DNA from: Lachnospiraceae bacterium
Lineage (GTDB): Bacteria > Bacillota > Clostridia > Lachnospirales > Lachnospiraceae
Direction: 5' to 3'
Assembly: GCA_017633935.1 (NCBI GenBank)
Contig: JAGBOJ010000039.1
Span: 1 to 63,060, forward strand
Length of the DNA stretch: 63,060 nucleotides
The notes under the pieces are model-generated. The model had not been told where the DNA came from, did no database searches, and saw only the letters and a program-made list of their open reading frames with translations. Numbering within the stretch: the stretch's first letter is position 1; every line of letters starts with the position of its first letter. Below, in pieces: positions 1 to 63,060 of this stretch. Made by a program: the position numbers and the translations under genes.

Positions 1-315
1 CACAGGTCGGAGGTGAACTATATGGGATTTTTTGATTGGGATGAGGAACTCTGGAAAAAGACGCAAAGAGAAGTTGGTAGAGAAGAAGGTATAAGGGAAG
101 GTAGTTTACTGAACTATATTTCTCTGGTATGTAAAAAACTCACAAAAGGAAAGTCTGTTAACGTGATCGCAAATGAGCTTGAAGAAGACGAAGCAAAAAT
201 AAAAGATATTTGTGATATAGCCGTAAAGTATGCTCCGGACTATGATGCAGAGGCAATCTGTAAAGAATATATGGAGAAAATGAAAGAGGCAGAAAAAGAA
301 GCATATGTTGTTTAG
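1..315 (+). CDS. Rpn-family (PD-(D/E)XK nuclease/transposase-like) protein, C-terminal part only
   Basis: The reading frame is open from base 1, so the gene very probably starts before the window; a GTG at 13 and an ATG at 22 are only internal candidates. The visible ~100 residues hold the run GREEGIREG, a short helix-rich segment (KGKSVNVIANELEEDE) and an acidic/basic tail. This arrangement is typical of the C-terminal end of Rpn recombination-promoting nuclease/putative transposase proteins, common in multiple copies in Lachnospiraceae. The catalytic nuclease core is not in the window, so activity cannot be judged. An ATG at 22 sits 8 nt behind GGAGG, so a short stand-alone product is possible but less likely. 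The family call rests on the tail pattern alone. Confidence 0.5.
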   Translation, partial: HRSEVNYMGFFDWDEELWKKTQREVGREEGIREGSLLNYISLVCKKLTKGKSVNVIANELEEDEAKIKDICDIAVKYAPDYDAEAICKEYMEKMKEAEKEAYVV

Positions 316-426
316 AGTTAACACTTTAGCTTGATATTTATAAATTGATCACTGGGAGAACTTCCGATGTAAAGCATTGATTTTGTGCTCAAAGCCGGAA
401 GTTTTCTGCTCATAATCTGATCGAAA

Positions 427-590
427 TGTTACAATTCAGTCCCGAGCCACGAGAGGGATCAGCTTGCTGATGACGGCGAGTGGCTACGGGTCAATAAACT
501 TTGAGCGTAGGTTTGGCGCCATTGCCAAAGGCAATTCTTATGCGCCAAACGTGTTGCAATTCAGCACTGGTCAAGTGCTGAATTGTAACA
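427..590. mobile_element. MITE-like non-coding element, 164 bp, with terminal inverted repeats and target duplication
   Basis: The element begins TGTTACAATTCAG and ends CTGAATTGTAACA, a perfect 13-bp terminal inverted repeat. It is flanked on both sides by TCGAAA (421-426 and 591-596), which reads as a 6-bp target-site duplication. Inside are further inverted repeats: CCCGAGCCAC against GTGGCTACGGG, GTTTGGCGC against GCGCCAAAC, and a hairpin at the right end (CAATTCAGCACT against AAGTGCTGAATTG). No reading frame of note is present. It fills most of the 316-688 gap upstream of hslO. Shortened relatives of the right end occur at 1587-1617 and 22851-22884. Confidence 0.7.
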
Positions 591-688
591 TCGAAACAGT
601 CTGATCGAAATCTTCAGCCTTTTAAGTTTGTAAGATACATCCTTTCGTGTTAAAATATTTCAGATCATAAAAGCGAAAGGATATGGCA

Positions 689-1570
689 ATGGAAGACTAT
701 ATTATCAGGGCTACGGGAGATAATGAACATATACGCGCGTTTGCCGCTTACACAAGATCCACGGTAGAAGAGGCAAGGAAGGCGCATAATCTTTCGCCGG
801 TAGCCTCCGCTGCACTGGGGAGACTTCTTACGGCGGGCGCAATGATGGGCGTGATGCTAAAGGGTGAAAATGACCTGATGACACTGCAAATAAAGTGCGA
901 CGGGCCGATACAGGGACTTACGGTCACTGCCGATGCCGACGGCCATGTAAAAGGGTATGCGATAAATCCTGCGGTGATGCTTCCCGTAAGGGAAAGGGAT
1001 CATAAGCTTGATGTGTCAGGTGCGGTAGGAAAGGGTTATCTCAGAGTCATAAGAGATATGGGTCTGAAGGAGCCGTACATTGGCGAGACAGAGCTTGTTA
1101 CGGGTGAGATCGCAGAGGATGTTACCTATTATTTCGCACAGAGTGAGCAGACTCCGTCTACCGTGGGGCTTGGCGTGCTTATGGATAAGGAGAATTTTGT
1201 CGCTCACGCCGGAGGCTTTATCGTGCAGCTTATGCCGGACGCGCCGGAAAGTACGATAGATCGCCTTGAATATAACCTTCAGAATGTAAAATCGGTTACA
1301 GGTCTCTATAATTCGGGAAAGAAGCCGGAGGATCTGCTTGATATACTGCTCGAGGGGCTGAGTCTGCATATACTTGATCGCAAAGAGGTATCCTTTAAGT
1401 GTGACTGCAATGTATCAAAGATCGAAGCGGCACTTATAAGCATCGGAAAAAAAGAATTAAATGAACTGATAGACTCCGGAGAAGAAATTGAAATGGGCTG
1501 TCAGTTCTGCGGTAAAAAATATAAGGTAACCAATGAAAAGCTTAAGCAGCTGTATGAGGAAGCACTGTAG
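689..1570 (+). CDS. hslO: 33 kDa redox-regulated chaperone Hsp33
   Basis: Cytoplasmic holdase chaperone that binds unfolding proteins when oxidised and is silenced by zinc when reduced. The 293-residue product has the family's usual length and opens MEDYIIRATG, matching the typical Hsp33 start. The C-terminal redox switch is complete: a CDC pair near residues 238-240 and CQFC near 271-274, the four zinc cysteines. An ATG at 683 is in frame, but GAAAGG at 675-680 is only 2 nt from it and 8 nt from the ATG at 689, so 689 is preferred. It lies just downstream of the MITE-like element and upstream of nadE, from which it is separated by a relic of the same repeat. Confidence 0.95.
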   Translation: MEDYIIRATGDNEHIRAFAAYTRSTVEEARKAHNLSPVASAALGRLLTAGAMMGVMLKGENDLMTLQIKCDGPIQGLTVTADADGHVKGYAINPAVMLPVRERDHKLDVSGAVGKGYLRVIRDMGLKEPYIGETELVTGEIAEDVTYYFAQSEQTPSTVGLGVLMDKENFVAHAGGFIVQLMPDAPESTIDRLEYNLQNVKSVTGLYNSGKKPEDLLDILLEGLSLHILDRKEVSFKCDCNVSKIEAALISIGKKELNELIDSGEEIEMGCQFCGKKYKVTNEKLKQLYEEAL

Positions 1571-1586
1571 ATAAGTTTTCGCTGCC

Positions 1587-1617
1587 ATTCGGCACTGTTC
1601 AAGTGCTGAATTGTAAC
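1587..1617. repeat. Right-end relic of the MITE-like element
   Basis: Thirty-one bases match the right end of the 427-590 element almost base for base (ACTG-TTCAAGTGCTGAATTGTAAC) and form the same hairpin, ATTCGGCACT against AAGTGCTGAAT. It sits between hslO and nadE. No T-run follows, so it is not an obvious intrinsic terminator. Confidence 0.55.
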
Positions 1618-1640
1618 GAGTTTACAAAAAGGATAAGGAT

Positions 1641-3566
1641 ATGTACGACGGTTTTATAAAGGTCGGTGCGGCCACTCCGCATGTGGCTGTGGCAGATCCG
1701 GAATATAATTCCGGCAGGATAATGGAGCAGATCGGAGTGATGGCAGAAGAAGGGGTAAAGGTGATGGTATTCCCCGAGCTCTGTCTGTCGGCCTATACCT
1801 GCGGCGACCTTTTCTTACATGAGAGTCTGTTAAAGGGATGTCTTATACAATTAAAAAGGATAGCGGAAGGTACCGTGGATGTTGATGCCATAATATTTTT
1901 GGGAGTTCCGCTTGAAAGCGCCGGAAAGCTTTATAACTGCGCTGTTGCGCTAAATAAAGGGAAAGTGCTCGGAGTAGTGCCGAAGCTTTTTCTGCCCGGT
2001 TATTCGGAATTTTACGAATCGAGGCAATTCACGCCGGGCTTTAAGAAGGTAAGGACGATAGAGCTGTTCGGTAAAGAGGTTTACTTCGGGGCTGATATGA
2101 TATTTGAAAATGACGCGGCGGGGGGTCTTAAAATTGCCTGCGAGATCTGTGAAGATGCGTGGGTGGCAAAGGCTCCGTCTGCAGATCATGCCTTATACGG
2201 GGCGGACATAATAGTAAATCTTTCCGCAAGTGACGAGCTTATCGGAAAAGATGATTACAGAAGGCAGCTTATAAAAACATCATCCGCAAAACTGATCTGC
2301 GGATATATATATGCCGGAGCGGGAGACGGTGAGAGCACCCAGGATCTCGTATTCGGCGGGCACAGTCTCATAGCCGAAAACGGTGTGCTTTTATCCGAAT
2401 CAAAGCTTTTTGAAAACGGGATCATAACCGCCGATATCGACATCGGAAGGCTTTTAAGTGACAGACGCAGGATGAACACGTTTACGGATGATCCGGCTGA
2501 GGGTGAGGGTTACGAGCATATCCGCTTCGAGTTAAAAAAAGAAGAGACAAGGCTCACACGAAGCTTTCCGTCAGCACCCTTTGTGCCGCAGTCTGATGAG
2601 GACAGAAAGAGGCGGTGTGAATCGATCTTTGATATCCAGTCTGTGGGACTGAAAAAACGATATGAACACACAGGCTTAAAGGATGCGGTCATCGGACTTT
2701 CCGGAGGTCTTGATTCCACGCTGGCTCTGCTCGTAACGGTCAGGGTGTTTGACAGCCTTAAGCTTTCACGCAGCGGGATACATGCCGTAACGATGCCGTG
2801 CTTCGGTACGACAGACAGAACCTATAATAATGCATGTACGCTGGCTGAAAGGCTTGGGGTTACGCTAAAAGAGGTTGACATAAAAAATGCAGTAAGGCAG
2901 CATTTTTCGGATATCGGACAGGATGAAAATGTACATGATGTTACCTATGAGAATTCACAGGCCCGTGAGCGCACCCAGGTGCTTATGGATATCGCCAATA
3001 TGGTAAACGGTCTTGTGATCGGCACCGGGGATATGTCGGAGCTGGCTCTTGGATGGGCTACCTATAACGGGGATCATATGTCGATGTATGACGTAAACGC
3101 CGGAGTTCCGAAAACTCTTGTACGTCATCTTGTGGTATATTGTGCAGATAAGGCAGAAGGAGACGGGGACCGGGAGCTTTGTGAAGTACTAAGGAGTATA
3201 GTCGATACACCTGTAAGTCCGGAACTGCTTCCGGCTGAAAACGGTATCATCTTACAGAAAACGGAAGAGCTTGTGGGACCTTATGAGCTTCATGATTTCT
3301 TTTTGTATTATACATTAAGATTTGCTTTTGGACCGAAGAAGATATATAGGATGGCCTGTCATGCATTTGACGGGCGATATGACGGGAATACTGTAAAAAA
3401 GTGGATGAAGACCTTCTTTAAGAGATTTTTTTCCCAGCAGTTTAAGCGTTCCTGTCTGCCCGACGGTCCCAAGGTCGGCACTGCCGCACTTTCACCGAGA
3501 GGGGACTTGAGAATGCCGAGTGATGCTTCATCAACTCTGTGGTTAAAGGAGATAGAGGAGTTATGA
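1641..3566 (+). CDS. nadE: Glutamine-dependent NAD+ synthetase
   Basis: Last step of NAD biosynthesis: amidates nicotinic acid adenine dinucleotide using ammonia released from glutamine, with ATP. The 641-residue protein has both domains of the eukaryotic/actinobacterial-type enzyme. The N-terminal nitrilase-fold glutaminase carries FPELCLSAYT, KLFLPGYSEFYE and CEICEDAW, which supply the Glu-Lys-Cys triad. The C-terminal synthetase has the pyrophosphatase P-loop SGGLDS near residue 353. The C-terminus overlaps maf by ATGA (4 bp), implying translational coupling. The start ATG has an AAAAGG box 8 nt upstream. Length and motifs are complete. Confidence 0.95.
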   Translation: MYDGFIKVGAATPHVAVADPEYNSGRIMEQIGVMAEEGVKVMVFPELCLSAYTCGDLFLHESLLKGCLIQLKRIAEGTVDVDAIIFLGVPLESAGKLYNCAVALNKGKVLGVVPKLFLPGYSEFYESRQFTPGFKKVRTIELFGKEVYFGADMIFENDAAGGLKIACEICEDAWVAKAPSADHALYGADIIVNLSASDELIGKDDYRRQLIKTSSAKLICGYIYAGAGDGESTQDLVFGGHSLIAENGVLLSESKLFENGIITADIDIGRLLSDRRRMNTFTDDPAEGEGYEHIRFELKKEETRLTRSFPSAPFVPQSDEDRKRRCESIFDIQSVGLKKRYEHTGLKDAVIGLSGGLDSTLALLVTVRVFDSLKLSRSGIHAVTMPCFGTTDRTYNNACTLAERLGVTLKEVDIKNAVRQHFSDIGQDENVHDVTYENSQARERTQVLMDIANMVNGLVIGTGDMSELALGWATYNGDHMSMYDVNAGVPKTLVRHLVVYCADKAEGDGDRELCEVLRSIVDTPVSPELLPAENGIILQKTEELVGPYELHDFFLYYTLRFAFGPKKIYRMACHAFDGRYDGNTVKKWMKTFFKRFFSQQFKRSCLPDGPKVGTAALSPRGDLRMPSDASSTLWLKEIEEL

Positions 3567-4180
3567 GAAAGATAGTTCTGGCGTCGAATTCGCCGAGAAG
3601 AAAGGAACTGCTTGAAAAAGCAGGTATAGAGTTTGAGGTGATGCCTTCCAAATGTACGGAAAAGGCGGATGAAGAAAAGGGCGTGGAGGATATCGTCAAA
3701 GAGCTTTCAAGGAAGAAGGCAGAGGATGTGTATTCGAGGCTCCTTATGGACTATGAATATCAGCCGGATGCAAAGGAGGGAGACAACGATTTTATCGTGA
3801 TCGGTGCGGATACTCTTGTTTACTGCAATGACAGGATACTCGGGAAACCCGGAAATGAGGATGACGCCACCCGTATGATCGGGATGATACAGAATAATAC
3901 CCATAAGGTCTATACGGGAGTCACGCTCATTAACAGCCTTTCAAACGGCGCAAAGGGCATCAGGACCTTTGTGGAGGTTTCGGAGGTGGAGGTTTTTCCG
4001 ATGAGCGTGGATGAGATCTTTGAGTATATCGATACGGGAGAGCCTATGGATAAAGCCGGAGCCTACGCAATACAGGGTGTCTTTACCAAGTTTATAAAAA
4101 GGATAAACGGGGATTATAATAATATCGTCGGGCTTCCCTTGGGCAGAGTCTACAGCGAGCTTAAGAAACTGTGGGATTGA
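3563..4180 (+). CDS. maf: Maf-like nucleoside triphosphate pyrophosphatase
   Basis: House-cleaning NTP pyrophosphatase (dTTP/UTP class by family) associated with septum formation control. The 205-residue product opens MRKIVLASNSPRRKELL, the Maf signature with the SxSPRR substrate loop, and later has GADTLVY and the closing YAIQG...I.GDYNNIVGLPL motif. The start chosen is the ATG at 3563, which overlaps the nadE stop. An in-frame GTG at 3539 would add eight residues not seen in the family and lies inside nadE. Confidence 0.93.
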   Translation: MRKIVLASNSPRRKELLEKAGIEFEVMPSKCTEKADEEKGVEDIVKELSRKKAEDVYSRLLMDYEYQPDAKEGDNDFIVIGADTLVYCNDRILGKPGNEDDATRMIGMIQNNTHKVYTGVTLINSLSNGAKGIRTFVEVSEVEVFPMSVDEIFEYIDTGEPMDKAGAYAIQGVFTKFIKRINGDYNNIVGLPLGRVYSELKKLWD

Positions 4181-4186
4181 TGTCGT

Positions 4187-5656
4187 ATGCTTTTTAATTC
4201 GGTCGCTTTTGCGGTATTTTGTCCGCTTGTAATAATCATATATTTCATTCTCGAAAAGGAGCCGGGAAGGCATAAAGCCGCAAATCTCTGGCTTCTCGTT
4301 TCGAGTTACTTCTATTATATGTGTGCGGATGTCCGTTTCGGACTTCTGCTTTTTTTTGTGACGCTTATCACCTTTTTTGCCGGAAAGCTGTGCGGTATAA
4401 AAGAACATAATGTAAAGGGTGCTGCGGGGAATCTGCGCAGGGCGGCGTTAATATGCGCGGTCGCGGTGAATATCTCTGTGCTTTTTTTCTTTAAGTACTT
4501 TAATCTGTTAAATGAACTGATAAATTCCGACAGTGCGCTAAAGATAGTGCTGCCGGTCGGAATATCCTTTTATATATTCCAGTCACTGACCTATGTTATC
4601 GACACATATAACGGGAAGCAGAAGCCGGAGCACGATTTTTTGAAATACGCCCTCTTTGTGTCATTTTTTCCCGTTATCCTTGCAGGTCCCATTGAAAGGT
4701 CCGTAAATCTTCTGCCGCAGTTTGACGAAAGACACAGCTTTGATTACGAAAGGATCAGGCATGCCCTTATCCGGATGGCTTACGGCTATTTCTTAAAGAT
4801 AGTCATCGCACAGCGTCTTGCCATTGCCGTGGATCTTATATACGACAATTTTTATGATGTAAACGGCTTTCAGCTTCTGCTTGCCACCGTGCTTTATGCC
4901 TTCCAGATATACTGTGATTTTGCAAGCTATTCTTCCATAGCCGTCGGAGTCGGAGAGCTGATGGGCTTTAAGCTTACCGAAAATTTCAGACAGCCTTTTT
5001 TTGCAAGGTCATGCGCGGAGCTCTGGCGCAGATGGCATATATCCTTAAATGACTGGTTTAGAAATTATATCTATTTTCCGCTCGGAGGCAGCAGGAAGGG
5101 AGTGATACGCAAATATTTCAATATAATGACAGTCTTTACTCTTTCCGGGATGTGGCACGGCGCAGCACTCCACTATGTTATATGGGGCATGCTTTCGGGA
5201 GCCTTTCAGGTGATGGGAGATATCTTAAGACCCCTAAGGGAAAAATGTACAGGGATCCTTCCGGTACATAACGGCTTTACCCGTAGATGCAGGGTGATAT
5301 TACAGGTATTGATTACCTTTATGTTGTTTGTCACATCCCTGTTCTTCTTCAGGGCAGAGTCAGCGGGGGCGGCCGTATTTATCCTTAAAAAAGTGCTGAC
5401 GGATATAAATATCGCGGGGATAATGGCAACACCGCTTTCGGGACTTGGGCTCGGAGTGTTTAATCTGCTGTATCTTGTGGCCGCAATGGTGCTTATGATC
5501 GTGTATGATACCGTAAATGAAAAGACGGGTGATGCGGCATCGGCTATCGCAAAATGCCCGGCGGCATTGAGGTGGGGGATTTATTACACTGTCGTGATAA
5601 TGCTTATTGGCTCAGCCGGACTTGGTGCAAAACAGTTTATTTATTTTGAATTTTAG
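4187..5656 (+). CDS. MBOAT-family membrane O-acyltransferase (AlgI/DltB-like)
   Basis: Polytopic membrane enzyme expected to move acyl groups (usually acetyl) across the membrane onto an extracellular glycan. The 489 residues are dominated by hydrophobic segments. They carry the family core: GISFYIFQSLTYVIDTY, then FFPVILAGPIERS, the RRWHISLNDW block, and the catalytic-histidine region MTVFTLSGMWHGA. Such proteins work with an extracytoplasmic SGNH partner, and the next gene encodes exactly that 5 bp downstream. The start lies 6 bp after the maf stop. The acceptor polymer (exopolysaccharide, teichoic acid or peptidoglycan) cannot be told from sequence. No other dlt genes are nearby, which argues against a standard D-alanylation operon. 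Confidence 0.88.
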   Translation: MLFNSVAFAVFCPLVIIIYFILEKEPGRHKAANLWLLVSSYFYYMCADVRFGLLLFFVTLITFFAGKLCGIKEHNVKGAAGNLRRAALICAVAVNISVLFFFKYFNLLNELINSDSALKIVLPVGISFYIFQSLTYVIDTYNGKQKPEHDFLKYALFVSFFPVILAGPIERSVNLLPQFDERHSFDYERIRHALIRMAYGYFLKIVIAQRLAIAVDLIYDNFYDVNGFQLLLATVLYAFQIYCDFASYSSIAVGVGELMGFKLTENFRQPFFARSCAELWRRWHISLNDWFRNYIYFPLGGSRKGVIRKYFNIMTVFTLSGMWHGAALHYVIWGMLSGAFQVMGDILRPLREKCTGILPVHNGFTRRCRVILQVLITFMLFVTSLFFFRAESAGAAVFILKKVLTDINIAGIMATPLSGLGLGVFNLLYLVAAMVLMIVYDTVNEKTGDAASAIAKCPAALRWGIYYTVVIMLIGSAGLGAKQFIYFEF

Positions 5657-5661
5657 CAGCA

Positions 5662-6681
5662 ATGGATAAAAGATTGAGATTACTGAAAAATTTCATATTG
5701 ATTTCAATCCCGCTCTTTATGATAATACTTCTTGCTTTTTTTACACCTATGTATTATATGACAGAGGAGTATGTGCTGTGGAGACAGGAGAAAGATTATG
5801 TAAACCAAAATGTGGGGAGTTATGCAAACTACACGAAGCCGGATACAATACCGCTCCCGAAGGCAGGCAGTCCTGTTGAAACTCTTATAATAGGTGATTC
5901 GAGAGCAAAGTCTTCGATCATCCCGAAACAGCTTAAGCCCGACGGAGATATTTATAATATCGGTATAGGCGGGGCCACTTCGATCGAAATGTATTATGCG
6001 GCCGGAAACTATATTAAAAGCTACGGTGCTCCAAAGGAGGCTTTGATCATATTTGCGCCCTATCACCTCTGCGACATAGATAACTGGGATCAGACACTTT
6101 TTAATAATTATCTTACTGTCGGAGAGATATCACAGGTGTATAAAGAAGCGTATAGGTATAAGGATGAAGAAATTTTAAGAAAGGGGTATCTTACCGAAGA
6201 GCTGTCCTTCAGGCTGCGTCTTCCCACCAAATACATAGCACAGATGTATGACGCAAGGCTGACCGGTTTTTTCTCAAGGAATAAGGAAAGATACGGCAGC
6301 GTGGCTGATGAGCTGGGTTATTGCGAATTCGGAAAAGATCCGGGAAATGACGGGGTTAACTATGAGGTACACCATGAATACTTTGACTCATCACCGCTTG
6401 TATTACATTATTATGATAAGCTGCTTAAGCTGCTTACCGAAAACGGTGTGAAGGTAAAAATCCTGCAGGCACCGATAAACGAAGCATCTTCAAAAGCAAT
6501 CCATACCGCGTTTGTCAATGGCTACGAAGAATTTCTGTCGGAAATTAAAGAAAAGTACAGTGACATATATATAATGACAGAGCTTCCCGTGTATGAAAAC
6601 GGATATTTCGGGGATAATAATCATTTAAACAGGAGCGGAGCCGAAAAATATACGGACTGGCTGAAAAATATGCTGTATTAA
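5662..6681 (+). CDS. Membrane-anchored SGNH-like O-acyltransferase partner (AlgX/DltD-like)
   Basis: Likely extracytoplasmic partner that receives the acyl group exported by the preceding MBOAT protein and places it on a glycan. It has an N-terminal membrane anchor (about residues 8-30, LKNFILISIPLFMIILLAFF), then a GDSR block (IIGDSRAKSS) for the nucleophile serine. Near the C-terminus is FGDNNHLNRSG, which fits the Asp-x-x-His end of SGNH hydrolase-fold proteins. The 339-residue length is usual. The gene follows the MBOAT stop by 5 bp, so the two are one transcriptional unit. The substrate is unknown. Confidence 0.75.
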   Translation: MDKRLRLLKNFILISIPLFMIILLAFFTPMYYMTEEYVLWRQEKDYVNQNVGSYANYTKPDTIPLPKAGSPVETLIIGDSRAKSSIIPKQLKPDGDIYNIGIGGATSIEMYYAAGNYIKSYGAPKEALIIFAPYHLCDIDNWDQTLFNNYLTVGEISQVYKEAYRYKDEEILRKGYLTEELSFRLRLPTKYIAQMYDARLTGFFSRNKERYGSVADELGYCEFGKDPGNDGVNYEVHHEYFDSSPLVLHYYDKLLKLLTENGVKVKILQAPINEASSKAIHTAFVNGYEEFLSEIKEKYSDIYIMTELPVYENGYFGDNNHLNRSGAEKYTDWLKNMLY

Positions 6682-6729
6682 AGTAAAAAGAACTTTGTCT
6701 TTTACTGTAATAAAAAAGGAGTTGGTATT

Positions 6730-6930
6730 ATGGAAAATAATGTTCATAAATACAGAGTGTGCGGAAAGGGGTCTTTCGGCCACGAAAAATCCCCGATCAT
6801 CACAATACACGGCAAATGGCTGAATGATTACGGCTTTGACATAGGTGATTATATCGAATGCAGGTGTGAGGATGGAAAGCTTGTGATAAAGAGGCTGGAG
6901 TTTGGGGACGGAGCCGGTGAGGATAAATGA
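6730..6930 (+). CDS. SymE-like small protein
   Basis: A 66-residue protein with the core PIITIHGKWLNDYGFDIGDY followed by IECRCEDGKLVIKRL. This matches the SymE toxin/AbrB-like swapped-hairpin fold (ITLKGxWLxxAGFxxGxxVxVxVxxGxLVI). Classical SymE is a type I toxin repressed by an antisense RNA, but clostridial relatives are often stand-alone and of unproven toxicity. AAAAAAGGAG lies about 8 nt upstream of the ATG. I see no clear antisense promoter, so assignment as an addiction module is not made. Confidence 0.65.
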   Translation: MENNVHKYRVCGKGSFGHEKSPIITIHGKWLNDYGFDIGDYIECRCEDGKLVIKRLEFGDGAGEDK

Positions 6931-7041
6931 TCTGATTTATGTCCATTTCCTGCTTTTAATTCGTATATATATTATGAAGGAGCCTTAATAATATCCATAA
7001 GAAGGAAAGGCTTTGATTTTTATTTTTGGAGGAAAATGATC

Positions 7042-7806
7042 ATGAAAAAGAAGACAATAGGTATGCTGCTTGCAGCCGGTATGGTGATGTCACTTATGAC
7101 CGGATGTGCGGATAACACCCAGAATGCGGCTTTGGATACGGCAGCAGCCGGTGAAGAAACAGCCGAAACGACAGAGGAGCAGGCACCGGCGGAGGAGATA
7201 GCGCCGGAAGCGGAAGAGACCGCTATCAGTGAGGAGGAGGCTTCCGGTACAGCAGCTACTGATGCATCTAAGGAGGCTTCCGATACGGAGGTAGAGGTGG
7301 CTGCAGCCGAAGATAATGCGCTTCCTGCATTTGTTTATCCCGAAGATGATCCGGTACTCTCGGCTGTATCGGATTACATCACAGTTGAGCTTGCATCGAA
7401 CTATGAGCCTGCGGATGTGTGCATACCTGTGATAAGGGTAGTAGCCGTGGACGACTCAAAGGAAGATGACATCTTAGTATGGGGAGAATTCTACGTGAAT
7501 AATTATGATCTGAACGGGGATATCCTTGAAACCAAATCCGGAGGAAATTATCCGGGCTGCATGCATCTTAAAAAGGAAGGGGATGTCTGTACCGTAACCG
7601 CATTTGATGTTGTCGAGGACGGTTCGCGGTATGATGAAAGCGCAAAGAAAATATTCGGTGATAAATATGAGGAATTTGCCGGGCTTTCATCGGATGATAC
7701 CGACCGGGAAAATGTACGGAAGGAAACGATAAAAAAATATGTGGACATAAACGGTCTTAATATAAAGGCATATAAGGACTTCGGCTGGGAACCGGTGGAG
7801 CTTTGA
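7042..7806 (+). CDS. Putative secreted lipoprotein
   Basis: Unknown function. The N-terminus is a lipoprotein signal (MKKKTIGMLLAAGMVMSL) with lipobox LMTGC, so the mature protein should be lipidated on the outer face of the membrane. A 70-residue Ala/Glu/Thr-rich linker follows, then a globular domain (about residues 95-254) with DDPVLSAVSDYI and a repeated pattern of acidic and aromatic residues. I do not recognise the domain. Of two in-frame ATGs (7036, 7042), the second is chosen because GGAGG at 7028-7032 is 9 nt from it but only 3 nt from the first. Confidence 0.75.
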   Translation: MKKKTIGMLLAAGMVMSLMTGCADNTQNAALDTAAAGEETAETTEEQAPAEEIAPEAEETAISEEEASGTAATDASKEASDTEVEVAAAEDNALPAFVYPEDDPVLSAVSDYITVELASNYEPADVCIPVIRVVAVDDSKEDDILVWGEFYVNNYDLNGDILETKSGGNYPGCMHLKKEGDVCTVTAFDVVEDGSRYDESAKKIFGDKYEEFAGLSSDDTDRENVRKETIKKYVDINGLNIKAYKDFGWEPVEL

Positions 7807-7818
7807 TATGTGATATCA

Positions 7819-7877
7819 GGGTCACAGATTCATAATGCTTTCAAGCTTGCTTGATAAGCATTATGAATCTGTGACCC
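7819..7877. repeat. Long perfect inverted repeat between convergent genes
   Basis: A 22-bp perfect stem, GGGTCACAGATTCATAATGC onward at 7819-7840 against its complement at 7856-7877. The loop can itself pair (TCAAGC against GCTTGA), giving about 28 bp of hairpin. It lies between the plus-strand lipoprotein and the minus-strand phosphoribosyltransferase, where a two-way terminator would be expected, but there is no T-tract on either side. It may terminate by structure alone or be a small repeat element. Confidence 0.6.
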
Positions 7878-7891
7878 GTAAAAGTTGATCC

Positions 7892-8530
7892 TTAAATCGA
7901 CGAATATCCGAAACCGTTACATATAGCATCAACTTTTATACCGTCGCGGCACATCGGGCAGCTCCCGGGAGCATGGCTTGCGTAATCGGGAAGAGTCTGA
8001 AGAGAATAAAGAGCTCTTATAGGAACATTTCCGATATGATCCGAAACAGAGAAGATCGCTGAAATTCCGATAACATCGCCGCCGTAGAAGCGGATCGAGC
8101 CTATGGCACTCTGTAAGGTGGCTCCGGTTGTAGCCGCATCAATAAGCACCAGAACTTTTTTACCCTTCACCATATGCTGGTTATTCTCACGGAACATCAT
8201 CTGTCCGCTCACATTGTATTCGGGACTTGTGATATACATGGTCTGATGTGAATTGGCGGAGATGACACCGGCTTTGGTCAGCTTATTTGCAAGGTAGGCG
8301 CCTACGACCTCCATGCTGTTCAGACAAAGGATAGTGTCTATCACATCTGAGGCAATATACATTTCGGCAAGCTCTTCACCCGTAGCCCTTGCTTCGCGTT
8401 GTCTCGACTTCATATCCGAAAGATCCATATAATAGTTGACATGTGAATTGGGAGTGATAAAATGTCCGGGAATGTAACGAAGTACCACGTCTTTATTCCG
8501 CGGATGCTCGATCTTCTTATAATCCTGCAT
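7892..8530 (-). CDS. Phosphoribosyltransferase-domain protein (PyrE-like)
   Basis: A 212-residue protein of the type I phosphoribosyltransferase fold. The PRPP-binding loop is seen as VLVLIDAATTGATLQSAI, close to the orotate phosphoribosyltransferase form. It differs from a standard PyrE by a C-terminal segment with a CPMC pair and a later Cys (PGSCPMCRDGIKVDAIC), possibly a metal site. The gene stands alone on the minus strand with AAGGAGG upstream of the ATG and no pyrimidine genes nearby, so a salvage or regulatory role is as likely as orotate use. Confidence 0.75.
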   Translation of the reverse strand: MQDYKKIEHPRNKDVVLRYIPGHFITPNSHVNYYMDLSDMKSRQREARATGEELAEMYIASDVIDTILCLNSMEVVGAYLANKLTKAGVISANSHQTMYITSPEYNVSGQMMFRENNQHMVKGKKVLVLIDAATTGATLQSAIGSIRFYGGDVIGISAIFSVSDHIGNVPIRALYSLQTLPDYASHAPGSCPMCRDGIKVDAICNGFGYSSI

Positions 8531-8737
8531 GATAATACCTCCTTGGATAATGATTTTTAAGATAAAGCCCCCAATGACCTGTAAAACCCGGAACGGCTTT
8601 ACAGATATATATAGTATATCACAAACGATCTCATATCGCTATCTTGTTATTTTTACTTATGTAGTGTATTATAAATTGTTGTTTTTTCACAGGAGGACTT
8701 TTAAGTTATATCAGGCTTTGCAGTAATCGGAGGCATG

Positions 8738-9259
8738 ATGGAAAAAAAAGGAATTATAAGGGAGGTGCTTGAGTGGATAGCCGTTATAGTAGTGGCTGTG
8801 GTGATCTCCCTTTCGGTAAATACATTTCTTATAGTTAATGCGACGGTACCGTCATCTTCAATGGAAACGACGATAATGGCGCATGACAGGATCATCGGAA
8901 ACAGGCTTACCTACAGATTTAAGGACCCCGCCCGGGGGGATATAATCATATTTAAGAATCCCGATGATGAAAGCGTGCTGTATATAAAGAGGCTTATCGG
9001 ATTGCCGGGAGATGTGGTCGAGGTGTATGACAACACTGTTTTTATAAACGGAGAGGCGCTCGATGAGCCGTATCTGAATGTGGAGACTCTTGGGGAGTTC
9101 GGGCCCTACTATGTTCCTGACGGGGCGTATTTTATGATGGGAGACAACCGTAACGATTCGGCTGATTCAAGGTACTGGAACAATACTTTTCTGTACAGGG
9201 ACGGGATCGTCGGAAAGGCGGTATTCAGATACTGGCCCAAATTTTCAAAGCTGAAATAA
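8738..9259 (+). CDS. lepB: Signal peptidase I
   Basis: Membrane serine protease that removes Sec/Tat signal peptides at the outer membrane face. It has one N-terminal transmembrane helix (about residues 10-30), then the Ser nucleophile in VPSSSMETT and the general-base Lys in YIKRLIGLPGD. The closing signature is MMGDNRNDSADSRYW. The length (173-174 aa) is typical for Gram-positive SipS-type enzymes. Two ATGs are adjacent (8735, 8738) and the second has better spacing from CGGAGG at 8728-8733. A stronger AGGAGG at 8691-8696 has no usable start codon after it in this frame. Confidence 0.93.
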   Translation: MEKKGIIREVLEWIAVIVVAVVISLSVNTFLIVNATVPSSSMETTIMAHDRIIGNRLTYRFKDPARGDIIIFKNPDDESVLYIKRLIGLPGDVVEVYDNTVFINGEALDEPYLNVETLGEFGPYYVPDGAYFMMGDNRNDSADSRYWNNTFLYRDGIVGKAVFRYWPKFSKLK

Positions 9260-9297
9260 GCGGGTTCATTTGTGAAAAGATCCTAAGGAGGAAAAAG

Positions 9298-10488
9298 ATG
9301 ATAGCCGAAAAAATGCAGGGACTTGTGGATAATAATTCCGTTATCAGACAGATGTTTGAAGAAGGTCTTAAAATGGCGGAGGAATTCGGAAAAGAGAATG
9401 TATACGATTTTTCCCTCGGAAATCCCAATGTACCGGCTCCTGAAAAAGTAAAGGAGACCATAAAAAGACTTGCGGAGGAAGAGGACCCGGTTGCGCTGCA
9501 CGGATATATGAGCAACGCGGGCTTTCCGGATGTAAGGAAAAAGGTGGCACAGTCGCTTAATAAGCGTTTCGGAACCTCATTTCACGAAAACAACATAATG
9601 ATGACGGTGGGTGCCGCGGGTGGCTTAAACTGCGCGTTAAAGGCATTGATAGATCCCGGGGATGAGATACTTACCTTTGCCCCCTTCTTTCTTGAATATA
9701 AAAACTATGCGGCAAATTTTGACGGAAAGCTCATCGCTGTAAGACCGGATACAGCTACGTTCCAGCCCGACTTTGAGGACTTTGAGGCAAAGATCACAAA
9801 AAGGACGAAGGCGGTAATAATAAATAATCCGAATAATCCCACGGGGGTTATCTATTCTGAAGAAACGATAAAAAGGATAGCCTCAATACTTGAAAAAAAG
9901 CAGAAGGAATTCGGCACTGTAATATTCATCATTTCGGATGAGCCGTACAGGGAGCTTGTTTATACCGGGGCGCAGGTGCCCTATATCACAAGGTACTACA
10001 GGAATACGATAGTGGGATATTCATTCAGTAAGACACTCAGTCTTCCGGGTGAGAGGATCGGATATCTTGTGATACCGGATGAGGCGGAGGAAAGTGAGAG
10101 GCTTTTTCAGGCGGTAACGATCGCAAACCGCGTGCTCGGATTTGTAAACGCCCCTTCACTTATGCAGAAGGTGGTAGCGGAATGCCTTGAAGAAAAGGCC
10201 GATACCGGATATTACGCAAAAAACAGGGATGTGCTCTATGATGCACTGCAAAAATACGGCTTTGGCTGCATAAAGCCGGAGGGCGCATTTTACATGTTCA
10301 TAAAATCACCGACAGAGGATGAAAGGGAATTTGTGACGGCGGCAAAAAAGCATCATATACTGTTGGTGCCGGGAAGCTCATTTATGTGCTCCGGTTTTGT
10401 GAGGCTGGCATATTGTGTTGCCTATGAGACCTGCGTTAATTCGCTTCCGGGATTTGAAGCGCTTGCAAAGGAATACAGTCTGATATGA
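9298..10488 (+). CDS. Class I/II PLP-dependent aminotransferase
   Basis: Cytoplasmic aminotransferase of the AspC/AAT fold I family. The 396 residues include NNPNNPTGVIY, the SDEPYRELVY pocket and the PLP-lysine motif SFSKTLSLPGERIGY (Lys near residue 245), all in expected order. Substrate specificity cannot be read from sequence; aspartate or aromatic amino acids are both plausible. The stop overlaps the start of hisC (ATGA), and AAGGAGG precedes the ATG. Confidence 0.88.
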   Translation: MIAEKMQGLVDNNSVIRQMFEEGLKMAEEFGKENVYDFSLGNPNVPAPEKVKETIKRLAEEEDPVALHGYMSNAGFPDVRKKVAQSLNKRFGTSFHENNIMMTVGAAGGLNCALKALIDPGDEILTFAPFFLEYKNYAANFDGKLIAVRPDTATFQPDFEDFEAKITKRTKAVIINNPNNPTGVIYSEETIKRIASILEKKQKEFGTVIFIISDEPYRELVYTGAQVPYITRYYRNTIVGYSFSKTLSLPGERIGYLVIPDEAEESERLFQAVTIANRVLGFVNAPSLMQKVVAECLEEKADTGYYAKNRDVLYDALQKYGFGCIKPEGAFYMFIKSPTEDEREFVTAAKKHHILLVPGSSFMCSGFVRLAYCVAYETCVNSLPGFEALAKEYSLI

Positions 10489-11537
10489 GTTTTGAGGATA
10501 ATATAAGAAGGGTAGTCCCTTATACACCGGGAGAGCAGCCCGAAAGGAAAGTGATAAAGCTGAATACCAATGAGTGTCCGTATCCGCCCTCGCCGAAGGC
10601 GGCCGAATGCTTACGAACCCTTAATACGGATTCCTTAAGACTGTATCCCGAGGCAGCCTGTCAGACGCTTGTAAAGGCCATCGGAAAATATTACGGGGTG
10701 GATGAAGAATGTATTTTTGCCGGGGTCGGATCGGATGATGTGCTCTCAATGTGTTTCCTTACATACTTTGCAGGGAAAAAGCCTGTGATATTTCCTGACA
10801 TCACATATTCTTTTTATGATGTGTGGGCTTCGGTCTACGGTATACCCTATGAGACGATCCCTCTTGATGAGGACTTTAATATAAGGATTGAGGATTATAA
10901 AAGGGAAAACGGAGGGGTGGTCATAGCAAATCCGAATGCTCCGACCGGAGTGGCGCTTGACCTTGATCAGATAGAGGAGATAGTAAAAGCCAATCGGGAA
11001 AGCGTGGTCATAGTGGATGAGGCTTATATAGATTTCGGCTCGCAGACGGCTCTGCCTCTTATAAATAAATACGAAAATGTGATAGTCGTGCGTACCATGT
11101 CAAAATCACGGGCCCTTGCCGGAATGAGGATAGGCTATGCATTTGCCTGCAGGAAGCTTATAGGATATCTGAATGATGTGAAATATTCGGTGAATTCCTA
11201 TACGATGAATACGCCTTCCATTTTGACGGGAAAGGCCGCGATAGAGGATGATGAGTATTTTAAGGAAATAACATCAAAGGTGATCGCAACAAGAAAACAT
11301 ACCGAAGAGGAGCTTAGGTCAATGGGCTTTAAGCTGAACACATCCTCGGCTAATTTTGTGTTTGCAAAGCCCCCTTCGGGATATGAGGCAAAAGAAGTAT
11401 TTGAGGAATTAAAAAAACGTGACATTTATGTGAGGCATTTTAATAAGGACAGGATAGCCGGATACTTAAGGATTTCAATAGGAACCGATGAGGAAATGGA
11501 TGCGCTTATCGCAGCGTTAAAGGAGATCATAGTATGA
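10485..11537 (+). CDS. hisC: Histidinol-phosphate aminotransferase-like enzyme
   Basis: PLP enzyme of the HisC/Cobyric-acid decarboxylase-like branch. It shows LNTNECPYPPSP at the N-terminus, ANPNAPTGVAL, VVDEAYIDFG and the Schiff-base motif TMSKSRALAGMRIGYA with Lys near residue 206. In histidine synthesis it converts imidazole-acetol phosphate to histidinol phosphate. The rest of the his operon is not beside it, though hisH and hisF lie 15 kb downstream. It overlaps the preceding aminotransferase and the following membrane protein gene by ATGA, so the three are co-translated. Confidence 0.85.
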   Translation: MSFEDNIRRVVPYTPGEQPERKVIKLNTNECPYPPSPKAAECLRTLNTDSLRLYPEAACQTLVKAIGKYYGVDEECIFAGVGSDDVLSMCFLTYFAGKKPVIFPDITYSFYDVWASVYGIPYETIPLDEDFNIRIEDYKRENGGVVIANPNAPTGVALDLDQIEEIVKANRESVVIVDEAYIDFGSQTALPLINKYENVIVVRTMSKSRALAGMRIGYAFACRKLIGYLNDVKYSVNSYTMNTPSILTGKAAIEDDEYFKEITSKVIATRKHTEEELRSMGFKLNTSSANFVFAKPPSGYEAKEVFEELKKRDIYVRHFNKDRIAGYLRISIGTDEEMDALIAALKEIIV

Positions 11538-12022
11538 ACACGCTCACAAAATATCTTTTTATCTTTTTTATATCGATGGTACCGCTCATAGAGCTTAGAG
11601 GCGCTATTCCTTTTGCGGTGGGAATGGGACTTCCCCTGATACAGTCATATATTGTCTGTATAATAGGAAATATGCTTCCGGTGCCGGTAATATATTTCTT
11701 TGCAAGAAAAGTGCTTGAGTGGGGAAAGGACAAGAAATATATAGGAAGGTTCTTTTCCTTCTGCCTTGAAAAGGGCAATAAGGGCGGTCAGAAGCTGCTT
11801 GAAAAAGCCGGTGACAAGGGAACATTTTTGGCACTGCTGCTGTTTGTGGGGATACCGATCCCCGGAACCGGAGCGTGGACGGGAACGCTGGCGGCTTCCA
11901 TACTTAATATGGGATTTAAAAAGAGCGTTGCAGCCGTGATGCTCGGCGTACTTCTTGCTGGGATCATCATGCTTGTGGCAAGTGCGGCTGTTGCAGGCGG
12001 TTTTAATGCGATAGTAAATTAA
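11534..12022 (+). CDS. Small multi-drug export-type membrane protein (COG2426)
   Basis: A 162-residue integral membrane protein opening MNTLTKYLFIFFISMVPLIE. It has the conserved ELRGAIPFAVGMGLP, then PVPVIYFFARKVLEWG, and GIPIPGTGAWTGTLAAS. These match the Sm_multidrug_ex (COG2426) family, relatives of the SNARE-associated/DedA-type fold with re-entrant loops. The drug-export name is historical and the transport role unproven. It overlaps hisC by 4 bp. Confidence 0.85.
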   Translation: MNTLTKYLFIFFISMVPLIELRGAIPFAVGMGLPLIQSYIVCIIGNMLPVPVIYFFARKVLEWGKDKKYIGRFFSFCLEKGNKGGQKLLEKAGDKGTFLALLLFVGIPIPGTGAWTGTLAASILNMGFKKSVAAVMLGVLLAGIIMLVASAAVAGGFNAIVN

Positions 12023-12040
12023 GGAGCTGTGTAAAATAAA
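12020..12040. repeat. Dispersed intergenic motif TAAGGARYTGTGYRAAAATAA, copy 1
   Basis: TAAGGAGCTGTGTAAAATAA appears here. Close relatives are at 17841 (TAAGGAACTGTGCGAAAATA) and 22055 (TAAGGAGTTGTGCAAAAATA). All three sit in intergenic DNA upstream of plus-strand genes. The other two continue into a hairpin, while this copy lacks the second arm. Confidence 0.4.
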
Positions 12041-12102
12041 ATGCTACGGATGGATAAAGCTGACCGTAAGCCAATAAGATCATTAAACAGGAGGAACAGA
12101 TC

Positions 12103-12978
12103 ATGCAGGAGTATAAGCCGTTTAAAGAGGGAAAGGTGCGCGAGGTATATGACCTCGGAGATAATCTTATCATTGCAGCAACCGACAGGATATCGGCATT
12201 CGATGTGATACTTAAAAATACCGTGACGTCAAAGGGAGCGATACTTACCGGGATGTCAAAATTCTGGTTCGATTATACAAAGGATGTGGTAAAGAACCAT
12301 ATGATCTCGACAGATGTTAACGATATGCCGGAATATTTCAGAAACGACAGGTTCAGGGGACGGGCAATGCTCTGCAAAAAGCTTACGATGCTTCCGATAG
12401 AGTGCATAGTAAGGGGTTATATCACAGGCTCGGGCTGGGCATCCTACCAAAAGACCGGAGAGGTATGCGGCATAAGGCTTGCGGAGGGATTAAAGGAATC
12501 CGATAAGCTTCCCGAGGCGATATATACACCGAGTACAAAGGCTGAGATCGGGGAGCACGACGAAAATATATCGTATGAAAAAAGTATAGACGTGCTTGAA
12601 AGGGAATTTCCGGGAAAAGGAGAGGAGTATGCCGTAAAGATCAGGGATTATACTCTTAAGCTTTATAATAAATGCGCTGATTATGCGCTGACAAAGGGGA
12701 TAATCATTGCCGACACCAAGTTTGAATTCGGACTGGATGAAAACGGGGAGGTGGTGCTTGGGGATGAAATGCTTACCCCTGACAGCTCAAGGTTCTGGCC
12801 GCTTGACGGTTATGTGAGCGGAAAAAGCCAGCCTTCATATGATAAGCAGTATGTAAGGGATTACTTAAAGGCTCATCCCGAAAGTGACTACGATCTTCCG
12901 GGGGAGGTTATTGACAGGACCGTTGACAAGTATAAGGAAGCGTATCTGAGGCTGACAGGATCGGAATTTAAGTCCTAA
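12103..12978 (+). CDS. purC: Phosphoribosylaminoimidazole-succinocarboxamide synthase
   Basis: De novo purine step that joins aspartate to CAIR to give SAICAR, using ATP. The 291-residue product is the longer SAICAR synthetase form. It opens FKEGKVREVYDLGDN and has ATDRISAFDVIL, LPIECIVRGYITGSGW and the LGDEMLTPDSSRFWP block. AGGAGGA precedes the ATG. It is followed by a strong hairpin terminator, so it ends its transcript. Other purine genes (IMP cyclohydrolase, AICAR transformylase) lie at 29-31 kb. Confidence 0.95.
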   Translation: MQEYKPFKEGKVREVYDLGDNLIIAATDRISAFDVILKNTVTSKGAILTGMSKFWFDYTKDVVKNHMISTDVNDMPEYFRNDRFRGRAMLCKKLTMLPIECIVRGYITGSGWASYQKTGEVCGIRLAEGLKESDKLPEAIYTPSTKAEIGEHDENISYEKSIDVLEREFPGKGEEYAVKIRDYTLKLYNKCADYALTKGIIIADTKFEFGLDENGEVVLGDEMLTPDSSRFWPLDGYVSGKSQPSYDKQYVRDYLKAHPESDYDLPGEVIDRTVDKYKEAYLRLTGSEFKS

Positions 12979-12986
12979 AAATGCAG

Positions 12987-13030
12987 TGGCAGGATCTTTT
13001 GGAAAAGTTTTCAAAAAGTCCTGCCATTTT
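12987..13030 (+). terminator. Intrinsic terminator of purC
   Basis: TGGCAGGA at 12987-12994 pairs with TCCTGCCA at 13019-13026, followed by TTTTA. The loop also contains GAAAAGTTTTC, which can form an inner stem. Confidence 0.8.
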
Positions 13031-13092
13031 ATGGTATATGCCGTATATATATACATAAAGATCAAAAAACCACAAGATATTGAAAAAAAAGA

Positions 13093-13189
13093 TTGCCATA
13101 ATGAAAAAACATTCGTATAAATATATAGAGGATGAAAAAATAAAAAAACTTTCAAAATAATTGCCATATGCGGAATTCGTTCGTATAAA
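13093..13189 (+). promoter_or_regulatory. Twin promoters of the double-glycine peptide cluster
   Basis: Two promoters of the same design lie 68 bp apart. The first is TTGCCA (13093-13098), a 17-bp spacer, then TATAAA (13116-13121). The second is TTGCCA (13161-13166), 17 bp, then TATAAA (13184-13189). The two share TTGCCATA at the left and TTCGTATAAA at the right but differ in the spacer, which suggests selection on both boxes, including the CGT just before the -10. Both point at the gene starting at 13224. Confidence 0.65.
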
Positions 13190-13223
13190 CAATTGAAGGA
13201 CAAATAATAAGGAGGAAAAAAAG

Positions 13224-13481
13224 ATGAGTGAAATGGAAAAAAACATTAATAAGCTTAATGATGATGAACTTGACGGAGTAGCAGGCGGAGTTATCTTTAA
13301 TGCATCGGGGATAATCGGAGCCGATAAGGATAATCCGTGGGAGGTTCTTGATGACAGAAACGGAAACACTCTCGGAAGATTCAAGAGCAGGGATGAAGCA
13401 CTGGCGGCTGCCGGACGCCTCGGTCAGAACCACATGGAAGTGAACTGGGATCAGGTGCTCCAGCTTAGAGGCCAGAAGTAA
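13224..13481 (+). CDS. Double-glycine leader peptide 1 (bacteriocin-type signal)
   Basis: An 85-residue protein whose N-terminus reads INKLNDDELDGVAGGV, the class II bacteriocin/Nif11-like leader with the expected Leu/Asp/Glu pattern and a Gly-Gly cleavage site near residue 22. The mature part would be about 62 residues, without cysteine, rich in Asp, Arg and Gly, with a single Trp pair. AAGGAGGAAAAAAAG precedes the ATG. No C39-peptidase exporter, modifying enzyme or immunity gene is adjacent. The leader is recognised; the function of the core is unknown. Confidence 0.7.
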   Translation: MSEMEKNINKLNDDELDGVAGGVIFNASGIIGADKDNPWEVLDDRNGNTLGRFKSRDEALAAAGRLGQNHMEVNWDQVLQLRGQK

Positions 13482-13496
13482 ATTCAGGAGGATGCA

Positions 13497-13760
13497 ATGG
13501 AAATAAATAACAGATTATCGGATGAAGAGCTTGATCAGGTTTCCGGAGGCGTGAGCAGATATTCGGTATATGACCTTAAGAAGGCCGGAGTAAGTGTCTC
13601 AACGAGCGGGGGGAAGACAACCTATTCCACTATACTTTCCACCGGAAAGAAAATAGATATCAGCGAGAGCGTTGCTTCCAGCATAGCGGACTGCTACAAG
13701 CTCTCAGGAGGAGCAAGGCTTACAGACCAGCAGATAAACGATCTGATAGCGCAGAGCTGA
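13497..13760 (+). CDS. Double-glycine leader peptide 2
   Basis: An 87-residue protein, MEINNRLSDEELDQVSGGV, giving a clean Gly-Gly leader of 18 residues and a mature part of about 69 residues. The core is Ser/Thr-rich with one cysteine (IADCYKLSGG) and ends LTDQQINDLIAQS. It is not similar to the core of its neighbours, so the genes share a leader but not a product. CAGGAGG lies upstream, 15 bp after the previous stop. Confidence 0.7.
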   Translation: MEINNRLSDEELDQVSGGVSRYSVYDLKKAGVSVSTSGGKTTYSTILSTGKKIDISESVASSIADCYKLSGGARLTDQQINDLIAQS

Positions 13761-13818
13761 CAGGTGGTTTACATAAAAAAAGAATCTTAAAAATTCATTT
13801 TCAAAGGAGGAACTAAAA

Positions 13819-14088
13819 ATGAGTGAAGTAAACAAGCTTAATGATGACCAGCTTAATGCGGTTAGCGGCGGAGCAGGTAAGACAAAGTACGGCTATCCCT
13901 ATGATGATGCGGGAAATGTAACCTACACCGACAAGACCGGACAGTCGCTCAGGATCAATGCGGCAGACTGGAAGTGGCTCCTCAGCCAGTATAACGGCAA
14001 CCTTAACGATCCCGAGTATTATCTCTCGACCGTACCTGCAAAGGACCTTAATGTAATACTTGATGATCATCACGCAGGCAAAAGGTAA
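13819..14088 (+). CDS. Double-glycine leader peptide 3
   Basis: An 89-residue protein, MSEVNKLNDDQLNAVSGGA, with a Gly-Gly leader of about 19 residues. The mature part is about 70 residues, has no cysteine and is rich in Tyr, Trp, Asn and Asp (YGYPYDDAGN, WKWLLSQYNG). AAAGGAGGAAC lies upstream. Its leader is closest to that of peptide 1 (LNDDELDGVAGG). A strong terminator follows, closing a three-gene unit. Target and export route are unknown. Confidence 0.7.
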   Translation: MSEVNKLNDDQLNAVSGGAGKTKYGYPYDDAGNVTYTDKTGQSLRINAADWKWLLSQYNGNLNDPEYYLSTVPAKDLNVILDDHHAGKR

Positions 14089-14103
14089 ATAATGCTTAAA
14101 GCA

Positions 14104-14154
14104 CCGGCGCAGACAGGGATGATAAGTTCCTCCCTTTCTGCGTCGGATTTTTTT
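14104..14154 (+). terminator. Intrinsic terminator of the peptide cluster
   Basis: CCGGCGCAGA and AGGGA pair with TCCCT and TCTGCGTCGG, followed by ATTTTTTT at 14147-14154. Confidence 0.85.
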
Positions 14155-14156
14155 GC

Positions 14157-14185
14157 TTGAAAGAAGAGCGGTTCTATAGTATAAT
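14157..14185 (+). promoter_or_regulatory. Strong sigma-A type promoter with no gene directly behind it
   Basis: TTGAAA (14157-14162), 17-bp spacer, TATAAT (14180-14185) with TAG before the -10. It starts right after the peptide-cluster terminator and would begin a transcript near 14192, about 265 bp before the recA start codon and upstream of the separate recA promoter. Confidence 0.6.
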
Positions 14186-14191
14186 CCGTTT

Positions 14192-14350
14192 TGATCCGAT
14201 CGTGAAGGACTTGAATTCTTTTAATTCGCGGGTATCACCGCAGAAATCCTTTTAATCATCAATGAGTAAGCGCCTTAAAAAGAGACATTTTTATTGCGTA
14301 TGGCCGGATGTTCATCTCTTAGGCGGGAACACACAAAACGAAAGGAGGGA
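14192..14350 (+). ncRNA. Candidate structured RNA or long recA leader
   Basis: No reading frame of note is seen. Downstream of the promoter at 14157 the sequence can fold as AAGGA against TCCTT enclosing two small hairpins (GAATT/AATTC and GCGG/CCGC), followed by a longer arm CGCCTTAAAAAGAGA against TCTCTTAGGCG. A ribosome-binding-like AAAGGAGGG follows at about 14341. This could be an independent small RNA or an extended 5' leader of recA. I do not recognise it as a known riboswitch class. The folding is by eye only. Confidence 0.3.
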
Positions 14351-14369
14351 AGATATTGTATTTTTGGTG

Positions 14370-14422
14370 TTGACAACACATTTATTTTAAGATACTATAA
14401 ACGATATCAGAACAACTGTTCG
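14370..14422 (+). promoter_or_regulatory. recA promoter with LexA (DinR) box
   Basis: -35 TTGACA at 14370-14375, 17-bp spacer, -10 TACTAT at 14393-14398. AGAACAACTGTTCG at 14409-14422 fits the Gram-positive SOS box CGAAC-N4-GTTC on the reverse strand and overlaps the expected start site, where bound LexA would block transcription. Confidence 0.75.
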
Positions 14423-14457
14423 ATTTATCAGCAGTGATTAAGAATGGAGAGATCAAA

Positions 14458-15519
14458 ATGGATAATTCTGAAAAAGTAAAAGCATTGGATGTTGCAATAT
14501 CACAGATTGAAAAGCAGTTCGGCAAGGGCGCGGTGATGAAGCTGGGTGAAAGCGTAGCCGATATGAGCATAGGAGCGATCCCCACAGGGTCCTTAAGTCT
14601 CGATATAGCTCTCGGTATAGGCGGGATTCCGAAGGGCAGGATAGTGGAAATATACGGTTCGGAATCCTCCGGTAAGACGACTCTTACGCTTCATATGATA
14701 GCCGAAGCCCAGAAGATGGGAGGCATAGCGGGCTTCATAGATGCCGAGCATGCCCTTGATCCCGAATATGCCGCAAATATAGGTGTGGATATAGACAATT
14801 TATATATTTCACAGCCGGATTCGGGAGAGCAGGCTCTTGAGATAGCCGAGACGATGGTACGCTCCGGAGCGATAGATATAGTTGTGATAGACTCGGTAGC
14901 AGCACTTGTGTCCAAGGACGAGATTGACGGAAACATGGGCGATTCCCATATGGGACTCCAGGCGCGTCTAATGTCCCAGGCATTAAGAAAGCTTACGGGC
15001 ATCATAAACAAGACAAACTGTACGGTTGTATTTATAAACCAGCTCCGTGAAAAGATCGGAGTCATGTTCGGAAACCCCGAGACCACCACGGGTGGAAACG
15101 CCCTTAAGTTTTATGCGTCTGTCAGGATGGATGTGCGCAGGATTGACAAGATCCAGCAGGCCGGACAGGTGGTCGGAAACAGGACGAGGGTAAAGGTTGT
15201 TAAGAATAAGGTGGCACCGCCGTTTAAGCAGGCGGAATTCGATATAATGTACGGGAAGGGCATATCGTCAAGCGGAGATCTTGTGGATCTTGCGGCAAAT
15301 ATCGACATCATTAACAAAAGCGGCGCATGGTATGCCTATAATAACGAAAAGATCGGACAGGGCAGGGAAAATGCCAAGCAGTTCCTTGAGGATAATCCCC
15401 TGATCCTTGCCGAAATCGACCGGAAGGTAAGACAGCATTACGGACTTATCGATGCCGAGCCTGAAACGGAGGAAAAGGGCAAAAAGAAGGCTGATAAGAA
15501 GGATGAGGAGAATACTTAA
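14458..15519 (+). CDS. recA: Recombinase RecA
   Basis: DNA strand-exchange ATPase that forms filaments on single-stranded DNA and triggers LexA self-cleavage. The 353-residue product has Walker [12 protein letters not shown], Walker [11 protein letters not shown], the L2 loop region [17 protein letters not shown] and a Lys/Glu-rich C-terminal tail. The ATG at 14458 is preceded by GGAGAG; an upstream in-frame start would add MIKNGEIK, which is not family-like. A LexA box in the promoter indicates SOS control, and recX follows by 5 bp. Confidence 0.98.
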
Positions 15520-15524
15520 GGATA

Positions 15525-16130
15525 ATGCTCGTCTATAAGCTTGAAGATTACAACAGATCAAGGGTAAAGGTATACTTTGATGAAGACCGTCCGGCTTTTG
15601 TGCTTTATAAAAAGGAGATAGAACGATACGGCATTAAACAGGGCGGAGAATTAAGCGACGATACATATGAGACGATAATCACGGAAGTCCTTAAAAAACG
15701 TGCCATATCCCGTATGCTCTATCTTCTCGATTCCGGAGGCAGGACTGAAAGCCAGGTCAGGAAAAAGCTCTCGGACGGCTTTTATCCGAAAGAAGCGATC
15801 GATGCGGCCATAGACTACGGACTCGGCAGGCATTATATAGATGACGGGTATTACGCCCGAAATTTTGCGGAAAACAGGACTAAGAACAAATCAAGGCTCA
15901 AGGTGAAGCAGGAGCTTTTGCAGAGAGGGATAGACCCGGAAATTATCGACAATACCTTTCAAAATCTGGAAAATGATGAGAAGGATACGATAGAAAGGCT
16001 TATATTAAAAAAGTATCCCGATGTATCGCAAATCGAAAAAGAGAATGAACAGAAGCTGATAAGGAGCCTGATGCTCAAGGGCTTCAGATATGATGACGTA
16101 CACGAAGTAATGTTGAGGCTATTGACATAA
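15525..16130 (+). CDS. recX: Regulatory protein RecX
   Basis: Small helical protein that binds RecA filaments and limits their growth. The 201 residues show three-helix repeats typical of RecX: RAISRMLYLLDSGGRTESQV, then IDDGYYARNFAENRTK and IDPEIIDNTFQ. It follows recA by 5 bp, so it is induced together with it. Confidence 0.9.
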   Translation: MLVYKLEDYNRSRVKVYFDEDRPAFVLYKKEIERYGIKQGGELSDDTYETIITEVLKKRAISRMLYLLDSGGRTESQVRKKLSDGFYPKEAIDAAIDYGLGRHYIDDGYYARNFAENRTKNKSRLKVKQELLQRGIDPEIIDNTFQNLENDEKDTIERLILKKYPDVSQIEKENEQKLIRSLMLKGFRYDDVHEVMLRLLT

Positions 16131-16224
16131 TATCGAAATCGGTTTAGAATTAAAAAGTTGTATTTTGGGTTGGTTTGTTATTCGGAATACGATAAAAGCT
16201 TAATATAGGAGGTACTTCTGTACA

Positions 16225-17784
16225 ATGTCAACTGTTGTTATTCTGATGGTTGTCTTTGCGGTTGTACTGGTGGTAGTGGTTATAGCTGCTTTCATTATCG
16301 GAGGCAGCAGACAGAAGAAGCTTTTTGAGGAAAAAGTCGGCAATGCCGATGAGAAAGCCAGACAGATAATCGATGATGCTCTTAAGGAGGCTGAGGAAAA
16401 GAAGCGCGAGGGGCTGCTTGAAGTAAAGGAAGAATCCATACGGAAGCAGAACGAGATCGAAAAAGAGACCAAGGAAAGACGCGCTGAGGTTCAGAGGCTC
16501 GAAAGAAGAGTACAGCAGAAGGAAGAATCTGTCGATAAAAAAGCGGACGCGATCGAAAGACGTGAAGCCAGTTGCAATGCAAGGGAAGAAGAGCTTAAAG
16601 CGAAGCAGGCGCAGGTCGATAGGCTCAACGAAGAACGTGTACAGGAACTTGAAAGGATTTCGGGACTTACCTCTGAACAGGCAAAAGAATATCTTTTAAA
16701 AATTGTTGAAGATGATGTGAAACACGAGTCCGCCATAATGATCAAGGAATACGAGGCACGGGCTAAGGAAGAGGCGGACAAAAAAGCAAAGGAGTATGTC
16801 GTTAACGCTATCCAGCGTTGCGCCGCAGATCAGGTGAGCGAAGCTACGATCTCGGTAGTACAGCTTCCCAGTGATGAGATGAAGGGCAGGATAATAGGTC
16901 GGGAGGGCAGGAATATCAGGACTCTCGAAACCCTTACAGGCGTTGATCTGATCATTGACGACACTCCGGAGGCGGTCATTCTTTCGGGATTCGATCCTAT
17001 CAGGCGTGAGGTCGCAAGAATTGCGCTTGAGAAACTCGTAGTTGACGGAAGGATACATCCGGCAAGGATCGAGGAAATGGTAGAAAAAGCCCAGAGAGAG
17101 ATCGAAACCGAGATAAGGGAGGAAGGCGAGGCTGCCGCACTTGAAGTCGGAGTGCATGGCATCCATCCCGAGCTGATAAGGCTTCTGGGCAAGATGAAGT
17201 TCAGGACAAGCTTCGGTCAGAATGCGTTAAAGCATTCCATCGAAGTGGCTCAGCTTACGGGGCTTCTTGCTTCTGAAATCGGAGGGATTGATGTGCGTCT
17301 TGCCAAAAGAGCGGGTCTGCTGCACGATATAGGAAAAGCGGTAGATCATGAGATGGAAGGCTCGCATATTCAGCTCGGCGCGGATCTGTGCAGAAAGTAT
17401 AAAGAGTCTGCGGTAGTCTTAAATGCGGTTGAATCACATCACGGAGATGTGGAGCCTACCAGCCTTATCGCTTGTCTGGTACAGGCTGCTGACACTATCT
17501 CGGCTGCGCGTCCCGGCGCAAGAAGGGAGACCTTAGATAATTATACAAACAGACTTAAACAATTAGAAGATATCGCTGATTCCTTTAAGGGAGTCGAAAA
17601 ATCTTTTGCTATTCAGGCGGGCAGGGAAGTTCGGGTAATTGTTGTTCCTGAGCAGGTGAATGATGCGGATATGGTGCTTATTGCAAGAGATATCGCTAAG
17701 CGTATTGAAAGCGAAATGCAATATCCGGGTCAGGTAAAGGTAAGCATGATACGTGAATCCAGAGTTACGGATTATGCAAAATAA
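16225..17784 (+). CDS. rny: Ribonuclease Y
   Basis: Membrane-bound endoribonuclease that starts mRNA decay in Firmicutes. The order is: N-terminal transmembrane helix ([20 protein letters not shown]), long charged coiled coil (about residues 40-180), KH domain with [15 protein letters not shown], and HD phosphohydrolase domain with [12 protein letters not shown]. The 519-residue length is standard. TAGGAGG lies upstream of the ATG with somewhat long spacing. A strong terminator follows. The recA-recX-rny order is common in Clostridia. Confidence 0.97.
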
Positions 17785-17793
17785 TTGAATCGG

Positions 17794-17836
17794 ACAGAAC
17801 AGATCTGTGACTGTAAACGGATCTGTTCTGTTTTTT
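17794..17836 (+). terminator. Intrinsic terminator of rny
   Basis: ACAGAACAGATC (17794-17805) pairs with GATCTGTTCTGT (17820-17831), followed by six T. An apparent 5' extension of the next gene falls inside this hairpin, which supports the later TTG start of that gene. Confidence 0.9.
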
Positions 17837-17840
17837 AACG

Positions 17841-17870
17841 TAAGGAACTGTGCGAAAATAAATTCGCATA
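17841..17870. repeat. Dispersed intergenic motif, copy 2
   Basis: TAAGGAACTGTGCGAAAATA followed by a small hairpin, TGCGAA against TTCGCA. Compare copies at 12020 and 22055. Confidence 0.4.
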
Positions 17871-17899
17871 TCGCTTGTTTTGATAAGGGAGAAATATTT

Positions 17900-20566
17900 T
17901 TGAAATATCTGACCTTGGGCATCCTTGCACATGTGGATGCCGGAAAGACAACTTTATCGGAAAGCCTTCTTTTTGAGAGCGGGATGATCCGCAAGGCCGG
18001 CAGGGTGGATCATAAGGATGCCTTTCTTGATACGCACGATATAGAAAAAGAGCGTGGTATCACAGTTTTTTCAAAGCAGGCGGTAATAGATTACGGCGAT
18101 ATGCGCATAACACTGGTTGATACACCGGGACATACGGATTTTAAGGCCGAGACCGAAAGAGCTCTCATGGTGCTCGACGGTGCGATCCTTGTTATAAGCT
18201 CCTTGGACGGAGTGACCGGACATACGGCAGCTTTATACAATCTTCTGAAAAAATACGGTCTGCCTGTCTTTGTCTTTTTTAATAAGATGGATATTGAAGG
18301 CAGTGATAAGTCTGCGCTTATGGAGGATATAAGGGCAAAGCTGTCCGGCAGCTTTGCTGATCTTTCCGGGGGTATATCAGACCCTGAGATACAGGAGGAG
18401 CTTGCTCTTTGCGATGAGGGACTTATGGAAAGATACCTTGAAGGAAAGGAACTGATCACAGGTAAGGAGGCGGCGGCTCTTGTAAAAAAGGGAGCTCTTA
18501 ATCCCTGCTACTTTGGTTCGGCCCTAAGGCTTGAGGGGGTAAGGGAGCTTATGGAGGGAGTTAAGGAATATCTTCCCGAAAGAAAATATTCCGTCGAACC
18601 TTCTTTTAAGGTGTATAAGATAGCGACTGATGAAAAAAACACGCGGCTTACCTTTGCAAAGATCACCGGCGGCAGTTATGAGGTCAAAAGCGTGGTTCCG
18701 GAGTACGGGGAGAAGATAGAGGAGATCCGTATATATTCGGGAAAGGGGTATGAAAATATAAAGGAAGCCCGGGCCGGTATGCTGGTGGCTTTTACGGGGC
18801 TTAAAAGCTCGAAGACCGCTGATGCCGTTGGAGGCGGTTATGATGAGGTCAGGCATACGATCTCTGAACCGGTCTTAAGATATAAGGTAATCTCAAAGGA
18901 TGGTACGGATCCGAATCTCCTTCTTTCAAGATTGAGAAAGCTTGAAGAGGAGGACCCCGCCCTTCATATCTCGTGGGAGGAGGAAAAACGGGAGATACAG
19001 ATATGCCTGATGGGACAGGTACAGCTTGAGATCGTGCAGCGCCTGATGCTTGAAAGGTTTGGCGAACATATCGATTTCATGCAGGGCAGCATTCTTTACA
19101 AGGAGACGATAGCGGATACCGTGGAAGGAGCGGGACATTTTGAACCGTTAAGACACTATGCCGAAGTACATCTTATATTGGAACCGCTTGAGGAAGGAAG
19201 CGGGGTGGTGATCGACAATATCTGTGACAATGATCTGCTTGCAAAAAACTGGCAGAATCTTATCCTTACCCATCTTACGGAAAGAACCTTTAAGGGAAAG
19301 CTTACCGGCTCCGAGATAACCGATATAAAAATAACACTTGCCTCGGGCAAGGCACATTTAAAGCATACGGAAGGCGGGGATTTCAGACAGGCCACCTACA
19401 GGGCTGTAAGAAACGGTATAATGAAGGCAAAGGGCGTGCTTTTGGAGCCGTGGTATGATTTTGAACTTACTATACCCGAAGAAACGATAGGAAGGGCGAT
19501 GACGGACTTAAGCAATATGGGAGCCGAGTTTAAGCTGTCTGAAAACAAGACGGATTCCAAAACCCTGATAAAAGGGCTCATCCCCGCAAAAGAGGGGATG
19601 AATTACGCGGACGAACTGAAAAAATACACTAAAGATGAAGGCAGGATAGAACTGAATTTTGCAGGCTACAAACCCTGTCATGACGAAGAGGAGGTAATAT
19701 CGGAGATTGGCTACGACCCCGAAAGGGACCTGAGGAACACTGGTAATTCCGTGTTCTGCTCACACGGGGCCGGTGTTATCATACCGTGGTACGAGGCTGA
19801 TGAGCATATGCATCTGCCCTCCGTACTTGTAAAGCAGACAGAGGATGAACAAAAGCCTGTAAATATCAGACGCAGTGAGGGCGTAAAAGCACTCTCGGTC
19901 GATGAGATCGATGCGATAATAGAGCGTACATATTATTCAAACAGAAAAAAAGCCTTTAAGAATGTAAGGACCGCGGAAATGCAGCTTAGAAGCACGTTAA
20001 AGGATGAGGCGGATGTTGTAAAGGGCGAGTCTTCACCGAGAAACGATAAATACAGGGACAGGGAAAAGCAGCAAAAGGTCCGTCCCGGATATGTGCTCAT
20101 AGACGGCTATAATGTGATATTTTCGTGGGAGGACTTAAATGAACTGGCAAAGCTGAACATAGACAGCGCCAGAGACGCTCTGCTTGATATTATGTGCAAT
20201 TACAGGGGACTTAAGGAGGAGGAGCTGATAGTCGTTTTTGATGCTTACAGGGTACAGGGACACGATACTGAATTTCTGGATCATAATAATATTCACGTGG
20301 TCTATACAAAGGAGGCCCAGACTGCGGACAGCTATATCGAGCATTTTTCCCATGAGCATGCCCGGCATTATGACATAACCGTCGTGACCTCCGATAAGAC
20401 CGAGCAGGTGATCGTTTTGGGAGCGGGCTGCAGGGTGAAGGCATCGGATGATTTCAGGACCGAAGTTATAAGGCAGGTAAAGGAGGCTTCGGAGGAATAT
20501 ACAGGGCACAGAACCCCCTCCGTAAACAGCATGGAGGGACAATTTGACGAAATAATTCTTAATTAA
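17900..20566 (+). CDS. TetM/TetO-type ribosomal-protection GTPase fused to a C-terminal NYN (YacP-like) RNase domain
   Basis: The first ~650 residues are an EF-G-like translational GTPase of the Tet ribosomal-protection group: G1 AHVDAGKTT, DIEKERGITVFSKQ, G3 DTPGHTDF, G4 NKMD. After a linker (about 660-725) comes a NYN/PIN-like domain, VLIDGYNVIFSW near residue 731, then VVFDAYRVQG and VTSDKTEQ, as in YacP/Rae1-type ribosome-associated nucleases. The fusion joins a factor that enters the A site to an mRNA-cutting fold, suggesting a ribosome-rescue or surveillance role. The start is a TTG at 17900 with AAGGGAG 8 nt upstream; the frame extends back to a GTG at 17807, but that lies in the rny terminator. 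Tetracycline resistance is not established. Confidence 0.85.
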   Translation: MKYLTLGILAHVDAGKTTLSESLLFESGMIRKAGRVDHKDAFLDTHDIEKERGITVFSKQAVIDYGDMRITLVDTPGHTDFKAETERALMVLDGAILVISSLDGVTGHTAALYNLLKKYGLPVFVFFNKMDIEGSDKSALMEDIRAKLSGSFADLSGGISDPEIQEELALCDEGLMERYLEGKELITGKEAAALVKKGALNPCYFGSALRLEGVRELMEGVKEYLPERKYSVEPSFKVYKIATDEKNTRLTFAKITGGSYEVKSVVPEYGEKIEEIRIYSGKGYENIKEARAGMLVAFTGLKSSKTADAVGGGYDEVRHTISEPVLRYKVISKDGTDPNLLLSRLRKLEEEDPALHISWEEEKREIQICLMGQVQLEIVQRLMLERFGEHIDFMQGSILYKETIADTVEGAGHFEPLRHYAEVHLILEPLEEGSGVVIDNICDNDLLAKNWQNLILTHLTERTFKGKLTGSEITDIKITLASGKAHLKHTEGGDFRQATYRAVRNGIMKAKGVLLEPWYDFELTIPEETIGRAMTDLSNMGAEFKLSENKTDSKTLIKGLIPAKEGMNYADELKKYTKDEGRIELNFAGYKPCHDEEEVISEIGYDPERDLRNTGNSVFCSHGAGVIIPWYEADEHMHLPSVLVKQTEDEQKPVNIRRSEGVKALSVDEIDAIIERTYYSNRKKAFKNVRTAEMQLRSTLKDEADVVKGESSPRNDKYRDREKQQKVRPGYVLIDGYNVIFSWEDLNELAKLNIDSARDALLDIMCNYRGLKEEELIVVFDAYRVQGHDTEFLDHNNIHVVYTKEAQTADSYIEHFSHEHARHYDITVVTSDKTEQVIVLGAGCRVKASDDFRTEVIRQVKEASEEYTGHRTPSVNSMEGQFDEIILN

Positions 20567-20681
20567 ATTAAAGATTATTAAAAATTGTATATTTTTTTTG
20601 AATTTTATGGTAATATAGATTAGTATTTTCAGAAGCCGTATTATTTGGCAGGGGAATAAATCCGTTGTATTGGAGGAGCAC

Positions 20682-21581
20682 ATGGAAACAAATATTTTAC
20701 TGGAAAACGGTACAAATGAGTTAGAGGTTCTGGAGTTTAAGCTGGATGATAACTGTTACGGTATAAATGTGGCAAAGATAAAGGAAATCATCACATATCA
20801 GCCCGTAACCCCGGTTCCTAATGCGCATCCGAGCATAGAAGGTATTTTTATGCCGAGGGATACGATGATAACGGCCATAAATCTCAAAAACTGTCTTCAG
20901 AGAGGGAGTTCCGAGGAAAAGGGTCTTTTCATCATTACCAATTTCAATAAACTGGATATAGCCTTCCATGTTGATTCGGTGGTGGGTATCCACAGGATCT
21001 CATGGAGAGACATTATAAAGCCCAACGCAACGGTCAACAATGCTGATGCCGGTGTGTCCACGGGTATAATAAAGTTTGAGGACAGACTTATAGTTATCCT
21101 CGATTTTGAGAAGATAGTTACCGATATAAGCCCTGAGACCGGTCTTCGCGTAGAGGAGATCAAGGAGCTTGGAGAAAGAGAGAGGAATGATGTTCCGGTG
21201 CTTATGGCTGAGGATTCGGCATTGCTGAATAAGCTGATATCCGATTCACTTAAGGAAGCGGGTTATAATAATCTGATAGACACCGTTAACGGTCAGGAGG
21301 CTTGGGATTATATTTCAAAGGCTGTGGAAGAGGGCGGCAACCTTTCTGAGAAGGTCGGTATCGTTATCACCGATATTGAGATGCCCATAATGGACGGGCA
21401 CAGGCTTACAAAGCTCATCAAGTCACATGACAAGACAAAGAATATTCCTGTGGTCATCTTCTCTTCGCTGGTTAATGAGGAAATGAGGAGAAAGGGCGAA
21501 TCGCTCGGCGCAAATGCCCAGCTTTCAAAGCCGGAGATCGGAAATCTCGTTAGGGTAATAGACGGTCTGGTTAATCCGTAA
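20682..21581 (+). CDS. cheV: Chemotaxis coupling protein CheV (CheW domain plus receiver)
   Basis: Couples chemoreceptors to CheA and tunes adaptation. Residues ~12-150 are a CheW-like domain (ELEVLEFKLDDNCYGINVAK), and residues ~170-295 a response-regulator receiver with phospho-acceptor Asp in IVITDIEMPIMDG and the KP motif LSKPEIG. The 299-residue length is normal. The ATG at 20682 follows GGAGGAGC; an in-frame TTG at 20670 overlaps that ribosome-binding site and is rejected. The upstream region has an extended -10 (TGGTAATAT at 20608-20616). A bidirectional terminator follows. Confidence 0.93.
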   Translation: METNILLENGTNELEVLEFKLDDNCYGINVAKIKEIITYQPVTPVPNAHPSIEGIFMPRDTMITAINLKNCLQRGSSEEKGLFIITNFNKLDIAFHVDSVVGIHRISWRDIIKPNATVNNADAGVSTGIIKFEDRLIVILDFEKIVTDISPETGLRVEEIKELGERERNDVPVLMAEDSALLNKLISDSLKEAGYNNLIDTVNGQEAWDYISKAVEEGGNLSEKVGIVITDIEMPIMDGHRLTKLIKSHDKTKNIPVVIFSSLVNEEMRRKGESLGANAQLSKPEIGNLVRVIDGLVNP

Positions 21582-21603
21582 CCGTAAAAAAACAGAGAAA
21601 TAT

Positions 21604-21649
21604 AAAAACGGCTCCTTTAACGTATTAAATGTGTTAAGGAGCCGTTTTT
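21604..21649. terminator. Bidirectional terminator between cheV and a convergent small gene
   Basis: AAAAACGGCTCCTT pairs with AAGGAGCCGTTTTT, so both strands end in a T-run. Confidence 0.9.
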
Positions 21650-21671
21650 GGTGCTTATAAATGTGTATCTG

Positions 21672-21872
21672 TCAGATATTGAAATTTCCTTTGAAATCTT
21701 CGTTAATAACATAGTATACGACGGAATTGTCAGGCTGTGCGTAAAGCTTGAGATCTTTGATGTCAGATACTTTATTGCCGGCGTTTTTCCATGCTTCCTG
21801 TGCTGCTTTGATTAAGTCGGCTTCGTTTACATCATCTTTTCCGCCAAACTGGATTACTAAATTTGACTTCAC
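21672..21872 (-). CDS. DUF6465-like small protein
   Basis: A 66-residue protein, opening MKSNLVIQFGGKDD, then LIKAAQEAWKNAGNK and the end VVYYVINEDFKGNFNI. I recognise this as a small family common in Lachnospiraceae (DUF6465-type) with no known function. The start codon is GTG at 21872, with AAGGAGG 8 nt before it on the minus strand. It converges on cheV over a shared terminator. Confidence 0.65.
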   Translation of the reverse strand: MKSNLVIQFGGKDDVNEADLIKAAQEAWKNAGNKVSDIKDLKLYAQPDNSVVYYVINEDFKGNFNI

Positions 21873-22054
21873 GGCTAAAACCTCCTTACATAATAATTCA
21901 TTTGGGCGTCAATACCCATCGAAAGCGTAGTATATATTAAATATGCAAAAAAATCAATAAATATTTGCGATTTTCGGATAATAATGGTATGATATATAAA
22001 CTATGATGATGATCCGACTGTGATTTTTTAAATCATTAATGAATATCTGATCGG

Positions 22055-22098
22055 TAAGGAGTTGTGCAAAAATAATTTAATATAATTTTTTTTGCACA
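22055..22098. repeat. Dispersed intergenic motif, copy 3, with hairpin
   Basis: TAAGGAGTTGTGCAAAAATA continues into an AT-rich loop and a second arm, TGTGCAAAAA against TTTTTGCACA. It lies just upstream of the 64-aa gene. Confidence 0.45.
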
Positions 22099-22135
22099 GA
22101 TCCCGGGTTGAATAAATTTTATTACAGAGGTAATT

Positions 22136-22330
22136 ATGGACGCTCTTTCACCTGAACAGCAGGCTTTATTTGCAAGTATAATGGGAAATTCTTCACAGGC
22201 ACAGGCAGTTAATCCGGTAATTCCGGCTGCTCCGGCAACCCCGACAGCTGCTCCTGCGGGAGGCGGAGATTCAAACAGGGTTTTGTCTCAGGCTGAGATC
22301 GATGCGCTTATTGCATCCATGGCAGGCTGA
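22136..22330 (+). CDS. Small Ala/Pro-rich protein ending in a FliM-type CheY-binding peptide
   Basis: A 64-residue protein, MDALSPEQQALFASIMG, then an Ala/Pro/Thr linker and the C-terminus RVLSQAEIDALIASMAG. LSQAEIDAL is the conserved N-terminal peptide of the flagellar switch protein FliM that binds phosphorylated CheY. Here it is at the C-terminus of an otherwise unrelated short protein. GAGGT precedes the ATG and a terminator follows, so it is a single-gene unit. The gene two further along, at 23009, carries four similar peptides. Binding to CheY or CheV is an inference. Confidence 0.6.
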   Translation: MDALSPEQQALFASIMGNSSQAQAVNPVIPAAPATPTAAPAGGGDSNRVLSQAEIDALIASMAG

Positions 22331-22363
22331 CTCTTTTGTACATTTATTTATTCATTTAAAGAA

Positions 22364-22387
22364 CCCCGCAGACTTTGCGGGGCTTTT
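22364..22387 (+). terminator. Intrinsic terminator of the 64-aa gene
   Basis: CCCCGCA (22364-22370) pairs with TGCGGGG (22376-22382), followed by CTTTT. Confidence 0.85.
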
Positions 22388-22392
22388 ATTAT

Positions 22393-22582
22393 ATGAACAG
22401 GCAACGAGCCAAGGAGACCGCTGTGCGCTTGCGCACGAAGCGGGCCCATTGGCGACTGCCCCCATCGAGCGCGGAGTGCGAGATGAACAGGCAACGAGCC
22501 AAGGAGACCGCCGTGCGCTTGCGCACGAAGCGAGTCCATTGGCGACTGCCCCCATCGAGCATAAGGTGCGAGATGAACAGGT
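22393..22582. repeat. GC-rich tandem repeat, 90-bp unit, about 2.1 copies
   Basis: The unit starts ATGAACAGGCAACGAGCC at 22393, repeats at 22483 and begins a third time at 22573 before diverging. Each unit contains a hairpin, GTGCGC-TT-GCGCAC. Copies differ at only a few bases. Because 90 is divisible by three, several frames stay open on both strands, but none has a ribosome-binding site or family-like protein, so I treat it as non-coding. Confidence 0.75.
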
Positions 22583-22631
22583 GGAGCTTCCTGATTAAAA
22601 GATAAGGTGATCAAAGGGAAACGGAGAAAAA

Positions 22632-22844
22632 ATGAAGAAATTTAAGATTTTGCTGATCTGTGTGTCGGCAGCGGTTGTATTAGCCACAGGCTGTGCAAAA
22701 GAAACGGATAAGGTGACGGATAAGAGGCAGGAGCAGAATACGGGCACCACAGGAGACCTTATGGAAAACGCCAATACCGTACTGGATTATTCCGAAAGTG
22801 AAGCCGGAAATTACGATGCGCTTGACGCGGGCCTTGAAGAGTGA
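22632..22844 (+). CDS. Small putative lipoprotein
   Basis: A 70-residue protein with a lipoprotein signal, MKKFKILLICVSAAVV, and lipobox LATGC. The 49-residue mature part is polar and acidic (DKVTDKRQEQ, SESEAGNYDA). It lies between the 64-aa gene and the 1022-aa gene that both carry FliM-type peptides. A weak GGAGA box precedes the ATG. Function unknown. Confidence 0.6.
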   Translation: MKKFKILLICVSAAVVLATGCAKETDKVTDKRQEQNTGTTGDLMENANTVLDYSESEAGNYDALDAGLEE

Positions 22845-22850
22845 TTTTGT

Positions 22851-22884
22851 TGTAATTCGGAATTGGTTAAGTGTTGAATTGTAG
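22851..22884. repeat. Decayed relative of the MITE-like right end
   Basis: TGTAATTCGGAATTGG then TTAAGTGTTGAATTGTAG resembles the hairpin at 1587-1617 with several changes. Confidence 0.35.
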
Positions 22885-23008
22885 CGCGATTTTAAGCAGT
22901 TGCATCAGAGCGTGCTTAAAATATTCTTAATTTATTTACTTAAAAAAAGCATTATGATAAAATATGTTGTTGACTTGTTTATAAATTAGGGAAAGTATAC
23001 TGCATTTA

Positions 23009-26000
23009 ATGGGAACCGATGAGGACTATTTAGACCGGCTGCTAAGCGCGGTCACTGAAAATTACAGAGAAGAACAGGGGATAACGGAAGAACCTGAACC
23101 GGAGGTCGGTGATAAGTTTGTGTCGAATCCGGAAGCGGTTCTCACCTCAAAGCCGCTCATAGACAAGGAGCCGGTGCCGGAACCGGTTACGGTTGAGCGC
23201 GTTTATGAGCCGGAACAGACATTTGTACAGGAGTCTGTGTCTGAACCTGAAATGAATATGCAAGAGGCTGCTGCAGAGCAGACTCCTGTTTTTGATGAAC
23301 AAATATCCGTGGACACGGAAACCGGAATGCCGCCGATGGAAGAAGTGCCGGTTGATCCGGGTATGGGAATGCCGTCGATGGAAGAGATGCCGGTTGATAT
23401 GGGTATGGAAATGCCGTCGATGGAAGAGATGCCTGTTGATCCGGGTATGGGAATGCCGTCGATGGGAGAGATACCTGTTGATCCGGGTATGGAAATGCCG
23501 TCGATGGAAGAGATGCCGGTTGATATGGGCATGGAAATGCCACAGATGGAAGAGATGCCGGTTGATCCGGGTATGGAAATGCCGCCGTTGGAAGAAGTGC
23601 CGGTTGATATGGGTATGGGAATGCCGCCGATGGGAGAGATGCCTGTAGATATGGGTATGGAAATGCCGTCGATGGAAGAGATGCCGGTTGATATGAGTAT
23701 GGGAATGCCGCAGATGGACGGTTTTATGGATGACGGGCCGGCGGGAATGGATATACTTAATGAGATACAGGGATTATCGGAAGAGGAATTGAATGCCGAG
23801 CCGGAACCGATGTCTGAGCCTGCATTTGAGCCGGAGCCTGCAGCGGAGGAACCCGCATCGGCGCCGGAGTTAAGTGACGATCCGAATCATATAATGACAC
23901 CGGAGGAAATAGCGGCGCTCGTGGGCGGAGCAGCGGCAGAAGAGCCTGCGCCGGAACCTGAGCCGGAACCGATAGCCGAACCGGAGCCTGCATTTGAGCC
24001 GGAGCCTGTATCGGAGGAACCCGCATCGGCACCGGAATTGAGCGACGATCCGAATCATATAATGACACCGGAGGAAATAGCGGCACTTGTGGGCGGAGCA
24101 GCAGCAGAAGAGCCTGCATCCGAACCGGAACCGGAGCCGATAGCCGAGCCGGAGCCTGTATCGGAGGAACCCACACAGGCGCCGGAATTGAGCGACGATC
24201 CGAATCATATAATGACACCGGAGGAAATAGCGGCACTCGTGGGCGGAGCAGCGGCGGAAGAGCCTGCGCCGGAACCGGAACCCGAGCCGGAGCCTGCGGA
24301 GGAAGATGCAAACCGTATGATGTCTCCCGAGGAGATAGACGCCATGTTTGCATCTGCCGAAAGCGTGGCCAGCGGAGAAGCGGAAGAACCTGCCGCCGAC
24401 GGCGGGGCAAAAACCGCCAAGTTCACATTAAACGAAGTGGACGGGGATGTCATACCCCTCGACTTCGGTATTGACGGGGAGGAGACTAAAGAGGAGCCGG
24501 GTACTGCAGACATCCTTGGCGAGCTTGGACTTGCAGGTGCGGATTCCACGGACATGGATGTGACGGAGATCATAGATGACATGCCCGGAGATTCCGAGCT
24601 TTCGGAAATAAACGATCTCCTTAAGAAAAATGATAACAGCGAAATGGTAGAGGAAGATCTTCTGGCAATGCTGCAGGGATCGGAGGAAGGTGAAGGCGAA
24701 GATGAAAATCAGGAGAACGGGGCTGGAGAAGAGCCTGACGAAGATGATAAAAAATCTAAAAAGAAAAAGCGCGAAAGGAAGAAAAAGGACAAGAAAGCTG
24801 ACAAGGAGCCTGAACTTGATGAAGAGGGAAATCCGATCCGGAAGAAAGGGCTTATCGCGCGTATTGCGGAGTTTCTCTTTGCGGGAGATGACGAGGATGA
24901 TGAGGAAGGCTCGCAGATTACACAGCCGGCGATCGCGGAGGATGGGACGCTTGTTGCAAATCCCAGCGAGCAGACTCTTGAAAATAATGAAGTTCTGAAA
25001 GAGGCTTCTGCCGACGCAGACGACAAGAAAAAGAAGAAAAAGAAAAAAGAAAAGAAACCGAAACCCAAGAAGGAAAAGAAGCCGAAGCCGCCAAAGCCCA
25101 AGAAGGAAAAGAAGCCTAAGGACCCGGGACCGCCGGAAAAGAGGCTGCCGAAAAAGAAGGTGATCGCTGTCGCCGTATTCTTTACATCCTTCCTTGCGGC
25201 AGTGACCTTCTGCACCTTTGCATTTGCCAATATAGGCTATGAAAGTGCGGCAAAGACGAATTATCAGAAGGGTGATTATAAAGGGGCCTATGAGTCCTTA
25301 AACGGCCTTGATCATATCTCTGCGGAAAGTCAGGACATATACAACAGGGCATATGTGCTTATGCGTCTGCAGAGAAGGCTTGATGCATATAATGAATTTG
25401 AACAGCGCGGAGATGCTTTAGGTGCAATAGATTCGCTTATTCAGGGAGTGCAGATAAGGGACGGACTTACGGAGTATGCTGCCAGCCTTGAAGTCGGATC
25501 TCAATTTGAGGAAATCTATCAGGAGATCTTAAATACATTAAGCGGAATGTTCGGTGTAGACGAGGCAAGGGCGCGTGAGCTCTATGATATAAGCGACAAG
25601 GTTGAATATACGATGGCGCTTATGGATGTGACCGATCCTGGCTGGAGAGACGAGATACAGCCTACCGTTGAATTGACGGAGGGCGGAGCCGGCATAGAGT
25701 TTGCAGAAGACGGGCTTACCGTGGATAATGCGGCACACCGGCAGGATACCGGAGAGGGGGAGCAGGCAGGGGATGCTGAGCAGACAGATGTTGAGATCCC
25801 CGATATGTCCGAGGACGCGTGGCTTCCTGAAGAGGATACCGGATTTCCGTCGGGCGACGGCACGGATACGGGAGGTAATAATCAGAACGGAAATACCGAG
25901 GGTATAACCCTGACTCCCGACAGTGATACAGTGATAATACCCGAGGGAGCCCAGCTTCAGGTGACTCCGAACAACAATAATCCATCGGGCGGCAATAATA

Positions 26001-26077
26001 ATGGCAATAATAACGGGCAGACGCTGTATCAGTTCAATGTGACAAAGGATGCCAACGGCAACTATGTGCAGCAATGA
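23009..26077 (+). CDS. Large repeat-rich membrane protein with four FliM-type peptides
   Basis: A 1022-residue protein of no family I know. Residues 107-232 are nine 14-residue repeats of the type MPSMEEMPVDMGME. Residues ~255-450 are Pro/Glu-rich with three near-identical blocks DDPNHIMTPEEIAALVGGAA (near 294, 350, 400) and a fourth variant NRMMSPEEIDAMFA (near 435); these resemble FliM's CheY-binding LSQAEIDALL. A Lys-rich stretch and one membrane helix (about 718-740, after PKKK) imply a cytoplasmic N-terminus. Outside, ~745-880 looks TPR-like (YQKGDYKGAYESLNG), then an Asp/Gly/Asn-rich tail. The ATG has no good ribosome-binding site, and TATACT at 22996 would put the start of RNA near the ATG. 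Confidence 0.75.
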   Translation: MGTDEDYLDRLLSAVTENYREEQGITEEPEPEVGDKFVSNPEAVLTSKPLIDKEPVPEPVTVERVYEPEQTFVQESVSEPEMNMQEAAAEQTPVFDEQISVDTETGMPPMEEVPVDPGMGMPSMEEMPVDMGMEMPSMEEMPVDPGMGMPSMGEIPVDPGMEMPSMEEMPVDMGMEMPQMEEMPVDPGMEMPPLEEVPVDMGMGMPPMGEMPVDMGMEMPSMEEMPVDMSMGMPQMDGFMDDGPAGMDILNEIQGLSEEELNAEPEPMSEPAFEPEPAAEEPASAPELSDDPNHIMTPEEIAALVGGAAAEEPAPEPEPEPIAEPEPAFEPEPVSEEPASAPELSDDPNHIMTPEEIAALVGGAAAEEPASEPEPEPIAEPEPVSEEPTQAPELSDDPNHIMTPEEIAALVGGAAAEEPAPEPEPEPEPAEEDANRMMSPEEIDAMFASAESVASGEAEEPAADGGAKTAKFTLNEVDGDVIPLDFGIDGEETKEEPGTADILGELGLAGADSTDMDVTEIIDDMPGDSELSEINDLLKKNDNSEMVEEDLLAMLQGSEEGEGEDENQENGAGEEPDEDDKKSKKKKRERKKKDKKADKEPELDEEGNPIRKKGLIARIAEFLFAGDDEDDEEGSQITQPAIAEDGTLVANPSEQTLENNEVLKEASADADDKKKKKKKKEKKPKPKKEKKPKPPKPKKEKKPKDPGPPEKRLPKKKVIAVAVFFTSFLAAVTFCTFAFANIGYESAAKTNYQKGDYKGAYESLNGLDHISAESQDIYNRAYVLMRLQRRLDAYNEFEQRGDALGAIDSLIQGVQIRDGLTEYAASLEVGSQFEEIYQEILNTLSGMFGVDEARARELYDISDKVEYTMALMDVTDPGWRDEIQPTVELTEGGAGIEFAEDGLTVDNAAHRQDTGEGEQAGDAEQTDVEIPDMSEDAWLPEEDTGFPSGDGTDTGGNNQNGNTEGITLTPDSDTVIIPEGAQLQVTPNNNNPSGGNNNGNNNGQTLYQFNVTKDANGNYVQQ
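23327..23704 (+). repeat. In-gene tandem repeat, nine 42-bp units
   Basis: Nine exact-length 42-bp units inside the 1022-aa gene, each encoding 14 residues of pattern MP-x-M-E-E-M-P-V-D-(M/P)-G-M-(E/G). A tenth unit at 23705 degenerates. Unit number is likely to vary between strains. Confidence 0.9.
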
Positions 26078-26101
26078 TATGCTGCAGGGTGCGATGATCA
26101 G

Positions 26102-26728
26102 ATGGTAGCGATAATAGATTATGATGCGGGAAATATAAACAGCGTGGAAAAGGCAGTCCGTTATTTAAATGGGGAGTGCCGTATAACACGTGACAAAGCG
26201 GAGATCCTTTCGGCGGATGCGGTCATTCTTCCGGGAGTGGGGGCTTTTGGTGAGGCAATGGAAAGGTTGAATGAGTATGATCTGACCGGCACCGTAAAGG
26301 AAGTCATATCCAAAGGTACACCGTTTCTTGGAATATGTCTCGGACTCCAGCTTTTATTTGAAAAAAGCGAAGAAAGTCCGGGGGTAAGCGGGCTCGGAGT
26401 GATAAAAGGAAGCGTTAAGAGACTTCCCCGGGATTTGGGATTAAAGGTTCCCGATATAGGATGGAATTCACTTCGGATATATAACAGGAACGGTCTTTTT
26501 AAGGATCTTGAAGACGAGGTTTTTGTATATTTTGTTCATTCCTATTATGCGGATGCGGAGGATAAATCCGTAGTTACCGCCGGGATAGATTACGGAGTAA
26601 GGGCGGATGTGGCTGTTGAGGCAGGCAATGTGTATGCCTGTCAGTTTCACCCCGAAAAATCCTCTAAGGCGGGACTTAAGATTTTGTCAAATTTCCTTAA
26701 GGTGGCTGAATGTATACCAAAAGAATAA
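26102..26728 (+). CDS. hisH: Imidazole glycerol phosphate synthase, glutaminase subunit
   Basis: Glutaminase partner of HisF in histidine synthesis; releases ammonia that is channelled to the cyclase. The 208-residue class I amidotransferase has the nucleophile motif [11 protein letters not shown] and the His-Glu pair in QFHPEKSSK. It overlaps hisF by 19 bp, consistent with a fixed 1:1 complex. Confidence 0.95.
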
Positions 26729-27477
26729 TCCCCTGTCTCGATGTAAATAACGGCAGGGTGGTAAAAGGAGTTAATTTTGTGAATCTGGTGGACGCCGGAG
26801 ACCCGGTGGAGGTAGCCGGAGTGCATGACAGGGAAGGTGCGGACGAGCTGGTTTTCCTTGACATCACGGCTTCATCAGACGGAAGGCGCACGGTTATCGA
26901 CATGGTAAGCCGTGTGGCAAGCTGTGTATTTATCCCATTCACGGTAGGCGGGGGCATACGCACGGTGGATGATTTTAAGGAGATACTCAGGGCAGGAGCG
27001 GACAAGGTTGCCGTTAACAGTGCAGCCATAGCAGACCCGGAGCTTATATCAAGGGCAGCCGACAAATTCGGAAGCCAGTGCGTGGTGCTTGCGATGGACG
27101 CGAAGAGAAGACCTGACGGAAACGGTTTTACGATCTATAAAAACGGCGGCAGGGTGGATATGAATATCGATGCCGTTGAATGGGCAAAAAAAGCGGTAGA
27201 GCTCGGGGCGGGCGAGATACTGCTTACAAGCATGGATGCGGACGGCACAAAGGCCGGATATGACATAGAGCTTACAAAGGCGGTATCGCAGGCGGTACCG
27301 GTGCCGGTTATCGCTTCGGGCGGAGCGGGAAATAAGGAGCATTTTTACGAGGCGCTGAGTGAAGGCGGAGCCGAAGCTGCTCTTGCCGCATCGCTCTTTC
27401 ATTTTAAGGAGCTTTCCATAGGTGAGGTCAAGGAATATCTTTTACAAAAAGGAGTGCCTGTAAGATGCCTGAAATAG
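26710..27477 (+). CDS. hisF: Imidazole glycerol phosphate synthase, cyclase subunit
   Basis: TIM-barrel cyclase that makes IGP and AICAR from PRFAR and ammonia. The 255 residues begin [19 protein letters not shown] with the N-terminal catalytic Asp, and include [13 protein letters not shown] and [11 protein letters not shown] phosphate loops. It overlaps hisH upstream and ung downstream by 13 bp. The AICAR by-product could feed the AICAR transformylase encoded at 30 kb. Confidence 0.96.
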
Positions 27478-28145
27478 CCGGAGACTGGCTTAAAGCCGTA
27501 GGAGCGGAATTTAAGAAGCCGTATTATAAGCAGCTTTATGAATTTGTCAAGGCGGAGTACGGCAGATACGTCGTTTATCCCCCTTCGGGCGATATCTTTA
27601 ACGCGCTGCATCTTACACCGCTTAAAAGCGTTAAGGTCGTGATTTTGGGGCAGGACCCGTATCATGAGCCGGGGCAGGCTCACGGACTGTCTTTTTCCGT
27701 TCCAAAAGGGGCGGTGATACCCCCTTCTTTAAGGAACATATATAAGGAGCTTCACGATGATCTCGGCTGCTACATACCGGATAACGGATACTTGAAAAAA
27801 TGGGCGGATGAGGGGGTGCTGCTGCTTAACAGCGTGCTTACGGTACGCAGCGGGGCGGCTGCTTCACATCAGAACAAGGGCTGGGAAACATTTACGGATG
27901 CCATAATAAAGGCTGTAAACGATGAGGACAGACCTGTGGTCTATATGCTCTGGGGAAGGTATGCAAAGAATAAGGCAGCCTTTCTTAACAATAAAAAGCA
28001 GCTTATTTTACAGGCTGCCCATCCGAGCCCGCTTTCGGCAAATAACGGCTTTTTCGGATGCAGACATTTTTCCGCCTGCAACGAATTCTTAAAGGAAAAC
28101 GGGATCGAACCGATAGACTGGCAGATAGAAAACATAAGGATATAG
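27465..28145 (+). CDS. ung: Uracil-DNA glycosylase
   Basis: Removes uracil from DNA to start base-excision repair. The 226 residues carry the water-activating motif [20 protein letters not shown] and the DNA-intercalating motif [18 protein letters not shown]. The start lies inside the end of hisF, so it is translated from the his transcript. Length is normal for family 1 enzymes. Confidence 0.96.
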
Positions 28146-28165
28146 AGAGTATAAGGAGGAGTATT

Positions 28166-29440
28166 ATGAAAAAAAGGGCATTTATCGGCAAAGAGCGGGC
28201 AGAGGAGCTTGCAAAAAAGTATCCGACCCCGTTTCACCTCTATGACGAGAAGGGTATCAGGGATAACGCAAAAAAAGTGGTGGAGGCTTTTTCCTGGAAT
28301 GAAGGGTACAGGGAATTTTTTGCGGTAAAAGCCACACCGAATCCGTTTATCTTAAAGCTTTTTAAGGATTACGGCTGCGGCTGTGACTGCTCATCTTTAG
28401 CAGAGCTTAAGCTGGCGGAGGCCGCCGGCTATTCGGGCGAGGAGATAATGTTTTCATCAAACGAGACACCGGCCGAAGAATATGCATATGCATCAAAGCT
28501 CGGGGCGGTCATAAACTTTGACGACATAACCCATATAGAATATTTTGAAAAGAATGTGGGAGCCCTGCCGAAGACGATATCCTGCCGTTTTAATCCCGGA
28601 GGATATTTCAGTATAGCAAATTCGATAATGGATAATCCGGGCGAGTCCAAGTACGGGATGACAAAGGAGCAGATATTTGAAGCCTTTGGCATATTAAAGG
28701 AAAAGGGAGTTGAAAAATTCGGAATACATGCTTTTCTTGCAAGCAACACGGTTACGGATGAGTACTATCCGGAGCTTGCAGGGCAGTTGTTTAAGCTGGC
28801 AGTGGAATTAAAGGAAAAGACGGGTGCACATATCGCATTCATAAATCTGTCCGGCGGTGTGGGTATACCGTATAAGCCGGATCAGAAGGAAAATGATATT
28901 ATAAAGATCGGGGAAGGGGTAAAGAAAAGATTTGAAGAGATCCTCGTACCGGCAGGGATGGGGAACGTAAGGATATATACCGAAATGGGGCGCTTTATGA
29001 TGGGACCCTACGGGGCACTGCTTACGAGGGCCATCCACAAAAAGCACATATACAGGGAATATATCGGAGTGGATGCATGCGCGTCAAATCTTATGAGACC
29101 GGCCATGTACGGCGCATATCATCACATAACCGTGCTCGGAAAGGAAGATGCGCCGTGTGACAGCGTTTACGACGTTGTCGGGTCACTTTGCGAAAATAAT
29201 GACAAGTTTGCCATAGAGCGTAATCTGCCGCAGATCGATACGGGAGACCTGCTTTATATACATGATACGGGCGCCCACGGACACGCCATGGGATATAATT
29301 ATAACGGCAGACTTCGTTCGGCAGAGGTACTTTTAAGGGAGGACGGGTCGGATATGCTTATAAGAAGAGCCGAAACCCTTAAGGATTATTTTGCAACTCT
29401 TGACTGCTTTGATGAATTTAAAGGATTGTTTGAAGATTAA
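28166..29440 (+). CDS. lysA: Diaminopimelate decarboxylase-family enzyme
   Basis: Fold III PLP decarboxylase, expected to convert meso-diaminopimelate to lysine. The 424 residues have YPTPFHLYDEKGI, the PLP-lysine in FFAVKATPNPFIL, the glycine loop INLSGGVGIPY and the active-site Cys region GSLCENNDKF. An in-frame extension to 28058 overlaps ung and is rejected in favour of the ATG at 28166, which has AAGGAGGAG upstream. Specificity for another substrate within the family is possible. Confidence 0.82.
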   Translation: MKKRAFIGKERAEELAKKYPTPFHLYDEKGIRDNAKKVVEAFSWNEGYREFFAVKATPNPFILKLFKDYGCGCDCSSLAELKLAEAAGYSGEEIMFSSNETPAEEYAYASKLGAVINFDDITHIEYFEKNVGALPKTISCRFNPGGYFSIANSIMDNPGESKYGMTKEQIFEAFGILKEKGVEKFGIHAFLASNTVTDEYYPELAGQLFKLAVELKEKTGAHIAFINLSGGVGIPYKPDQKENDIIKIGEGVKKRFEEILVPAGMGNVRIYTEMGRFMMGPYGALLTRAIHKKHIYREYIGVDACASNLMRPAMYGAYHHITVLGKEDAPCDSVYDVVGSLCENNDKFAIERNLPQIDTGDLLYIHDTGAHGHAMGYNYNGRLRSAEVLLREDGSDMLIRRAETLKDYFATLDCFDEFKGLFED

Positions 29441-29452
29441 CGGAGGTTGCTT

Positions 29453-30166
29453 ATGAATTATGTAAACCTTAAAGACGAGATATCATCCGTATCATATCCG
29501 GGAAGAGGGATCGTGATCGGAAGGAGCGGTGACGGAAGGTGCGCCGTAACTGCCTATTTTATTATGGGTCGTTCGGAAAATTCGAGGAACAGGGTGTTTA
29601 TAGCAGACGGTGACGGGATAAGGACAAAGGCCTTTGATGAAAGTAAGCTTACCGACCCCTCTCTTATAATCTATGCCCCGGTAAGGGTGCTTGACGGATA
29701 TACAATAGTCACGAACGGCGATCAGACCGACACCGTCTATGACGGATTAAAGGCTGGTAAGACCTTTGAAGAGTCCTTAAGAAGCAGGAAATTTGAGCCC
29801 GATGCTCCAAATTACACTCCGAGGATATCGGGACTGTTAAATATTAAAGACGGCCGGTATGATTACAGCCTTTCGATATTAAAAAGTGATAACGGCAACC
29901 CCGATGAATGCTTAAGATATACCTTTAATTATGATGCTCCGGCTGCCGGAAAGGGTCATTATATCCATACCTATATGAAGGACGGAAATCCTCTGCCAAG
30001 CTATGAGGGAGAGCCGACACCGGTGCTCATCGAAGGCAGCATCGATGAGTTTACGGATACGGTCTGGAACGCACTTAATGAAGAAAACAAGGTATCTTTA
30101 TTTACGAGATTTACAGATATTGAAACAGGCAGTTTTGAAAGCAGGATGATCAATAAAAACAAATAG
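29453..30166 (+). CDS. purO: IMP cyclohydrolase, PurO type
   Basis: Final step of purine synthesis: ring closure of FAICAR to IMP. The 237-residue protein begins MNYVNLKDEISSVSYPGRG and contains GRSENSRNRVF, matching the PurO-like IMP cyclohydrolase family rather than the N-terminal domain of PurH. It is followed 9 bp later by a separate AICAR transformylase, so the two PurH activities are split here. The ATG at 29453 follows CGGAGG; the TTG at 29447 abuts that site. Confidence 0.88.
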   Translation: MNYVNLKDEISSVSYPGRGIVIGRSGDGRCAVTAYFIMGRSENSRNRVFIADGDGIRTKAFDESKLTDPSLIIYAPVRVLDGYTIVTNGDQTDTVYDGLKAGKTFEESLRSRKFEPDAPNYTPRISGLLNIKDGRYDYSLSILKSDNGNPDECLRYTFNYDAPAAGKGHYIHTYMKDGNPLPSYEGEPTPVLIEGSIDEFTDTVWNALNEENKVSLFTRFTDIETGSFESRMINKNK

Positions 30167-30175
30167 GAGGTACGC

Positions 30176-31354
30176 ATGAACGAGCTTTCGCTGAAATACG
30201 GCTGTAACCCGAATCAGAAACCGTCAAGGGTCTATATGGCAGACGGTTCGGAGCTTCCGATCGAGGTCTTAAACGGCAGACCGGGCTATATCAATCTTCT
30301 GGACGCCTTCAACGGATGGCAGCTTGTGAAGGAATTAAAGGTGGCAACCGGACTTCCGGCGGCTGCATCCTTTAAGCATGTGTCGCCTGCGGGGGCAGCA
30401 GTGGGGCTTCCCTTAAGCGACATTGAAAAAAAGATCTACTGGGTGGAAAAATTTGGAGAGCTTACACCGCTTGCATGCGCATACGCGAGAGCAAGGGGAG
30501 CGGACAGGATGTCGTCTTTCGGTGATTTTATATCTCTTTCGGATGTCTGTGATAAAAAGACCGCAGAGCTCATTAAAGGAGAGGTTTCTGACGGGATAAT
30601 AGCTCCGGGCTATGAAGAAGAGGCACTTGAGATACTTTGTAAAAAGAAGAAGGGTGCCTATGCGGTAATAAAGATAGACGAAAAATACAAGCCGGATGCA
30701 ACAGAGACAAAACAGGTTTTCGGAGTGACATTTGAACAGGGCAGGAACGATCTTAAGATCGATGATGGGCTGTTTAAGAATATAGTGACCGAAAATAAGA
30801 ACCTGCCGGAGAGTGCTTTAACCGATCTTATGATATCGATGATCACGCTCAAGTATACGCAGTCCAATTCGGTATGCTATGTAAAAAACGGACAGGCGAT
30901 AGGAGTGGGAGCGGGGCAGCAGTCGAGGATTCATTGTACGAGGCTTGCCGGCAGCAAGGCGGACAACTGGTTTTTGCGCCAGTCGCCGCAGGTGCTTGAG
31001 CTTCCCTTTAAGGAGGGTATAGGAAAGCCCGACAGGGATAATGCCATAGACCTTTATATGGGTGAGGATTATATGGATGTGCTTGAGGACGGTAAGTGGC
31101 AGAATATCTTTACCAAACGTCCCGATGTGTTTACCGCGGAAGAAAAGAGGGCTTGGCTTGATAAAAACACGGACGTTGCGCTGGGATCGGATGCCTTCTT
31201 CCCGTTTGGCGACAATATCGAACGGGCTTTTAAGAGCGGTGTTAAATATGTGGCACAGCCCGGAGGGTCCGTCAGGGATGATAATGTCATACAGGCATGC
31301 GACAGGCATGACATGGTGATGTGCTTTACGGGCATAAGGCTGTTTCACCATTAA
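30176..31354 (+). CDS. AICAR transformylase (PurH transformylase domain, stand-alone)
   Basis: Transfers a formyl group from 10-formyl-THF to AICAR, giving FAICAR. The 392 residues begin LSLKYGCNPNQKPSRVY and show AAASFKHVSPAGAAVG with the catalytic Lys/His pair, YTQSNSVCYVKNGQAIGVGA and PGGSVRDDNVIQACD. The N-terminal cyclohydrolase domain of normal PurH is absent, its role being filled by the preceding purO. AGGAGG precedes the ATG. Confidence 0.9.
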   Translation: MNELSLKYGCNPNQKPSRVYMADGSELPIEVLNGRPGYINLLDAFNGWQLVKELKVATGLPAAASFKHVSPAGAAVGLPLSDIEKKIYWVEKFGELTPLACAYARARGADRMSSFGDFISLSDVCDKKTAELIKGEVSDGIIAPGYEEEALEILCKKKKGAYAVIKIDEKYKPDATETKQVFGVTFEQGRNDLKIDDGLFKNIVTENKNLPESALTDLMISMITLKYTQSNSVCYVKNGQAIGVGAGQQSRIHCTRLAGSKADNWFLRQSPQVLELPFKEGIGKPDRDNAIDLYMGEDYMDVLEDGKWQNIFTKRPDVFTAEEKRAWLDKNTDVALGSDAFFPFGDNIERAFKSGVKYVAQPGGSVRDDNVIQACDRHDMVMCFTGIRLFHH

Positions 31355-31395
31355 ATAACTCGGGAGAAGGTCGGATAAAAAAAGGAGCAGAAAAT

Positions 31396-32322
31396 ATGAT
31401 ATACACCGTTACATTTAATCCGGCACTGGATTATATAGTCCATCCGGAAGGGGAGATCGTTGAGGGGAAAGTAAACAGAAGCGTCAAGGAAGAGTTTTAT
31501 TATGGCGGAAAGGGTATAAATGTATCCCTTGTCTTAAACAGTCTGGGTATTGATTCGATCGCGCTCGGCTTTATTGCCGGCTTTACCGGCTTTGCGATAG
31601 AGCACGGCATCAGGAGAAAGGGCATACAGACAGACTTTATAATGCTTGAAGGGGGTATATCGAGGATCAACGTAAAGATCAGAAAAGAGAAGGAAACCGC
31701 CATAAATGCAGCAGGTCCCAGACCCGGTAACGATGATGTAAAAGCATTCATGAAGAAGCTGGAGGTACTTGAAGAGGGGGACTATCTTGTGCTTGCCGGA
31801 AGCGTGCCCTCAAACATGCACGAGGACATCTATGAAAGGATAATGCGCCGCGTTGCCGACAGGAATATCAATACTGTGGTGGATGCAGAGGGAGATCTTC
31901 TGCTTAAGACCCTGCCGCTCAAGCCGTTTCTGATAAAGCCCAACAAACAGGAGCTGGGCAGGCTTTTTGATACGGAGATCAAAGATGATGACGAGATAAT
32001 AGAGTATGCAAAAAAGCTTCAGAAGGACGGTGCGAAGAATGTCCTTGTATCAAAGGGGGCTGAGGGTGCGATCCTTATCCCGGAGGAAGGCAAGGTAAGA
32101 ACGATCGGAGTACCCGAGGGCAGGGTGATAAATACCGTCGGCGCGGGGGATTCGATGGTGGCTGGCTTTATTGCCGGATATATGAAAAACGAAAATATGG
32201 CAAAGGCTTTGAACCTTGCCACGGCAGCGGCGTCTGCAACGGCGATCTCCGAGGGACTCGGAGAAAAGTCAACTATAATGATGCAGTTGGAGAAGATAAA
32301 TAACGGATATTGGCAGCAATGA
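31396..32322 (+). CDS. fruK: 1-phosphofructokinase-type PfkB kinase
   Basis: Ribokinase-fold sugar kinase, most like 1-phosphofructokinase (fructose-1-P to fructose-1,6-bisP). The 308 residues begin MIYTVTFNPALDYIV and have YYGGKGINVSLVL and the anion-hole/base motif NTVGAGDSMVAGFIAGY. A frame extension to 31321 overlaps the previous gene and lacks a ribosome-binding site; AAAGGAG precedes the ATG at 31396. It overlaps ptsI by ATGA, tying it to PTS sugar uptake. Tagatose-6-P is an alternative substrate. Confidence 0.85.
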   Translation: MIYTVTFNPALDYIVHPEGEIVEGKVNRSVKEEFYYGGKGINVSLVLNSLGIDSIALGFIAGFTGFAIEHGIRRKGIQTDFIMLEGGISRINVKIRKEKETAINAAGPRPGNDDVKAFMKKLEVLEEGDYLVLAGSVPSNMHEDIYERIMRRVADRNINTVVDAEGDLLLKTLPLKPFLIKPNKQELGRLFDTEIKDDDEIIEYAKKLQKDGAKNVLVSKGAEGAILIPEEGKVRTIGVPEGRVINTVGAGDSMVAGFIAGYMKNENMAKALNLATAAASATAISEGLGEKSTIMMQLEKINNGYWQQ

Positions 32323-34055
32323 AAGAAAAAAGCAGAAAATTAAACGGAATAGGAATATTTGAGGATATCGGCATAGGACCGGCATTTGTGATCAGGGAGT
32401 ATAAGCCGGATTACAAAAAGAAGAGCCTTCTGACACCGGATGAGGAAAAACGCAGGTTTCATAAGGCTATGGACGGTCTGTGCAAAGAACTTGAAAATAT
32501 GATAGCCGATACAAGGAAAAATGTGGGCGAGGACGAGGCCGACATTATGGAGGCTCAGCTTATCCTTACCAGAGATTCGTCCATTTCCGAGCAGACTCTG
32601 TTAAGGATCGAAAAGGGCTATACATCTGAGGGAGCCATTGTGGAGGTATGCACGAAATGTATGGATTCCTTCAGAAAGTCCGGAGACAGGATGCTTATAG
32701 ACAGAGCTGAGGATATAGGGGATATAATGTACAGACTGCTCCTGATCTTAGCCGACCGTCAGACGGAGTCGGTAGTGGAGATACCCGAGGGCTCTGTAGT
32801 GGTGTGTGAGGAGCTGAATTTCTACGTGGCACGGGCACTGTTTGCAAATAAGCCTGCCGGTATAGTGACCAGAAGGGGAGGAAGCTCGGGGCATGCGGCT
32901 TTAATAGTAAGAGGGCTTATGATCCCCGCCGTTTTTTCGGTAAACGGGATTACAAAGGTGATAAGCAACGGTCAGGAGGTGATCGTCAACGGTCAGGACG
33001 GACTCGTATATATAAACGCCGATGATGAGGACCGGGATGAGAACGTAAAAAAACAGGCTGCTATAAGGGAAAGGCGCGCTCTTTTAAGCAGATATAAGGA
33101 TCTTCCGGGTCTTACAAGCGATGGGGTTCCTTTTGCTGTTTTGTGCAATATAGGTTCGGTCGAGGAAATAGGACCGGCTGTGTCAAACGGCTGTGAGGGA
33201 GTCGGACTTTTCAGGACGGAATTTATGTTCCAGCAGAAGGGAGTTGAGCCCTCCGAGGATGAACAGGCCGATGTATACAGAAGAGTTGCCATCAATATGA
33301 AGGAACTGGACACCGTAATAAGGACACTGGATGTGGGCGGGGATAAAATGCTTCCGTATCAGTTCAGCTCGTCAAGGAGCAAGGAGGGTCAGGAAAAAAA
33401 TCCTTTTCTGGGCTTAAGGGGCATCAGAAATTCCCTTGTATACAGGGAAACCTTTATACGGCAGATAAAGGCCATACTGCGTGCTGCCGTGTACGGCAAT
33501 GTTTCGATAAGCCTGCCTATGGTCACCAACTTAAGCGAGATAAGAGAGGCTAAAAAAATAATCAGTCTGGCAGCGGCACAGCTTGAAAGGGAGGGAGCCG
33601 AATTTGTGAAAAACGTTCCGGTGGGTGTGATGATCGAGACACCGGCGGCGGCTTTCATGGCTGAAGATTTTGCACGCGAGGCTGACTTCTTTTCGGTGGG
33701 GACAAATGATCTTACGCAGTATATAATGTGCGCCGAGCGCGGGAATCCGCAGGTTGAATATCTTTCATCGATATTTGAGCCTTCCGTGATCCGGGCGATC
33801 TACAGGATAATCGAAGCGGCAAAGAAGGCTCATATCAGAGTCGGTATGTGCGGTGAGGCATCAAAGGATAAAAGATATCTCGCGCTTCTTGCGGCATGGG
33901 GTGCAAACGGAGTATCGGTGGGGACATCACAGATAACGGCTGTAAGGGCAATGGTCGCAGAGCTTGGCTCAGAGGGAAAGAAGGAGCTTTTTGAACCCGT
34001 GCTTTCTATGGCGACAAGAGAAGAGATCATTGATTTTATGGACAGAAATGTCTGA
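32319..34055 (+). CDS. ptsI: Phosphoenolpyruvate-protein phosphotransferase (PTS enzyme I)
   Basis: Takes phosphate from PEP and passes it to HPr, energising all PTS sugar uptake. The 578-residue product has the phospho-histidine loop TRRGGSSGHAALIVRG and the PEP-binding barrel motifs GCEGVGLFRTEFMF, FFSVGTNDLTQYIM and GMCGEASKD. The start is the ATG overlapping the fruK stop; an in-frame TTG 9 bp earlier is less likely. No ptsH is adjacent. Confidence 0.95.
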   Translation: MKEKSRKLNGIGIFEDIGIGPAFVIREYKPDYKKKSLLTPDEEKRRFHKAMDGLCKELENMIADTRKNVGEDEADIMEAQLILTRDSSISEQTLLRIEKGYTSEGAIVEVCTKCMDSFRKSGDRMLIDRAEDIGDIMYRLLLILADRQTESVVEIPEGSVVVCEELNFYVARALFANKPAGIVTRRGGSSGHAALIVRGLMIPAVFSVNGITKVISNGQEVIVNGQDGLVYINADDEDRDENVKKQAAIRERRALLSRYKDLPGLTSDGVPFAVLCNIGSVEEIGPAVSNGCEGVGLFRTEFMFQQKGVEPSEDEQADVYRRVAINMKELDTVIRTLDVGGDKMLPYQFSSSRSKEGQEKNPFLGLRGIRNSLVYRETFIRQIKAILRAAVYGNVSISLPMVTNLSEIREAKKIISLAAAQLEREGAEFVKNVPVGVMIETPAAAFMAEDFAREADFFSVGTNDLTQYIMCAERGNPQVEYLSSIFEPSVIRAIYRIIEAAKKAHIRVGMCGEASKDKRYLALLAAWGANGVSVGTSQITAVRAMVAELGSEGKKELFEPVLSMATREEIIDFMDRNV

Positions 34056-34081
34056 CAGCTTTATTTGCATTACGGGGTGCT

Positions 34082-34109
34082 TTGTGCTATATTTAGTGTG
34101 TAGTATAAG
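34082..34109 (+). promoter_or_regulatory. Likely promoter of tRNA-Leu
   Basis: TTGTGC (34082-34087), 16-bp spacer, TATAAG (34104-34109), ending 19 bp before the tRNA. Confidence 0.4.
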
Positions 34110-34128
34110 GTTTTAAAAGAGAAGCTAA

Positions 34129-34211
34129 GCCGGCGTGTCGGAATGGCAGACGAGACAGACTCAAAATCTGTTGTCCGTAAGGGCGTGCGGGTTCAAGTCC
34201 CGCCGCCGGCA
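34129..34211 (+). tRNA. tRNA-Leu (anticodon CAA)
   Basis: Acceptor arms GCCGGCG and CGCCGGC pair perfectly. The anticodon stem ACAGA/TCTGT encloses loop CTCAAAA, giving anticodon CAA (codon UUG). A long variable arm (TTGTCCGTAAGGGCG) marks a class II tRNA. The T arm is GCGGG-TTCAAGT-CCCGC. Discriminator is A and the 3' CCA is not encoded. Confidence 0.95.
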
Positions 34212-34289
34212 TTATGATAGTGAAAAAATATCAGATACCGTGAATTTATAAATGACAAAGGAGTCAAACGGTACGGCCGGGGATGTCAT

Positions 34290-34766
34290 ATGATCAAAGC
34301 GGATGAAACGCATATACAGGCGGCAGTAAGCGTGCTGGAGTGGTTCAGGCAGGCCGCTCATTACGACAATGAAGAGCTTACTGTTTATATGAATGAATTT
34401 GATGTATGGGAGCTTCTCTCAGACAGGGAAGAGATGAAGCGCCTGTCTCGTGCGGAGATTGAAGAGGTCATAGAAAAGATCGGATACAGGATAAATCTCC
34501 TAAACCGGACGGTGATGAAGAAAAATGCCAAGGTCGAACAGGAAGAGCTGATGAAGATGTACAGCAGTGACAGCTATAAGGCGGGAGAAGAGACGCTTAT
34601 GGCACTTGCTGAACAGGAACAGGACGAACAGCGGACAAGACAGGTCATAAAGCTTCTTATGGAGGTAAACGATATACCGCTTCCGGAGGCATTCAGCAAA
34701 TGGTACAACTCCCCGGTAAAGCTGAATAAAGAGCTTACCGCGGATGAATGTTTTGAAAAGCTTTAA
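34290..34766 (+). CDS. Hypothetical protein, first gene of an unknown three-gene operon
   Basis: A 158-residue soluble, helix-rich and acidic protein: VSVLEWFRQAAHYDNEELTV, a central charged stretch EEVIEKIGYRINLLNRT and a C-terminal KLLMEVNDIPLPEAFSKWYN. There are no cysteines, membrane segments or recognised motifs. GGGGAT sits 8 nt before the ATG. It is followed 11 bp later by the next gene with the same strand, forming a unit with 34778 and 35647. Confidence 0.6.
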   Translation: MIKADETHIQAAVSVLEWFRQAAHYDNEELTVYMNEFDVWELLSDREEMKRLSRAEIEEVIEKIGYRINLLNRTVMKKNAKVEQEELMKMYSSDSYKAGEETLMALAEQEQDEQRTRQVIKLLMEVNDIPLPEAFSKWYNSPVKLNKELTADECFEKL

Positions 34767-34777
34767 GGAGGTAAATT

Positions 34778-35644
34778 ATGGCGGATGGAGGAATTCAGAT
34801 AAACACAAATACAGTCAATGTAACTGCTGATCTTGGTCCGGTCAAAAGAGCATCGGCCGGAGAAACACGCTTTAAGCAGGAAGCTGTCGAAGCCGAAAAA
34901 AAACAATCCGAAAAGGCTCTTGAAAACGTGATCTCGGTATCCGAAGACGGAGATACGGTACAGGCTACCGATGAGAGTATGGAAAGGCTTGAAGAGGATG
35001 CCTTCGGCAGGGTTGTTGTCGAAAGAGAAGGCGATGAAAACGCCAGAACGGTAAACGCCGAAGAAAACATCACAACCGCGCAGAGCGAAAGAAATACCTC
35101 CGTTGAAAAAAACGCGGAGGCAGAGGATGATACCACCGTTAATCCCACACAGGAAAGACTTGAGGAAGCAAACGATCCAAACAGGATCGACCCGACAAAG
35201 GAAAGGCTTGAGGAGGCAGCAAACCCGGACAGACCGGATCCTGCAAAAGAGCGTATAGAGGCTGAGATCAAGAGACAGGAGAGGGCCGAGGAAAGGGAAA
35301 ATTTCAATCTTGAAAAAGAGGAGCAGGAGACAAACGAAGCGCAGATCACATCATTTAAGGGATATACTGACCAGCAGCTTGAGCAGCTTTATATAAAGGG
35401 CGAGATATCCAGGAACGATTACGAACAGGAGATGGACTCCAGGCAGGAAAGAGCAGAGGCAGTACAGGAGGGAAACAGGGAATTCAACAGGGAAATGGCT
35501 GAGGATATCTCTGAGCAGGAGAGTGTGCAAAGACAGGGACAGGAGCTTGAAACAGTGTATTCGCCCGACTCATCGGATACATTAAGCGCCCGTACAAGGG
35601 ATGATATCTTAACAGGTCTGCAGAATTTTTCGCTGAATAACTGA
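34778..35644 (+). CDS. Hypothetical acidic, coiled-coil/disordered protein with short internal repeats
   Basis: A 288-residue protein, rich in Glu, Asp, Arg and Gln, predicted by eye to be disordered or coiled coil. It opens with a short beta-like segment (GIQINTNTVNVTADLGPV). Around residues 123-165 are three tandem units: NPTQERLEEANDP, DPTKERLEEAANP and DPAKERIEAEIK. A later part (GYTDQQLEQLYIKGEISRND) resembles a SHOCT-like short helix pair. AAGGAGG precedes the ATG. No membrane segment or signal peptide. Function unknown; perhaps a scaffold for the neighbouring proteins. Confidence 0.6.
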   Translation: MADGGIQINTNTVNVTADLGPVKRASAGETRFKQEAVEAEKKQSEKALENVISVSEDGDTVQATDESMERLEEDAFGRVVVEREGDENARTVNAEENITTAQSERNTSVEKNAEAEDDTTVNPTQERLEEANDPNRIDPTKERLEEAANPDRPDPAKERIEAEIKRQERAEERENFNLEKEEQETNEAQITSFKGYTDQQLEQLYIKGEISRNDYEQEMDSRQERAEAVQEGNREFNREMAEDISEQESVQRQGQELETVYSPDSSDTLSARTRDDILTGLQNFSLNN

Positions 35645-35646
35645 TA

Positions 35647-36843
35647 ATGAGCGACGTATTTGGACGGCTGCTTTCGGTAATAGATATAAATCTTCTGACC
35701 AGCGGCTTTAGAAGAAAATACATGGGACAGCTTGAGGTCTACAAGGAATTCTTTTTGAGGAATGTGGAGCTGTATAAGCACAGGAAGTCTCTGAGCTTTA
35801 TGGAAAAGATCGCTCCGGGCTCAAAAAAGGAGCGTGATGATACCGATAAAAGGGTAATATCACAGTTAGAAGACTATGTTGATCTGCTGACCGATATATA
35901 TGAAAAATGTGCATATTTTATCCCGGACGAGGACAATGCCGATATTTCCGCAGATACGGAGTATCTGAGAACCCAGCTTGATGAAATGAAGGGAAATACG
36001 GATGATGATGAGGTCCTTGAATGGCTGCTTGACGGAGAGGCTGCAAATAACAGCCTCTTAAAGGGGTGTTTTGAAGGAGAAAAGGCGGTGATCGATTCGC
36101 TTACCAATCTCCATCATTTTATTGTGGGAATAAAAAATGCGGACTTCAGGGATCTTAAGGACTGGCAGAAATCAAAGCTTATCCAGGACAGGTGTGCTGA
36201 AAAGGTCTTAGAGCAGAAATTTGAGGGCGTGGATTGCATCGACTGTCTGAATAAAGCTTTAAACAGCATAGGCGAAGATACATGGCAGAAGATGGATAAG
36301 ATATCCCAGAAGCTCATAGTAAGCGCGGAGATACTTCTTGAAAGGATACCCTCAAATTCGGATTTTGACTATGCGGCAGTCTGCCTGACTGCGACAAAGG
36401 CGCTTGAGATCGAGCTCGGAAAGAGATATTTTTCGGATTATATTAAATATTCCATAGACCAGAACATAAAAAACCTGACCAGCGGTCTCATAAAAGACGG
36501 TGTATGCACGAGGACGGAGGCCGAGTTTTCGTTTGAATATCTGGAGGGGATTACGGGCTTTGCGGTAAATGAAGAGGGTGAGCTGGAGGTTATCCCCAAG
36601 TTCAGCGGCGATAATATGGTATTTCTGGATTATGCCTTTAAGGAGCTTACAAAGACCTCCTCAAAGCAGCACAGCAGGACGATGATAATGAATCAGGTGT
36701 TTGCCTCTAATGTGATCAAGACAAATTTCAGAGATGCGGCAGCCCTGGGAGACAGGCTTTCCTACAGTGAAGCCAAGGATTGCATGGATTATCTGATAGA
36801 TGATCAGAGAGCATTCGGTGTCATTCTTGAACAGTTCAGATAA
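35647..36843 (+). CDS. Hypothetical helical protein, third gene of the operon
   Basis: A 398-residue, mainly helical, soluble protein starting 2 bp after the previous stop. The N-terminal half is rich in charged helices (YMGQLEVYKEFFLRNVELYK). The C-terminal part has CLTATKALEIELGKRYFSDY, which is weakly like HEPN-type helices found in clostridial proteins of unknown function. No catalytic motif (RxxxxH) is visible there. A two-way terminator follows, so it closes the operon. I do not assign a function. Confidence 0.6.
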   Translation: MSDVFGRLLSVIDINLLTSGFRRKYMGQLEVYKEFFLRNVELYKHRKSLSFMEKIAPGSKKERDDTDKRVISQLEDYVDLLTDIYEKCAYFIPDEDNADISADTEYLRTQLDEMKGNTDDDEVLEWLLDGEAANNSLLKGCFEGEKAVIDSLTNLHHFIVGIKNADFRDLKDWQKSKLIQDRCAEKVLEQKFEGVDCIDCLNKALNSIGEDTWQKMDKISQKLIVSAEILLERIPSNSDFDYAAVCLTATKALEIELGKRYFSDYIKYSIDQNIKNLTSGLIKDGVCTRTEAEFSFEYLEGITGFAVNEEGELEVIPKFSGDNMVFLDYAFKELTKTSSKQHSRTMIMNQVFASNVIKTNFRDAAALGDRLSYSEAKDCMDYLIDDQRAFGVILEQFR

Positions 36844-36874
36844 AAAACTGCCGGCAGTCATTACCGGCAGTTTT
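36844..36874. terminator. Bidirectional terminator
   Basis: AAAACTGCCGG pairs with CCGGCAGTTTT, between the plus-strand operon and the convergent yvyF-like gene. Confidence 0.85.
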
Positions 36875-36895
36875 CTTTGCTTAAATTCAAACGGA

Positions 36896-37306
36896 TCACG
36901 AATTTAAGAATCTCATTTTGTTTCCCGTGGAATCAGGCTTTTTCGGAAGAGGCTTTGCGATATCCGGCTTTTTTATGGAATCCGTAAGCCCTTTGGCAAC
37001 CTCGTTCTTGCACTTATCGCAGAAACGACCTGAAAGAATCTTTGTACCGCAGTTTTCACATACAAGATCAGAACCCTCTATTGAGCCGAAGGTAAGTCTT
37101 TCCTCCCTGAGCCACTGCCTGATCTGCTGAACCTCGATCTCGCACTCTTCGGCAACCGTGGCTACGGTGGTATCCGGATGAGTCCTTATGTACTCCTTGG
37201 CCCTCTGAAAATCCTCCTCCTGCTTTTCCTTGCAGGCGGGGCAAATAGGTATTCCTCCTATATAATTAAAAACCTTTCCGCATTTTCTGCAGTTCCTAAC
37301 ATCCAT
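36896..37306 (-). CDS. YvyF-like flagellar-operon protein (zinc ribbon)
   Basis: A 136-residue protein with an N-terminal zinc ribbon (RNCRKCGKVFNYIG then CPACKEK), a small winged-helix-like region (VATVAEECEIEVQQIRQWLR) and a C-terminal zinc ribbon (LVCENCGTKILSGRFCDKC). This matches the TIGR03826/YvyF family usually next to flgM in flagellar operons and thought to act in flagellar regulation. Here it stands alone. The ATG at 37306 has TAAGGAGGTC 6 nt upstream on the minus strand; a 13-residue extension is unlikely. Confidence 0.8.
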   Translation of the reverse strand: MDVRNCRKCGKVFNYIGGIPICPACKEKQEEDFQRAKEYIRTHPDTTVATVAEECEIEVQQIRQWLREERLTFGSIEGSDLVCENCGTKILSGRFCDKCKNEVAKGLTDSIKKPDIAKPLPKKPDSTGNKMRFLNS

Positions 37307-37438
37307 ATCAGACCTCCTTAAATGTTTTAGATTTCCCTGCTTCATAGGATAACATAGAAAATAAAAAAACGGAATAGCAAAAGAGGAAAAAAATTGTTAT
37401 TATAGCTTGGATGCATAAACGGAACGGGGAAAACGATA

Positions 37439-37813
37439 ATGGAAAAAAGAATCCTTAATTATCTGAAATTTCTTGAAAAACTGGAAATTGACACTCTTGA
37501 TTATAAAGACCTTCAAATGCTAAAGGAGGAGGTGCCGTATCAGATCGCTCTTTTTCAGCATGAGAGGCTTATACACCTTATAGTAACGGTGACTTTTGCA
37601 ATCCTCACCGTTGCCGGACTTTTAGGGGCCTGCTTTTCGGGGGAGCTGCTCCTTACGGTGCTTACGATGCTCTTTTTGATCCTTCTGATACCTTATATCA
37701 GACACTACTTTATACTCGAAAACAGCGTGCAGAAGATGTATACATATTATGATAAGATAAATGCTGCCATTTACGGGAGGAAAAATACGGTTTTTATGAA
37801 TGAAAGAGTTTAG
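37439..37813 (+). CDS. Small membrane protein of unknown function
   Basis: A 124-residue protein with a charged N-terminal third (LKFLEKLEIDTLDYKDLQML), two adjacent membrane helices (about residues 45-65 and 70-88, LIVTVTFAILTVAGLLGACF and LLTVLTMLFLILLIPYI) and a charged tail. I do not recognise it. It lies 25 bp before the helicase gene and may be co-transcribed. Confidence 0.6.
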   Translation: MEKRILNYLKFLEKLEIDTLDYKDLQMLKEEVPYQIALFQHERLIHLIVTVTFAILTVAGLLGACFSGELLLTVLTMLFLILLIPYIRHYFILENSVQKMYTYYDKINAAIYGRKNTVFMNERV

Positions 37814-37837
37814 GACCTGTTCATAAAGGAGGAAATA

Positions 37838-39441
37838 ATGGATAACGAGATAAAGTTAGATGAAAATGAACTTAAATACGAGGATGCGGATATCGATGAA
37901 AGGATAATCCGCGCTGTAAAGGAGATGGGGTTTGAGGTGATGACTCCGATACAGGCAAAGGCGATACCTGAGATGATACGCGGCAGGGATATCATAGGGC
38001 AGGCGCAGACCGGTACCGGAAAGACCGCCTCATTCGGGATCCCCATAATCCAGAATACGGACCCTGATGACGGCTCCGTTCAGGCGCTGGTCCTTTCGCC
38101 CACAAGGGAGCTTGCGATACAGGCTGCCGAGGAAATAAGGAAATTTGCAAAATATGTGCCGGGTATAAGGGTGCTGCCGGTGTACGGCGGACAGGATATA
38201 TCAAACAGATACGCTCATTAAAGGGGAATGTACAGATCGTGGTCGGGACTCCGGGAAGAGTCATGGATCATATGAGAAGACATACCATAAGGCTTGACAA
38301 CATAAAAACGGTCGTACTCGATGAGGCTGATGAGATGCTTGATATGGGCTTCAGGGAGGATATGGAGACGATCCTGGCCGAGACCCCGTCTGACAGGCAG
38401 ACAGCGCTTTTTTCGGCTACCATGCCAAAACCGATCCTTGAGATCACGGATAAGTTTCAAAAGGAGGATGCGGTATTCTTAAAGATGCCGGCAAAGGAGC
38501 TTACGATCCCGCTGGTGCGTCAGTATTACTATGAGGTCAGCCGGAAGAATAAGGAGGAGGCGGTATCAAGGCTCCTTGACTATTATAATCCCAAGAGGTC
38601 GTTAATATTCTGCAACACAAAAAAGATGGCAGATGATCTGGCACAGGCCCTTACGGGACGCGGATATTTTGCCGAGGCACTTCACGGGGATCTGTCGCAG
38701 GTACAGCGTGACAGGGTTATGCAGGGCTTTAAGAACGGACAGACTGAGATCCTTATCGCGACGGATGTGGCGGCAAGAGGGCTTGATATCGATGATGTTG
38801 AGGCTGTCTTTAATTATGATGTTCCGCAGGATATCGAGTATTATGTGCACAGGATAGGCCGTACAGGAAGAGCCGGAAGAAAGGGAAGGGCATTTACGCT
38901 CGTAGTCGGCAGGGAAGTATTAAAGATAAGGGATATCGAAAGATACTGCAAGACAAGGATCGAGGCCAGAGCCATACCGACCTCGGCAGATGTGAAAAAT
39001 TCAAAATCGGAAAAGATACTCGATGATATGATAAAGCTCATCTTAAACGAGGATCTGTCAGAAGTCGTCGCCATGGTTGAAAGAAAGCTTAACGATGAGG
39101 ATTTTACGGCAATAGAGCTTTCGGCTGCCTTTTTAAGAAATGCCATGGGTGAGAACAAATACGAGGTCACTGACGAGGAAATGCTAATCGAGCCCTGGGA
39201 AAAGTCGGTGAAACGGAAAAAGAACGGCGATAAGGGTAAAAAGAAGGGCTACGGGAAAGAATTCAGGAAAGAATTCAGGAAGGAATTCAAAAAGAGCTTT
39301 AAAAAAGAGTTTAAGAAGGACATTAAAGAAAAAAGACATAAAAGTGAAAAGCACAGGGAAGAAAAGAGGAATGACGGGAAAATCCGTTCAAAAGATATCA
39401 GGCCGGACGGAAGCGTAAGGAAAAAAAAGATGTTCCGTTGA
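37838..39441 (+). pseudogene. DEAD-box RNA helicase (CshA/DeaD-like), disrupted by a one-base frameshift
   Basis: Two frames together encode a complete DEAD-box helicase. The first (to 38221) has Q motif-containing MTPIQAKAIPEMI, motif I AQTGTGKTASFG and PTRELAIQA. The second has VVGTPGRVMDH, motif II VLDEADEML, SAT and the motif VI HRIGRTGRAGRKG. The break is at about 38203, where TCAAACAG would read ...ISKQIRSLKGNV if one A were added to the A-run. The C-terminus is a Lys/Arg-rich tail with FRKE-type repeats, typical of RNA helicases. The homopolymer context favours a sequencing or assembly error, but a real mutation cannot be excluded. Confidence 0.85.
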
Positions 39442-39454
39442 CATCAAAGCGACA

Positions 39455-39497
39455 TTGACATATACTGTTAGGGCACAAGATATTGTAGTCGGTATAA
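39455..39497 (+). promoter_or_regulatory. nrdD promoter region with NrdR-like box
   Basis: TTGACA (39455-39460), 18-bp spacer, GATATT (39479-39484). CAAGATATTG at 39476-39485 fits the core of the NrdR repressor box (C-w-A-t-A-T-a-T-w-G) with one mismatch and covers the -10. A second dyad, ACATATACTGT, lies just upstream at 39458-39468. Spacing between the two is not the textbook value, so the assignment is tentative. Confidence 0.4.
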
Positions 39498-39558
39498 AAA
39501 CACATACAGTATTTTGAAAAAAGCCTTTAAGTACAGGGCTTGGATCGTGGAGGGTATT

Positions 39559-41745
39559 ATGGAGAGTCAGAGCGAAAAGGATATGCCGGAAGTAAATTAT
39601 TCGGAAATTTATAAGCCGGAAGGAAATGTCAGGGTCATAAAAAAGGACGGCACGCTTGAGGAATTTAACGTGCAGAAGGTCCTTGATGCCGTGGGAAAGA
39701 GCGCATACAGGGCTTTGACGCAGTTTTCCGAAAAGGAGAGGGAGTATATCTGCAGCAAGGTTGTGGAGAGGATAAACGAGACCGGAAATGACAAGATACC
39801 TATCTCGATGATGCATAATATCGTGGAAAGCGTGCTTGAGGAGGTAAAGCCGATCGTGGCAAAAAGCTACAGGGATTACCGTAATTACAAGCAGGATTTC
39901 GTAAGGATGATGGACGAGGTGTACAGGAGAAGCCAGTCCATTATGTATGTGGGAGATAAGGAAAATTCCAATACCGATTCGGCGCTTGTCTCCACAAAGA
40001 GATCACTGATATTTAATCAGTTTAATAAGGAGCTCTATCAGAAATTCTTTATGACGACGGAAGAGCTTCAGGCCTGTCGTGACGGCTATATTTATATCCA
40101 TGATATGTCCGCTAGGCGTGATACCATGAACTGCTGTTTATTTGATGTGGAGCATGTCTTAAAGGGCGGCTTTGAGATGGGCAATATCTGGTATAACGAG
40201 CCCAAGACTCTTGACGTGGCCTTTGATGTGATAGGTGATATCGTGCTTTCGGCGGCAAGTCAGCAGTACGGCGGATTTACGGTGCCCTCCGTGGAGCTCA
40301 TCCTTGAGCCCTACGCGGAAAAATCCTACGAAAAATACAGGAAAAAATATATAGGGCTTGGAATAGATGAAAAAAAGGCGGAGGAAGTTGCCGTAAGTGA
40401 TGTGCAAAGAGATTTTGAACAGGGCTTCCAGGGCTGGGAATATAAATTTAATACCGTAGCCTCAAGCCGCGGGGATTACCCGTTCATCACCGTGACTGCC
40501 GGAACCGGTACCGGAAGATTTGCGAAGATGGCGACTATTACGCTGTTAAACGTGAGAAAGGGCGGGGAAGGAAAGAAGGAATGTAAAAAGCCTGTCCTTT
40601 TCCCCAAGATCGTATTTTTATATGACGAGAACCTGCACGGACCCGGCGGTGAGCTGGAGGATGTATTTGAGGCGGGGATACAGTGCTCGGCAAAGACTAT
40701 GTATCCCGACTGGCTTTCACTTACCGGAGAGGGCTATATCGCCAGCATGTATAAAAAGTACGGCAAGATCATAAGCCCGATGGGGTGCCGGGCGTTCCTT
40801 TCGCCGTGGTATGAAAGGGGAGGGATGCATCCCGCAGATGATAAGGATGAGCCGGTATTTGTGGGAAGATTCAATGTCGGAGCCGTATCGCTGCATCTTC
40901 CGATGATACTTGCAAAATCAAGGCAGGAGAGCAGGGACTTTTACGAAGTGCTTGATTATTATCTGAACCTGATACGGCAGCTCCATATAAGGACCTATGC
41001 GTATCTTGGAGAAATGAGGGCCTCAACGAACCCGCTTGCCTATTGTGAGGGTGGTTTTTACGGCGGACATTTAAAGCTCAACGAAAAGATAAAGCCGCTG
41101 CTCAAATCGGCTACGGCCTCCTTCGGCATCACGGCGTTAAATGAGCTGCAGGAGCTTTATAACGGCAAGTCGTTAGCCGAGGACGGTCAGTTTGCCCTCG
41201 AGGTTCTGGAGTATATAAATAAAAAGATAAACGAGTTCAAGGAGGAGGACGGGAACCTTTATGCCATATACGGTACACCGGCAGAGAACCTCTGCGGGCT
41301 GCAGGTAAAGCAGTTCAGGAGAAAATACGGTATCGTGGAAAATGTTTCGGACAGGGAATATGTGTCAAATTCGTTCCACTGCCATGTGACCGAGGAGATA
41401 ACCCCGATAGAGAAGCAGGATAAGGAATACCGCTTCTGGGAGCTTTCAAACGGCGGAAAGATACAGTATGTAAGATATCCGATAGATTACAATACCGGAG
41501 CGGTAAGGACTCTGGTACACCGTGCGATGGATATGGGGCTTTACGAGGGCATCAATCTTTCGCTGGCTTATTGCGATGACTGCGGACATCAGGAGCTTTC
41601 GATGGATGTGTGCCCCGTATGCGGATCGAAAAATCTTACCAAGATAGACAGGATGAACGGGTATCTGTCTTATTCGAGGGTTCACGGGGATACGAGACTT
41701 AACGAAGCGAAAATGGCTGAAATAAAAGACAGGGTCAGCATGTAG
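39559..41745 (+). CDS. nrdD: Anaerobic ribonucleoside-triphosphate reductase
   Basis: Glycyl-radical enzyme that makes dNTPs without oxygen. The 728-residue product has an N-terminal ATP-cone (VRVIKKDGTLEEFNVQKVLD), the central barrel with AMNCCLFD-like RRDTMNCCLFDVEH, a C-terminal zinc site (CDDCGHQE and CPVCGSKN) and the glycyl-radical loop RMNGYLSYSRVHGD. GGAGGG precedes the ATG at 39559; an in-frame TTG at 39514 would add 15 unlikely residues. nrdG follows by 2 bp. Confidence 0.95.
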   Translation: MESQSEKDMPEVNYSEIYKPEGNVRVIKKDGTLEEFNVQKVLDAVGKSAYRALTQFSEKEREYICSKVVERINETGNDKIPISMMHNIVESVLEEVKPIVAKSYRDYRNYKQDFVRMMDEVYRRSQSIMYVGDKENSNTDSALVSTKRSLIFNQFNKELYQKFFMTTEELQACRDGYIYIHDMSARRDTMNCCLFDVEHVLKGGFEMGNIWYNEPKTLDVAFDVIGDIVLSAASQQYGGFTVPSVELILEPYAEKSYEKYRKKYIGLGIDEKKAEEVAVSDVQRDFEQGFQGWEYKFNTVASSRGDYPFITVTAGTGTGRFAKMATITLLNVRKGGEGKKECKKPVLFPKIVFLYDENLHGPGGELEDVFEAGIQCSAKTMYPDWLSLTGEGYIASMYKKYGKIISPMGCRAFLSPWYERGGMHPADDKDEPVFVGRFNVGAVSLHLPMILAKSRQESRDFYEVLDYYLNLIRQLHIRTYAYLGEMRASTNPLAYCEGGFYGGHLKLNEKIKPLLKSATASFGITALNELQELYNGKSLAEDGQFALEVLEYINKKINEFKEEDGNLYAIYGTPAENLCGLQVKQFRRKYGIVENVSDREYVSNSFHCHVTEEITPIEKQDKEYRFWELSNGGKIQYVRYPIDYNTGAVRTLVHRAMDMGLYEGINLSLAYCDDCGHQELSMDVCPVCGSKNLTKIDRMNGYLSYSRVHGDTRLNEAKMAEIKDRVSM

Positions 41746-41747
41746 AT

Positions 41748-42245
41748 ATGAGATACCACGATATTACACATGACGATATGAAAAACGGAGACGGGCTCAG
41801 GGTGGTGCTCTGGGTCGCGGGCTGCTCGCATAATTGCAGGGGGTGTCACAACCCCGTGACATGGGATCCGAACGGAGGGCTTAAGTTTGATAAGGCTGCC
41901 GAAGAAGAGGTATTTGAGCAGCTTTCAAAAAAATATATCTCCGGGATCACATTCTCCGGAGGCGATCCTTTTCATGCCGCAAACATACCGGATGTCAGGG
42001 AGCTTGCCAAAAAAATAAAGACGGAATATCCGGAAAAGACCGTATGGGTCTACACGGGCTCTCTGTGGGAGGACATAAAAAACGATCCCCTGATGAAATA
42101 TACGGATGTTCTGGTGGACGGCGAGTTTAAGGAGGAATTAAAGGACAACACCTTAAGATGGAAGGGAAGTAAAAACCAGCGGGTGATAGATGTTAAAGAG
42201 AGTCTGCAGGCAGGAGATATAAAGCTGCACTGTCCGGAATATTAA
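41748..42245 (+). CDS. nrdG: Anaerobic ribonucleotide reductase-activating protein
   Basis: Radical-SAM activase that installs the glycyl radical on NrdD. The 165 residues contain the 4Fe-4S motif AGCSHNCRGCHNP (CxxxCxxC) near the N-terminus and GGDPFHAAN as the SAM-binding GGE-like motif. It is directly downstream of nrdD. Confidence 0.95.
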   Translation: MRYHDITHDDMKNGDGLRVVLWVAGCSHNCRGCHNPVTWDPNGGLKFDKAAEEEVFEQLSKKYISGITFSGGDPFHAANIPDVRELAKKIKTEYPEKTVWVYTGSLWEDIKNDPLMKYTDVLVDGEFKEELKDNTLRWKGSKNQRVIDVKESLQAGDIKLHCPEY

Positions 42246-42548
42246 GATCCGGCCGGCCGGTGCCTACGCCGATTGACTCCTAGCTTGGCTAGGTGGGTTG
42301 CCGCCGCTTTATGCGCTGTCTTCCTCTCTCGCGTAAGCGTCCGGGCAAGCCCGGATGGAGGCCTGACATTGATAAAGCCAAGCATAAGCGTCCCTTTTAA
42401 AGTATCTGTAGGTTCAATTATAGCGAAGGCTGCCGTACCGTCCAGATACATATATTATAGTGCATCACGGTACAATATGCACCAAAAAAATACATAAAAT
42501 GATTATTTTGAGGGATGCATCAACGGTAATTTATACAAAAAAGCGTAC
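42246..42548. other. Gene-free, GC-rich hairpin region
   Basis: About 300 bases between nrdG and the scfA promoter. The first 130 are unusually GC-rich and hold compact hairpins: CCGGCCGG, CCTAGC-TTG-GCTAGG, and TCCGGGC-AA-GCCCGGA. Small frames exist on both strands but lack ribosome-binding sites and family-like sequence. It may be a repeat element or relic. The last 100 bases are AT-rich. Confidence 0.45.
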
Positions 42549-42578
42549 TTGAATTGGAATATGAGTCTGTGTTATAAT
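42549..42578 (+). promoter_or_regulatory. Promoter of scfA
   Basis: TTGAAT (42549-42554), 18-bp spacer, TATAAT (42573-42578), about 54 bp before the scfA start codon. Confidence 0.6.
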
Positions 42579-42631
42579 TTTGGTTTGTTTGGGAACCAAT
42601 GAAACCATATAAAATATAAGGAGAAATTCAA

Positions 42632-42778
42632 ATGAAGCATGTAAAGACATTAAACACAAGAGATTACAGCAAAAGTACGGTAAAGGGCGGCTGCGGAGAG
42701 TGCCAGACCTCATGCCAGTCGGCATGCAAGACTTCATGCACGGTAGGAAACCAGTCCTGCGAAAATAAAGACAGATAA
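42632..42778 (+). CDS. scfA: SCIFF ranthipeptide precursor (six cysteines in forty-five)
   Basis: A 48-residue ribosomally made peptide precursor. The N-terminal leader MKHVKTLNTRDYSKSTVKGG is followed by a Cys-rich core with six cysteines (CGEC, SC, AC, SC, SC), the SCIFF hallmark shared by most Clostridia. Its cysteines become sulfur-to-alpha-carbon thioether links made by the enzyme encoded next. TAAGGAGA precedes the ATG. The biological role of mature SCIFF is not established. Confidence 0.93.
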   Translation: MKHVKTLNTRDYSKSTVKGGCGECQTSCQSACKTSCTVGNQSCENKDR

Positions 42779-42786
42779 TACAATAA

Positions 42787-44157
42787 ATGGTACATCAGTA
42801 TAAAAATAACGGCTATAACATCGTTCTGGACGTAAACTCCGGACAGGTTCACATCGTGGATGATATAGTCTATGATCTGATACCGCTTATAGAAGAAAAG
42901 CGGGATGCAAAAAGCGATTATCTCTTTGAAAAAACAGGCGGAAGATATCCGCTTGAAGAGATAGAGGAGGCATCGGGCGAGATAAGGGAGCTTAAAAAAA
43001 ACGGCGGTCTTTTTACAGAGGACACATTTGAACCCTACATAAATAAATTTACGGAGTTCAAAAAGGAAGGCGGGATAGTAAAGGCCCTGTGTCTGCATAT
43101 CGCCCATGACTGCAATCTGCGGTGCCGTTACTGCTTTGCCTCAAAGGGTGAATATCACGGACAGAAGGCTCTTATGAGCTATGAGGTTGGAAAGCAGGCG
43201 CTTGATTTTCTTATCGGACACTCCGGCAACAGAGTGAATCTTGAGGTGGATTTTTTCGGCGGGGAACCGACGATGAATTTTGATGTCGTAAAAAAGCTTG
43301 TCGCTTACGGCAGGAGCAGGGAAGAGGAGGCAAACAAGAAATTCCGCTTCACCCTCACCACCAACGGGATACTCTTAAATGACGAGATACTTGAATTTGC
43401 CAATAAGGAGATGGGTAATCTCGTGCTTTCGATAGACGGGCGAAGGGATGTAAACGACAGGATGCGTCCGACCGCTTCGGGAAGCGGCTCATACGATATC
43501 ATAATGCCGAAGTTTAAGAAGGCTGCGGATTCAAGAAATCAGACAAATTACTATGTGCGCGGGACCTACACCCATTACAATACTGATTTCTCGGAGGATG
43601 TACTGCATCTGCATGACTGCGGATTCGAGCAGATATCCGTGGAGCCGGCGGTAAGCGACCCGAAGGAGGATTATGCCTTGAGGGAAGAGGATGTGCCGGT
43701 GCTTTTGGAGCAGTACGACCTTTTGGCAAAGGAGATCATAAAAAGAAGAAAGGAAGGAAGGTTCATAAATTTCTTTCATTTTATGATCGATCTTGAGGGC
43801 GGACCCTGTGTTGCAAAGCGTCTTTCGGGATGCGGTGCGGGCGGCGAATATATGGCGGTCACCCCGTGGGGTGATCTTTATCCGTGTCACCAGTTCGTGG
43901 GAAATGAGGAGTTTAAGCTCGGCAATGTGTACGACGGGGTGGTAAATAAGGAGCTTTCGGGGAAGTTCACCTCCTGCAATGTGTATACAAAGGCAAAATG
44001 CGCGGACTGTTTTGCAAAATTCTACTGTTCCGGAGGCTGTATGGCAAATTCCTATAACAGCACCGGGGACATAAACGGAAATTACGAGCTCGGGTGTATC
44101 CTGCAGAGAAAAAGAGTTGAATGCGCTATAATGATAAAAGCAGCATTAAGCGAGTAA
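42787..44157 (+). CDS. scfB: SCIFF peptide maturase (radical SAM/SPASM)
   Basis: Radical-SAM enzyme that crosslinks the SCIFF peptide. The 456 residues have an N-terminal peptide-binding (RRE-like) segment, the SAM cluster CNLRCRYCFASKG, and C-terminal SPASM clusters with CADCFAKFYCSGGC and earlier CGAGGEYMAV...CHQF. It starts 8 bp after scfA and is followed by secDF, the usual clostridial order. The ribosome-binding site is weak, suggesting translational coupling or lower yield than the substrate. Confidence 0.93.
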   Translation: MVHQYKNNGYNIVLDVNSGQVHIVDDIVYDLIPLIEEKRDAKSDYLFEKTGGRYPLEEIEEASGEIRELKKNGGLFTEDTFEPYINKFTEFKKEGGIVKALCLHIAHDCNLRCRYCFASKGEYHGQKALMSYEVGKQALDFLIGHSGNRVNLEVDFFGGEPTMNFDVVKKLVAYGRSREEEANKKFRFTLTTNGILLNDEILEFANKEMGNLVLSIDGRRDVNDRMRPTASGSGSYDIIMPKFKKAADSRNQTNYYVRGTYTHYNTDFSEDVLHLHDCGFEQISVEPAVSDPKEDYALREEDVPVLLEQYDLLAKEIIKRRKEGRFINFFHFMIDLEGGPCVAKRLSGCGAGGEYMAVTPWGDLYPCHQFVGNEEFKLGNVYDGVVNKELSGKFTSCNVYTKAKCADCFAKFYCSGGCMANSYNSTGDINGNYELGCILQRKRVECAIMIKAALSE

Positions 44158-44185
44158 ATATTTATAAAAAGAGGAGATCTTAACA

Positions 44186-46489
44186 ATGAAAAAATCGACG
44201 GCGGCAATACTGTTAGTGATCATACTGGCAGTCATGGGAGCACTTGCGTATCCGACGTACCTTATCGTAAGGGATACACTGAATACCCCGGGAGAAGGCA
44301 ATTCCATCAAGCTCGGACTTGACCTTGCCGGTGGTGTGAGCATCAAATACCAGGCGACGGGAGATAAGGAGCCGTCCTCTGAGGATATGGCTGATACCAT
44401 ATACAAGCTTCAGCAGAGGGTGGACCAGTACTCCACAGAGGCTTTGGTATATCAGGAAGGAAACGACAGGATCAATATCGAGATCCCCGGAGTAAGTGAT
44501 GCAAATGAGATACTTGAGGAGCTCGGAAAGCCCGGGTCACTCTATTTCATAAAAGAGACCGGAAGCGACGGACAGCCCAACTATTCGTTTAACGGAATGG
44601 GCTACGATCTTGAAAGGACTATTGAAGAGCTCGAGGAAGACGGTTCGATAGTCTGCAGCGGTACCGACGTAATATCGGCGGAGGCCGGCTCGATAAATGA
44701 AAACGGACAGAGAGAATATGTTGTAAACCTTACGTTTAACGATCAGGGTACAAAGGCTTTTGCTGATGCCACCACAGAGGCTTTCAATAACGGTGAATCG
44801 ATCGGTATCTACTATGATGATGCATTCGTATCGGTACCGAGAGTGAATGAGCCTATCACGGGCGGTCAGTGTCAGATATCGGGACAGAGCGATTATGATG
44901 AAGCCAAGATCCTTGCTTCAACAATCCGTATCGGCGGACTTAAGGTTGAGCTTGAAGAGCTTTCTTCATCGGTAGTAGGGGCACAGCTCGGATCAAAAGC
45001 GATCCAGACCTCCTTTGTTGCCGCAGGCATAGGTATCCTTGCTATCTTCGTATTCATGATAGCGGTATACTGGATACAGGGTGTGGCTGCTTCGCTTGCG
45101 CTTATCGTTTATACCGAGATCATCGTCTGCCTCTTAAACGGATTTTCGATCACACTTACCCTGCCCGGTATAGCGGGTATAATCCTTTCGATAGGTATGG
45201 CGGTTGATGCGAATGTTATCATCTTTGCGCGTATAAGGGAGGAGATCGCGGAAGGAAAAACGGTTGACGCCTCAATGAAGCAGGGCTATTCCAAGGCTCT
45301 TTCGGCGATCATTGACGGAAATATTACGACCCTTATCGCAGCGGCAATACTCGGAATAAGAGGTACGGGTACAGTAAAGGGCTTTGCGGTTACACTTGCT
45401 TTAGGTATCATAGTATCGCTCTTTACAGCACTTCTTATCACAAGACTCATAATGAATGTATTCTACGGAATAGGCGTAAAGAACGAGAAATTCTACGGCA
45501 GGGCAAAGGTGAGAAAGGCTGTCGACATTACCGGAAAAAGAGTCATCTTCTTTGTAATCTCTATCGTGCTCGTACTCTCCGGACCTGCGTTTATGATAAG
45601 GAATTCCTCCTCTATCGGACATATCTTAAACTTCTCTCAGGAGTTCCTTGGAGGTACCTCGTCTACGGTGGATCTTAAAAAGAACTATACCGTGGAGCAG
45701 CTTGAAAACGAAGTGGTTCCGGTAGTTGAAAAGATAACGGGAGACAGCAATGTAAATACCTCAAACGTGGCAGGAACCACACAGGTTGTCATCAAGACAA
45801 GGACGCTTTCGCTTTCCGAAAGAGAGGAATTTGAGACGGCAATGGAGGAGAACTTTGAGGTAGCTCCAGAGGATATCCAGATGGAGACCATATCCTCGAC
45901 GATAAGCTCTGAGATGCAGAGGGATGCCATACTTGCGTCGATTATCGCGCTGTTATGCATGCTCGTATACATCTGGTTCAGATTCAAGGATGTCCGCTTT
46001 GGAGCGGCATCGGTCATAGCGCTGCTGCATGACGCACTGGTAGTGGTTGCCTGCTATGCGTTCACACAGATATCCGTCGGCGGAACATTTATCGCCTGCG
46101 TACTTACAATAATCGGTTACTCGATCAACGCAACGATCGTTATCTTTGACAGGATAAGAGAAAACTTAAGAGTAATGAGCAAGTCAAGTCTTGAAGAGGT
46201 TGTTAATACTTCGATAAGCCAGACGCTTTCAAGATCGGTATTTACCTCACTGACCACATTTATCACAGTATTTGTGCTGTATCTGCTCGGTGTATCGTCG
46301 ATAAGGGATTTTGCGCTTCCTCTTATGGTGGGTGTCATCTGCGGTACCTATTCATCGGTATTCCTTGCAGGGAACCTCTGGTATATATTCAGGAAATTTA
46401 TGGGTAAAAAGGCAGAGGAGCCTGTAAATGCTGAAAATAACAGCGCTGATAACGCCAATAAAAAGAACAGTAAGAAAAAGAAGAAATAA
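44186..46489 (+). CDS. secDF: Fused protein-export membrane protein SecDF
   Basis: Accessory part of the Sec translocon that uses the ion gradient to pull preproteins out. The 767 residues contain both halves: SecD-like with LGLDLAGGVSIKYQ, an extracellular P1 region and six helices (VDANVIIFARIREE motif), then SecF-like with a second six-helix set (INATIVIFDRIREN). The C-terminus is Lys/Asn-rich. GAGGAG precedes the ATG. The link to the SCIFF genes is conserved in Clostridia. Confidence 0.96.
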   Translation: MKKSTAAILLVIILAVMGALAYPTYLIVRDTLNTPGEGNSIKLGLDLAGGVSIKYQATGDKEPSSEDMADTIYKLQQRVDQYSTEALVYQEGNDRINIEIPGVSDANEILEELGKPGSLYFIKETGSDGQPNYSFNGMGYDLERTIEELEEDGSIVCSGTDVISAEAGSINENGQREYVVNLTFNDQGTKAFADATTEAFNNGESIGIYYDDAFVSVPRVNEPITGGQCQISGQSDYDEAKILASTIRIGGLKVELEELSSSVVGAQLGSKAIQTSFVAAGIGILAIFVFMIAVYWIQGVAASLALIVYTEIIVCLLNGFSITLTLPGIAGIILSIGMAVDANVIIFARIREEIAEGKTVDASMKQGYSKALSAIIDGNITTLIAAAILGIRGTGTVKGFAVTLALGIIVSLFTALLITRLIMNVFYGIGVKNEKFYGRAKVRKAVDITGKRVIFFVISIVLVLSGPAFMIRNSSSIGHILNFSQEFLGGTSSTVDLKKNYTVEQLENEVVPVVEKITGDSNVNTSNVAGTTQVVIKTRTLSLSEREEFETAMEENFEVAPEDIQMETISSTISSEMQRDAILASIIALLCMLVYIWFRFKDVRFGAASVIALLHDALVVVACYAFTQISVGGTFIACVLTIIGYSINATIVIFDRIRENLRVMSKSSLEEVVNTSISQTLSRSVFTSLTTFITVFVLYLLGVSSIRDFALPLMVGVICGTYSSVFLAGNLWYIFRKFMGKKAEEPVNAENNSADNANKKNSKKKKK

Positions 46490-46497
46490 CGGTACAT

Positions 46498-46560
46498 AGT
46501 AAACGCAATTATTTATTGCGTTTACTAAAAAGCTGGAGCCGGCTTTTTTGCCGGCTCTAT
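46498..46560 (+). terminator. Double hairpin after secDF
   Basis: First hairpin AGTAAACGCAAT against ATTGCGTTTACT (46498-46525), second GAGCCGGC against GCCGGCTC (46536-46557) with a T-rich loop. Only short T-runs follow. Confidence 0.6.
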
Positions 46561-46626
46561 TCATTGTAACAGGTGACGGTGTCAGGTAAGGAAAGTTATG
46601 CAAAGATTCTGAGGAGGGGGGCAGGA

Positions 46627-48090
46627 ATGGTCGAACTGAAGGAGCTTCTTGATGGATTTGAATATACGACGGAAGGAAAAGCAGTTGAGGATACCCGGAT
46701 TTCGGAGGTGGTTTTCGATACACGGAAGCTGAAGGATAATTGTGTCTTTATCTGCATCCGGGGAGCGAATTTTGACGGTCATGATTTTGCCTGCGAGGCT
46801 GTGCAAAGGGGAGCAAAGGCAATCGTAATACAAAGGGATGTCATATTGCCCGATGATGCGGATATTTGTATCATAAGGACTAATAACACCAGACTTGCGC
46901 TTGCCTGTATGTCGGCGGCATATTTTAAGCATCCGGCAAATGAGCTTACGACAATAGGCGTTACGGGGACAAAGGGAAAGACCACTACTACTTATCTTAT
47001 AAAGCATATGCTTGAACATGCCGGACATAAGGTGGGGCTTATCTGAACCATCGAGACCATAATAGGAAACGAACATATACCGTCCAAAAACACGACACCG
47101 GAATCCTATCTTTTACAGCAGTACTTTAGGGAAATGGCCGATATGGGGATAGACACCGTTGTTATGGAAGTGAGCTCACAGGCCCTTATGATGCACAGGA
47201 CATCGGGTTTTGTGTTTGATTACGGGGTGTTTACGAATCTTTCCCCCGATCATATAGGAGAAAACGAGCATAAGGATTTTGAGGATTATCTTCACTGTAA
47301 GAGCCTGCTTTTCAGGCAGTGCAGGACCGGTATAATAAATGGAGACGACGAGCATGCCGATGAGATATTAAAAGACCATACCTGCGATACGGAATTTTTC
47401 GGACTTGGCGAAAAAAACGACATCAGAGCGGAAAATATAAAGCTGCTTAAGGAAAACGGCTTTATCGGTGTCAATTTTGATGTAAAGGGTCTTATGGACT
47501 TTAATACCGATACCGCGTTTCCGGGAAGATTTTCTGTTTATAACGCACTCTGTGCGATAGCGGTCAGCAGGCATTTTAATGTGACCGAGGACGATATGAG
47601 GATATCCTTAAGACAGGCACGGGTTAAGGGCAGGATTGAGCTCATCCCGGTATCGCCGGATTTTGTCCTTATGATAGACTATGCGCATAATGCGATGGCT
47701 CTTGAAAGCCTGCTTAAAACTTTAAGGGAATACGAGCCGCAAAGACTCGTGTGTTTATTCGGCTGCGGAGGAAACAGGTCGAAGCTGCGCAGATTTGAAA
47801 TGGGTGAGGTGAGCGGAAGGCTTGCAGACCTTACCATAATCACCTCCGATAATCCCAGGTTCGAGGAACCGCATGCGATAATGGAGGATATAGAGACCGG
47901 TATCAAAAAGACAGACGGAAAATATATAATGATACAGGACAGGAAGGAAGCGATAGCATATTCCATAAGCCATGCAAAAAAAGGGGATGTTATCGTGCTT
48001 GCCGGCAAAGGTCATGAGGATTATCAGGAGATCAGGGGAAATAAGTATCCGATGGATGAAAGAGAGCTTATAAAGGAAATAACCGGCTGA
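46627..48090 (+). pseudogene. murE: UDP-N-acetylmuramyl-tripeptide synthetase MurE, with one in-frame TGA
   Basis: Adds the third residue (probably meso-diaminopimelate) to the cell-wall precursor. Both halves read in the same frame: VGLI before and TIETIIGNEHIP after a TGA at 47044-47046. Family members have Gly at this point (GLIGTIE), and GGA to TGA is a single base change. Other motifs are intact: VTGTKGKTTTTYL (P-loop), MEVSSQAL, DNPRFEEP (substrate DNPR) and AGKGHEDYQ. The gene is normally essential, so a sequencing error or a recent mutation with a second copy elsewhere must be considered. GAGGAGG lies 9 nt before the ATG. Confidence 0.88.
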
Positions 48091-50090
48091 TGAGCTATGC
48101 CGATATAATAATCGAAACATCACATGAAAAGCTGGACAGACCCTTTCAGTACAGGATACCTGAGGAGCTTAAAGATACTGTTTCATTGGGAAGCCTTGTA
48201 AGGATTCCGTTCGGAAGGGGAAATAAGAGTATAAAGGGATATGTGGTAAATATTTCGGATACGGCACAGGTCGATGAGGACAGGCTTAAGGATGTAAAGG
48301 AGGTAGTATATGCCGACACATCAGAAAAGGCCGTGGATAATCTTATAAGGCTTGCTTCATGGATGAAGGAATGCTACGGAGGCACACTGATAAATTCCCT
48401 GAAATGTGTGCTTCCCGTGAAGGCTCCGGTCAGGATAAGAAAGACAAAGCAGGATATTGATACAGGGGCTGAAGATTATGAAAAGGTAAAAGAGATCATC
48501 CTTAATCCCGAGCAGGAAAGGATAGTAAATGCTTTTAAGGAGGGGTATGAAGCAGGTGATATAAGACCGGTACTCATACAGGGGGTGACGGGCTCGGGAA
48601 AGACGGAAGTTTATATGGAAATGATAGATTTCGTCATAAGAAAAAATAAGCAGGCGATAATGCTTATACCCGAGATATCCCTTACCTATCAGACAATGAG
48701 GAGATTTTCGGCAAGGTTTAAGGACAGGGTATCCTACCTGCATTCGGGACTTTCAAAGGGAGAAAAATACGACAGATTCGTTAAGGCCCAAAGGGGAGAG
48801 ATAGATATAATAATAGGACCGCGTTCGGCGCTTTTTACACCCTTTCCCGATACCGGGATAATAGTCATGGATGAAGAGCACGACGCAAGCTATCACTCGG
48901 GGCAGATGCCGAGGTACAGTACAAGGCAGACGGCTGAAGAATATGCGAGGATAACAGGAGCTGCCTTTGTCATGGGCTCTGCCACGCCGTCGCTTGATGC
49001 CTATTATCAGGCCGATATCGGAAATTACAGATTATTTGAGCTTAATAACAGGGTGAGCGATGCAAAGCTGCCGAGGGTCCATATAGTGGACTTGAGGAGA
49101 GAGCTTGAGAACGGAAACCGTTCGATCTTTTCGGAAAAGCTTAAGTCACTCATAGCGGACAGACTGCATAAAAAAGAGCAGGTCATGCTTTTTTTGAACA
49201 GACGCGGCTATGCGGGCTTTGTAAGCTGTAGGAAATGCGGATATGTATATAAATGCCCGCATTGCGACGTGTCCCTTTCACACCACAGGGACGGGAGCCT
49301 TGTGTGCCACTATTGCGGCTATACCACGAAGATGGTTAAGAACTGTCCGGAATGCGGCTCTAAATATATAGGCGGCATGAGAGCGGGAACCGAGCAGGTG
49401 GTGGAAAAGCTCCATGAGGAATTCAAGGGAGTAAAGACTCTCAGGATGGATATGGACACCACCCGTAAAAAGGGAGCCTATGAGAAGATAATCTCGGCGT
49501 TTGCGGCGGGTAAGGCGGATATTCTGGTCGGGACGCAGATGATAGTAAAAGGACATGATTTTGCAAATGTTACGCTTGTGGGGATACTGGCTGCCGATAT
49601 GTCGCTTCATATATCCGATTACAGGGCAGGCGAAAGAACCTTTGAGCTTTTAACACAGGCGGCGGGAAGAGCCGGAAGGAGCGATAAGGAGGGGGAGGTC
49701 GTCATTCAGACCTACAGTCCGGAAAATCCGGCGATAACCTATGCTGCAGCCCAGGATTACAAAGGCTTTTACTTAGAGGAGCTTTCCTACAGAAATCTCT
49801 GCGGGTATCCGCCCTTAATGCATATAATGAAGGTTACGGGGCTTTCGGAAAATGAGGATGAGGCTTACGGGATTCTGGATGATGCCATAAATATCGCAAA
49901 AACGCACCGTGTACAGGTGATAGGACCTGCAGACGACGGGCTTTCAAGGATCAACGATATATACAGAAAATGCCTGCTTGTAAAAACAGATGATCATAAA
50001 GAGCTCATCAGGATAAAGGATGAGATCGAAGAGGCAAGGGAAAGAAAAAAGGATACTTCGGGATGGATAGATTTTGATTTTGACGGTTAA
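48090..50090 (+). CDS. priA: Primosomal protein N' (replication-restart helicase)
   Basis: DEAH-type helicase that reloads the replisome at stalled forks. The 666 residues have the N-terminal 3'-DNA-binding domain, Walker A GVTGSGKTEVY, MDEEHDASYHSGQ, paired zinc-binding cysteines (CRKCGYVYKCPHC and CHYCGY...CPECG) and the helicase C-lobe LTQAAGRAGRS. It is shorter than many Firmicute PriA proteins (about 740-800), mainly between the N-terminal domain and the helicase core. The ATG overlaps the murE stop by one base. Confidence 0.93.
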   Translation: MSYADIIIETSHEKLDRPFQYRIPEELKDTVSLGSLVRIPFGRGNKSIKGYVVNISDTAQVDEDRLKDVKEVVYADTSEKAVDNLIRLASWMKECYGGTLINSLKCVLPVKAPVRIRKTKQDIDTGAEDYEKVKEIILNPEQERIVNAFKEGYEAGDIRPVLIQGVTGSGKTEVYMEMIDFVIRKNKQAIMLIPEISLTYQTMRRFSARFKDRVSYLHSGLSKGEKYDRFVKAQRGEIDIIIGPRSALFTPFPDTGIIVMDEEHDASYHSGQMPRYSTRQTAEEYARITGAAFVMGSATPSLDAYYQADIGNYRLFELNNRVSDAKLPRVHIVDLRRELENGNRSIFSEKLKSLIADRLHKKEQVMLFLNRRGYAGFVSCRKCGYVYKCPHCDVSLSHHRDGSLVCHYCGYTTKMVKNCPECGSKYIGGMRAGTEQVVEKLHEEFKGVKTLRMDMDTTRKKGAYEKIISAFAAGKADILVGTQMIVKGHDFANVTLVGILAADMSLHISDYRAGERTFELLTQAAGRAGRSDKEGEVVIQTYSPENPAITYAAAQDYKGFYLEELSYRNLCGYPPLMHIMKVTGLSENEDEAYGILDDAINIAKTHRVQVIGPADDGLSRINDIYRKCLLVKTDDHKELIRIKDEIEEARERKKDTSGWIDFDFDG

Positions 50091-50125
50091 TTGATTAAAG
50101 TTCCCAAGGAAAGGAGTTATTTAAG

Positions 50126-50611
50126 GTGGCATTAAGAAACATAAGAGAGATCGGTGATGATATCCTGCTTAAAAAAGCAAAGGAAGTCAAGGATATGACC
50201 GACAGGACAAAAGAACTCATAGATGATATGATCGAGACTATGTACGAAGCTAACGGTGTGGGACTTGCTGCACCGCAGGTGGGAGTATTAAAGCAGATCA
50301 TCACCATAGACACATCCGAGGAAAAGGATGATCTTTATGTGTTCATAAATCCCGTCATACTTAAGACTGACGGTGAACAGACAGCGTATGAGGGATGTCT
50401 TTCGGTACCCGGAAAGACCGGCAAGGTAACCAGACCGAATTATGTGATGGTCAGGTATCTTGACAGGGATATGAAGGAGCAGACCCTTGAAGCGGAAGAC
50501 ATACTGGCACGTGCGATCTGCCACGAGGTGGATCATCTGGACGGTAAGCTTTATGTGGATCTGGTGGAAGGAGAGCTTTCCGATATAGAGGATGTGCAGG
50601 ACGAATTATGA
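50126..50611 (+). CDS. def: Peptide deformylase
   Basis: Metalloenzyme that removes the formyl group from new proteins. The 161 residues contain all three motifs: GVGLAAPQVG, EGCLSVPG with the metal Cys, and ICHEVDHLDG with HExxH. The start is GTG at 50126 preceded by AAGGAG. It overlaps fmt by ATGA, pairing the formylating and deformylating steps. Confidence 0.96.
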   Translation: MALRNIREIGDDILLKKAKEVKDMTDRTKELIDDMIETMYEANGVGLAAPQVGVLKQIITIDTSEEKDDLYVFINPVILKTDGEQTAYEGCLSVPGKTGKVTRPNYVMVRYLDRDMKEQTLEAEDILARAICHEVDHLDGKLYVDLVEGELSDIEDVQDEL

Positions 50612-51543
50612 GAATAATTTTTATGGGAACGCCGGATTTTTCGGCAGGTATCTTAAAGTCCGTTTATGAATCCGGACATGAAGTTGTGCTTGTGGTGACA
50701 CAGCCGGATAAACCGAAGGGCAGGAGCGGCAAGCCGGTATTTTCTCCGGTTAAGGAATGTGCCCTAAGTCACGGCACGGAGGTCTTTCAGCCTGTAAGGA
50801 TAAAGCAGACAGACGGCGTTAAAAAGCTTTCGGGATACAATGCGGATATTTTTGTGGTCGCGGCCTTCGGACAGATACTTTCAAAGGAAATACTTGAAAT
50901 GCCGAAATTCGGCTGCATCAATGTTCACGCCTCCCTCCTTCCGAAGTACAGGGGTGCATCCCCGATACAGCAGGCGATAATCGACGGTGAGAAAAAAACC
51001 GGAGTCACCATCATGCAGATGGATGAGGGAATAGACACCGGTGACATACTTATGAAAAAAGAAGTGGAGATAGCTGATAAGGAAACAGGGGGCAGTCTTT
51101 TTGAAAAGCTTTCCGCCGCAGGCTCCCTTCTTATCACGGATGCACTTAAAGCGATAGAAGACGGGACGGTCAGAGCCGAAAAGCAGGACGAGGAAAAGGC
51201 AAGCCATGTTAAACAGATAAAAAAGAGCATGGGCAGGATAGATTTCAAGAAGGACGCATCTTCGATCGAAAGGCTGATAAGGGCCTTTGACCCGTGGCCC
51301 GGGACCTATACCGTATTTAAGGGGAAAAATCTTAAGATATGGTCCGCGGATGTGATCGAAGGAGAGACTTACGATAATATTCCCTGCGGTGCGATAGCGG
51401 ATGTCAGTCAAAACGGAATAACGGTAAAATGCGGAAACGGGGCTCTTAACATAAAAGAGCTTCAGATAGAGGGAAAGAGACGGATGACCGTAAAGGAATT
51501 TCTTGCAGGCAATAATACGGAAAAAGGAATACTTTTGGGATAA
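50608..51543 (+). CDS. fmt: Methionyl-tRNA formyltransferase
   Basis: Formylates initiator Met-tRNA with 10-formyl-THF. The 311 residues show MRIIFMGTPDFSAGIL, INVHASLLPKYRGASPIQ (catalytic Asn/His) and GVTIMQMDEGIDTGDIL with the catalytic Asp. It overlaps def upstream and rsmB downstream by single codons. Confidence 0.97.
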   Translation: MRIIFMGTPDFSAGILKSVYESGHEVVLVVTQPDKPKGRSGKPVFSPVKECALSHGTEVFQPVRIKQTDGVKKLSGYNADIFVVAAFGQILSKEILEMPKFGCINVHASLLPKYRGASPIQQAIIDGEKKTGVTIMQMDEGIDTGDILMKKEVEIADKETGGSLFEKLSAAGSLLITDALKAIEDGTVRAEKQDEEKASHVKQIKKSMGRIDFKKDASSIERLIRAFDPWPGTYTVFKGKNLKIWSADVIEGETYDNIPCGAIADVSQNGITVKCGNGALNIKELQIEGKRRMTVKEFLAGNNTEKGILLG

Positions 51544-52814
51544 TGACGGATACAAGAAGTCTTGTGCTGGATATACTTGAAGAGTATGAGAGATCCGGAG
51601 TTTTTTTATCGGATATCGTAAGGGCTGTTCAGGATAAATATGATTATATAGGCGAGAGGGATAAGGCATTTATAAAGAGCCTTGCAACCGGCACGGTTGA
51701 AAAGCAGATAGCCCTCGATGCGGTAATCGACGGGGTCAGCGACATAAAGGTAAAAAAGATGAAGCCGGTCATAAGGCGTATCATCCGCATGGCAGCCTGC
51801 GAGATAATCTATATGGACCATATCCCGGCAAGAGCCTCGGTAAACGAGGCGGTGAGGCTTACAAAAAAGAAGCACATAGGCGGGCTTTCGGGCTTCGTAA
51901 ATGCCGTTACAAGAAAGATTGCCCTGCTTTGCGAAGCGGGGCAGATAAGCTTTGAAAATGACCGTATAAGATATTCCTTCCCGGAATTTGTCTTCGATCT
52001 TTTAAAGGACGGGTACGGAGAAGAGACGGCACTTAAGATAATGGAGGCCTCCGGAGAATGTCAGCGTCTTTATCTGAGGGTTAACGGATCAAGTTGCGGA
52101 CGGGATGAACTCATGGATATCCTTAAAAAAGAGGGGATTCAGGCTGAAAAACCTCAAATGGGGGATCACGGCATACTTGTAAAGGACTATATCCCCTTAA
52201 GATCGAAGGCTTTTTTAAACGGTCTGTGCTCGGTTCAGGATTTAAGCTCCCAGCTTTGCATAGAGGCTGCAGGGATCACGGGGGATGAGGATATAATCGA
52301 TCTTTGTGCCGCACCCGGAGGAAAGGCATGCTTTGCCTCGGAGCTCTTAAAGGGACGGGGAAGTGTAAGGGCATTTGATATAGGCGATGACAAGGTACAA
52401 AAGATAAATGAGAATATAAAAAGGCTCGGTCTGAATAATATTACGGCTATGGTAAAGGATGCTGAAATATATGATGAGGGACTTAAGGAAAGTGCCGATA
52501 TCGTGATAGCGGATCTGCCATGCAGCGGACTGGGTGTGATGGGCAGAAAGGTTGACATAAAATACAGAGCAACAAGAGAGGGTATCATATCACTGGCTGC
52601 CCTGCAAAGGAGAATCCTTGATAATGCCTGCAGGTATCTTAAAAGCGGAGGGAAGCTCATTTTTTCAACCTGCACGCTGACGCATGAAGAGACGGATATG
52701 CAGGCGGATCATATAGAAAGCGCTAAAGGGCTTAAGAAGCTTTTTGAAAAGAGATTCATACAGGGGGTTGAACCCTGTGACGGTTTTTATTATTCGGTTT
52801 TTATAAAGGCTTAA
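51543..52814 (+). CDS. rsmB: 16S rRNA m5C967 methyltransferase
   Basis: Methylates a cytosine of 16S rRNA. The 423 residues have an N-terminal NusB-like RNA-binding domain (about 1-130), SAM-binding DLCAAPGGKACFASE, the catalytic cysteines in ADLPCSGLGVMGRK and FSTCTLTHEE. The start ATG overlaps the fmt stop by one base. The def-fmt-rsmB-rlmN order is typical of Clostridia. Confidence 0.94.
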   Translation: MTDTRSLVLDILEEYERSGVFLSDIVRAVQDKYDYIGERDKAFIKSLATGTVEKQIALDAVIDGVSDIKVKKMKPVIRRIIRMAACEIIYMDHIPARASVNEAVRLTKKKHIGGLSGFVNAVTRKIALLCEAGQISFENDRIRYSFPEFVFDLLKDGYGEETALKIMEASGECQRLYLRVNGSSCGRDELMDILKKEGIQAEKPQMGDHGILVKDYIPLRSKAFLNGLCSVQDLSSQLCIEAAGITGDEDIIDLCAAPGGKACFASELLKGRGSVRAFDIGDDKVQKINENIKRLGLNNITAMVKDAEIYDEGLKESADIVIADLPCSGLGVMGRKVDIKYRATREGIISLAALQRRILDNACRYLKSGGKLIFSTCTLTHEETDMQADHIESAKGLKKLFEKRFIQGVEPCDGFYYSVFIKA

Positions 52815-52816
52815 AA

Positions 52817-53839
52817 ATGATAGATATAAGAGGTCTTACGAAGGAGGAATTAGGAGAAGCGCTTGCCATATACGGTCAGAAGCCGTACCGGGCGGGACAG
52901 GTTTTTACATGGCTTCATAAAAGATATGTTTCTTCCTTTGACGATATGACCGACATTTCAAAGGACTTAAGAAACAGACTGAAAGAGGATTATTACATAT
53001 ACAGGCTGCGGGAGGCTGATGTACAGACTTCACATAAGGACGGCACAAAAAAATTCCTTTTTGAACTTCAGGACGGAAACCTTATAGAAAGTGTATTCAT
53101 GAAATACCGCAGTTGGAATACGGTCTGCATCTCATCTCAGGTGGGATGCGATATGGGCTGCCGTTTCTGCGCATCGACCGTGGGCGGATGTGTGCGTGGT
53201 ATGACGGCGGGAGAAATGCTCGATGAAGTCTACACCATAGAGGAAAAGACCAAAGAGAGGGTTTCGGGTGTGGTAGTGATGGGAAGCGGGGAACCGCTGC
53301 TTGTGTATGATGAGCTCATACGCTTTATAAAGATCATCACGGATGAGTCGGGAAAGAACATCAGCGCAAGGAACATAACGGTATCAACCTGCGGGCTTGT
53401 GCCACAGATAAAAAGGCTTGCGGAAGAAAGGCTTCAGATAAACCTTGCGATCTCGCTTCACGCACCGGATGACGAAAAAAGAAAAAAGATCATGCCGGTA
53501 GCAAAAAAATATCCGCTCGATGAGCTGATCGATGCCTGCAGATACTATTTTGAAAAAACCGGCAGGAGGGTTACCTTTGAATATTCCCTGATATCGGGTA
53601 TAAATGACGGGAAGGAGGATGCCGCAAAATTAAGCAGACTCATAAAGGGGCTGAACTGCCATGTTAATCTTATTCCCGTAAATCCGGTGAGGGAGAACGG
53701 ATTTAAGCCTCCGGACAGGCGTTTTGCGCAGGCTTTTAAGAACGCACTTGAAAACTTTGGAATAAATGTTACTATTAGGAGGGAACTTGGCGGCGATATT
53801 GACGGCGCCTGCGGACAGCTGAGAAGGAAACACGTATGA
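52817..53839 (+). CDS. rlmN: Dual-specificity 23S rRNA/tRNA m2A methyltransferase
   Basis: Radical-SAM enzyme that methylates C2 of A2503 in 23S rRNA and A37 in some tRNAs. The 340 residues have GCDMGCRFCASTVGG (CxxxCxxC cluster), the SAM motif VVMGSGEPLL and the C-terminal catalytic Cys in DGACGQLRRKH. It starts 2 bp after rsmB and overlaps the PP2C gene by ATGA. Confidence 0.97.
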   Translation: MIDIRGLTKEELGEALAIYGQKPYRAGQVFTWLHKRYVSSFDDMTDISKDLRNRLKEDYYIYRLREADVQTSHKDGTKKFLFELQDGNLIESVFMKYRSWNTVCISSQVGCDMGCRFCASTVGGCVRGMTAGEMLDEVYTIEEKTKERVSGVVVMGSGEPLLVYDELIRFIKIITDESGKNISARNITVSTCGLVPQIKRLAEERLQINLAISLHAPDDEKRKKIMPVAKKYPLDELIDACRYYFEKTGRRVTFEYSLISGINDGKEDAAKLSRLIKGLNCHVNLIPVNPVRENGFKPPDRRFAQAFKNALENFGINVTIRRELGGDIDGACGQLRRKHV

Positions 53840-54564
53840 TAAAAACTTTTTCCATGACCGACGTGGGAATGAAAAGAAAAATGAATCAGGATTATGTATT
53901 CACATCCGAAGAGCCTGTCGGGAATCTGCCGAATCTGTTCGTGGTGGCAGACGGTATGGGAGGGCATAATGCGGGTGATTTTGCCTCAAAGTTCGCTACC
54001 GAATGTGTGGTTTCCGAGATACGAAGCTCTATGGAAAAGAATCCGATCAGGCTTATAAGGCATGCCTATGAGACCGCAAATCAGGGGATAAGGGAAGAAG
54101 CGGGAAGGCAGGCAGATAAAGAGGGAATGGGCACGACGCTTGTGGTGGCCTCGGTAATAGACGATTATCTTTATGTCGCCAATGTCGGAGACAGCAGGTT
54201 ATATGTCATAGATGACGATATAAGCCAGATCACAAGAGATCATTCGTTAGTGGAGGAAATGGTGCGCGCCGGGGAGATCGACAGAAATGAGGCGAGGCAG
54301 CATCCGTTAAAAAATAAGATAACCCGGGCTATAGGCGGCGCGGATGAGGTCAGGGTGGATTTCTTTGACATGAAGCTCAAGGAGGAGGACATCATACTGA
54401 TGTGTACCGACGGGCTTACCAATATGGTGGAAGACGAGGAGATAAGATCGATAGTAAAGAGCAGCCCGGATGTGGCTTCGATCGCGGAGAATCTGATAAA
54501 TGCGGCAAATGAAAACGGCGGCGTCGATAATATCGGGGTTGTCGTTATAAAGCCGTTCTCATAA
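53836..54564 (+). CDS. PP2C-family Ser/Thr phosphatase (PrpC/Stp)
   Basis: Cytoplasmic phosphatase that reverses the PASTA kinase encoded next. The 242 residues carry the metal-site motifs MNQDYVF, VVADGMGGHNAGD, ANVGDSRLYV, MCTDGLTNMV and GGVDNIGVVVI. The start overlaps the rlmN stop. The pair with the kinase is conserved in Firmicutes. Confidence 0.94.
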   Translation: MIKTFSMTDVGMKRKMNQDYVFTSEEPVGNLPNLFVVADGMGGHNAGDFASKFATECVVSEIRSSMEKNPIRLIRHAYETANQGIREEAGRQADKEGMGTTLVVASVIDDYLYVANVGDSRLYVIDDDISQITRDHSLVEEMVRAGEIDRNEARQHPLKNKITRAIGGADEVRVDFFDMKLKEEDIILMCTDGLTNMVEDEEIRSIVKSSPDVASIAENLINAANENGGVDNIGVVVIKPFS

Positions 54565-54588
54565 AAATAAAAATTGATGGTGTGACAT

Positions 54589-56967
54589 ATGGCAGTAAGA
54601 GAAGGAATGATGCTCTCGGAGCGTTATGAAATCTTAAGTAAAATAGGGACCGGCGGAATGTCGGATGTATATAAGGCGGTGGACCATACCCTTAACAGGT
54701 TTGTGGCCATAAAGGTATTGAAAAACGAATTTGCCGAGAACAGATCGTTTGTGTCGAAATTCTGGGCGGAGGCGCAGGCTGCGGCCGGACTGATACATCC
54801 CAATATAGTCAATGTTTATGACGTCGGGACGGATGAAGGGCTTTATTATATCGTAATGGAGCTTGTCGAAGGCATCACGTTAAAGCATTATATCGAAAAG
54901 AAGCTGAGGCTTTCGGTAAAAGAATCCATAAGCATCGCGATACAGGTATCTATGGGACTGGAGTGCGCTCACAGTGCCAATATAATACACCGCGATGTAA
55001 AGCCGCAGAACATCATGATATCAAAGGACGGCAAGGTAAAGGTCACTGACTTTGGAATAGCAAGGGCGGCGACGAGTGACACGATCACGTCGAATGTGAT
55101 GGGATCGGTGCACTATACTTCTCCCGAGCAGGCAAGGGGAGGATATTCGGATGAAAAGAGCGATATATATTCCCTTGGTATAGTCTTATTTGAAATGCTT
55201 ACCGGAAGGGTGCCGTTTGACGGTGATTCCACGGTTTCGATAGCGATACAGCATATTCAGGATACTGTGCCGAGCCCGAGGAATTTTGTGAACGACGTGC
55301 CGATAAGTGTCGAGCAAATCATATTCAAGTGCTGTGAGAAGAGTCCGGACAGGCGGTATTCGTCAATGACAGAGCTTATCGCGGACTTAAAGCAGTCACT
55401 TCTTACGCCTGATGATAATTTTGTAAAGCTCATTCCCTCCGGGGGCTTTATGGGTGCGACGCAGGTTGTCACTCAGGACGATATGAGATCCATAAAGAAC
55501 AAGACAGGCTCCATCGATATAGATGAATCCCTGCTTTCCGCTTATAACAGAAACAGGGAGCCTGAAAGAAACGATGATGACGAGCTTCTTAATATAATTG
55601 ATGAAAGCAGGGGAGGGTATCCCGCAAGAAATCCGGGCAGAGGAAATAATATGCCTCCCCATAATCCCGACAGAAGGCAGGCAGGTCACGGAAACGAGAG
55701 CCGCAGACCGGCAAGGGCGGTTTCTGCCTATGATGAGGATGAGGACGAAGAGAACGCAAAGAGGCTTGCTGCAAGACAGAGAAGGATTCAGGAGGAGCAG
55801 CACAGATCAAAGAGCGCCTCAGACGACAGGAAGAGAAGCAGAAGCATGGCGGATGAAGAGGATGACGAGGATGATGACATGGACCCGACCATGCAGAAGA
55901 TTATGCGCATCATGGCTGTCGTTATCGGTATAGTACTGCTCGTGGTGATAATAATCGTGGTCCGGAAATTTACCGGCTCCATATCCGTAAAGTCGCAGTC
56001 TGAGGATTCCGCGCAGGAGAGCACGGATATAACGATAGAGGATGAAACGGGTCAGACCTTTGAAGTCGCAAGACAGAGGCTGACCGCTCTGGGCTTTATC
56101 GTACAGTCTGAAAATCAGAACTCTTCTACGGTGGCGGCGGGAAGCGTTATCTCGCAGGTACCGGCAGCCGGCACTACCGTGGCGGCAGGAAGTACCGTCA
56201 CGCTGGTGGTAAGTGCCGGTGTGGGCAGTACAAATGTGCCGGATGTTATGGGAAAGACCTATGCAGAAGCCAAGGTGACCATAGAAGCGGCAGGCTTTTC
56301 GTTTGCTGCCACAGGGGATAATACCTCGGGAGTCGTTACTGCACAGAATCCTACAGCGGGGACTGCTTCCGAAGCAGGGACTGTTGTTACGGTTGCCATG
56401 GGCGAAGCGGGGGCGGTGGCTCCTTCTGCGGGAGAAGGAGAGCAGGAGAACGCCGGTAAGGTGATCGTGCCCAATCTTGTGGGACTTTCCGAGACAGCGG
56501 CCAAGACAGCGCTGACGGCTTCGCAGCTTGCATGGACAAAGATCACGGAGGAAAATTCGGATACTGTAGCCGCGGGAATGGTCATATCGCAGAGCATACC
56601 CGCAAATACAAGTGTGGATTCGGGAACCAGCGTGGATTTTGTACTGAGTCTCGGACCGGTCCAGACGACGCCCGTGACGCCGGCTGCCCCGGCAACGACC
56701 ACATACGGCTGCAATTTCTCAATCACTGCCCCTTCGGATTATACGGGCGGACAGGCTACGGTGGTGCTTACAGGGGATACCACGGGAACCGTTTATTTCT
56801 CCCAGAGCGTGACAGCCTTCCCTGTTGCGATAAAGCTTTCTGGAATTGCGGAGGGCTCGGGAAAGGTTACCGTTAATTATACTGTGGTGGAAAACGGTGA
56901 TGACAATACCGTTATAGAGACAATGAAGACACAGGAGGCATCCGTCTCCTTTACGGCGGAGCAGTAG
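54589..56967 (+). CDS. prkC: Membrane Ser/Thr kinase with PASTA repeats (PrkC/Stk-like)
   Basis: Senses muropeptides/lipid II and phosphorylates cell-wall and translation proteins. The order in 792 residues is: kinase domain about 11-275 (VAIKVLKNEF, HRDVKPQNIM near 133, VTDFGIARA), an acidic/Arg-rich juxtamembrane linker, one membrane helix about 440-462, three PASTA domains (about 480-542, 547-604, 623-690) and a C-terminal beta-rich tail (about 700-792). The extra tail beyond the PASTA units is not a domain I recognise. The stop overlaps the rsgA GTG start. Confidence 0.95.
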   Translation: MAVREGMMLSERYEILSKIGTGGMSDVYKAVDHTLNRFVAIKVLKNEFAENRSFVSKFWAEAQAAAGLIHPNIVNVYDVGTDEGLYYIVMELVEGITLKHYIEKKLRLSVKESISIAIQVSMGLECAHSANIIHRDVKPQNIMISKDGKVKVTDFGIARAATSDTITSNVMGSVHYTSPEQARGGYSDEKSDIYSLGIVLFEMLTGRVPFDGDSTVSIAIQHIQDTVPSPRNFVNDVPISVEQIIFKCCEKSPDRRYSSMTELIADLKQSLLTPDDNFVKLIPSGGFMGATQVVTQDDMRSIKNKTGSIDIDESLLSAYNRNREPERNDDDELLNIIDESRGGYPARNPGRGNNMPPHNPDRRQAGHGNESRRPARAVSAYDEDEDEENAKRLAARQRRIQEEQHRSKSASDDRKRSRSMADEEDDEDDDMDPTMQKIMRIMAVVIGIVLLVVIIIVVRKFTGSISVKSQSEDSAQESTDITIEDETGQTFEVARQRLTALGFIVQSENQNSSTVAAGSVISQVPAAGTTVAAGSTVTLVVSAGVGSTNVPDVMGKTYAEAKVTIEAAGFSFAATGDNTSGVVTAQNPTAGTASEAGTVVTVAMGEAGAVAPSAGEGEQENAGKVIVPNLVGLSETAAKTALTASQLAWTKITEENSDTVAAGMVISQSIPANTSVDSGTSVDFVLSLGPVQTTPVTPAAPATTTYGCNFSITAPSDYTGGQATVVLTGDTTGTVYFSQSVTAFPVAIKLSGIAEGSGKVTVNYTVVENGDDNTVIETMKTQEASVSFTAEQ

Positions 56968-57857
56968 TGGCGCAGTCGTATAAGGGTAAGATAATAAAGG
57001 GAATAGCCGGATTTTATTATGTTTATACCGAAGCCGGCATATTCCAGTGCAGGGCAAGAGGGCTTTTCAGGGAAAAGGGTCAGAAGCCGCTTGCAGGCGA
57101 TAATGTTTATATAGAGCTGACCGATACCGAGGATGTGGAAGGTAATGTGACTGAGATCCTTCCGAGAAGGAACAGTCTTATAAGACCTCCTGTAGCCAAT
57201 ATAGACCAGGCCGTAGTGATATTTTCGATACACAGACCCGAGCCGGTATGGGGGCTTTTGGACAGGTTCCTTATAAATATGTCTTACGAAGGTATTCCGG
57301 CACTTATCTGTATCAATAAGGATGATCTGAAAAAAGATGATGAAGAGGAGCAGATAAGGCGGATATACGGAGGGGCGGATATAAAGCTGCTTTTTGCAAG
57401 CGCCATGCGCGGCACCGGGATAGATGAGCTTAAAGCCGAGCTTTACGGGAAGACTACCACTGTGGCAGGACCCTCGGGAGCGGGAAAATCTTCCCTGATA
57501 AACCGTATTCTGGGAGAAGCCAGACTTGAAACGGGGGAGATAAGCCGGAAAGTGGAGCGCGGTAAGCAGACCACAAGGCATACCGAGCTGATCCCTCTTG
57601 AAAAGGATACATTTATTTTTGACAGTCCAGGCTTTTCAAGCCTTGAAACCGCATATATCAATAAGGAGGAGCTAAGGGATTATTATCCGGAGTTTTCCAG
57701 TTATAATGCCGGATGCAGATACAATCTGTGCTCACATACGCATGAACCGGATTGTGCGGTCAAGGAGGCGGTTAAGGACGGCAATATCAGCGCTGAACGC
57801 TACAACTCGTATTTATCGGTGTACGGGGAGCTAAACAGCAGAAAGAGGTACAGATGA
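56967..57857 (+). CDS. rsgA: Small-ribosomal-subunit biogenesis GTPase
   Basis: Circularly permuted GTPase that checks late 30S assembly. The 296 residues show an N-terminal OB fold, then G4 CINKDDLKKD, G1 GPSGAGKSSLI and G3 DSPGFSSLE, in permuted order, and a C-terminal zinc site CRYNLCSHTHEPDC. The start is GTG, overlapping the kinase stop by one base. In Firmicutes RsgA is a known PrkC substrate, which fits the order. Confidence 0.96.
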   Translation: MAQSYKGKIIKGIAGFYYVYTEAGIFQCRARGLFREKGQKPLAGDNVYIELTDTEDVEGNVTEILPRRNSLIRPPVANIDQAVVIFSIHRPEPVWGLLDRFLINMSYEGIPALICINKDDLKKDDEEEQIRRIYGGADIKLLFASAMRGTGIDELKAELYGKTTTVAGPSGAGKSSLINRILGEARLETGEISRKVERGKQTTRHTELIPLEKDTFIFDSPGFSSLETAYINKEELRDYYPEFSSYNAGCRYNLCSHTHEPDCAVKEAVKDGNISAERYNSYLSVYGELNSRKRYR

Positions 57858-58519
57858 AATATACACTCGCGCCGTCAATACTGGCGGCTGATTTCAAGAA
57901 TCTCGGCAGGGACATAGAAAATGTTTCAAAGGCCGGAGCGGATGCTGTTCACATTGATGTTATGGACGGTAATTTTGTACCGAGTATTTCCTTCGGAATG
58001 CCTCTCATAAAGTCCATACGGGCTGCCACGGACAAGTTTTTTGACGTGCATCTTATGGTGACGGACCCGGAAAGATATATAAAGGATTTTGTGGACTGCG
58101 GCGCGGATGGTATCACGATCCATGCAGAGGCCTGCAGGGATGTGGAAAATGCCTTAAAGTCAATAAGGCGGGCAGGAGTCAGGGTCGGGATAGCCTTAAA
58201 TCCCGGTACCTCGCTTTCCACTCTGGATTACCTTATAGATGAAGTGGATATGGTGCTTTTGATGACTGTAAATCCCGGGTTTGGCGGACAGAAGTATATC
58301 GAAAGCTCCACGCGTAAGATACGACACTTAAGGGACCGCCTCAATGAAGAGGGGAGAGATCTCGATATCGAGGTGGACGGCGGTATCACGATGGACACGA
58401 TCGATAAGGTTTTGGATGCCGGGGCAAATGTCATAGTTATGGGCTCTGCGATATTCAGGGGCAATGCGGCGGAAAACACGCAGTATTTTAAGAATATTCT
58501 TAAAGACAGGGAGAAGTGA
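57854..58519 (+). CDS. rpe: Ribulose-phosphate 3-epimerase
   Basis: Interconverts ribulose-5-P and xylulose-5-P in the pentose-phosphate pathway. The 221-residue barrel has LAPSILAADF, HIDVMDGNFVPSISFG (metal-site His/Asp), HLMVTDPERY and EVDGGITMDT. The start overlaps rsgA by ATGA, and it closes the long cluster. Confidence 0.97.
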   Translation: MKYTLAPSILAADFKNLGRDIENVSKAGADAVHIDVMDGNFVPSISFGMPLIKSIRAATDKFFDVHLMVTDPERYIKDFVDCGADGITIHAEACRDVENALKSIRRAGVRVGIALNPGTSLSTLDYLIDEVDMVLLMTVNPGFGGQKYIESSTRKIRHLRDRLNEEGRDLDIEVDGGITMDTIDKVLDAGANVIVMGSAIFRGNAAENTQYFKNILKDREK

Positions 58520-58601
58520 GCTTTTTGGTATTTTTGTGATGAAGCTACATTAAGCATCTGTCCGGCGGTGAGTGGCAGCAAAATGATACAAAATACGGGT
58601 C

Positions 58602-58630
58602 TTGCATTGTATAAAAGGCTGTGGTAATAT
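58602..58630 (+). promoter_or_regulatory. Promoter of secG
   Basis: TTGCAT (58602-58607), 17-bp spacer, TAATAT (58625-58630) with TGG before the -10 (extended -10). Confidence 0.6.
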
Positions 58631-58683
58631 CTTATAGTTGTGTTTATATTTAAGCTAATATATTTTTAAATGGAGATGAGAGT

Positions 58684-58923
58684 ATGTCAGGATTAAAGAT
58701 AGTTTTGATGATTGTTTTTATTATAGTATGTATTGCGCTTACAGCTATAGTGCTTATGCAGGAAGGAAAGTCGCAGGGACTCGGAGCAATAGCGGGTGCT
58801 GCGGATACCTACTGGGGAAAGAATAAGGGACGCTCCCTTGAAGGGAAGCTGGAGCTTATCACAAAGATCCTGTGTGCGGCTTTTATGATACTGGCTATCG
58901 TGCTCAATATCAGAGGGATCTGA
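58684..58923 (+). CDS. secG: Protein-export membrane protein SecG
   Basis: Small auxiliary subunit of the SecYEG channel. The 79 residues have two membrane helices (LKIVLMIVFIIVCIALTAIV and LITKILCAAFMILAIVLNI) joined by the conserved loop MQEGKSQGLGAIAGAADTYW. GGAGATGAG precedes the ATG. A terminator follows, then ssrA, a common clostridial order. Confidence 0.95.
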   Translation: MSGLKIVLMIVFIIVCIALTAIVLMQEGKSQGLGAIAGAADTYWGKNKGRSLEGKLELITKILCAAFMILAIVLNIRGI

Positions 58924-58930
58924 TATAAAG

Positions 58931-58958
58931 GCGTTCCTGAGATAAGGGACGCTTTTTT
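58931..58958 (+). terminator. Intrinsic terminator of secG
   Basis: GCGTTCC pairs with GGGACGC across a short loop, followed by TTTTTT. Confidence 0.85.
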
Positions 58959-58988
58959 ATTGAAAAGGATTTTTAAACAGAGGGTTTA

Positions 58989-59017
58989 TTGAAATTATCC
59001 CTCTGCCGATATAAGAT
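58989..59017 (+). promoter_or_regulatory. Likely promoter of ssrA
   Basis: TTGAAA (58989-58994), 17-bp spacer, TAAGAT (59012-59017), about 45 bp before the mature tmRNA. Confidence 0.45.
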
Positions 59018-59061
59018 ATTGAAAAGGGAAGGCTTTTAAAACCTTCCGGATAATTGAATAC

Positions 59062-59407
59062 GGGGTAGTAATGGTTTCGACAGGGACTACGAAGCTGGAG
59101 AAGCTATCCGAAGGAGATCGCGTTAAATCTCAAACCTAAATATAAACGCAGACGATAATTACGCGTTAGCAGCAGCCTAAGCGCTGACTGCCGTCGGCAC
59201 GGACGTACCTGCCCGACCGCCAACCGGCGTCAAAACAGACAGGAAACGACATACGCAAAGCTTTGAGCGTATGGGCGTATCATGAAGCTACCGATCCGGC
59301 AAGACTGTGCGCCGTCTTGCCCTTGAGGGAATCTTAACAGACGTACTATGATAGTAGAAGGACAGGGGACTGGTTTTTGGACACGGGTTCGACTCCCGTC
59401 TACTCCA
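59062..59407 (+). ncRNA. ssrA: tmRNA (transfer-messenger RNA)
   Basis: Rescues stalled ribosomes by adding a degradation tag. The 5' acceptor strand GGGGTAG is followed by TAATGGTTTCGACAGGG. The 3' end has the T arm GGGTTCGACTCCC and acceptor CTACTCC with discriminator A; CCA is not encoded. The tag frame starts at GCA 59148 and encodes ADDNYALAAA before TAA at 59178-59180. Length about 346 nt is normal. Confidence 0.95.
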
Positions 59408-59410
59408 CTC

Positions 59411-59440
59411 TTAAAAGCCGCTATCCATGCGGCTTTTAAA
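59411..59440 (+). terminator. Intrinsic terminator of ssrA
   Basis: TTAAAAGCCGC pairs with GCGGCTTTTAA, followed by a T-rich stretch. Confidence 0.8.
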
Positions 59441-59466
59441 ATTTCATTTTGCGTTTCGTTTTGCAT

Positions 59467-59664
59467 TTATTTGTCGATGGCCTCCGCGACAGTCAGATCA
59501 TTTTGAATGCGGCGGGTTTTGTTTGCTTTGAACTCGGCGGCCTTCAGTTCTGCCTCGTTTTTTGTAAGAGCCGTAAAGCTCTCATACTTCCTTTTGCCGT
59601 TCTCGGTATTGGAGTATACAGTCACATTCCACATCCCGGAGGGCAGTTTCTTTGCCTTTGCCAT
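59467..59664 (-). pseudogene. Tyrosine integrase, N-terminal remnant
   Basis: Sixty-five residues, MAKAKKLPSGMWNVTVYSN, then GKRKYESFTALTKNEAELKA and DLTVAEAIDK, are the arm-type DNA-binding N-terminus of a phage/ICE tyrosine recombinase. It then hits a stop and the sequence passes into the ssrA 3' flank, so the catalytic domain (R..HxxR..Y) is gone. The 3' end of ssrA is a well-known integration site. This is most likely the scar of a lost integrated element. Confidence 0.75.
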
Positions 59665-59700
59665 TTGAACTCGTTTCCTGTGCAATGTCGCACAAAGTGC

Positions 59701-59729
59701 TTGAAAACAACTCAAACACCGTTTATAAT
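59701..59729 (+). promoter_or_regulatory. Near-consensus promoter of a candidate antisense RNA
   Basis: TTGAAA (59701-59706), 17-bp spacer, TATAAT (59724-59729). It reads toward the hairpin at 59795-59834 and against the small peptide gene on the minus strand. Confidence 0.6.
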
Positions 59730-59735
59730 GAACTT

Positions 59736-59834
59736 AACAAGAGAGCTGAACGCAAGAGAACGCCTTGCCGCCAGCGCCTATATGTTACTTATTGAAAGTA
59801 GCACTTCGCCGCCAAGCTGAGAGTGCTACTTTTT
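59736..59834 (+). ncRNA. Candidate antisense RNA antitoxin
   Basis: A roughly 100-nt transcript is predicted from the promoter above to the terminator AAAGTAGCACT/AGTGCTACTTT with a T-run at 59830-59834. A small frame (MNLTRELNARERLAASAY) is present but has no ribosome-binding site. The RNA would be complementary to the end of the minus-strand peptide message. This is the usual layout of Firmicute type I antitoxins of the TxpA/RatA or Fst kind. Inferred from DNA only. Confidence 0.45.
59795..59834. terminator. Shared hairpin of the convergent toxin/antisense pair
   Basis: AAAGTAGCACT (59795-59805) pairs with AGTGCTACTTT (59822-59832). T-rich flank on the plus side; weaker on the minus side. 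Confidence 0.7.
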
Positions 59835-59900
59835 ACGTGCAAGAGTAATAATTGCACAAAGCATGATCACAAATGTGAAAATAGTCATCCAGTCAATCAT
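59826..59900 (-). CDS. Candidate type I toxin, 24-aa hydrophobic peptide
   Basis: The minus strand encodes MIDWMTIFTFVIMLCAIITL followed by ARKK and TAG. This single membrane helix with a charged C-terminus looks like the small 'holin-like' toxins of Firmicutes (TxpA, BsrG, Fst). A ribosome-binding-like AAGTGAGGT lies about 10 nt upstream of the ATG at 59900. A convergent antisense RNA is predicted over its 3' end. Toxicity is inferred, not shown. Confidence 0.5.
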   Translation of the reverse strand: MIDWMTIFTFVIMLCAIITLARKK

Positions 59901-59912
59901 ACATCAGCTACC

Positions 59913-59945
59913 TCACTTTCTTGTAAAAAGTCCGGCAGCAGACAT
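59913..59945 (-). CDS. Possible leader peptide (uORF) of the toxin message
   Basis: MSAAGLFTRK and TGA, 10 codons, with GAAGGAGTG immediately upstream on the minus strand, a better ribosome site than the toxin's own. Its stop lies 12 nt before the toxin ATG, so translation of the two may be coupled. It could also be chance. Confidence 0.3.
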   Translation of the reverse strand: MSAAGLFTRK

Positions 59946-60032
59946 ATCACTCCTTCAGCTCTCCGGTTAAGTCCATTATTCAATTTTCATACTATAGGCT
60001 TCATATAGTCCGGCCTTTTAATTTTGTTAAGT

Positions 60033-60150
60033 TCACGCCTCCTTTTTTCTCTCGGCTTTATCCTCAACTCCCAAAGTACGGTCCACAGATGTTCTATCCA
60101 CATAATCAGAGGCGCGGTAGCGCATGATCACCTCACGCTCGTGCTCGGTG
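60033..60150 (-). pseudogene. C-terminal fragment of an unknown accessory gene
   Basis: An open frame with no start reads PTEHEREVIMRYRASDYVD, then RTSVDRTLGVEDKAERKK and EA before TGA. Composition and position suggest the tail of a mobile-element protein, cut by the palindromic repeat on its 5' side. I cannot name the family. Confidence 0.3.
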
Positions 60151-60152
60151 GG

Positions 60153-60181
60153 TGTGACAGGGGGACAGTCCCCCTGTCACA
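60153..60181. repeat. GTGACAGGGGGAC palindromic repeat, copy 1
   Basis: TGTGACAGGGGGAC followed by its complement, GTCCCCCTGTCACA with one base between arms. A further half (CCCCTGTCACC) follows at 60183. The TGA stop of pepF lies in this half-repeat on the minus strand. Confidence 0.8.
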
Positions 60182-60189
60182 TTCCCCTG

Positions 60190-62115
60190 TCACCTTTTTG
60201 ATTTGTCGAGAGCCTCGATGTATTCATCTATCAGGTCAGAAATGAGCTTCTGTGCGGATTCGTAGGTTTCATCATCCAGCGGATCTACCCCTGCGATGTC
60301 AAGAAGTGCAGCCGGTTCCTCACTGTTACCTGCCTTCAGGAACTGAAGATAGGCATCGATCTCATCCTGACCCTCATCCTCAACCTTTTCGCAAATGGAA
60401 GCGGCATAGGTGAGGGAGGACGCATACTTATAGACATAATAATTATAATAAATATGAGGGATCCTTGCCCAGCCGATCCCGGAATCCTCATAAACAGTCA
60501 ACTGGTCACCATAGTAGGTTTTCTGTAGTTCGATCCACTTTTCAGCCATGTCTGACGCATCAAGAGAGCCGCCGTTTTCGATCGTCTTGTAGCAGTAGTC
60601 TTCAAATTCGGAATACATACACTGTGTTAAGATCGTATTCAGGAAAAGATTGATCTCATTATCCAGCCAGTAAAGTTTTTCCTCGTCGTCCTTTGCATCA
60701 TTGATCTTTGCCTTGTGGAACATTATCTCATTTGCAGTAGAAGCTACTTCCTGTGTAAAGATGGTGGGGCAGTTATTATATACATTCTGGTTCTCGGCAG
60801 ACAGCTCGCTGTATACCGCATGTCCCATCTCATGCACGATGGTTGAAATGTAGGATTCCAGGCCGTCGAAATTGAACATAACAAAAGGGGTGGTCTCATT
60901 TCCGCGAAGATCTTCGTAGGCGCCGGCCTCCTTTGTATCTGACGGAAAGACGTCAATATGCGGTTTTTCGATGATGGCATCAAAGGTCTTCAGATACTCG
61001 TCTCCCCAGATACTGATCCCCTTTCTTCCGGTATTTACGGCTTCCTCATAGGTGACCTCCTTTGGTTCATAATCCGTGACCGGAATGTAAAGATCGCATA
61101 GCATCATTTCATCAAGGCCGAGAACTTCCTTTCTTGCCTCGTAGTACTCTTGAAACTTCGGAAGAAGGCTGTGGGCAAATTCGATCGTCCTGTCATAGAT
61201 CTTTGGATCCACATCAGATTCGTAAAGAGCTTCCTCCAGGGATGAGGAAAAACCATGGATCTGTGCCCGCGCCCAGTTTTCCTTCATGGCTCCCTCCAGA
61301 AGCGAGGCGTAGGTATTGGCATAGGGCTGCCTCATGGAGTTTCTGAGTTCGTAGATCTCTTTCCTGAATTCATGGTCATATTCCGGGCTTTGCAGGATCT
61401 GTGAAACGGTCTCGTCCGTGAGTATTCCCTCGGTTCCGTCGGGATAGGAGAAGGTCAGCTTCGGAAGCTCCACATTATCAAAAATATCGTGAGTTTTCTG
61501 ATTGTTGAAGGCGCCTTGCATGAGTGTTTCAACCGTTCTTGCTTCTTCGCTGAGAGAAACAAAATACGGATCCGTAAATCTGCGCATGCTATAAGCGTAC
61601 GGAGCCATGCGCTCATCTGAAAAAATCTCCCTCCTATCCTTTAGGGGAAGTTCCATGATCTCCGGTTCTTCAAAGGCATAGGCCAGGGAAATCTTTTGGG
61701 CAACATCGTAATAACGTGCATTTGCCTGCCCTGTCCATTTATCCGTCGCATCAAGCGAGTACAGAAATGCTGTGTACATTGCCGCTTTATTCATAATAGC
61801 ATTGATCTCCTGCAGATCTTCATTTTCCAGATTGTTCAGGATCCCGTCCACATTGTCCAAAGTCCCCCTGATAGCTTCGATCTCGGGGATGAGCTCCTCT
61901 AAACGCTTCATATCTGCTTCAAAAGCATCCTCATCCTCATAAAGATCAGTCAGATCCCATGCTGTAGGCAGATCCTTCAATACCCTGTCGCTCAGGGCCT
62001 CTTCTTTTTTTTTCGGCGCCGCATATACCGGCACACAAACTGCAATGCTCTGTATGAGCACCAGTGTGCATGTCAGCACAGACAGCAGTCTTTTCCATCC
62101 TTTTTTTCTGTTCAT
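60190..62115 (-). CDS. Secreted M3-family oligoendopeptidase (PepF-like)
   Basis: Zinc metallopeptidase that cuts short peptides. Unlike cytoplasmic PepF, the 641-residue product begins with a signal peptide (MNRKKGWKRLLSVLTCTLVL then VCVPVYA), so it should be exported. The catalytic motif IVHEMGHAVYSE (HExxH) is near residue 425, and the family block AVYSELSAEN follows. The N-terminal part is PepF-like (LPTAWDLTDLYEDEDAFEAD). AGGAGG precedes the ATG on the minus strand. The gene is bracketed by palindromic repeats at 60153 and 62153, and its stop codon comes from one, which suggests gain or movement as a unit. Confidence 0.9.
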   Translation of the reverse strand: MNRKKGWKRLLSVLTCTLVLIQSIAVCVPVYAAPKKKEEALSDRVLKDLPTAWDLTDLYEDEDAFEADMKRLEELIPEIEAIRGTLDNVDGILNNLENEDLQEINAIMNKAAMYTAFLYSLDATDKWTGQANARYYDVAQKISLAYAFEEPEIMELPLKDRREIFSDERMAPYAYSMRRFTDPYFVSLSEEARTVETLMQGAFNNQKTHDIFDNVELPKLTFSYPDGTEGILTDETVSQILQSPEYDHEFRKEIYELRNSMRQPYANTYASLLEGAMKENWARAQIHGFSSSLEEALYESDVDPKIYDRTIEFAHSLLPKFQEYYEARKEVLGLDEMMLCDLYIPVTDYEPKEVTYEEAVNTGRKGISIWGDEYLKTFDAIIEKPHIDVFPSDTKEAGAYEDLRGNETTPFVMFNFDGLESYISTIVHEMGHAVYSELSAENQNVYNNCPTIFTQEVASTANEIMFHKAKINDAKDDEEKLYWLDNEINLFLNTILTQCMYSEFEDYCYKTIENGGSLDASDMAEKWIELQKTYYGDQLTVYEDSGIGWARIPHIYYNYYVYKYASSLTYAASICEKVEDEGQDEIDAYLQFLKAGNSEEPAALLDIAGVDPLDDETYESAQKLISDLIDEYIEALDKSKR

Positions 62116-62152
62116 CCAAACCTCCTATTTAAACTATTTATATTCTTTCTGA

Positions 62153-62181
62153 TGTGACAGGGGGACAGTCCCCGTGTCACA
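62153..62181. repeat. GTGACAGGGGGAC palindromic repeat, copy 2
   Basis: TGTGACAGGGGGAC followed by GTCCCCGTGTCACA, one mismatch between arms. It starts exactly 2000 bp after copy 1, on the other side of pepF. Confidence 0.8.
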
Positions 62182-62258
62182 TTTTTCATATTATAACACA
62201 TATTTGCGAAAGTGTTGTATGATAGAATCAGGAAGTTGACAGAAATATGACAGGGAAT

Positions 62259-62285
62259 GTGACAGAGGGACAGCCCCCCTGTCAC
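62259..62285. repeat. GTGACAGGGGGAC palindromic repeat, copy 3
   Basis: TGTGACAGAGGGAC then AGCCCCCCTGTCAC, a diverged copy. A partial arm (TGACAGGGAATG) lies just upstream at 62249. Confidence 0.65.
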
Positions 62286-62352
62286 CATCTATAATGCACA
62301 TGATATCCATAAATGGTTCAATAATGACGACCATAGTGATACTACAGTTAAT

Positions 62353-62412
62353 GCCGAATAACCGAAAAATTTATAGCCAAATAACCGAAAGAAATGTTGC
62401 CAAATAACCGAA
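62353..62412. repeat. Three 23-bp direct repeats upstream of the ATPase gene
   Basis: GCCRAATAACCGAA occurs at 62353, 62376 and 62399, exactly 23 bp apart (about two helical turns). The third copy covers the -35 position of TATAAT at 62431-62436. The regular spacing suggests a protein-binding operator. Confidence 0.65.
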
Positions 62413-62460
62413 CAAGTGATATTGTTGTTGTATAATAAATATGAAACAGGGAATAATTTT

Positions 62461-63060
62461 ATGGATGATTACAAGAAGAGGGTAGCTGACAGGCTTTTGG
62501 AAAGAAAACTGAAAAGTGCCGGAGCAGTTCTGATTGAAGGACCCAAGTGGTGTGGAAAGACCACAACCGCAGAGCAGATCGCTGCAAGTATACTGTATAT
62601 GGATGAGCCTGAGAAGAAGGAGCAGAATCTTAGAATGGCTGAGATAAAACCTTCTGTTTTGCTTGCGGGCGAATCACCGAGATTGATTGACGAATGGCAG
62701 ATTGCGCCAACACTATGGGACAGTATCCGGTTTTCTGTTGATCATGGAGGAACCGAGGGAATGTTTATTTTGACCGGTTCATCTGTCCCGGTAGATATTT
62801 CAAAAATGGAACATTCGGGAACCGGACGATATGCGAGGATCAAGATGCGCCCCATGTCCTTATTTGAGTCCGGGGAGTCCAATGGAGAGGTTAGTATAAA
62901 GGCGCTATTTGACGAAAAGCCCGGAGTGTCGCTTGCATCTGTAAATAATCTGAGTGTCGAAGATATATCATATCTTGTCTGCAGGGGAGGCTGGCCCCGG
63001 GCTGTTTTGCAGAAGGATAAGGAGATAGCACTTGATCAGGCTCTGAATTATTACGAATCG
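62461..63060 (+). CDS. AAA ATPase with DUF4143-type C-terminus, partial
   Basis: The frame starts ATGGATGATTACAAG at 62461 and is open to the end of the window (200 codons). It has a P-loop LIEGPKWCGKTTTAEQI, Walker B region SPRLIDEWQIAP and sensor FILTGSS, then GRYARIKMRPMSLFESGES. These match the AAA_14/DUF4143 ATPase family common in bacterial accessory regions, of uncertain role. The C-terminal DUF4143 part lies beyond the window. Ribosome-binding site is weak (CAGGGAA). Confidence 0.85.
   Translation, partial: MDDYKKRVADRLLERKLKSAGAVLIEGPKWCGKTTTAEQIAASILYMDEPEKKEQNLRMAEIKPSVLLAGESPRLIDEWQIAPTLWDSIRFSVDHGGTEGMFILTGSSVPVDISKMEHSGTGRYARIKMRPMSLFESGESNGEVSIKALFDEKPGVSLASVNNLSVEDISYLVCRGGWPRAVLQKDKEIALDQALNYYES

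Follow-up and report, generated by a model that had tools for sequence, protein, structure and literature searches.

FliM-Type Docking Peptides outside the C-Ring: A Small Protein and Candidate Membrane Scaffolds in Flagellated Lachnospiraceae

Results

Genes and Peptides at the Locus

The window, i.e., the whole stretch of DNA analyzed (63,060 nucleotides), carries a cheV gene, a short gene for a 64-aa protein (p64), and, after a gap of 679 bp, the start of an ORF for a 1022-aa membrane protein. The features discussed below are as follows:

20670..21581, + strand: cheV, CheW-like and receiver domains, 303 aa (Pfam CheW, 8.2e-31; Response_reg, 6e-16)
22136..22330, + strand: p64 (64 aa), two conserved short motifs with an Ala/Pro/Gly linker between them
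22145..22180, + strand: N-terminal block of p64, LSPEQQALFASI, with EQQAL and I invariant in 72/72 sequences
22274..22321, + strand: C-terminal FliM_N-type peptide of p64, NRVLSQAEIDALIASM (FliM N-terminal HMM, E = 3.9e-6)
23009..26077, + strand: 1022-aa membrane protein (putative scaffold), its long N-terminal region acidic and rich in Pro and Glu
23324..23718, + strand: 42-bp tandem repeats (Tandem Repeats Finder), the GMxMPxMEEMPVD repeat region
23879..23932, + strand: peptide 1 of the 1022-aa protein, DPNHIMTPEEIAALVGGA
24047..24100, + strand: peptide 2, protein sequence as in peptide 1
24197..24250, + strand: peptide 3, protein sequence as in peptide 1
24305..24358, + strand: peptide 4, DANRMMSPEEIDAMFASA, sharing EID with p64 and FliM
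25160..25231, + strand: single predicted membrane helix of the 1022-aa protein, after a Lys-rich stretch (hydropathy; ends set by eye)
25238..26074, + strand: C-terminal region of the 1022-aa protein, probably extracytoplasmic (part compared, 25238-25663)
26102..27477, + strand: hisH-like and hisF-like genes (names presumed), the usual 3' neighbors of the 1022-type gene

Re-reading of the DNA confirmed the coordinates and sequences of p64 and of the 1022-aa ORF given in the preliminary description. Neither protein belongs to a Pfam or NCBIfam family; the NCBIfam search gave a TIGR02216 match (0.0022) far under its cut-off. The FliM middle domain (PF02154) has no match in either, and neither belongs to FliM.

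p64

p64 ends in NRVLSQAEIDALIASMAG, in which LSQAEIDAL (residues 50-58) is followed by six more residues. A loose form of the motif appeared 0.00035 times per composition shuffle (20,000 shuffles) versus one observed occurrence, and L[ST]QxEIDxL was not found in 100,000 p64 shuffles. Homologs were present in 26 of the 37 genomes of its genus (E < 1e-3), and 80 loci were collected in Butyrivibrio and other Lachnospiraceae. The C-terminal block is near-invariant (LSQ, EI, and AL in 72/72 homologs, D in 71/72), a count that covers 72 of the 80 loci, the remaining eight giving no clean reading by regular expression, and that favors conserved blocks, as the loci were collected with patterns from both blocks, either of which sufficed. 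FliM scored above the cut-off in 47 of 50 p64 genomes searched, taken from the 80, and p64 is absent from near-complete genomes with FliM (e.g., G014, G031, and G033). Among 299 Lachnospiraceae genomes (298 genera) used as a family sample, a p64 profile gave six matches, two of which are other peptide carriers (FliY of G117 and a membrane-hairpin protein of G206). p64 had no match in the PDB.

A flagellar promoter for p64 was considered and rejected: sigma-28-like sequences lie upstream in 1 of 72 loci, versus 0.36 in shuffles. Sigma-A-like sequences lie upstream in 30 of 72, versus 6.7 in shuffles.

The 1022-aa Protein and Related Carriers

The four related peptides of the 1022-aa protein are followed by the Lys-rich stretch and by one predicted membrane helix near residue 718. 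Because the Lys-rich stretch precedes the helix, the peptide side is, judged from charge, most likely cytoplasmic, as the preliminary description had proposed; its suggestion of multivalent display at the membrane also holds, on a predicted topology. The loose motif occurred 0.007 times per shuffle of the protein (4,000 shuffles), versus four observed. Differing by 1-3 of 57 nucleotides, the three MTPEEIAAL copies stem from recent duplication and are therefore not independent within the protein. Of 61 relatives, 28 have a homolog, and each of these belongs to the genus; other genera encode proteins alike in position and architecture. The C-terminal region has no Pfam family and is 68% identical to that of locus L128 over 142 columns.

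p64 and the 1022-aa protein, otherwise unrelated to each other, are not an isolated pair. Besides p64, the peptide is carried by 1022-type membrane proteins, by membrane-hairpin proteins at their end, and, in three genera, by FliY itself. Up to 13 peptide copies were counted in one frame (G160, regular expression); one scaffold homolog (L083, in G031) has a copy, and in four others (L081 of G014, L084, L086, and L088) the regular expression found no motif. The copies are under purifying selection, with pN/pS of 0.14 in the motif versus 0.49 just after it (122 adjacent repeat pairs). Among 48 distinct scaffold peptides, 9 keep the Asp of EID, 9 have Glu there, and 30 have Ala, the expression used to collect them having admitted these three residues alone. 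p64 and the scaffolds have in common a DxN[HKR]-like prefix, which the FliY of G117 also shows.

Kinship of the Peptides to FliM and FliY

PMC5677366 names LSQxEIDxLL the CheY-binding motif of FliM and indicates that in Caulobacter its Ile/Asp pair, both residues being changed together, matters. The preliminary description had taken the peptides of both proteins to be of this type. With an HMM built from 38 of 40 collected FliM N-termini, this was upheld for p64, the sole significant match among 1,760 segments of the window (E = 3.9e-6), and not for the 1022-aa protein, which was unreported at E ≤ 10; the FliM kinship of its peptides rests on the wider carrier set rather than on a direct match.

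For the scaffold peptides as a set, likeness to FliM_N was borne out by a profile built from 110 of them, with p64, FliM, and FliY left out. Searched against 1,862 proteins, about 88 of which came from FliM fetches that raised the share of C-ring proteins, it gave 46 matches at E < 1: 2 missed carriers, 34 FliY, 7 FliM, and 3 others. FliY or FliM thus made up 41 of the 44 non-carrier matches, many of the 41 being close orthologs or overlapping loci and 11 of the FliY having been relabeled by eye. In the PDB, the best natural protein matched by profile A2 was FliM (8umd, E = 0.054); HeliScrew4, a repeat protein that we take to be designed, ranked above it (E = 7e-4), and a cytochrome (0.25) and BiP (0.33) below. 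[ST]PEEIAAL is a generic helix start as well.

Distribution over Genomes

The preliminary description had considered that homologs might occur equally in genomes without flagella. At E ≤ 1e-4 they did not: strong peptide matches were found in 57 of 153 family genomes with FliM and in none of 146 without it (Fisher 5e-20, taking genomes as independent and ignoring ancestry). At E ≤ 1e-3 there were 74 genomes with FliM versus two without (G125 and G212). Strong matches outside FliY were confined to genomes that also encode FlhF (scored at E ≤ 1e-30): 54/126 of those with both FliM and FlhF, versus 0/27 with FliM and no FlhF. A carrier protein was assigned in all but five of the 54. Three genera have a like peptide inside FliY and no FlhF at this threshold; there the peptide therefore serves a C-ring protein, with the partner system missing. 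In genomes without FlhF, FliM tends to be more divergent and to score lower, and the FlhF association may therefore be a matter of ancestry. In a class-wide sample of 391 genomes that includes Lachnospiraceae, 12 matched at E ≤ 1e-4, nine of them from this family; the three matches outside it resemble N-termini of C-ring-type proteins.

Gene Context

Linkage to cheV, suggested for the pair of genes in the window, was found for one of them. In a hand-chosen set of 18 genomes with enough sequence, window included, cheV has a 1022-type gene downstream in 15. G263 and G339 (no carrier by expression) and G035, G160, and G021 (contig end) are left out of this count. G014, G031, and G101 entered by homology or peptide matches where the expression found no copy; G237, G328, G296, and G101, in which the C-terminal part of the 1022-aa protein had no BLAST match, entered by position and peptides; and L128 and G030, being the same contig, were counted once. 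In G012, G028, and G004 the upstream sequence retrieved contains no cheV.

A conserved context of p64 was rejected: its neighbors vary by lineage, and cheV and a 1022-type gene adjoin it in only 2 of the 80 loci and in the window, judged from flanks that reach 6 kb at the longest and are often truncated where a contig stops, so that for p64 the linkage is local. In G013 the start of a 1022-type gene adjoins p64 too. In 10 of 80 loci p64 has an MCP gene no more than 1 kb away; several of the 10 share one neighborhood, and the count is given no weight here.

Fourteen hairpin-type loci were fetched. By eye, a parB-like gene lies nearby in six and a DUF3881-like gene in seven; at L266, DUF3881 and DUF4446 were confirmed by Pfam. 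The carrier gene of G089 (L275) adjoins fliD-, fliC-, and fliS-looking genes (named by eye), and no flagellar genes were recognized by eye near the carrier at the remaining 13 loci.

Candidate Ligands in the Window's Genome

The window's genome encodes FliY (Pfam) as well as CheA, CheB, CheW, CheC, and CheD (recognized by eye). Its C-ring operon includes a gene for a CheY whose binding face bears an aromatic residue. The genome also has flhF, adjoining a gene for a MinD-like ATPase with a DQAxxLR motif. In an alignment of two sequences, the CheV receiver domain has Q where this CheY has F, a position that we take to lie on the peptide-binding (FliM-binding) face. Because of this replacement, recruitment of CheV by the peptides, as envisaged in the preliminary description, appears unlikely, and CheV a poor candidate ligand.

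Discussion

Peptides akin to the FliM/FliY N-terminus occur on proteins outside the C-ring, with strong matches restricted to genomes with FliM; the copies are under selection, and 1022-type genes lie downstream of cheV. The idea of the preliminary description is partly supported, in that such docking peptides are displayed on predicted membrane scaffolds. The carriers share with the FliM/FliY N-terminal peptide its core sequence (LSQxEIDxLL), an S/T before the helix, an attached flexible linker, and hydrophobics at what we take to be L6, I11, L14, and L15 in E. coli numbering. Unlike FliM and FliY, they are non-C-ring proteins with up to 13 copies, often placed at the C-terminus; the peptide is preceded by DPN[HKR]x[ML] and frequently reads EIA for EID. 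CheZ, as described in PMC12270135, resembles p64 and the hairpin-type carriers in having a docking peptide C-terminal on a longer protein; however, Pfam finds no CheZ phosphatase domain in p64 or the 1022-aa protein. In Caulobacter, Cle proteins are, according to PMC5677366, likewise extra players at the interface of CheY and the FliM peptide, yet they are extra CheY-like receivers, whereas the carriers are extra copies of the peptide.

In our reading, held with a confidence hardly above even, the FliM/FliY docking peptide has been copied onto proteins outside the C-ring, where it most likely binds CheY-P and modulates the motor. In flagellated Lachnospiraceae the peptides would be borne on disordered acidic linkers of membrane-anchored scaffolds (1022-type and hairpin-type) or, alternatively, at the end of the small bipartite p64. 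CheY-P, the likeliest ligand, would be bound at its FliM-facing surface by many weak copies at the membrane; a scaffold that holds and releases it might lower free CheY-P, slow its spread, or retain it near the motor or the receptor array. p64 might act, via its second motif, as a soluble adaptor or competitor. Binding would then be expected to depend on phosphorylation and to affect motor switching. Several points speak against this reading: the 1022-aa protein escapes the FliM HMM, Ala often replaces the EID Asp in scaffold peptides, p64 has sigma-A-like rather than sigma-28-like upstream sequences and is missing in some FliM genomes, and weaker matches occur in two genomes without FliM. Thermotoga FliY, moreover, reportedly binds activated CheY no better than inactive (PMC7355467).

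FlhG, a MinD-like ATPase, is a serious rival as ligand, although we regard it as unlikely that the scaffolds are HubP-like landmarks that hold or compete for FlhG and thereby determine where, or how many, flagella form. FlhF is the usual partner of FlhG, and its presence in all 54 genomes with strong non-FliY matches is explained equally by FlhG binding. According to PMC12826062, FlhG binds FliM via the FliM N-terminus, the same region; in Bacillus/Geobacillus the first 36 FliY residues are necessary and sufficient (PMC12826062 and PMC12327844), and B. subtilis FlhG takes FliY, not FliM (PMC12826062), just as the scaffold profile recovers FliY over FliM (34 vs 7). Like the 1022-aa protein, the HubP/FimV polar landmark proteins sit in the membrane and expose a long stretch of acidic repeats to the cytosol; HubP itself interacts with FlhG (PMC8789113). 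The parB-like and DUF3881-like neighbors of hairpin-type carriers (6 and 7 of 14) and flhF beside the MinD-like gene in the window's genome point the same way. The cheV linkage of 1022-type genes argues against FlhG, as do the FliY peptides in three genomes lacking FlhF and the possible ancestral origin of the FlhF association; the 1022-aa protein has a single predicted helix as in HubP/FimV but, unlike them, no LysM domain (Pfam), and its repeats carry FliM_N-type peptides.

It is rather improbable that the scaffold repeats are generic amphipathic helices with another job at the membrane or cell pole, p64 alone being truly FliM-like and the remaining likeness convergent. The matches of HeliScrew4, which outranks FliM, and of BiP to the scaffold profile, the generic helix start, the silence of the FliM HMM on the 1022-aa protein, and the recent duplication of the copies would fit; but the scaffold-only profile singles out FliY and FliM, none of 146 genomes without FliM has a strong match, the prefix is shared by p64, scaffolds, and one FliY, and the copies are under purifying selection. 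That the carriers are C-ring assembly factors gathering FliM/FliY, e.g., by competing for N-terminal partners, rather than signaling buffers, agrees with strong matches tracking FliM and with the fliD/fliC/fliS-looking neighbors in G089; we consider it very improbable, given the 13 hairpin-type loci where no flagellar genes were recognized and the several FliM genomes of the genus without p64.

Returning to CheY-P, we suggest, tentatively and at somewhat less than even confidence, that multi-copy membrane scaffolds compete for it (and perhaps for FlhG) with the C-ring, and that copy number per scaffold, fast-changing by duplication, tunes switching or flagellar placement. The peptide is already known; the scaffolds seem new, and an open-access library, when searched, yielded no description of them.

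The FliM N-terminal peptide is the meeting point of chemotaxis signals and the flagellar motor. Its copies outside the C-ring in about fifty Lachnospiraceae genera, taken with the lack of a strong match in the 146 relatives sampled that have no FliM, suggest that dedicated scaffolds buffer or place free CheY-P or FlhG, and the carriers hint that the motor is under a further level of control not yet described. Dozens of hypothetical proteins become motility candidates, and the natural copy-number series offers material for studying how multivalency tunes a signaling switch.

FliM-like Peptides in p64 and a Membrane Scaffold

The peptide-bearing genes of the window and two genes beside them are arranged as follows:

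20670-21581: cheV
22136-22330: p64, a 64-aa protein with a FliM_N-type peptide
22632-22844: 70-aa ORF with a lipoprotein-like start, in the interval between p64 and the 1022-aa gene
23009-26077: 1022-aa ORF, a predicted membrane scaffold

Genes resembling hisH and hisF lie 3′ of the 1022-aa ORF. At 22393-22581, between p64 and the lipoprotein-like ORF, a 90-bp unit is directly repeated, with 2.1 copies that are 91% alike. A degenerate DNA pattern also gave one match (LSVDEIDAI) in a 919-aa TetP/EF-G-like protein (assigned by eye; 17807-20566), which was taken as chance.

Within its genus, p64 (MDALSPEQQALFASIMGNSSQ...NRVLSQAEIDALIASMAG) has a homologue at E < 1e-3 in 26 of 37 genomes; in the 24 genomes searched outside it, none was found at E < 0.03. 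Scanning named genomes with patterns from both conserved blocks yielded 80 loci, from Lachnospiraceae, many of them rumen-derived, and Butyrivibrio. In the 72 readable sequences, EQQAL and I of the N-terminal block and LSQ, EI, and AL of the C-terminal block are invariant (72/72), and the Asp and the block-final Met, followed by 1–3 residues, are each kept in 71/72; this conservation is somewhat favored by the search, since one pattern of the two sufficed to retrieve a locus. The linker is variable. p64 is thus bipartite, built of two short motifs of which one is FliM-like. We conclude that p64 is a real conserved protein. Of the 80 p64 genomes, 50 were searched for FliM, and 47 gave a match over the cut-off. 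In one homologue (L202, 1941-2297) the N-terminal block is present twice, a doubling which suggests that this block may also be a docking motif.

The 1022-aa protein carries four peptides (three DPNHIMTPEEIAALVGGA and one DANRMMSPEEIDAMFASA), a long acidic region containing a 42-bp tandem repeat, a Lys-rich stretch, and a single predicted membrane helix near residue 718; its C-terminal region is probably extracytoplasmic. The FliM-like peptides that the preliminary description had noted in both proteins are real and conserved. Their proposed kinship to FliM_N was borne out directly for p64, the sole significant window match of an HMM built from 38 FliM N-termini (E = 3.9e-6); the 1022-aa protein was not found in this window search. 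We therefore ran the reverse test, with a profile of 110 distinct scaffold-protein peptides (p64, FliM, and FliY excluded) against 1,862 other proteins, including ∼88 C-ring proteins owing to the fetched FliM loci. The 46 matches at E < 1, many of them close orthologues or one gene seen in overlapping loci, comprised 34 FliY, 7 FliM, 2 further carriers, and 3 other proteins (labels assigned from sequence motifs, apart from 11 FliY that were recognized by eye). When the PDB was compared with A2, a mixed peptide profile, no natural protein scored better than FliM (8umd, E = 0.054). HeliScrew4, in our reading a designed repeat, ranked higher (7e-4), and a cytochrome (0.25) and BiP (0.33) came next after FliM; these three matches indicate that the motif is also a generic helix start. 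Judged by sequence, the scaffold peptide is that of the C-ring.

Carrier Architectures and Selection

Among 30 carrier loci (L236-L265) classified by eye, 5 are 1022-type, 24 hairpin-type, and 1 lacks a helix. In 1022-type loci the helix follows the peptides in 4/5; the remaining locus, L236, does not extend that far. Hairpin-type proteins have two N-terminal-proximal helices, a coiled-coil-like part, acidic linkers, and peptides. Two or three helices were seen in 19/24, one in L257, for which the longer L277 shows two by eye, and none in 4/24, three of which are truncated by the locus edge. The last peptide copy lies 4–8 residues from the C terminus in 23/24, L237 meeting the contig end. A further kind of carrier is a small protein (L231 3640-4056, minus strand; G003:C12:17639-18055) with four LSQ/LTQ-x-EID-x-L peptides in ∼123 residues; its gene adjoins sugar-transport-like and sugar-isomerase-like genes.

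Over 122 adjacent repeat pairs, pN/pS was 0.14 for the 12 core codons, a value lowered because the finding expression fixes part of the motif, and 0.49 for the 14 codons after the core, a value inflated by crude flank pairing; pS was similar (0.46 core, 0.52 flank). In the 1022-aa protein itself, three of the peptide copies arose by duplication and are almost identical.

Carriers Co-occur with Flagellar Genes

Across 298 genera of Lachnospiraceae, 299 genomes were searched for FliM, which 153 of them contain at E ≤ 0.001; in the window genome's genus, 37/37 genomes gave a FliM match. Strong A2 matches (E ≤ 1e-4) occurred in 57/153 genomes with FliM versus 0/146 without (Fisher 5e-20, kinship ignored); an equal occurrence in genomes without flagella (here, without FliM), which would have spoken against the preliminary description, was not seen at this threshold. 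The corresponding counts were 52 versus 0 at 1e-5, 74 versus 2 at 1e-3, and 139 versus 51 at 0.3. Weak matches probably include the FliM and FliY N-termini themselves, so the association rests on the strong ones. Two genomes without FliM gave A2 matches of 5.3e-4 (G125) and 8.4e-4 (G212). A protein could be assigned to 52 of the 57 strong matches (3 in FliY, 30 in loci that were read, the remainder by frame length only); the other five have E between 1e-5 and 1e-4. We conclude that carriers are tied to flagellar genes.

The three FliY matches (genomes G117, G167, and G255) are internal, between the CheC and FliN parts in G255 (Pfam) and G117 (by eye):

L282 4292-5770, minus strand: FliY with internal FliM-like peptides
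L283 3913-5340, minus strand: FliY with internal FliM-like peptides
L230 1737-3143, minus strand: FliY with internal FliM-like peptides

No FlhF was found in these genomes at E ≤ 1e-30, and their FliM is weaker-scoring.

The suggested linkage to cheV held for 1022-type genes, with cheV upstream in 15 of 18 genomes with enough sequence (a set of our choosing, window included, from the genus and seven others), and did not hold generally for p64, which is close to cheV in the nearest relatives only. hisH lies downstream of the 1022-type gene in most of that set, and the whole order may be plain synteny. In G139, a PAS-GGDEF-EAL gene (L285 7169-8917, minus strand) separates cheV from the carrier gene. 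Among fourteen hairpin-type loci inspected by eye, a parB-like neighbor was seen in six and a DUF3881-like one in seven, and one locus (G089) had fliD-, fliC-, and fliS-like genes nearby. Pfam confirmed DUF3881 and DUF4446 in L266; no paper on DUF3881 was found in the open-access literature.

CheY-P and FlhG as Candidate Ligands

Earlier papers give the CheY-binding site at the FliM N terminus as LSQxEIDxLL or EIDALL (PMC5677366, PMC9126983), bound via the α4-β5-α5 face of CheY (PMC11528121). The genome of the window has a CheY gene inside its C-ring operon (by eye), and FlhF adjoined by a MinD-like ATPase gene. The CheV receiver has Gln at the binding-face position where CheY has Phe. The preliminary description envisaged recruitment or buffering of CheY-P/CheV at the membrane, and we put CheY-P first as the ligand that scaffold peptides would bind. 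This ranking reflects the position of 1022-type genes beside cheV, the retention of the peptide in FliY where FlhF is absent, and the precedent of CheZ, whose CheY-binding peptide is C-terminal (PMC12270135).

FlhG is a strong rival. Its partner is the FliM N terminus in some bacteria and the FliY N terminus in others (PMC12826062, PMC12327844), and the scaffold profile retrieves FliY more than FliM. Thermotoga FliY is reported to show no preference for activated CheY (PMC7355467). Moreover, all 54 genomes with strong matches outside FliY, five of them without a placed match, contain FlhF (54/126 genomes with FliM and FlhF versus 0/27 with FliM alone). The persistence of the peptide in FliY of genomes without FlhF nevertheless argues against FlhG, and CheY-P stays ahead.

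No description of peptide-bearing scaffolds was found, judging by title and opening of the abstract, among the top-listed papers of the open-access literature, which takes in few subscription journals or preprints; this is weak evidence of absence. The peptide itself is already known; what appears to be new is that scaffolds outside the C-ring display it, and FliM-like carriers are more widespread than could be seen from the window.
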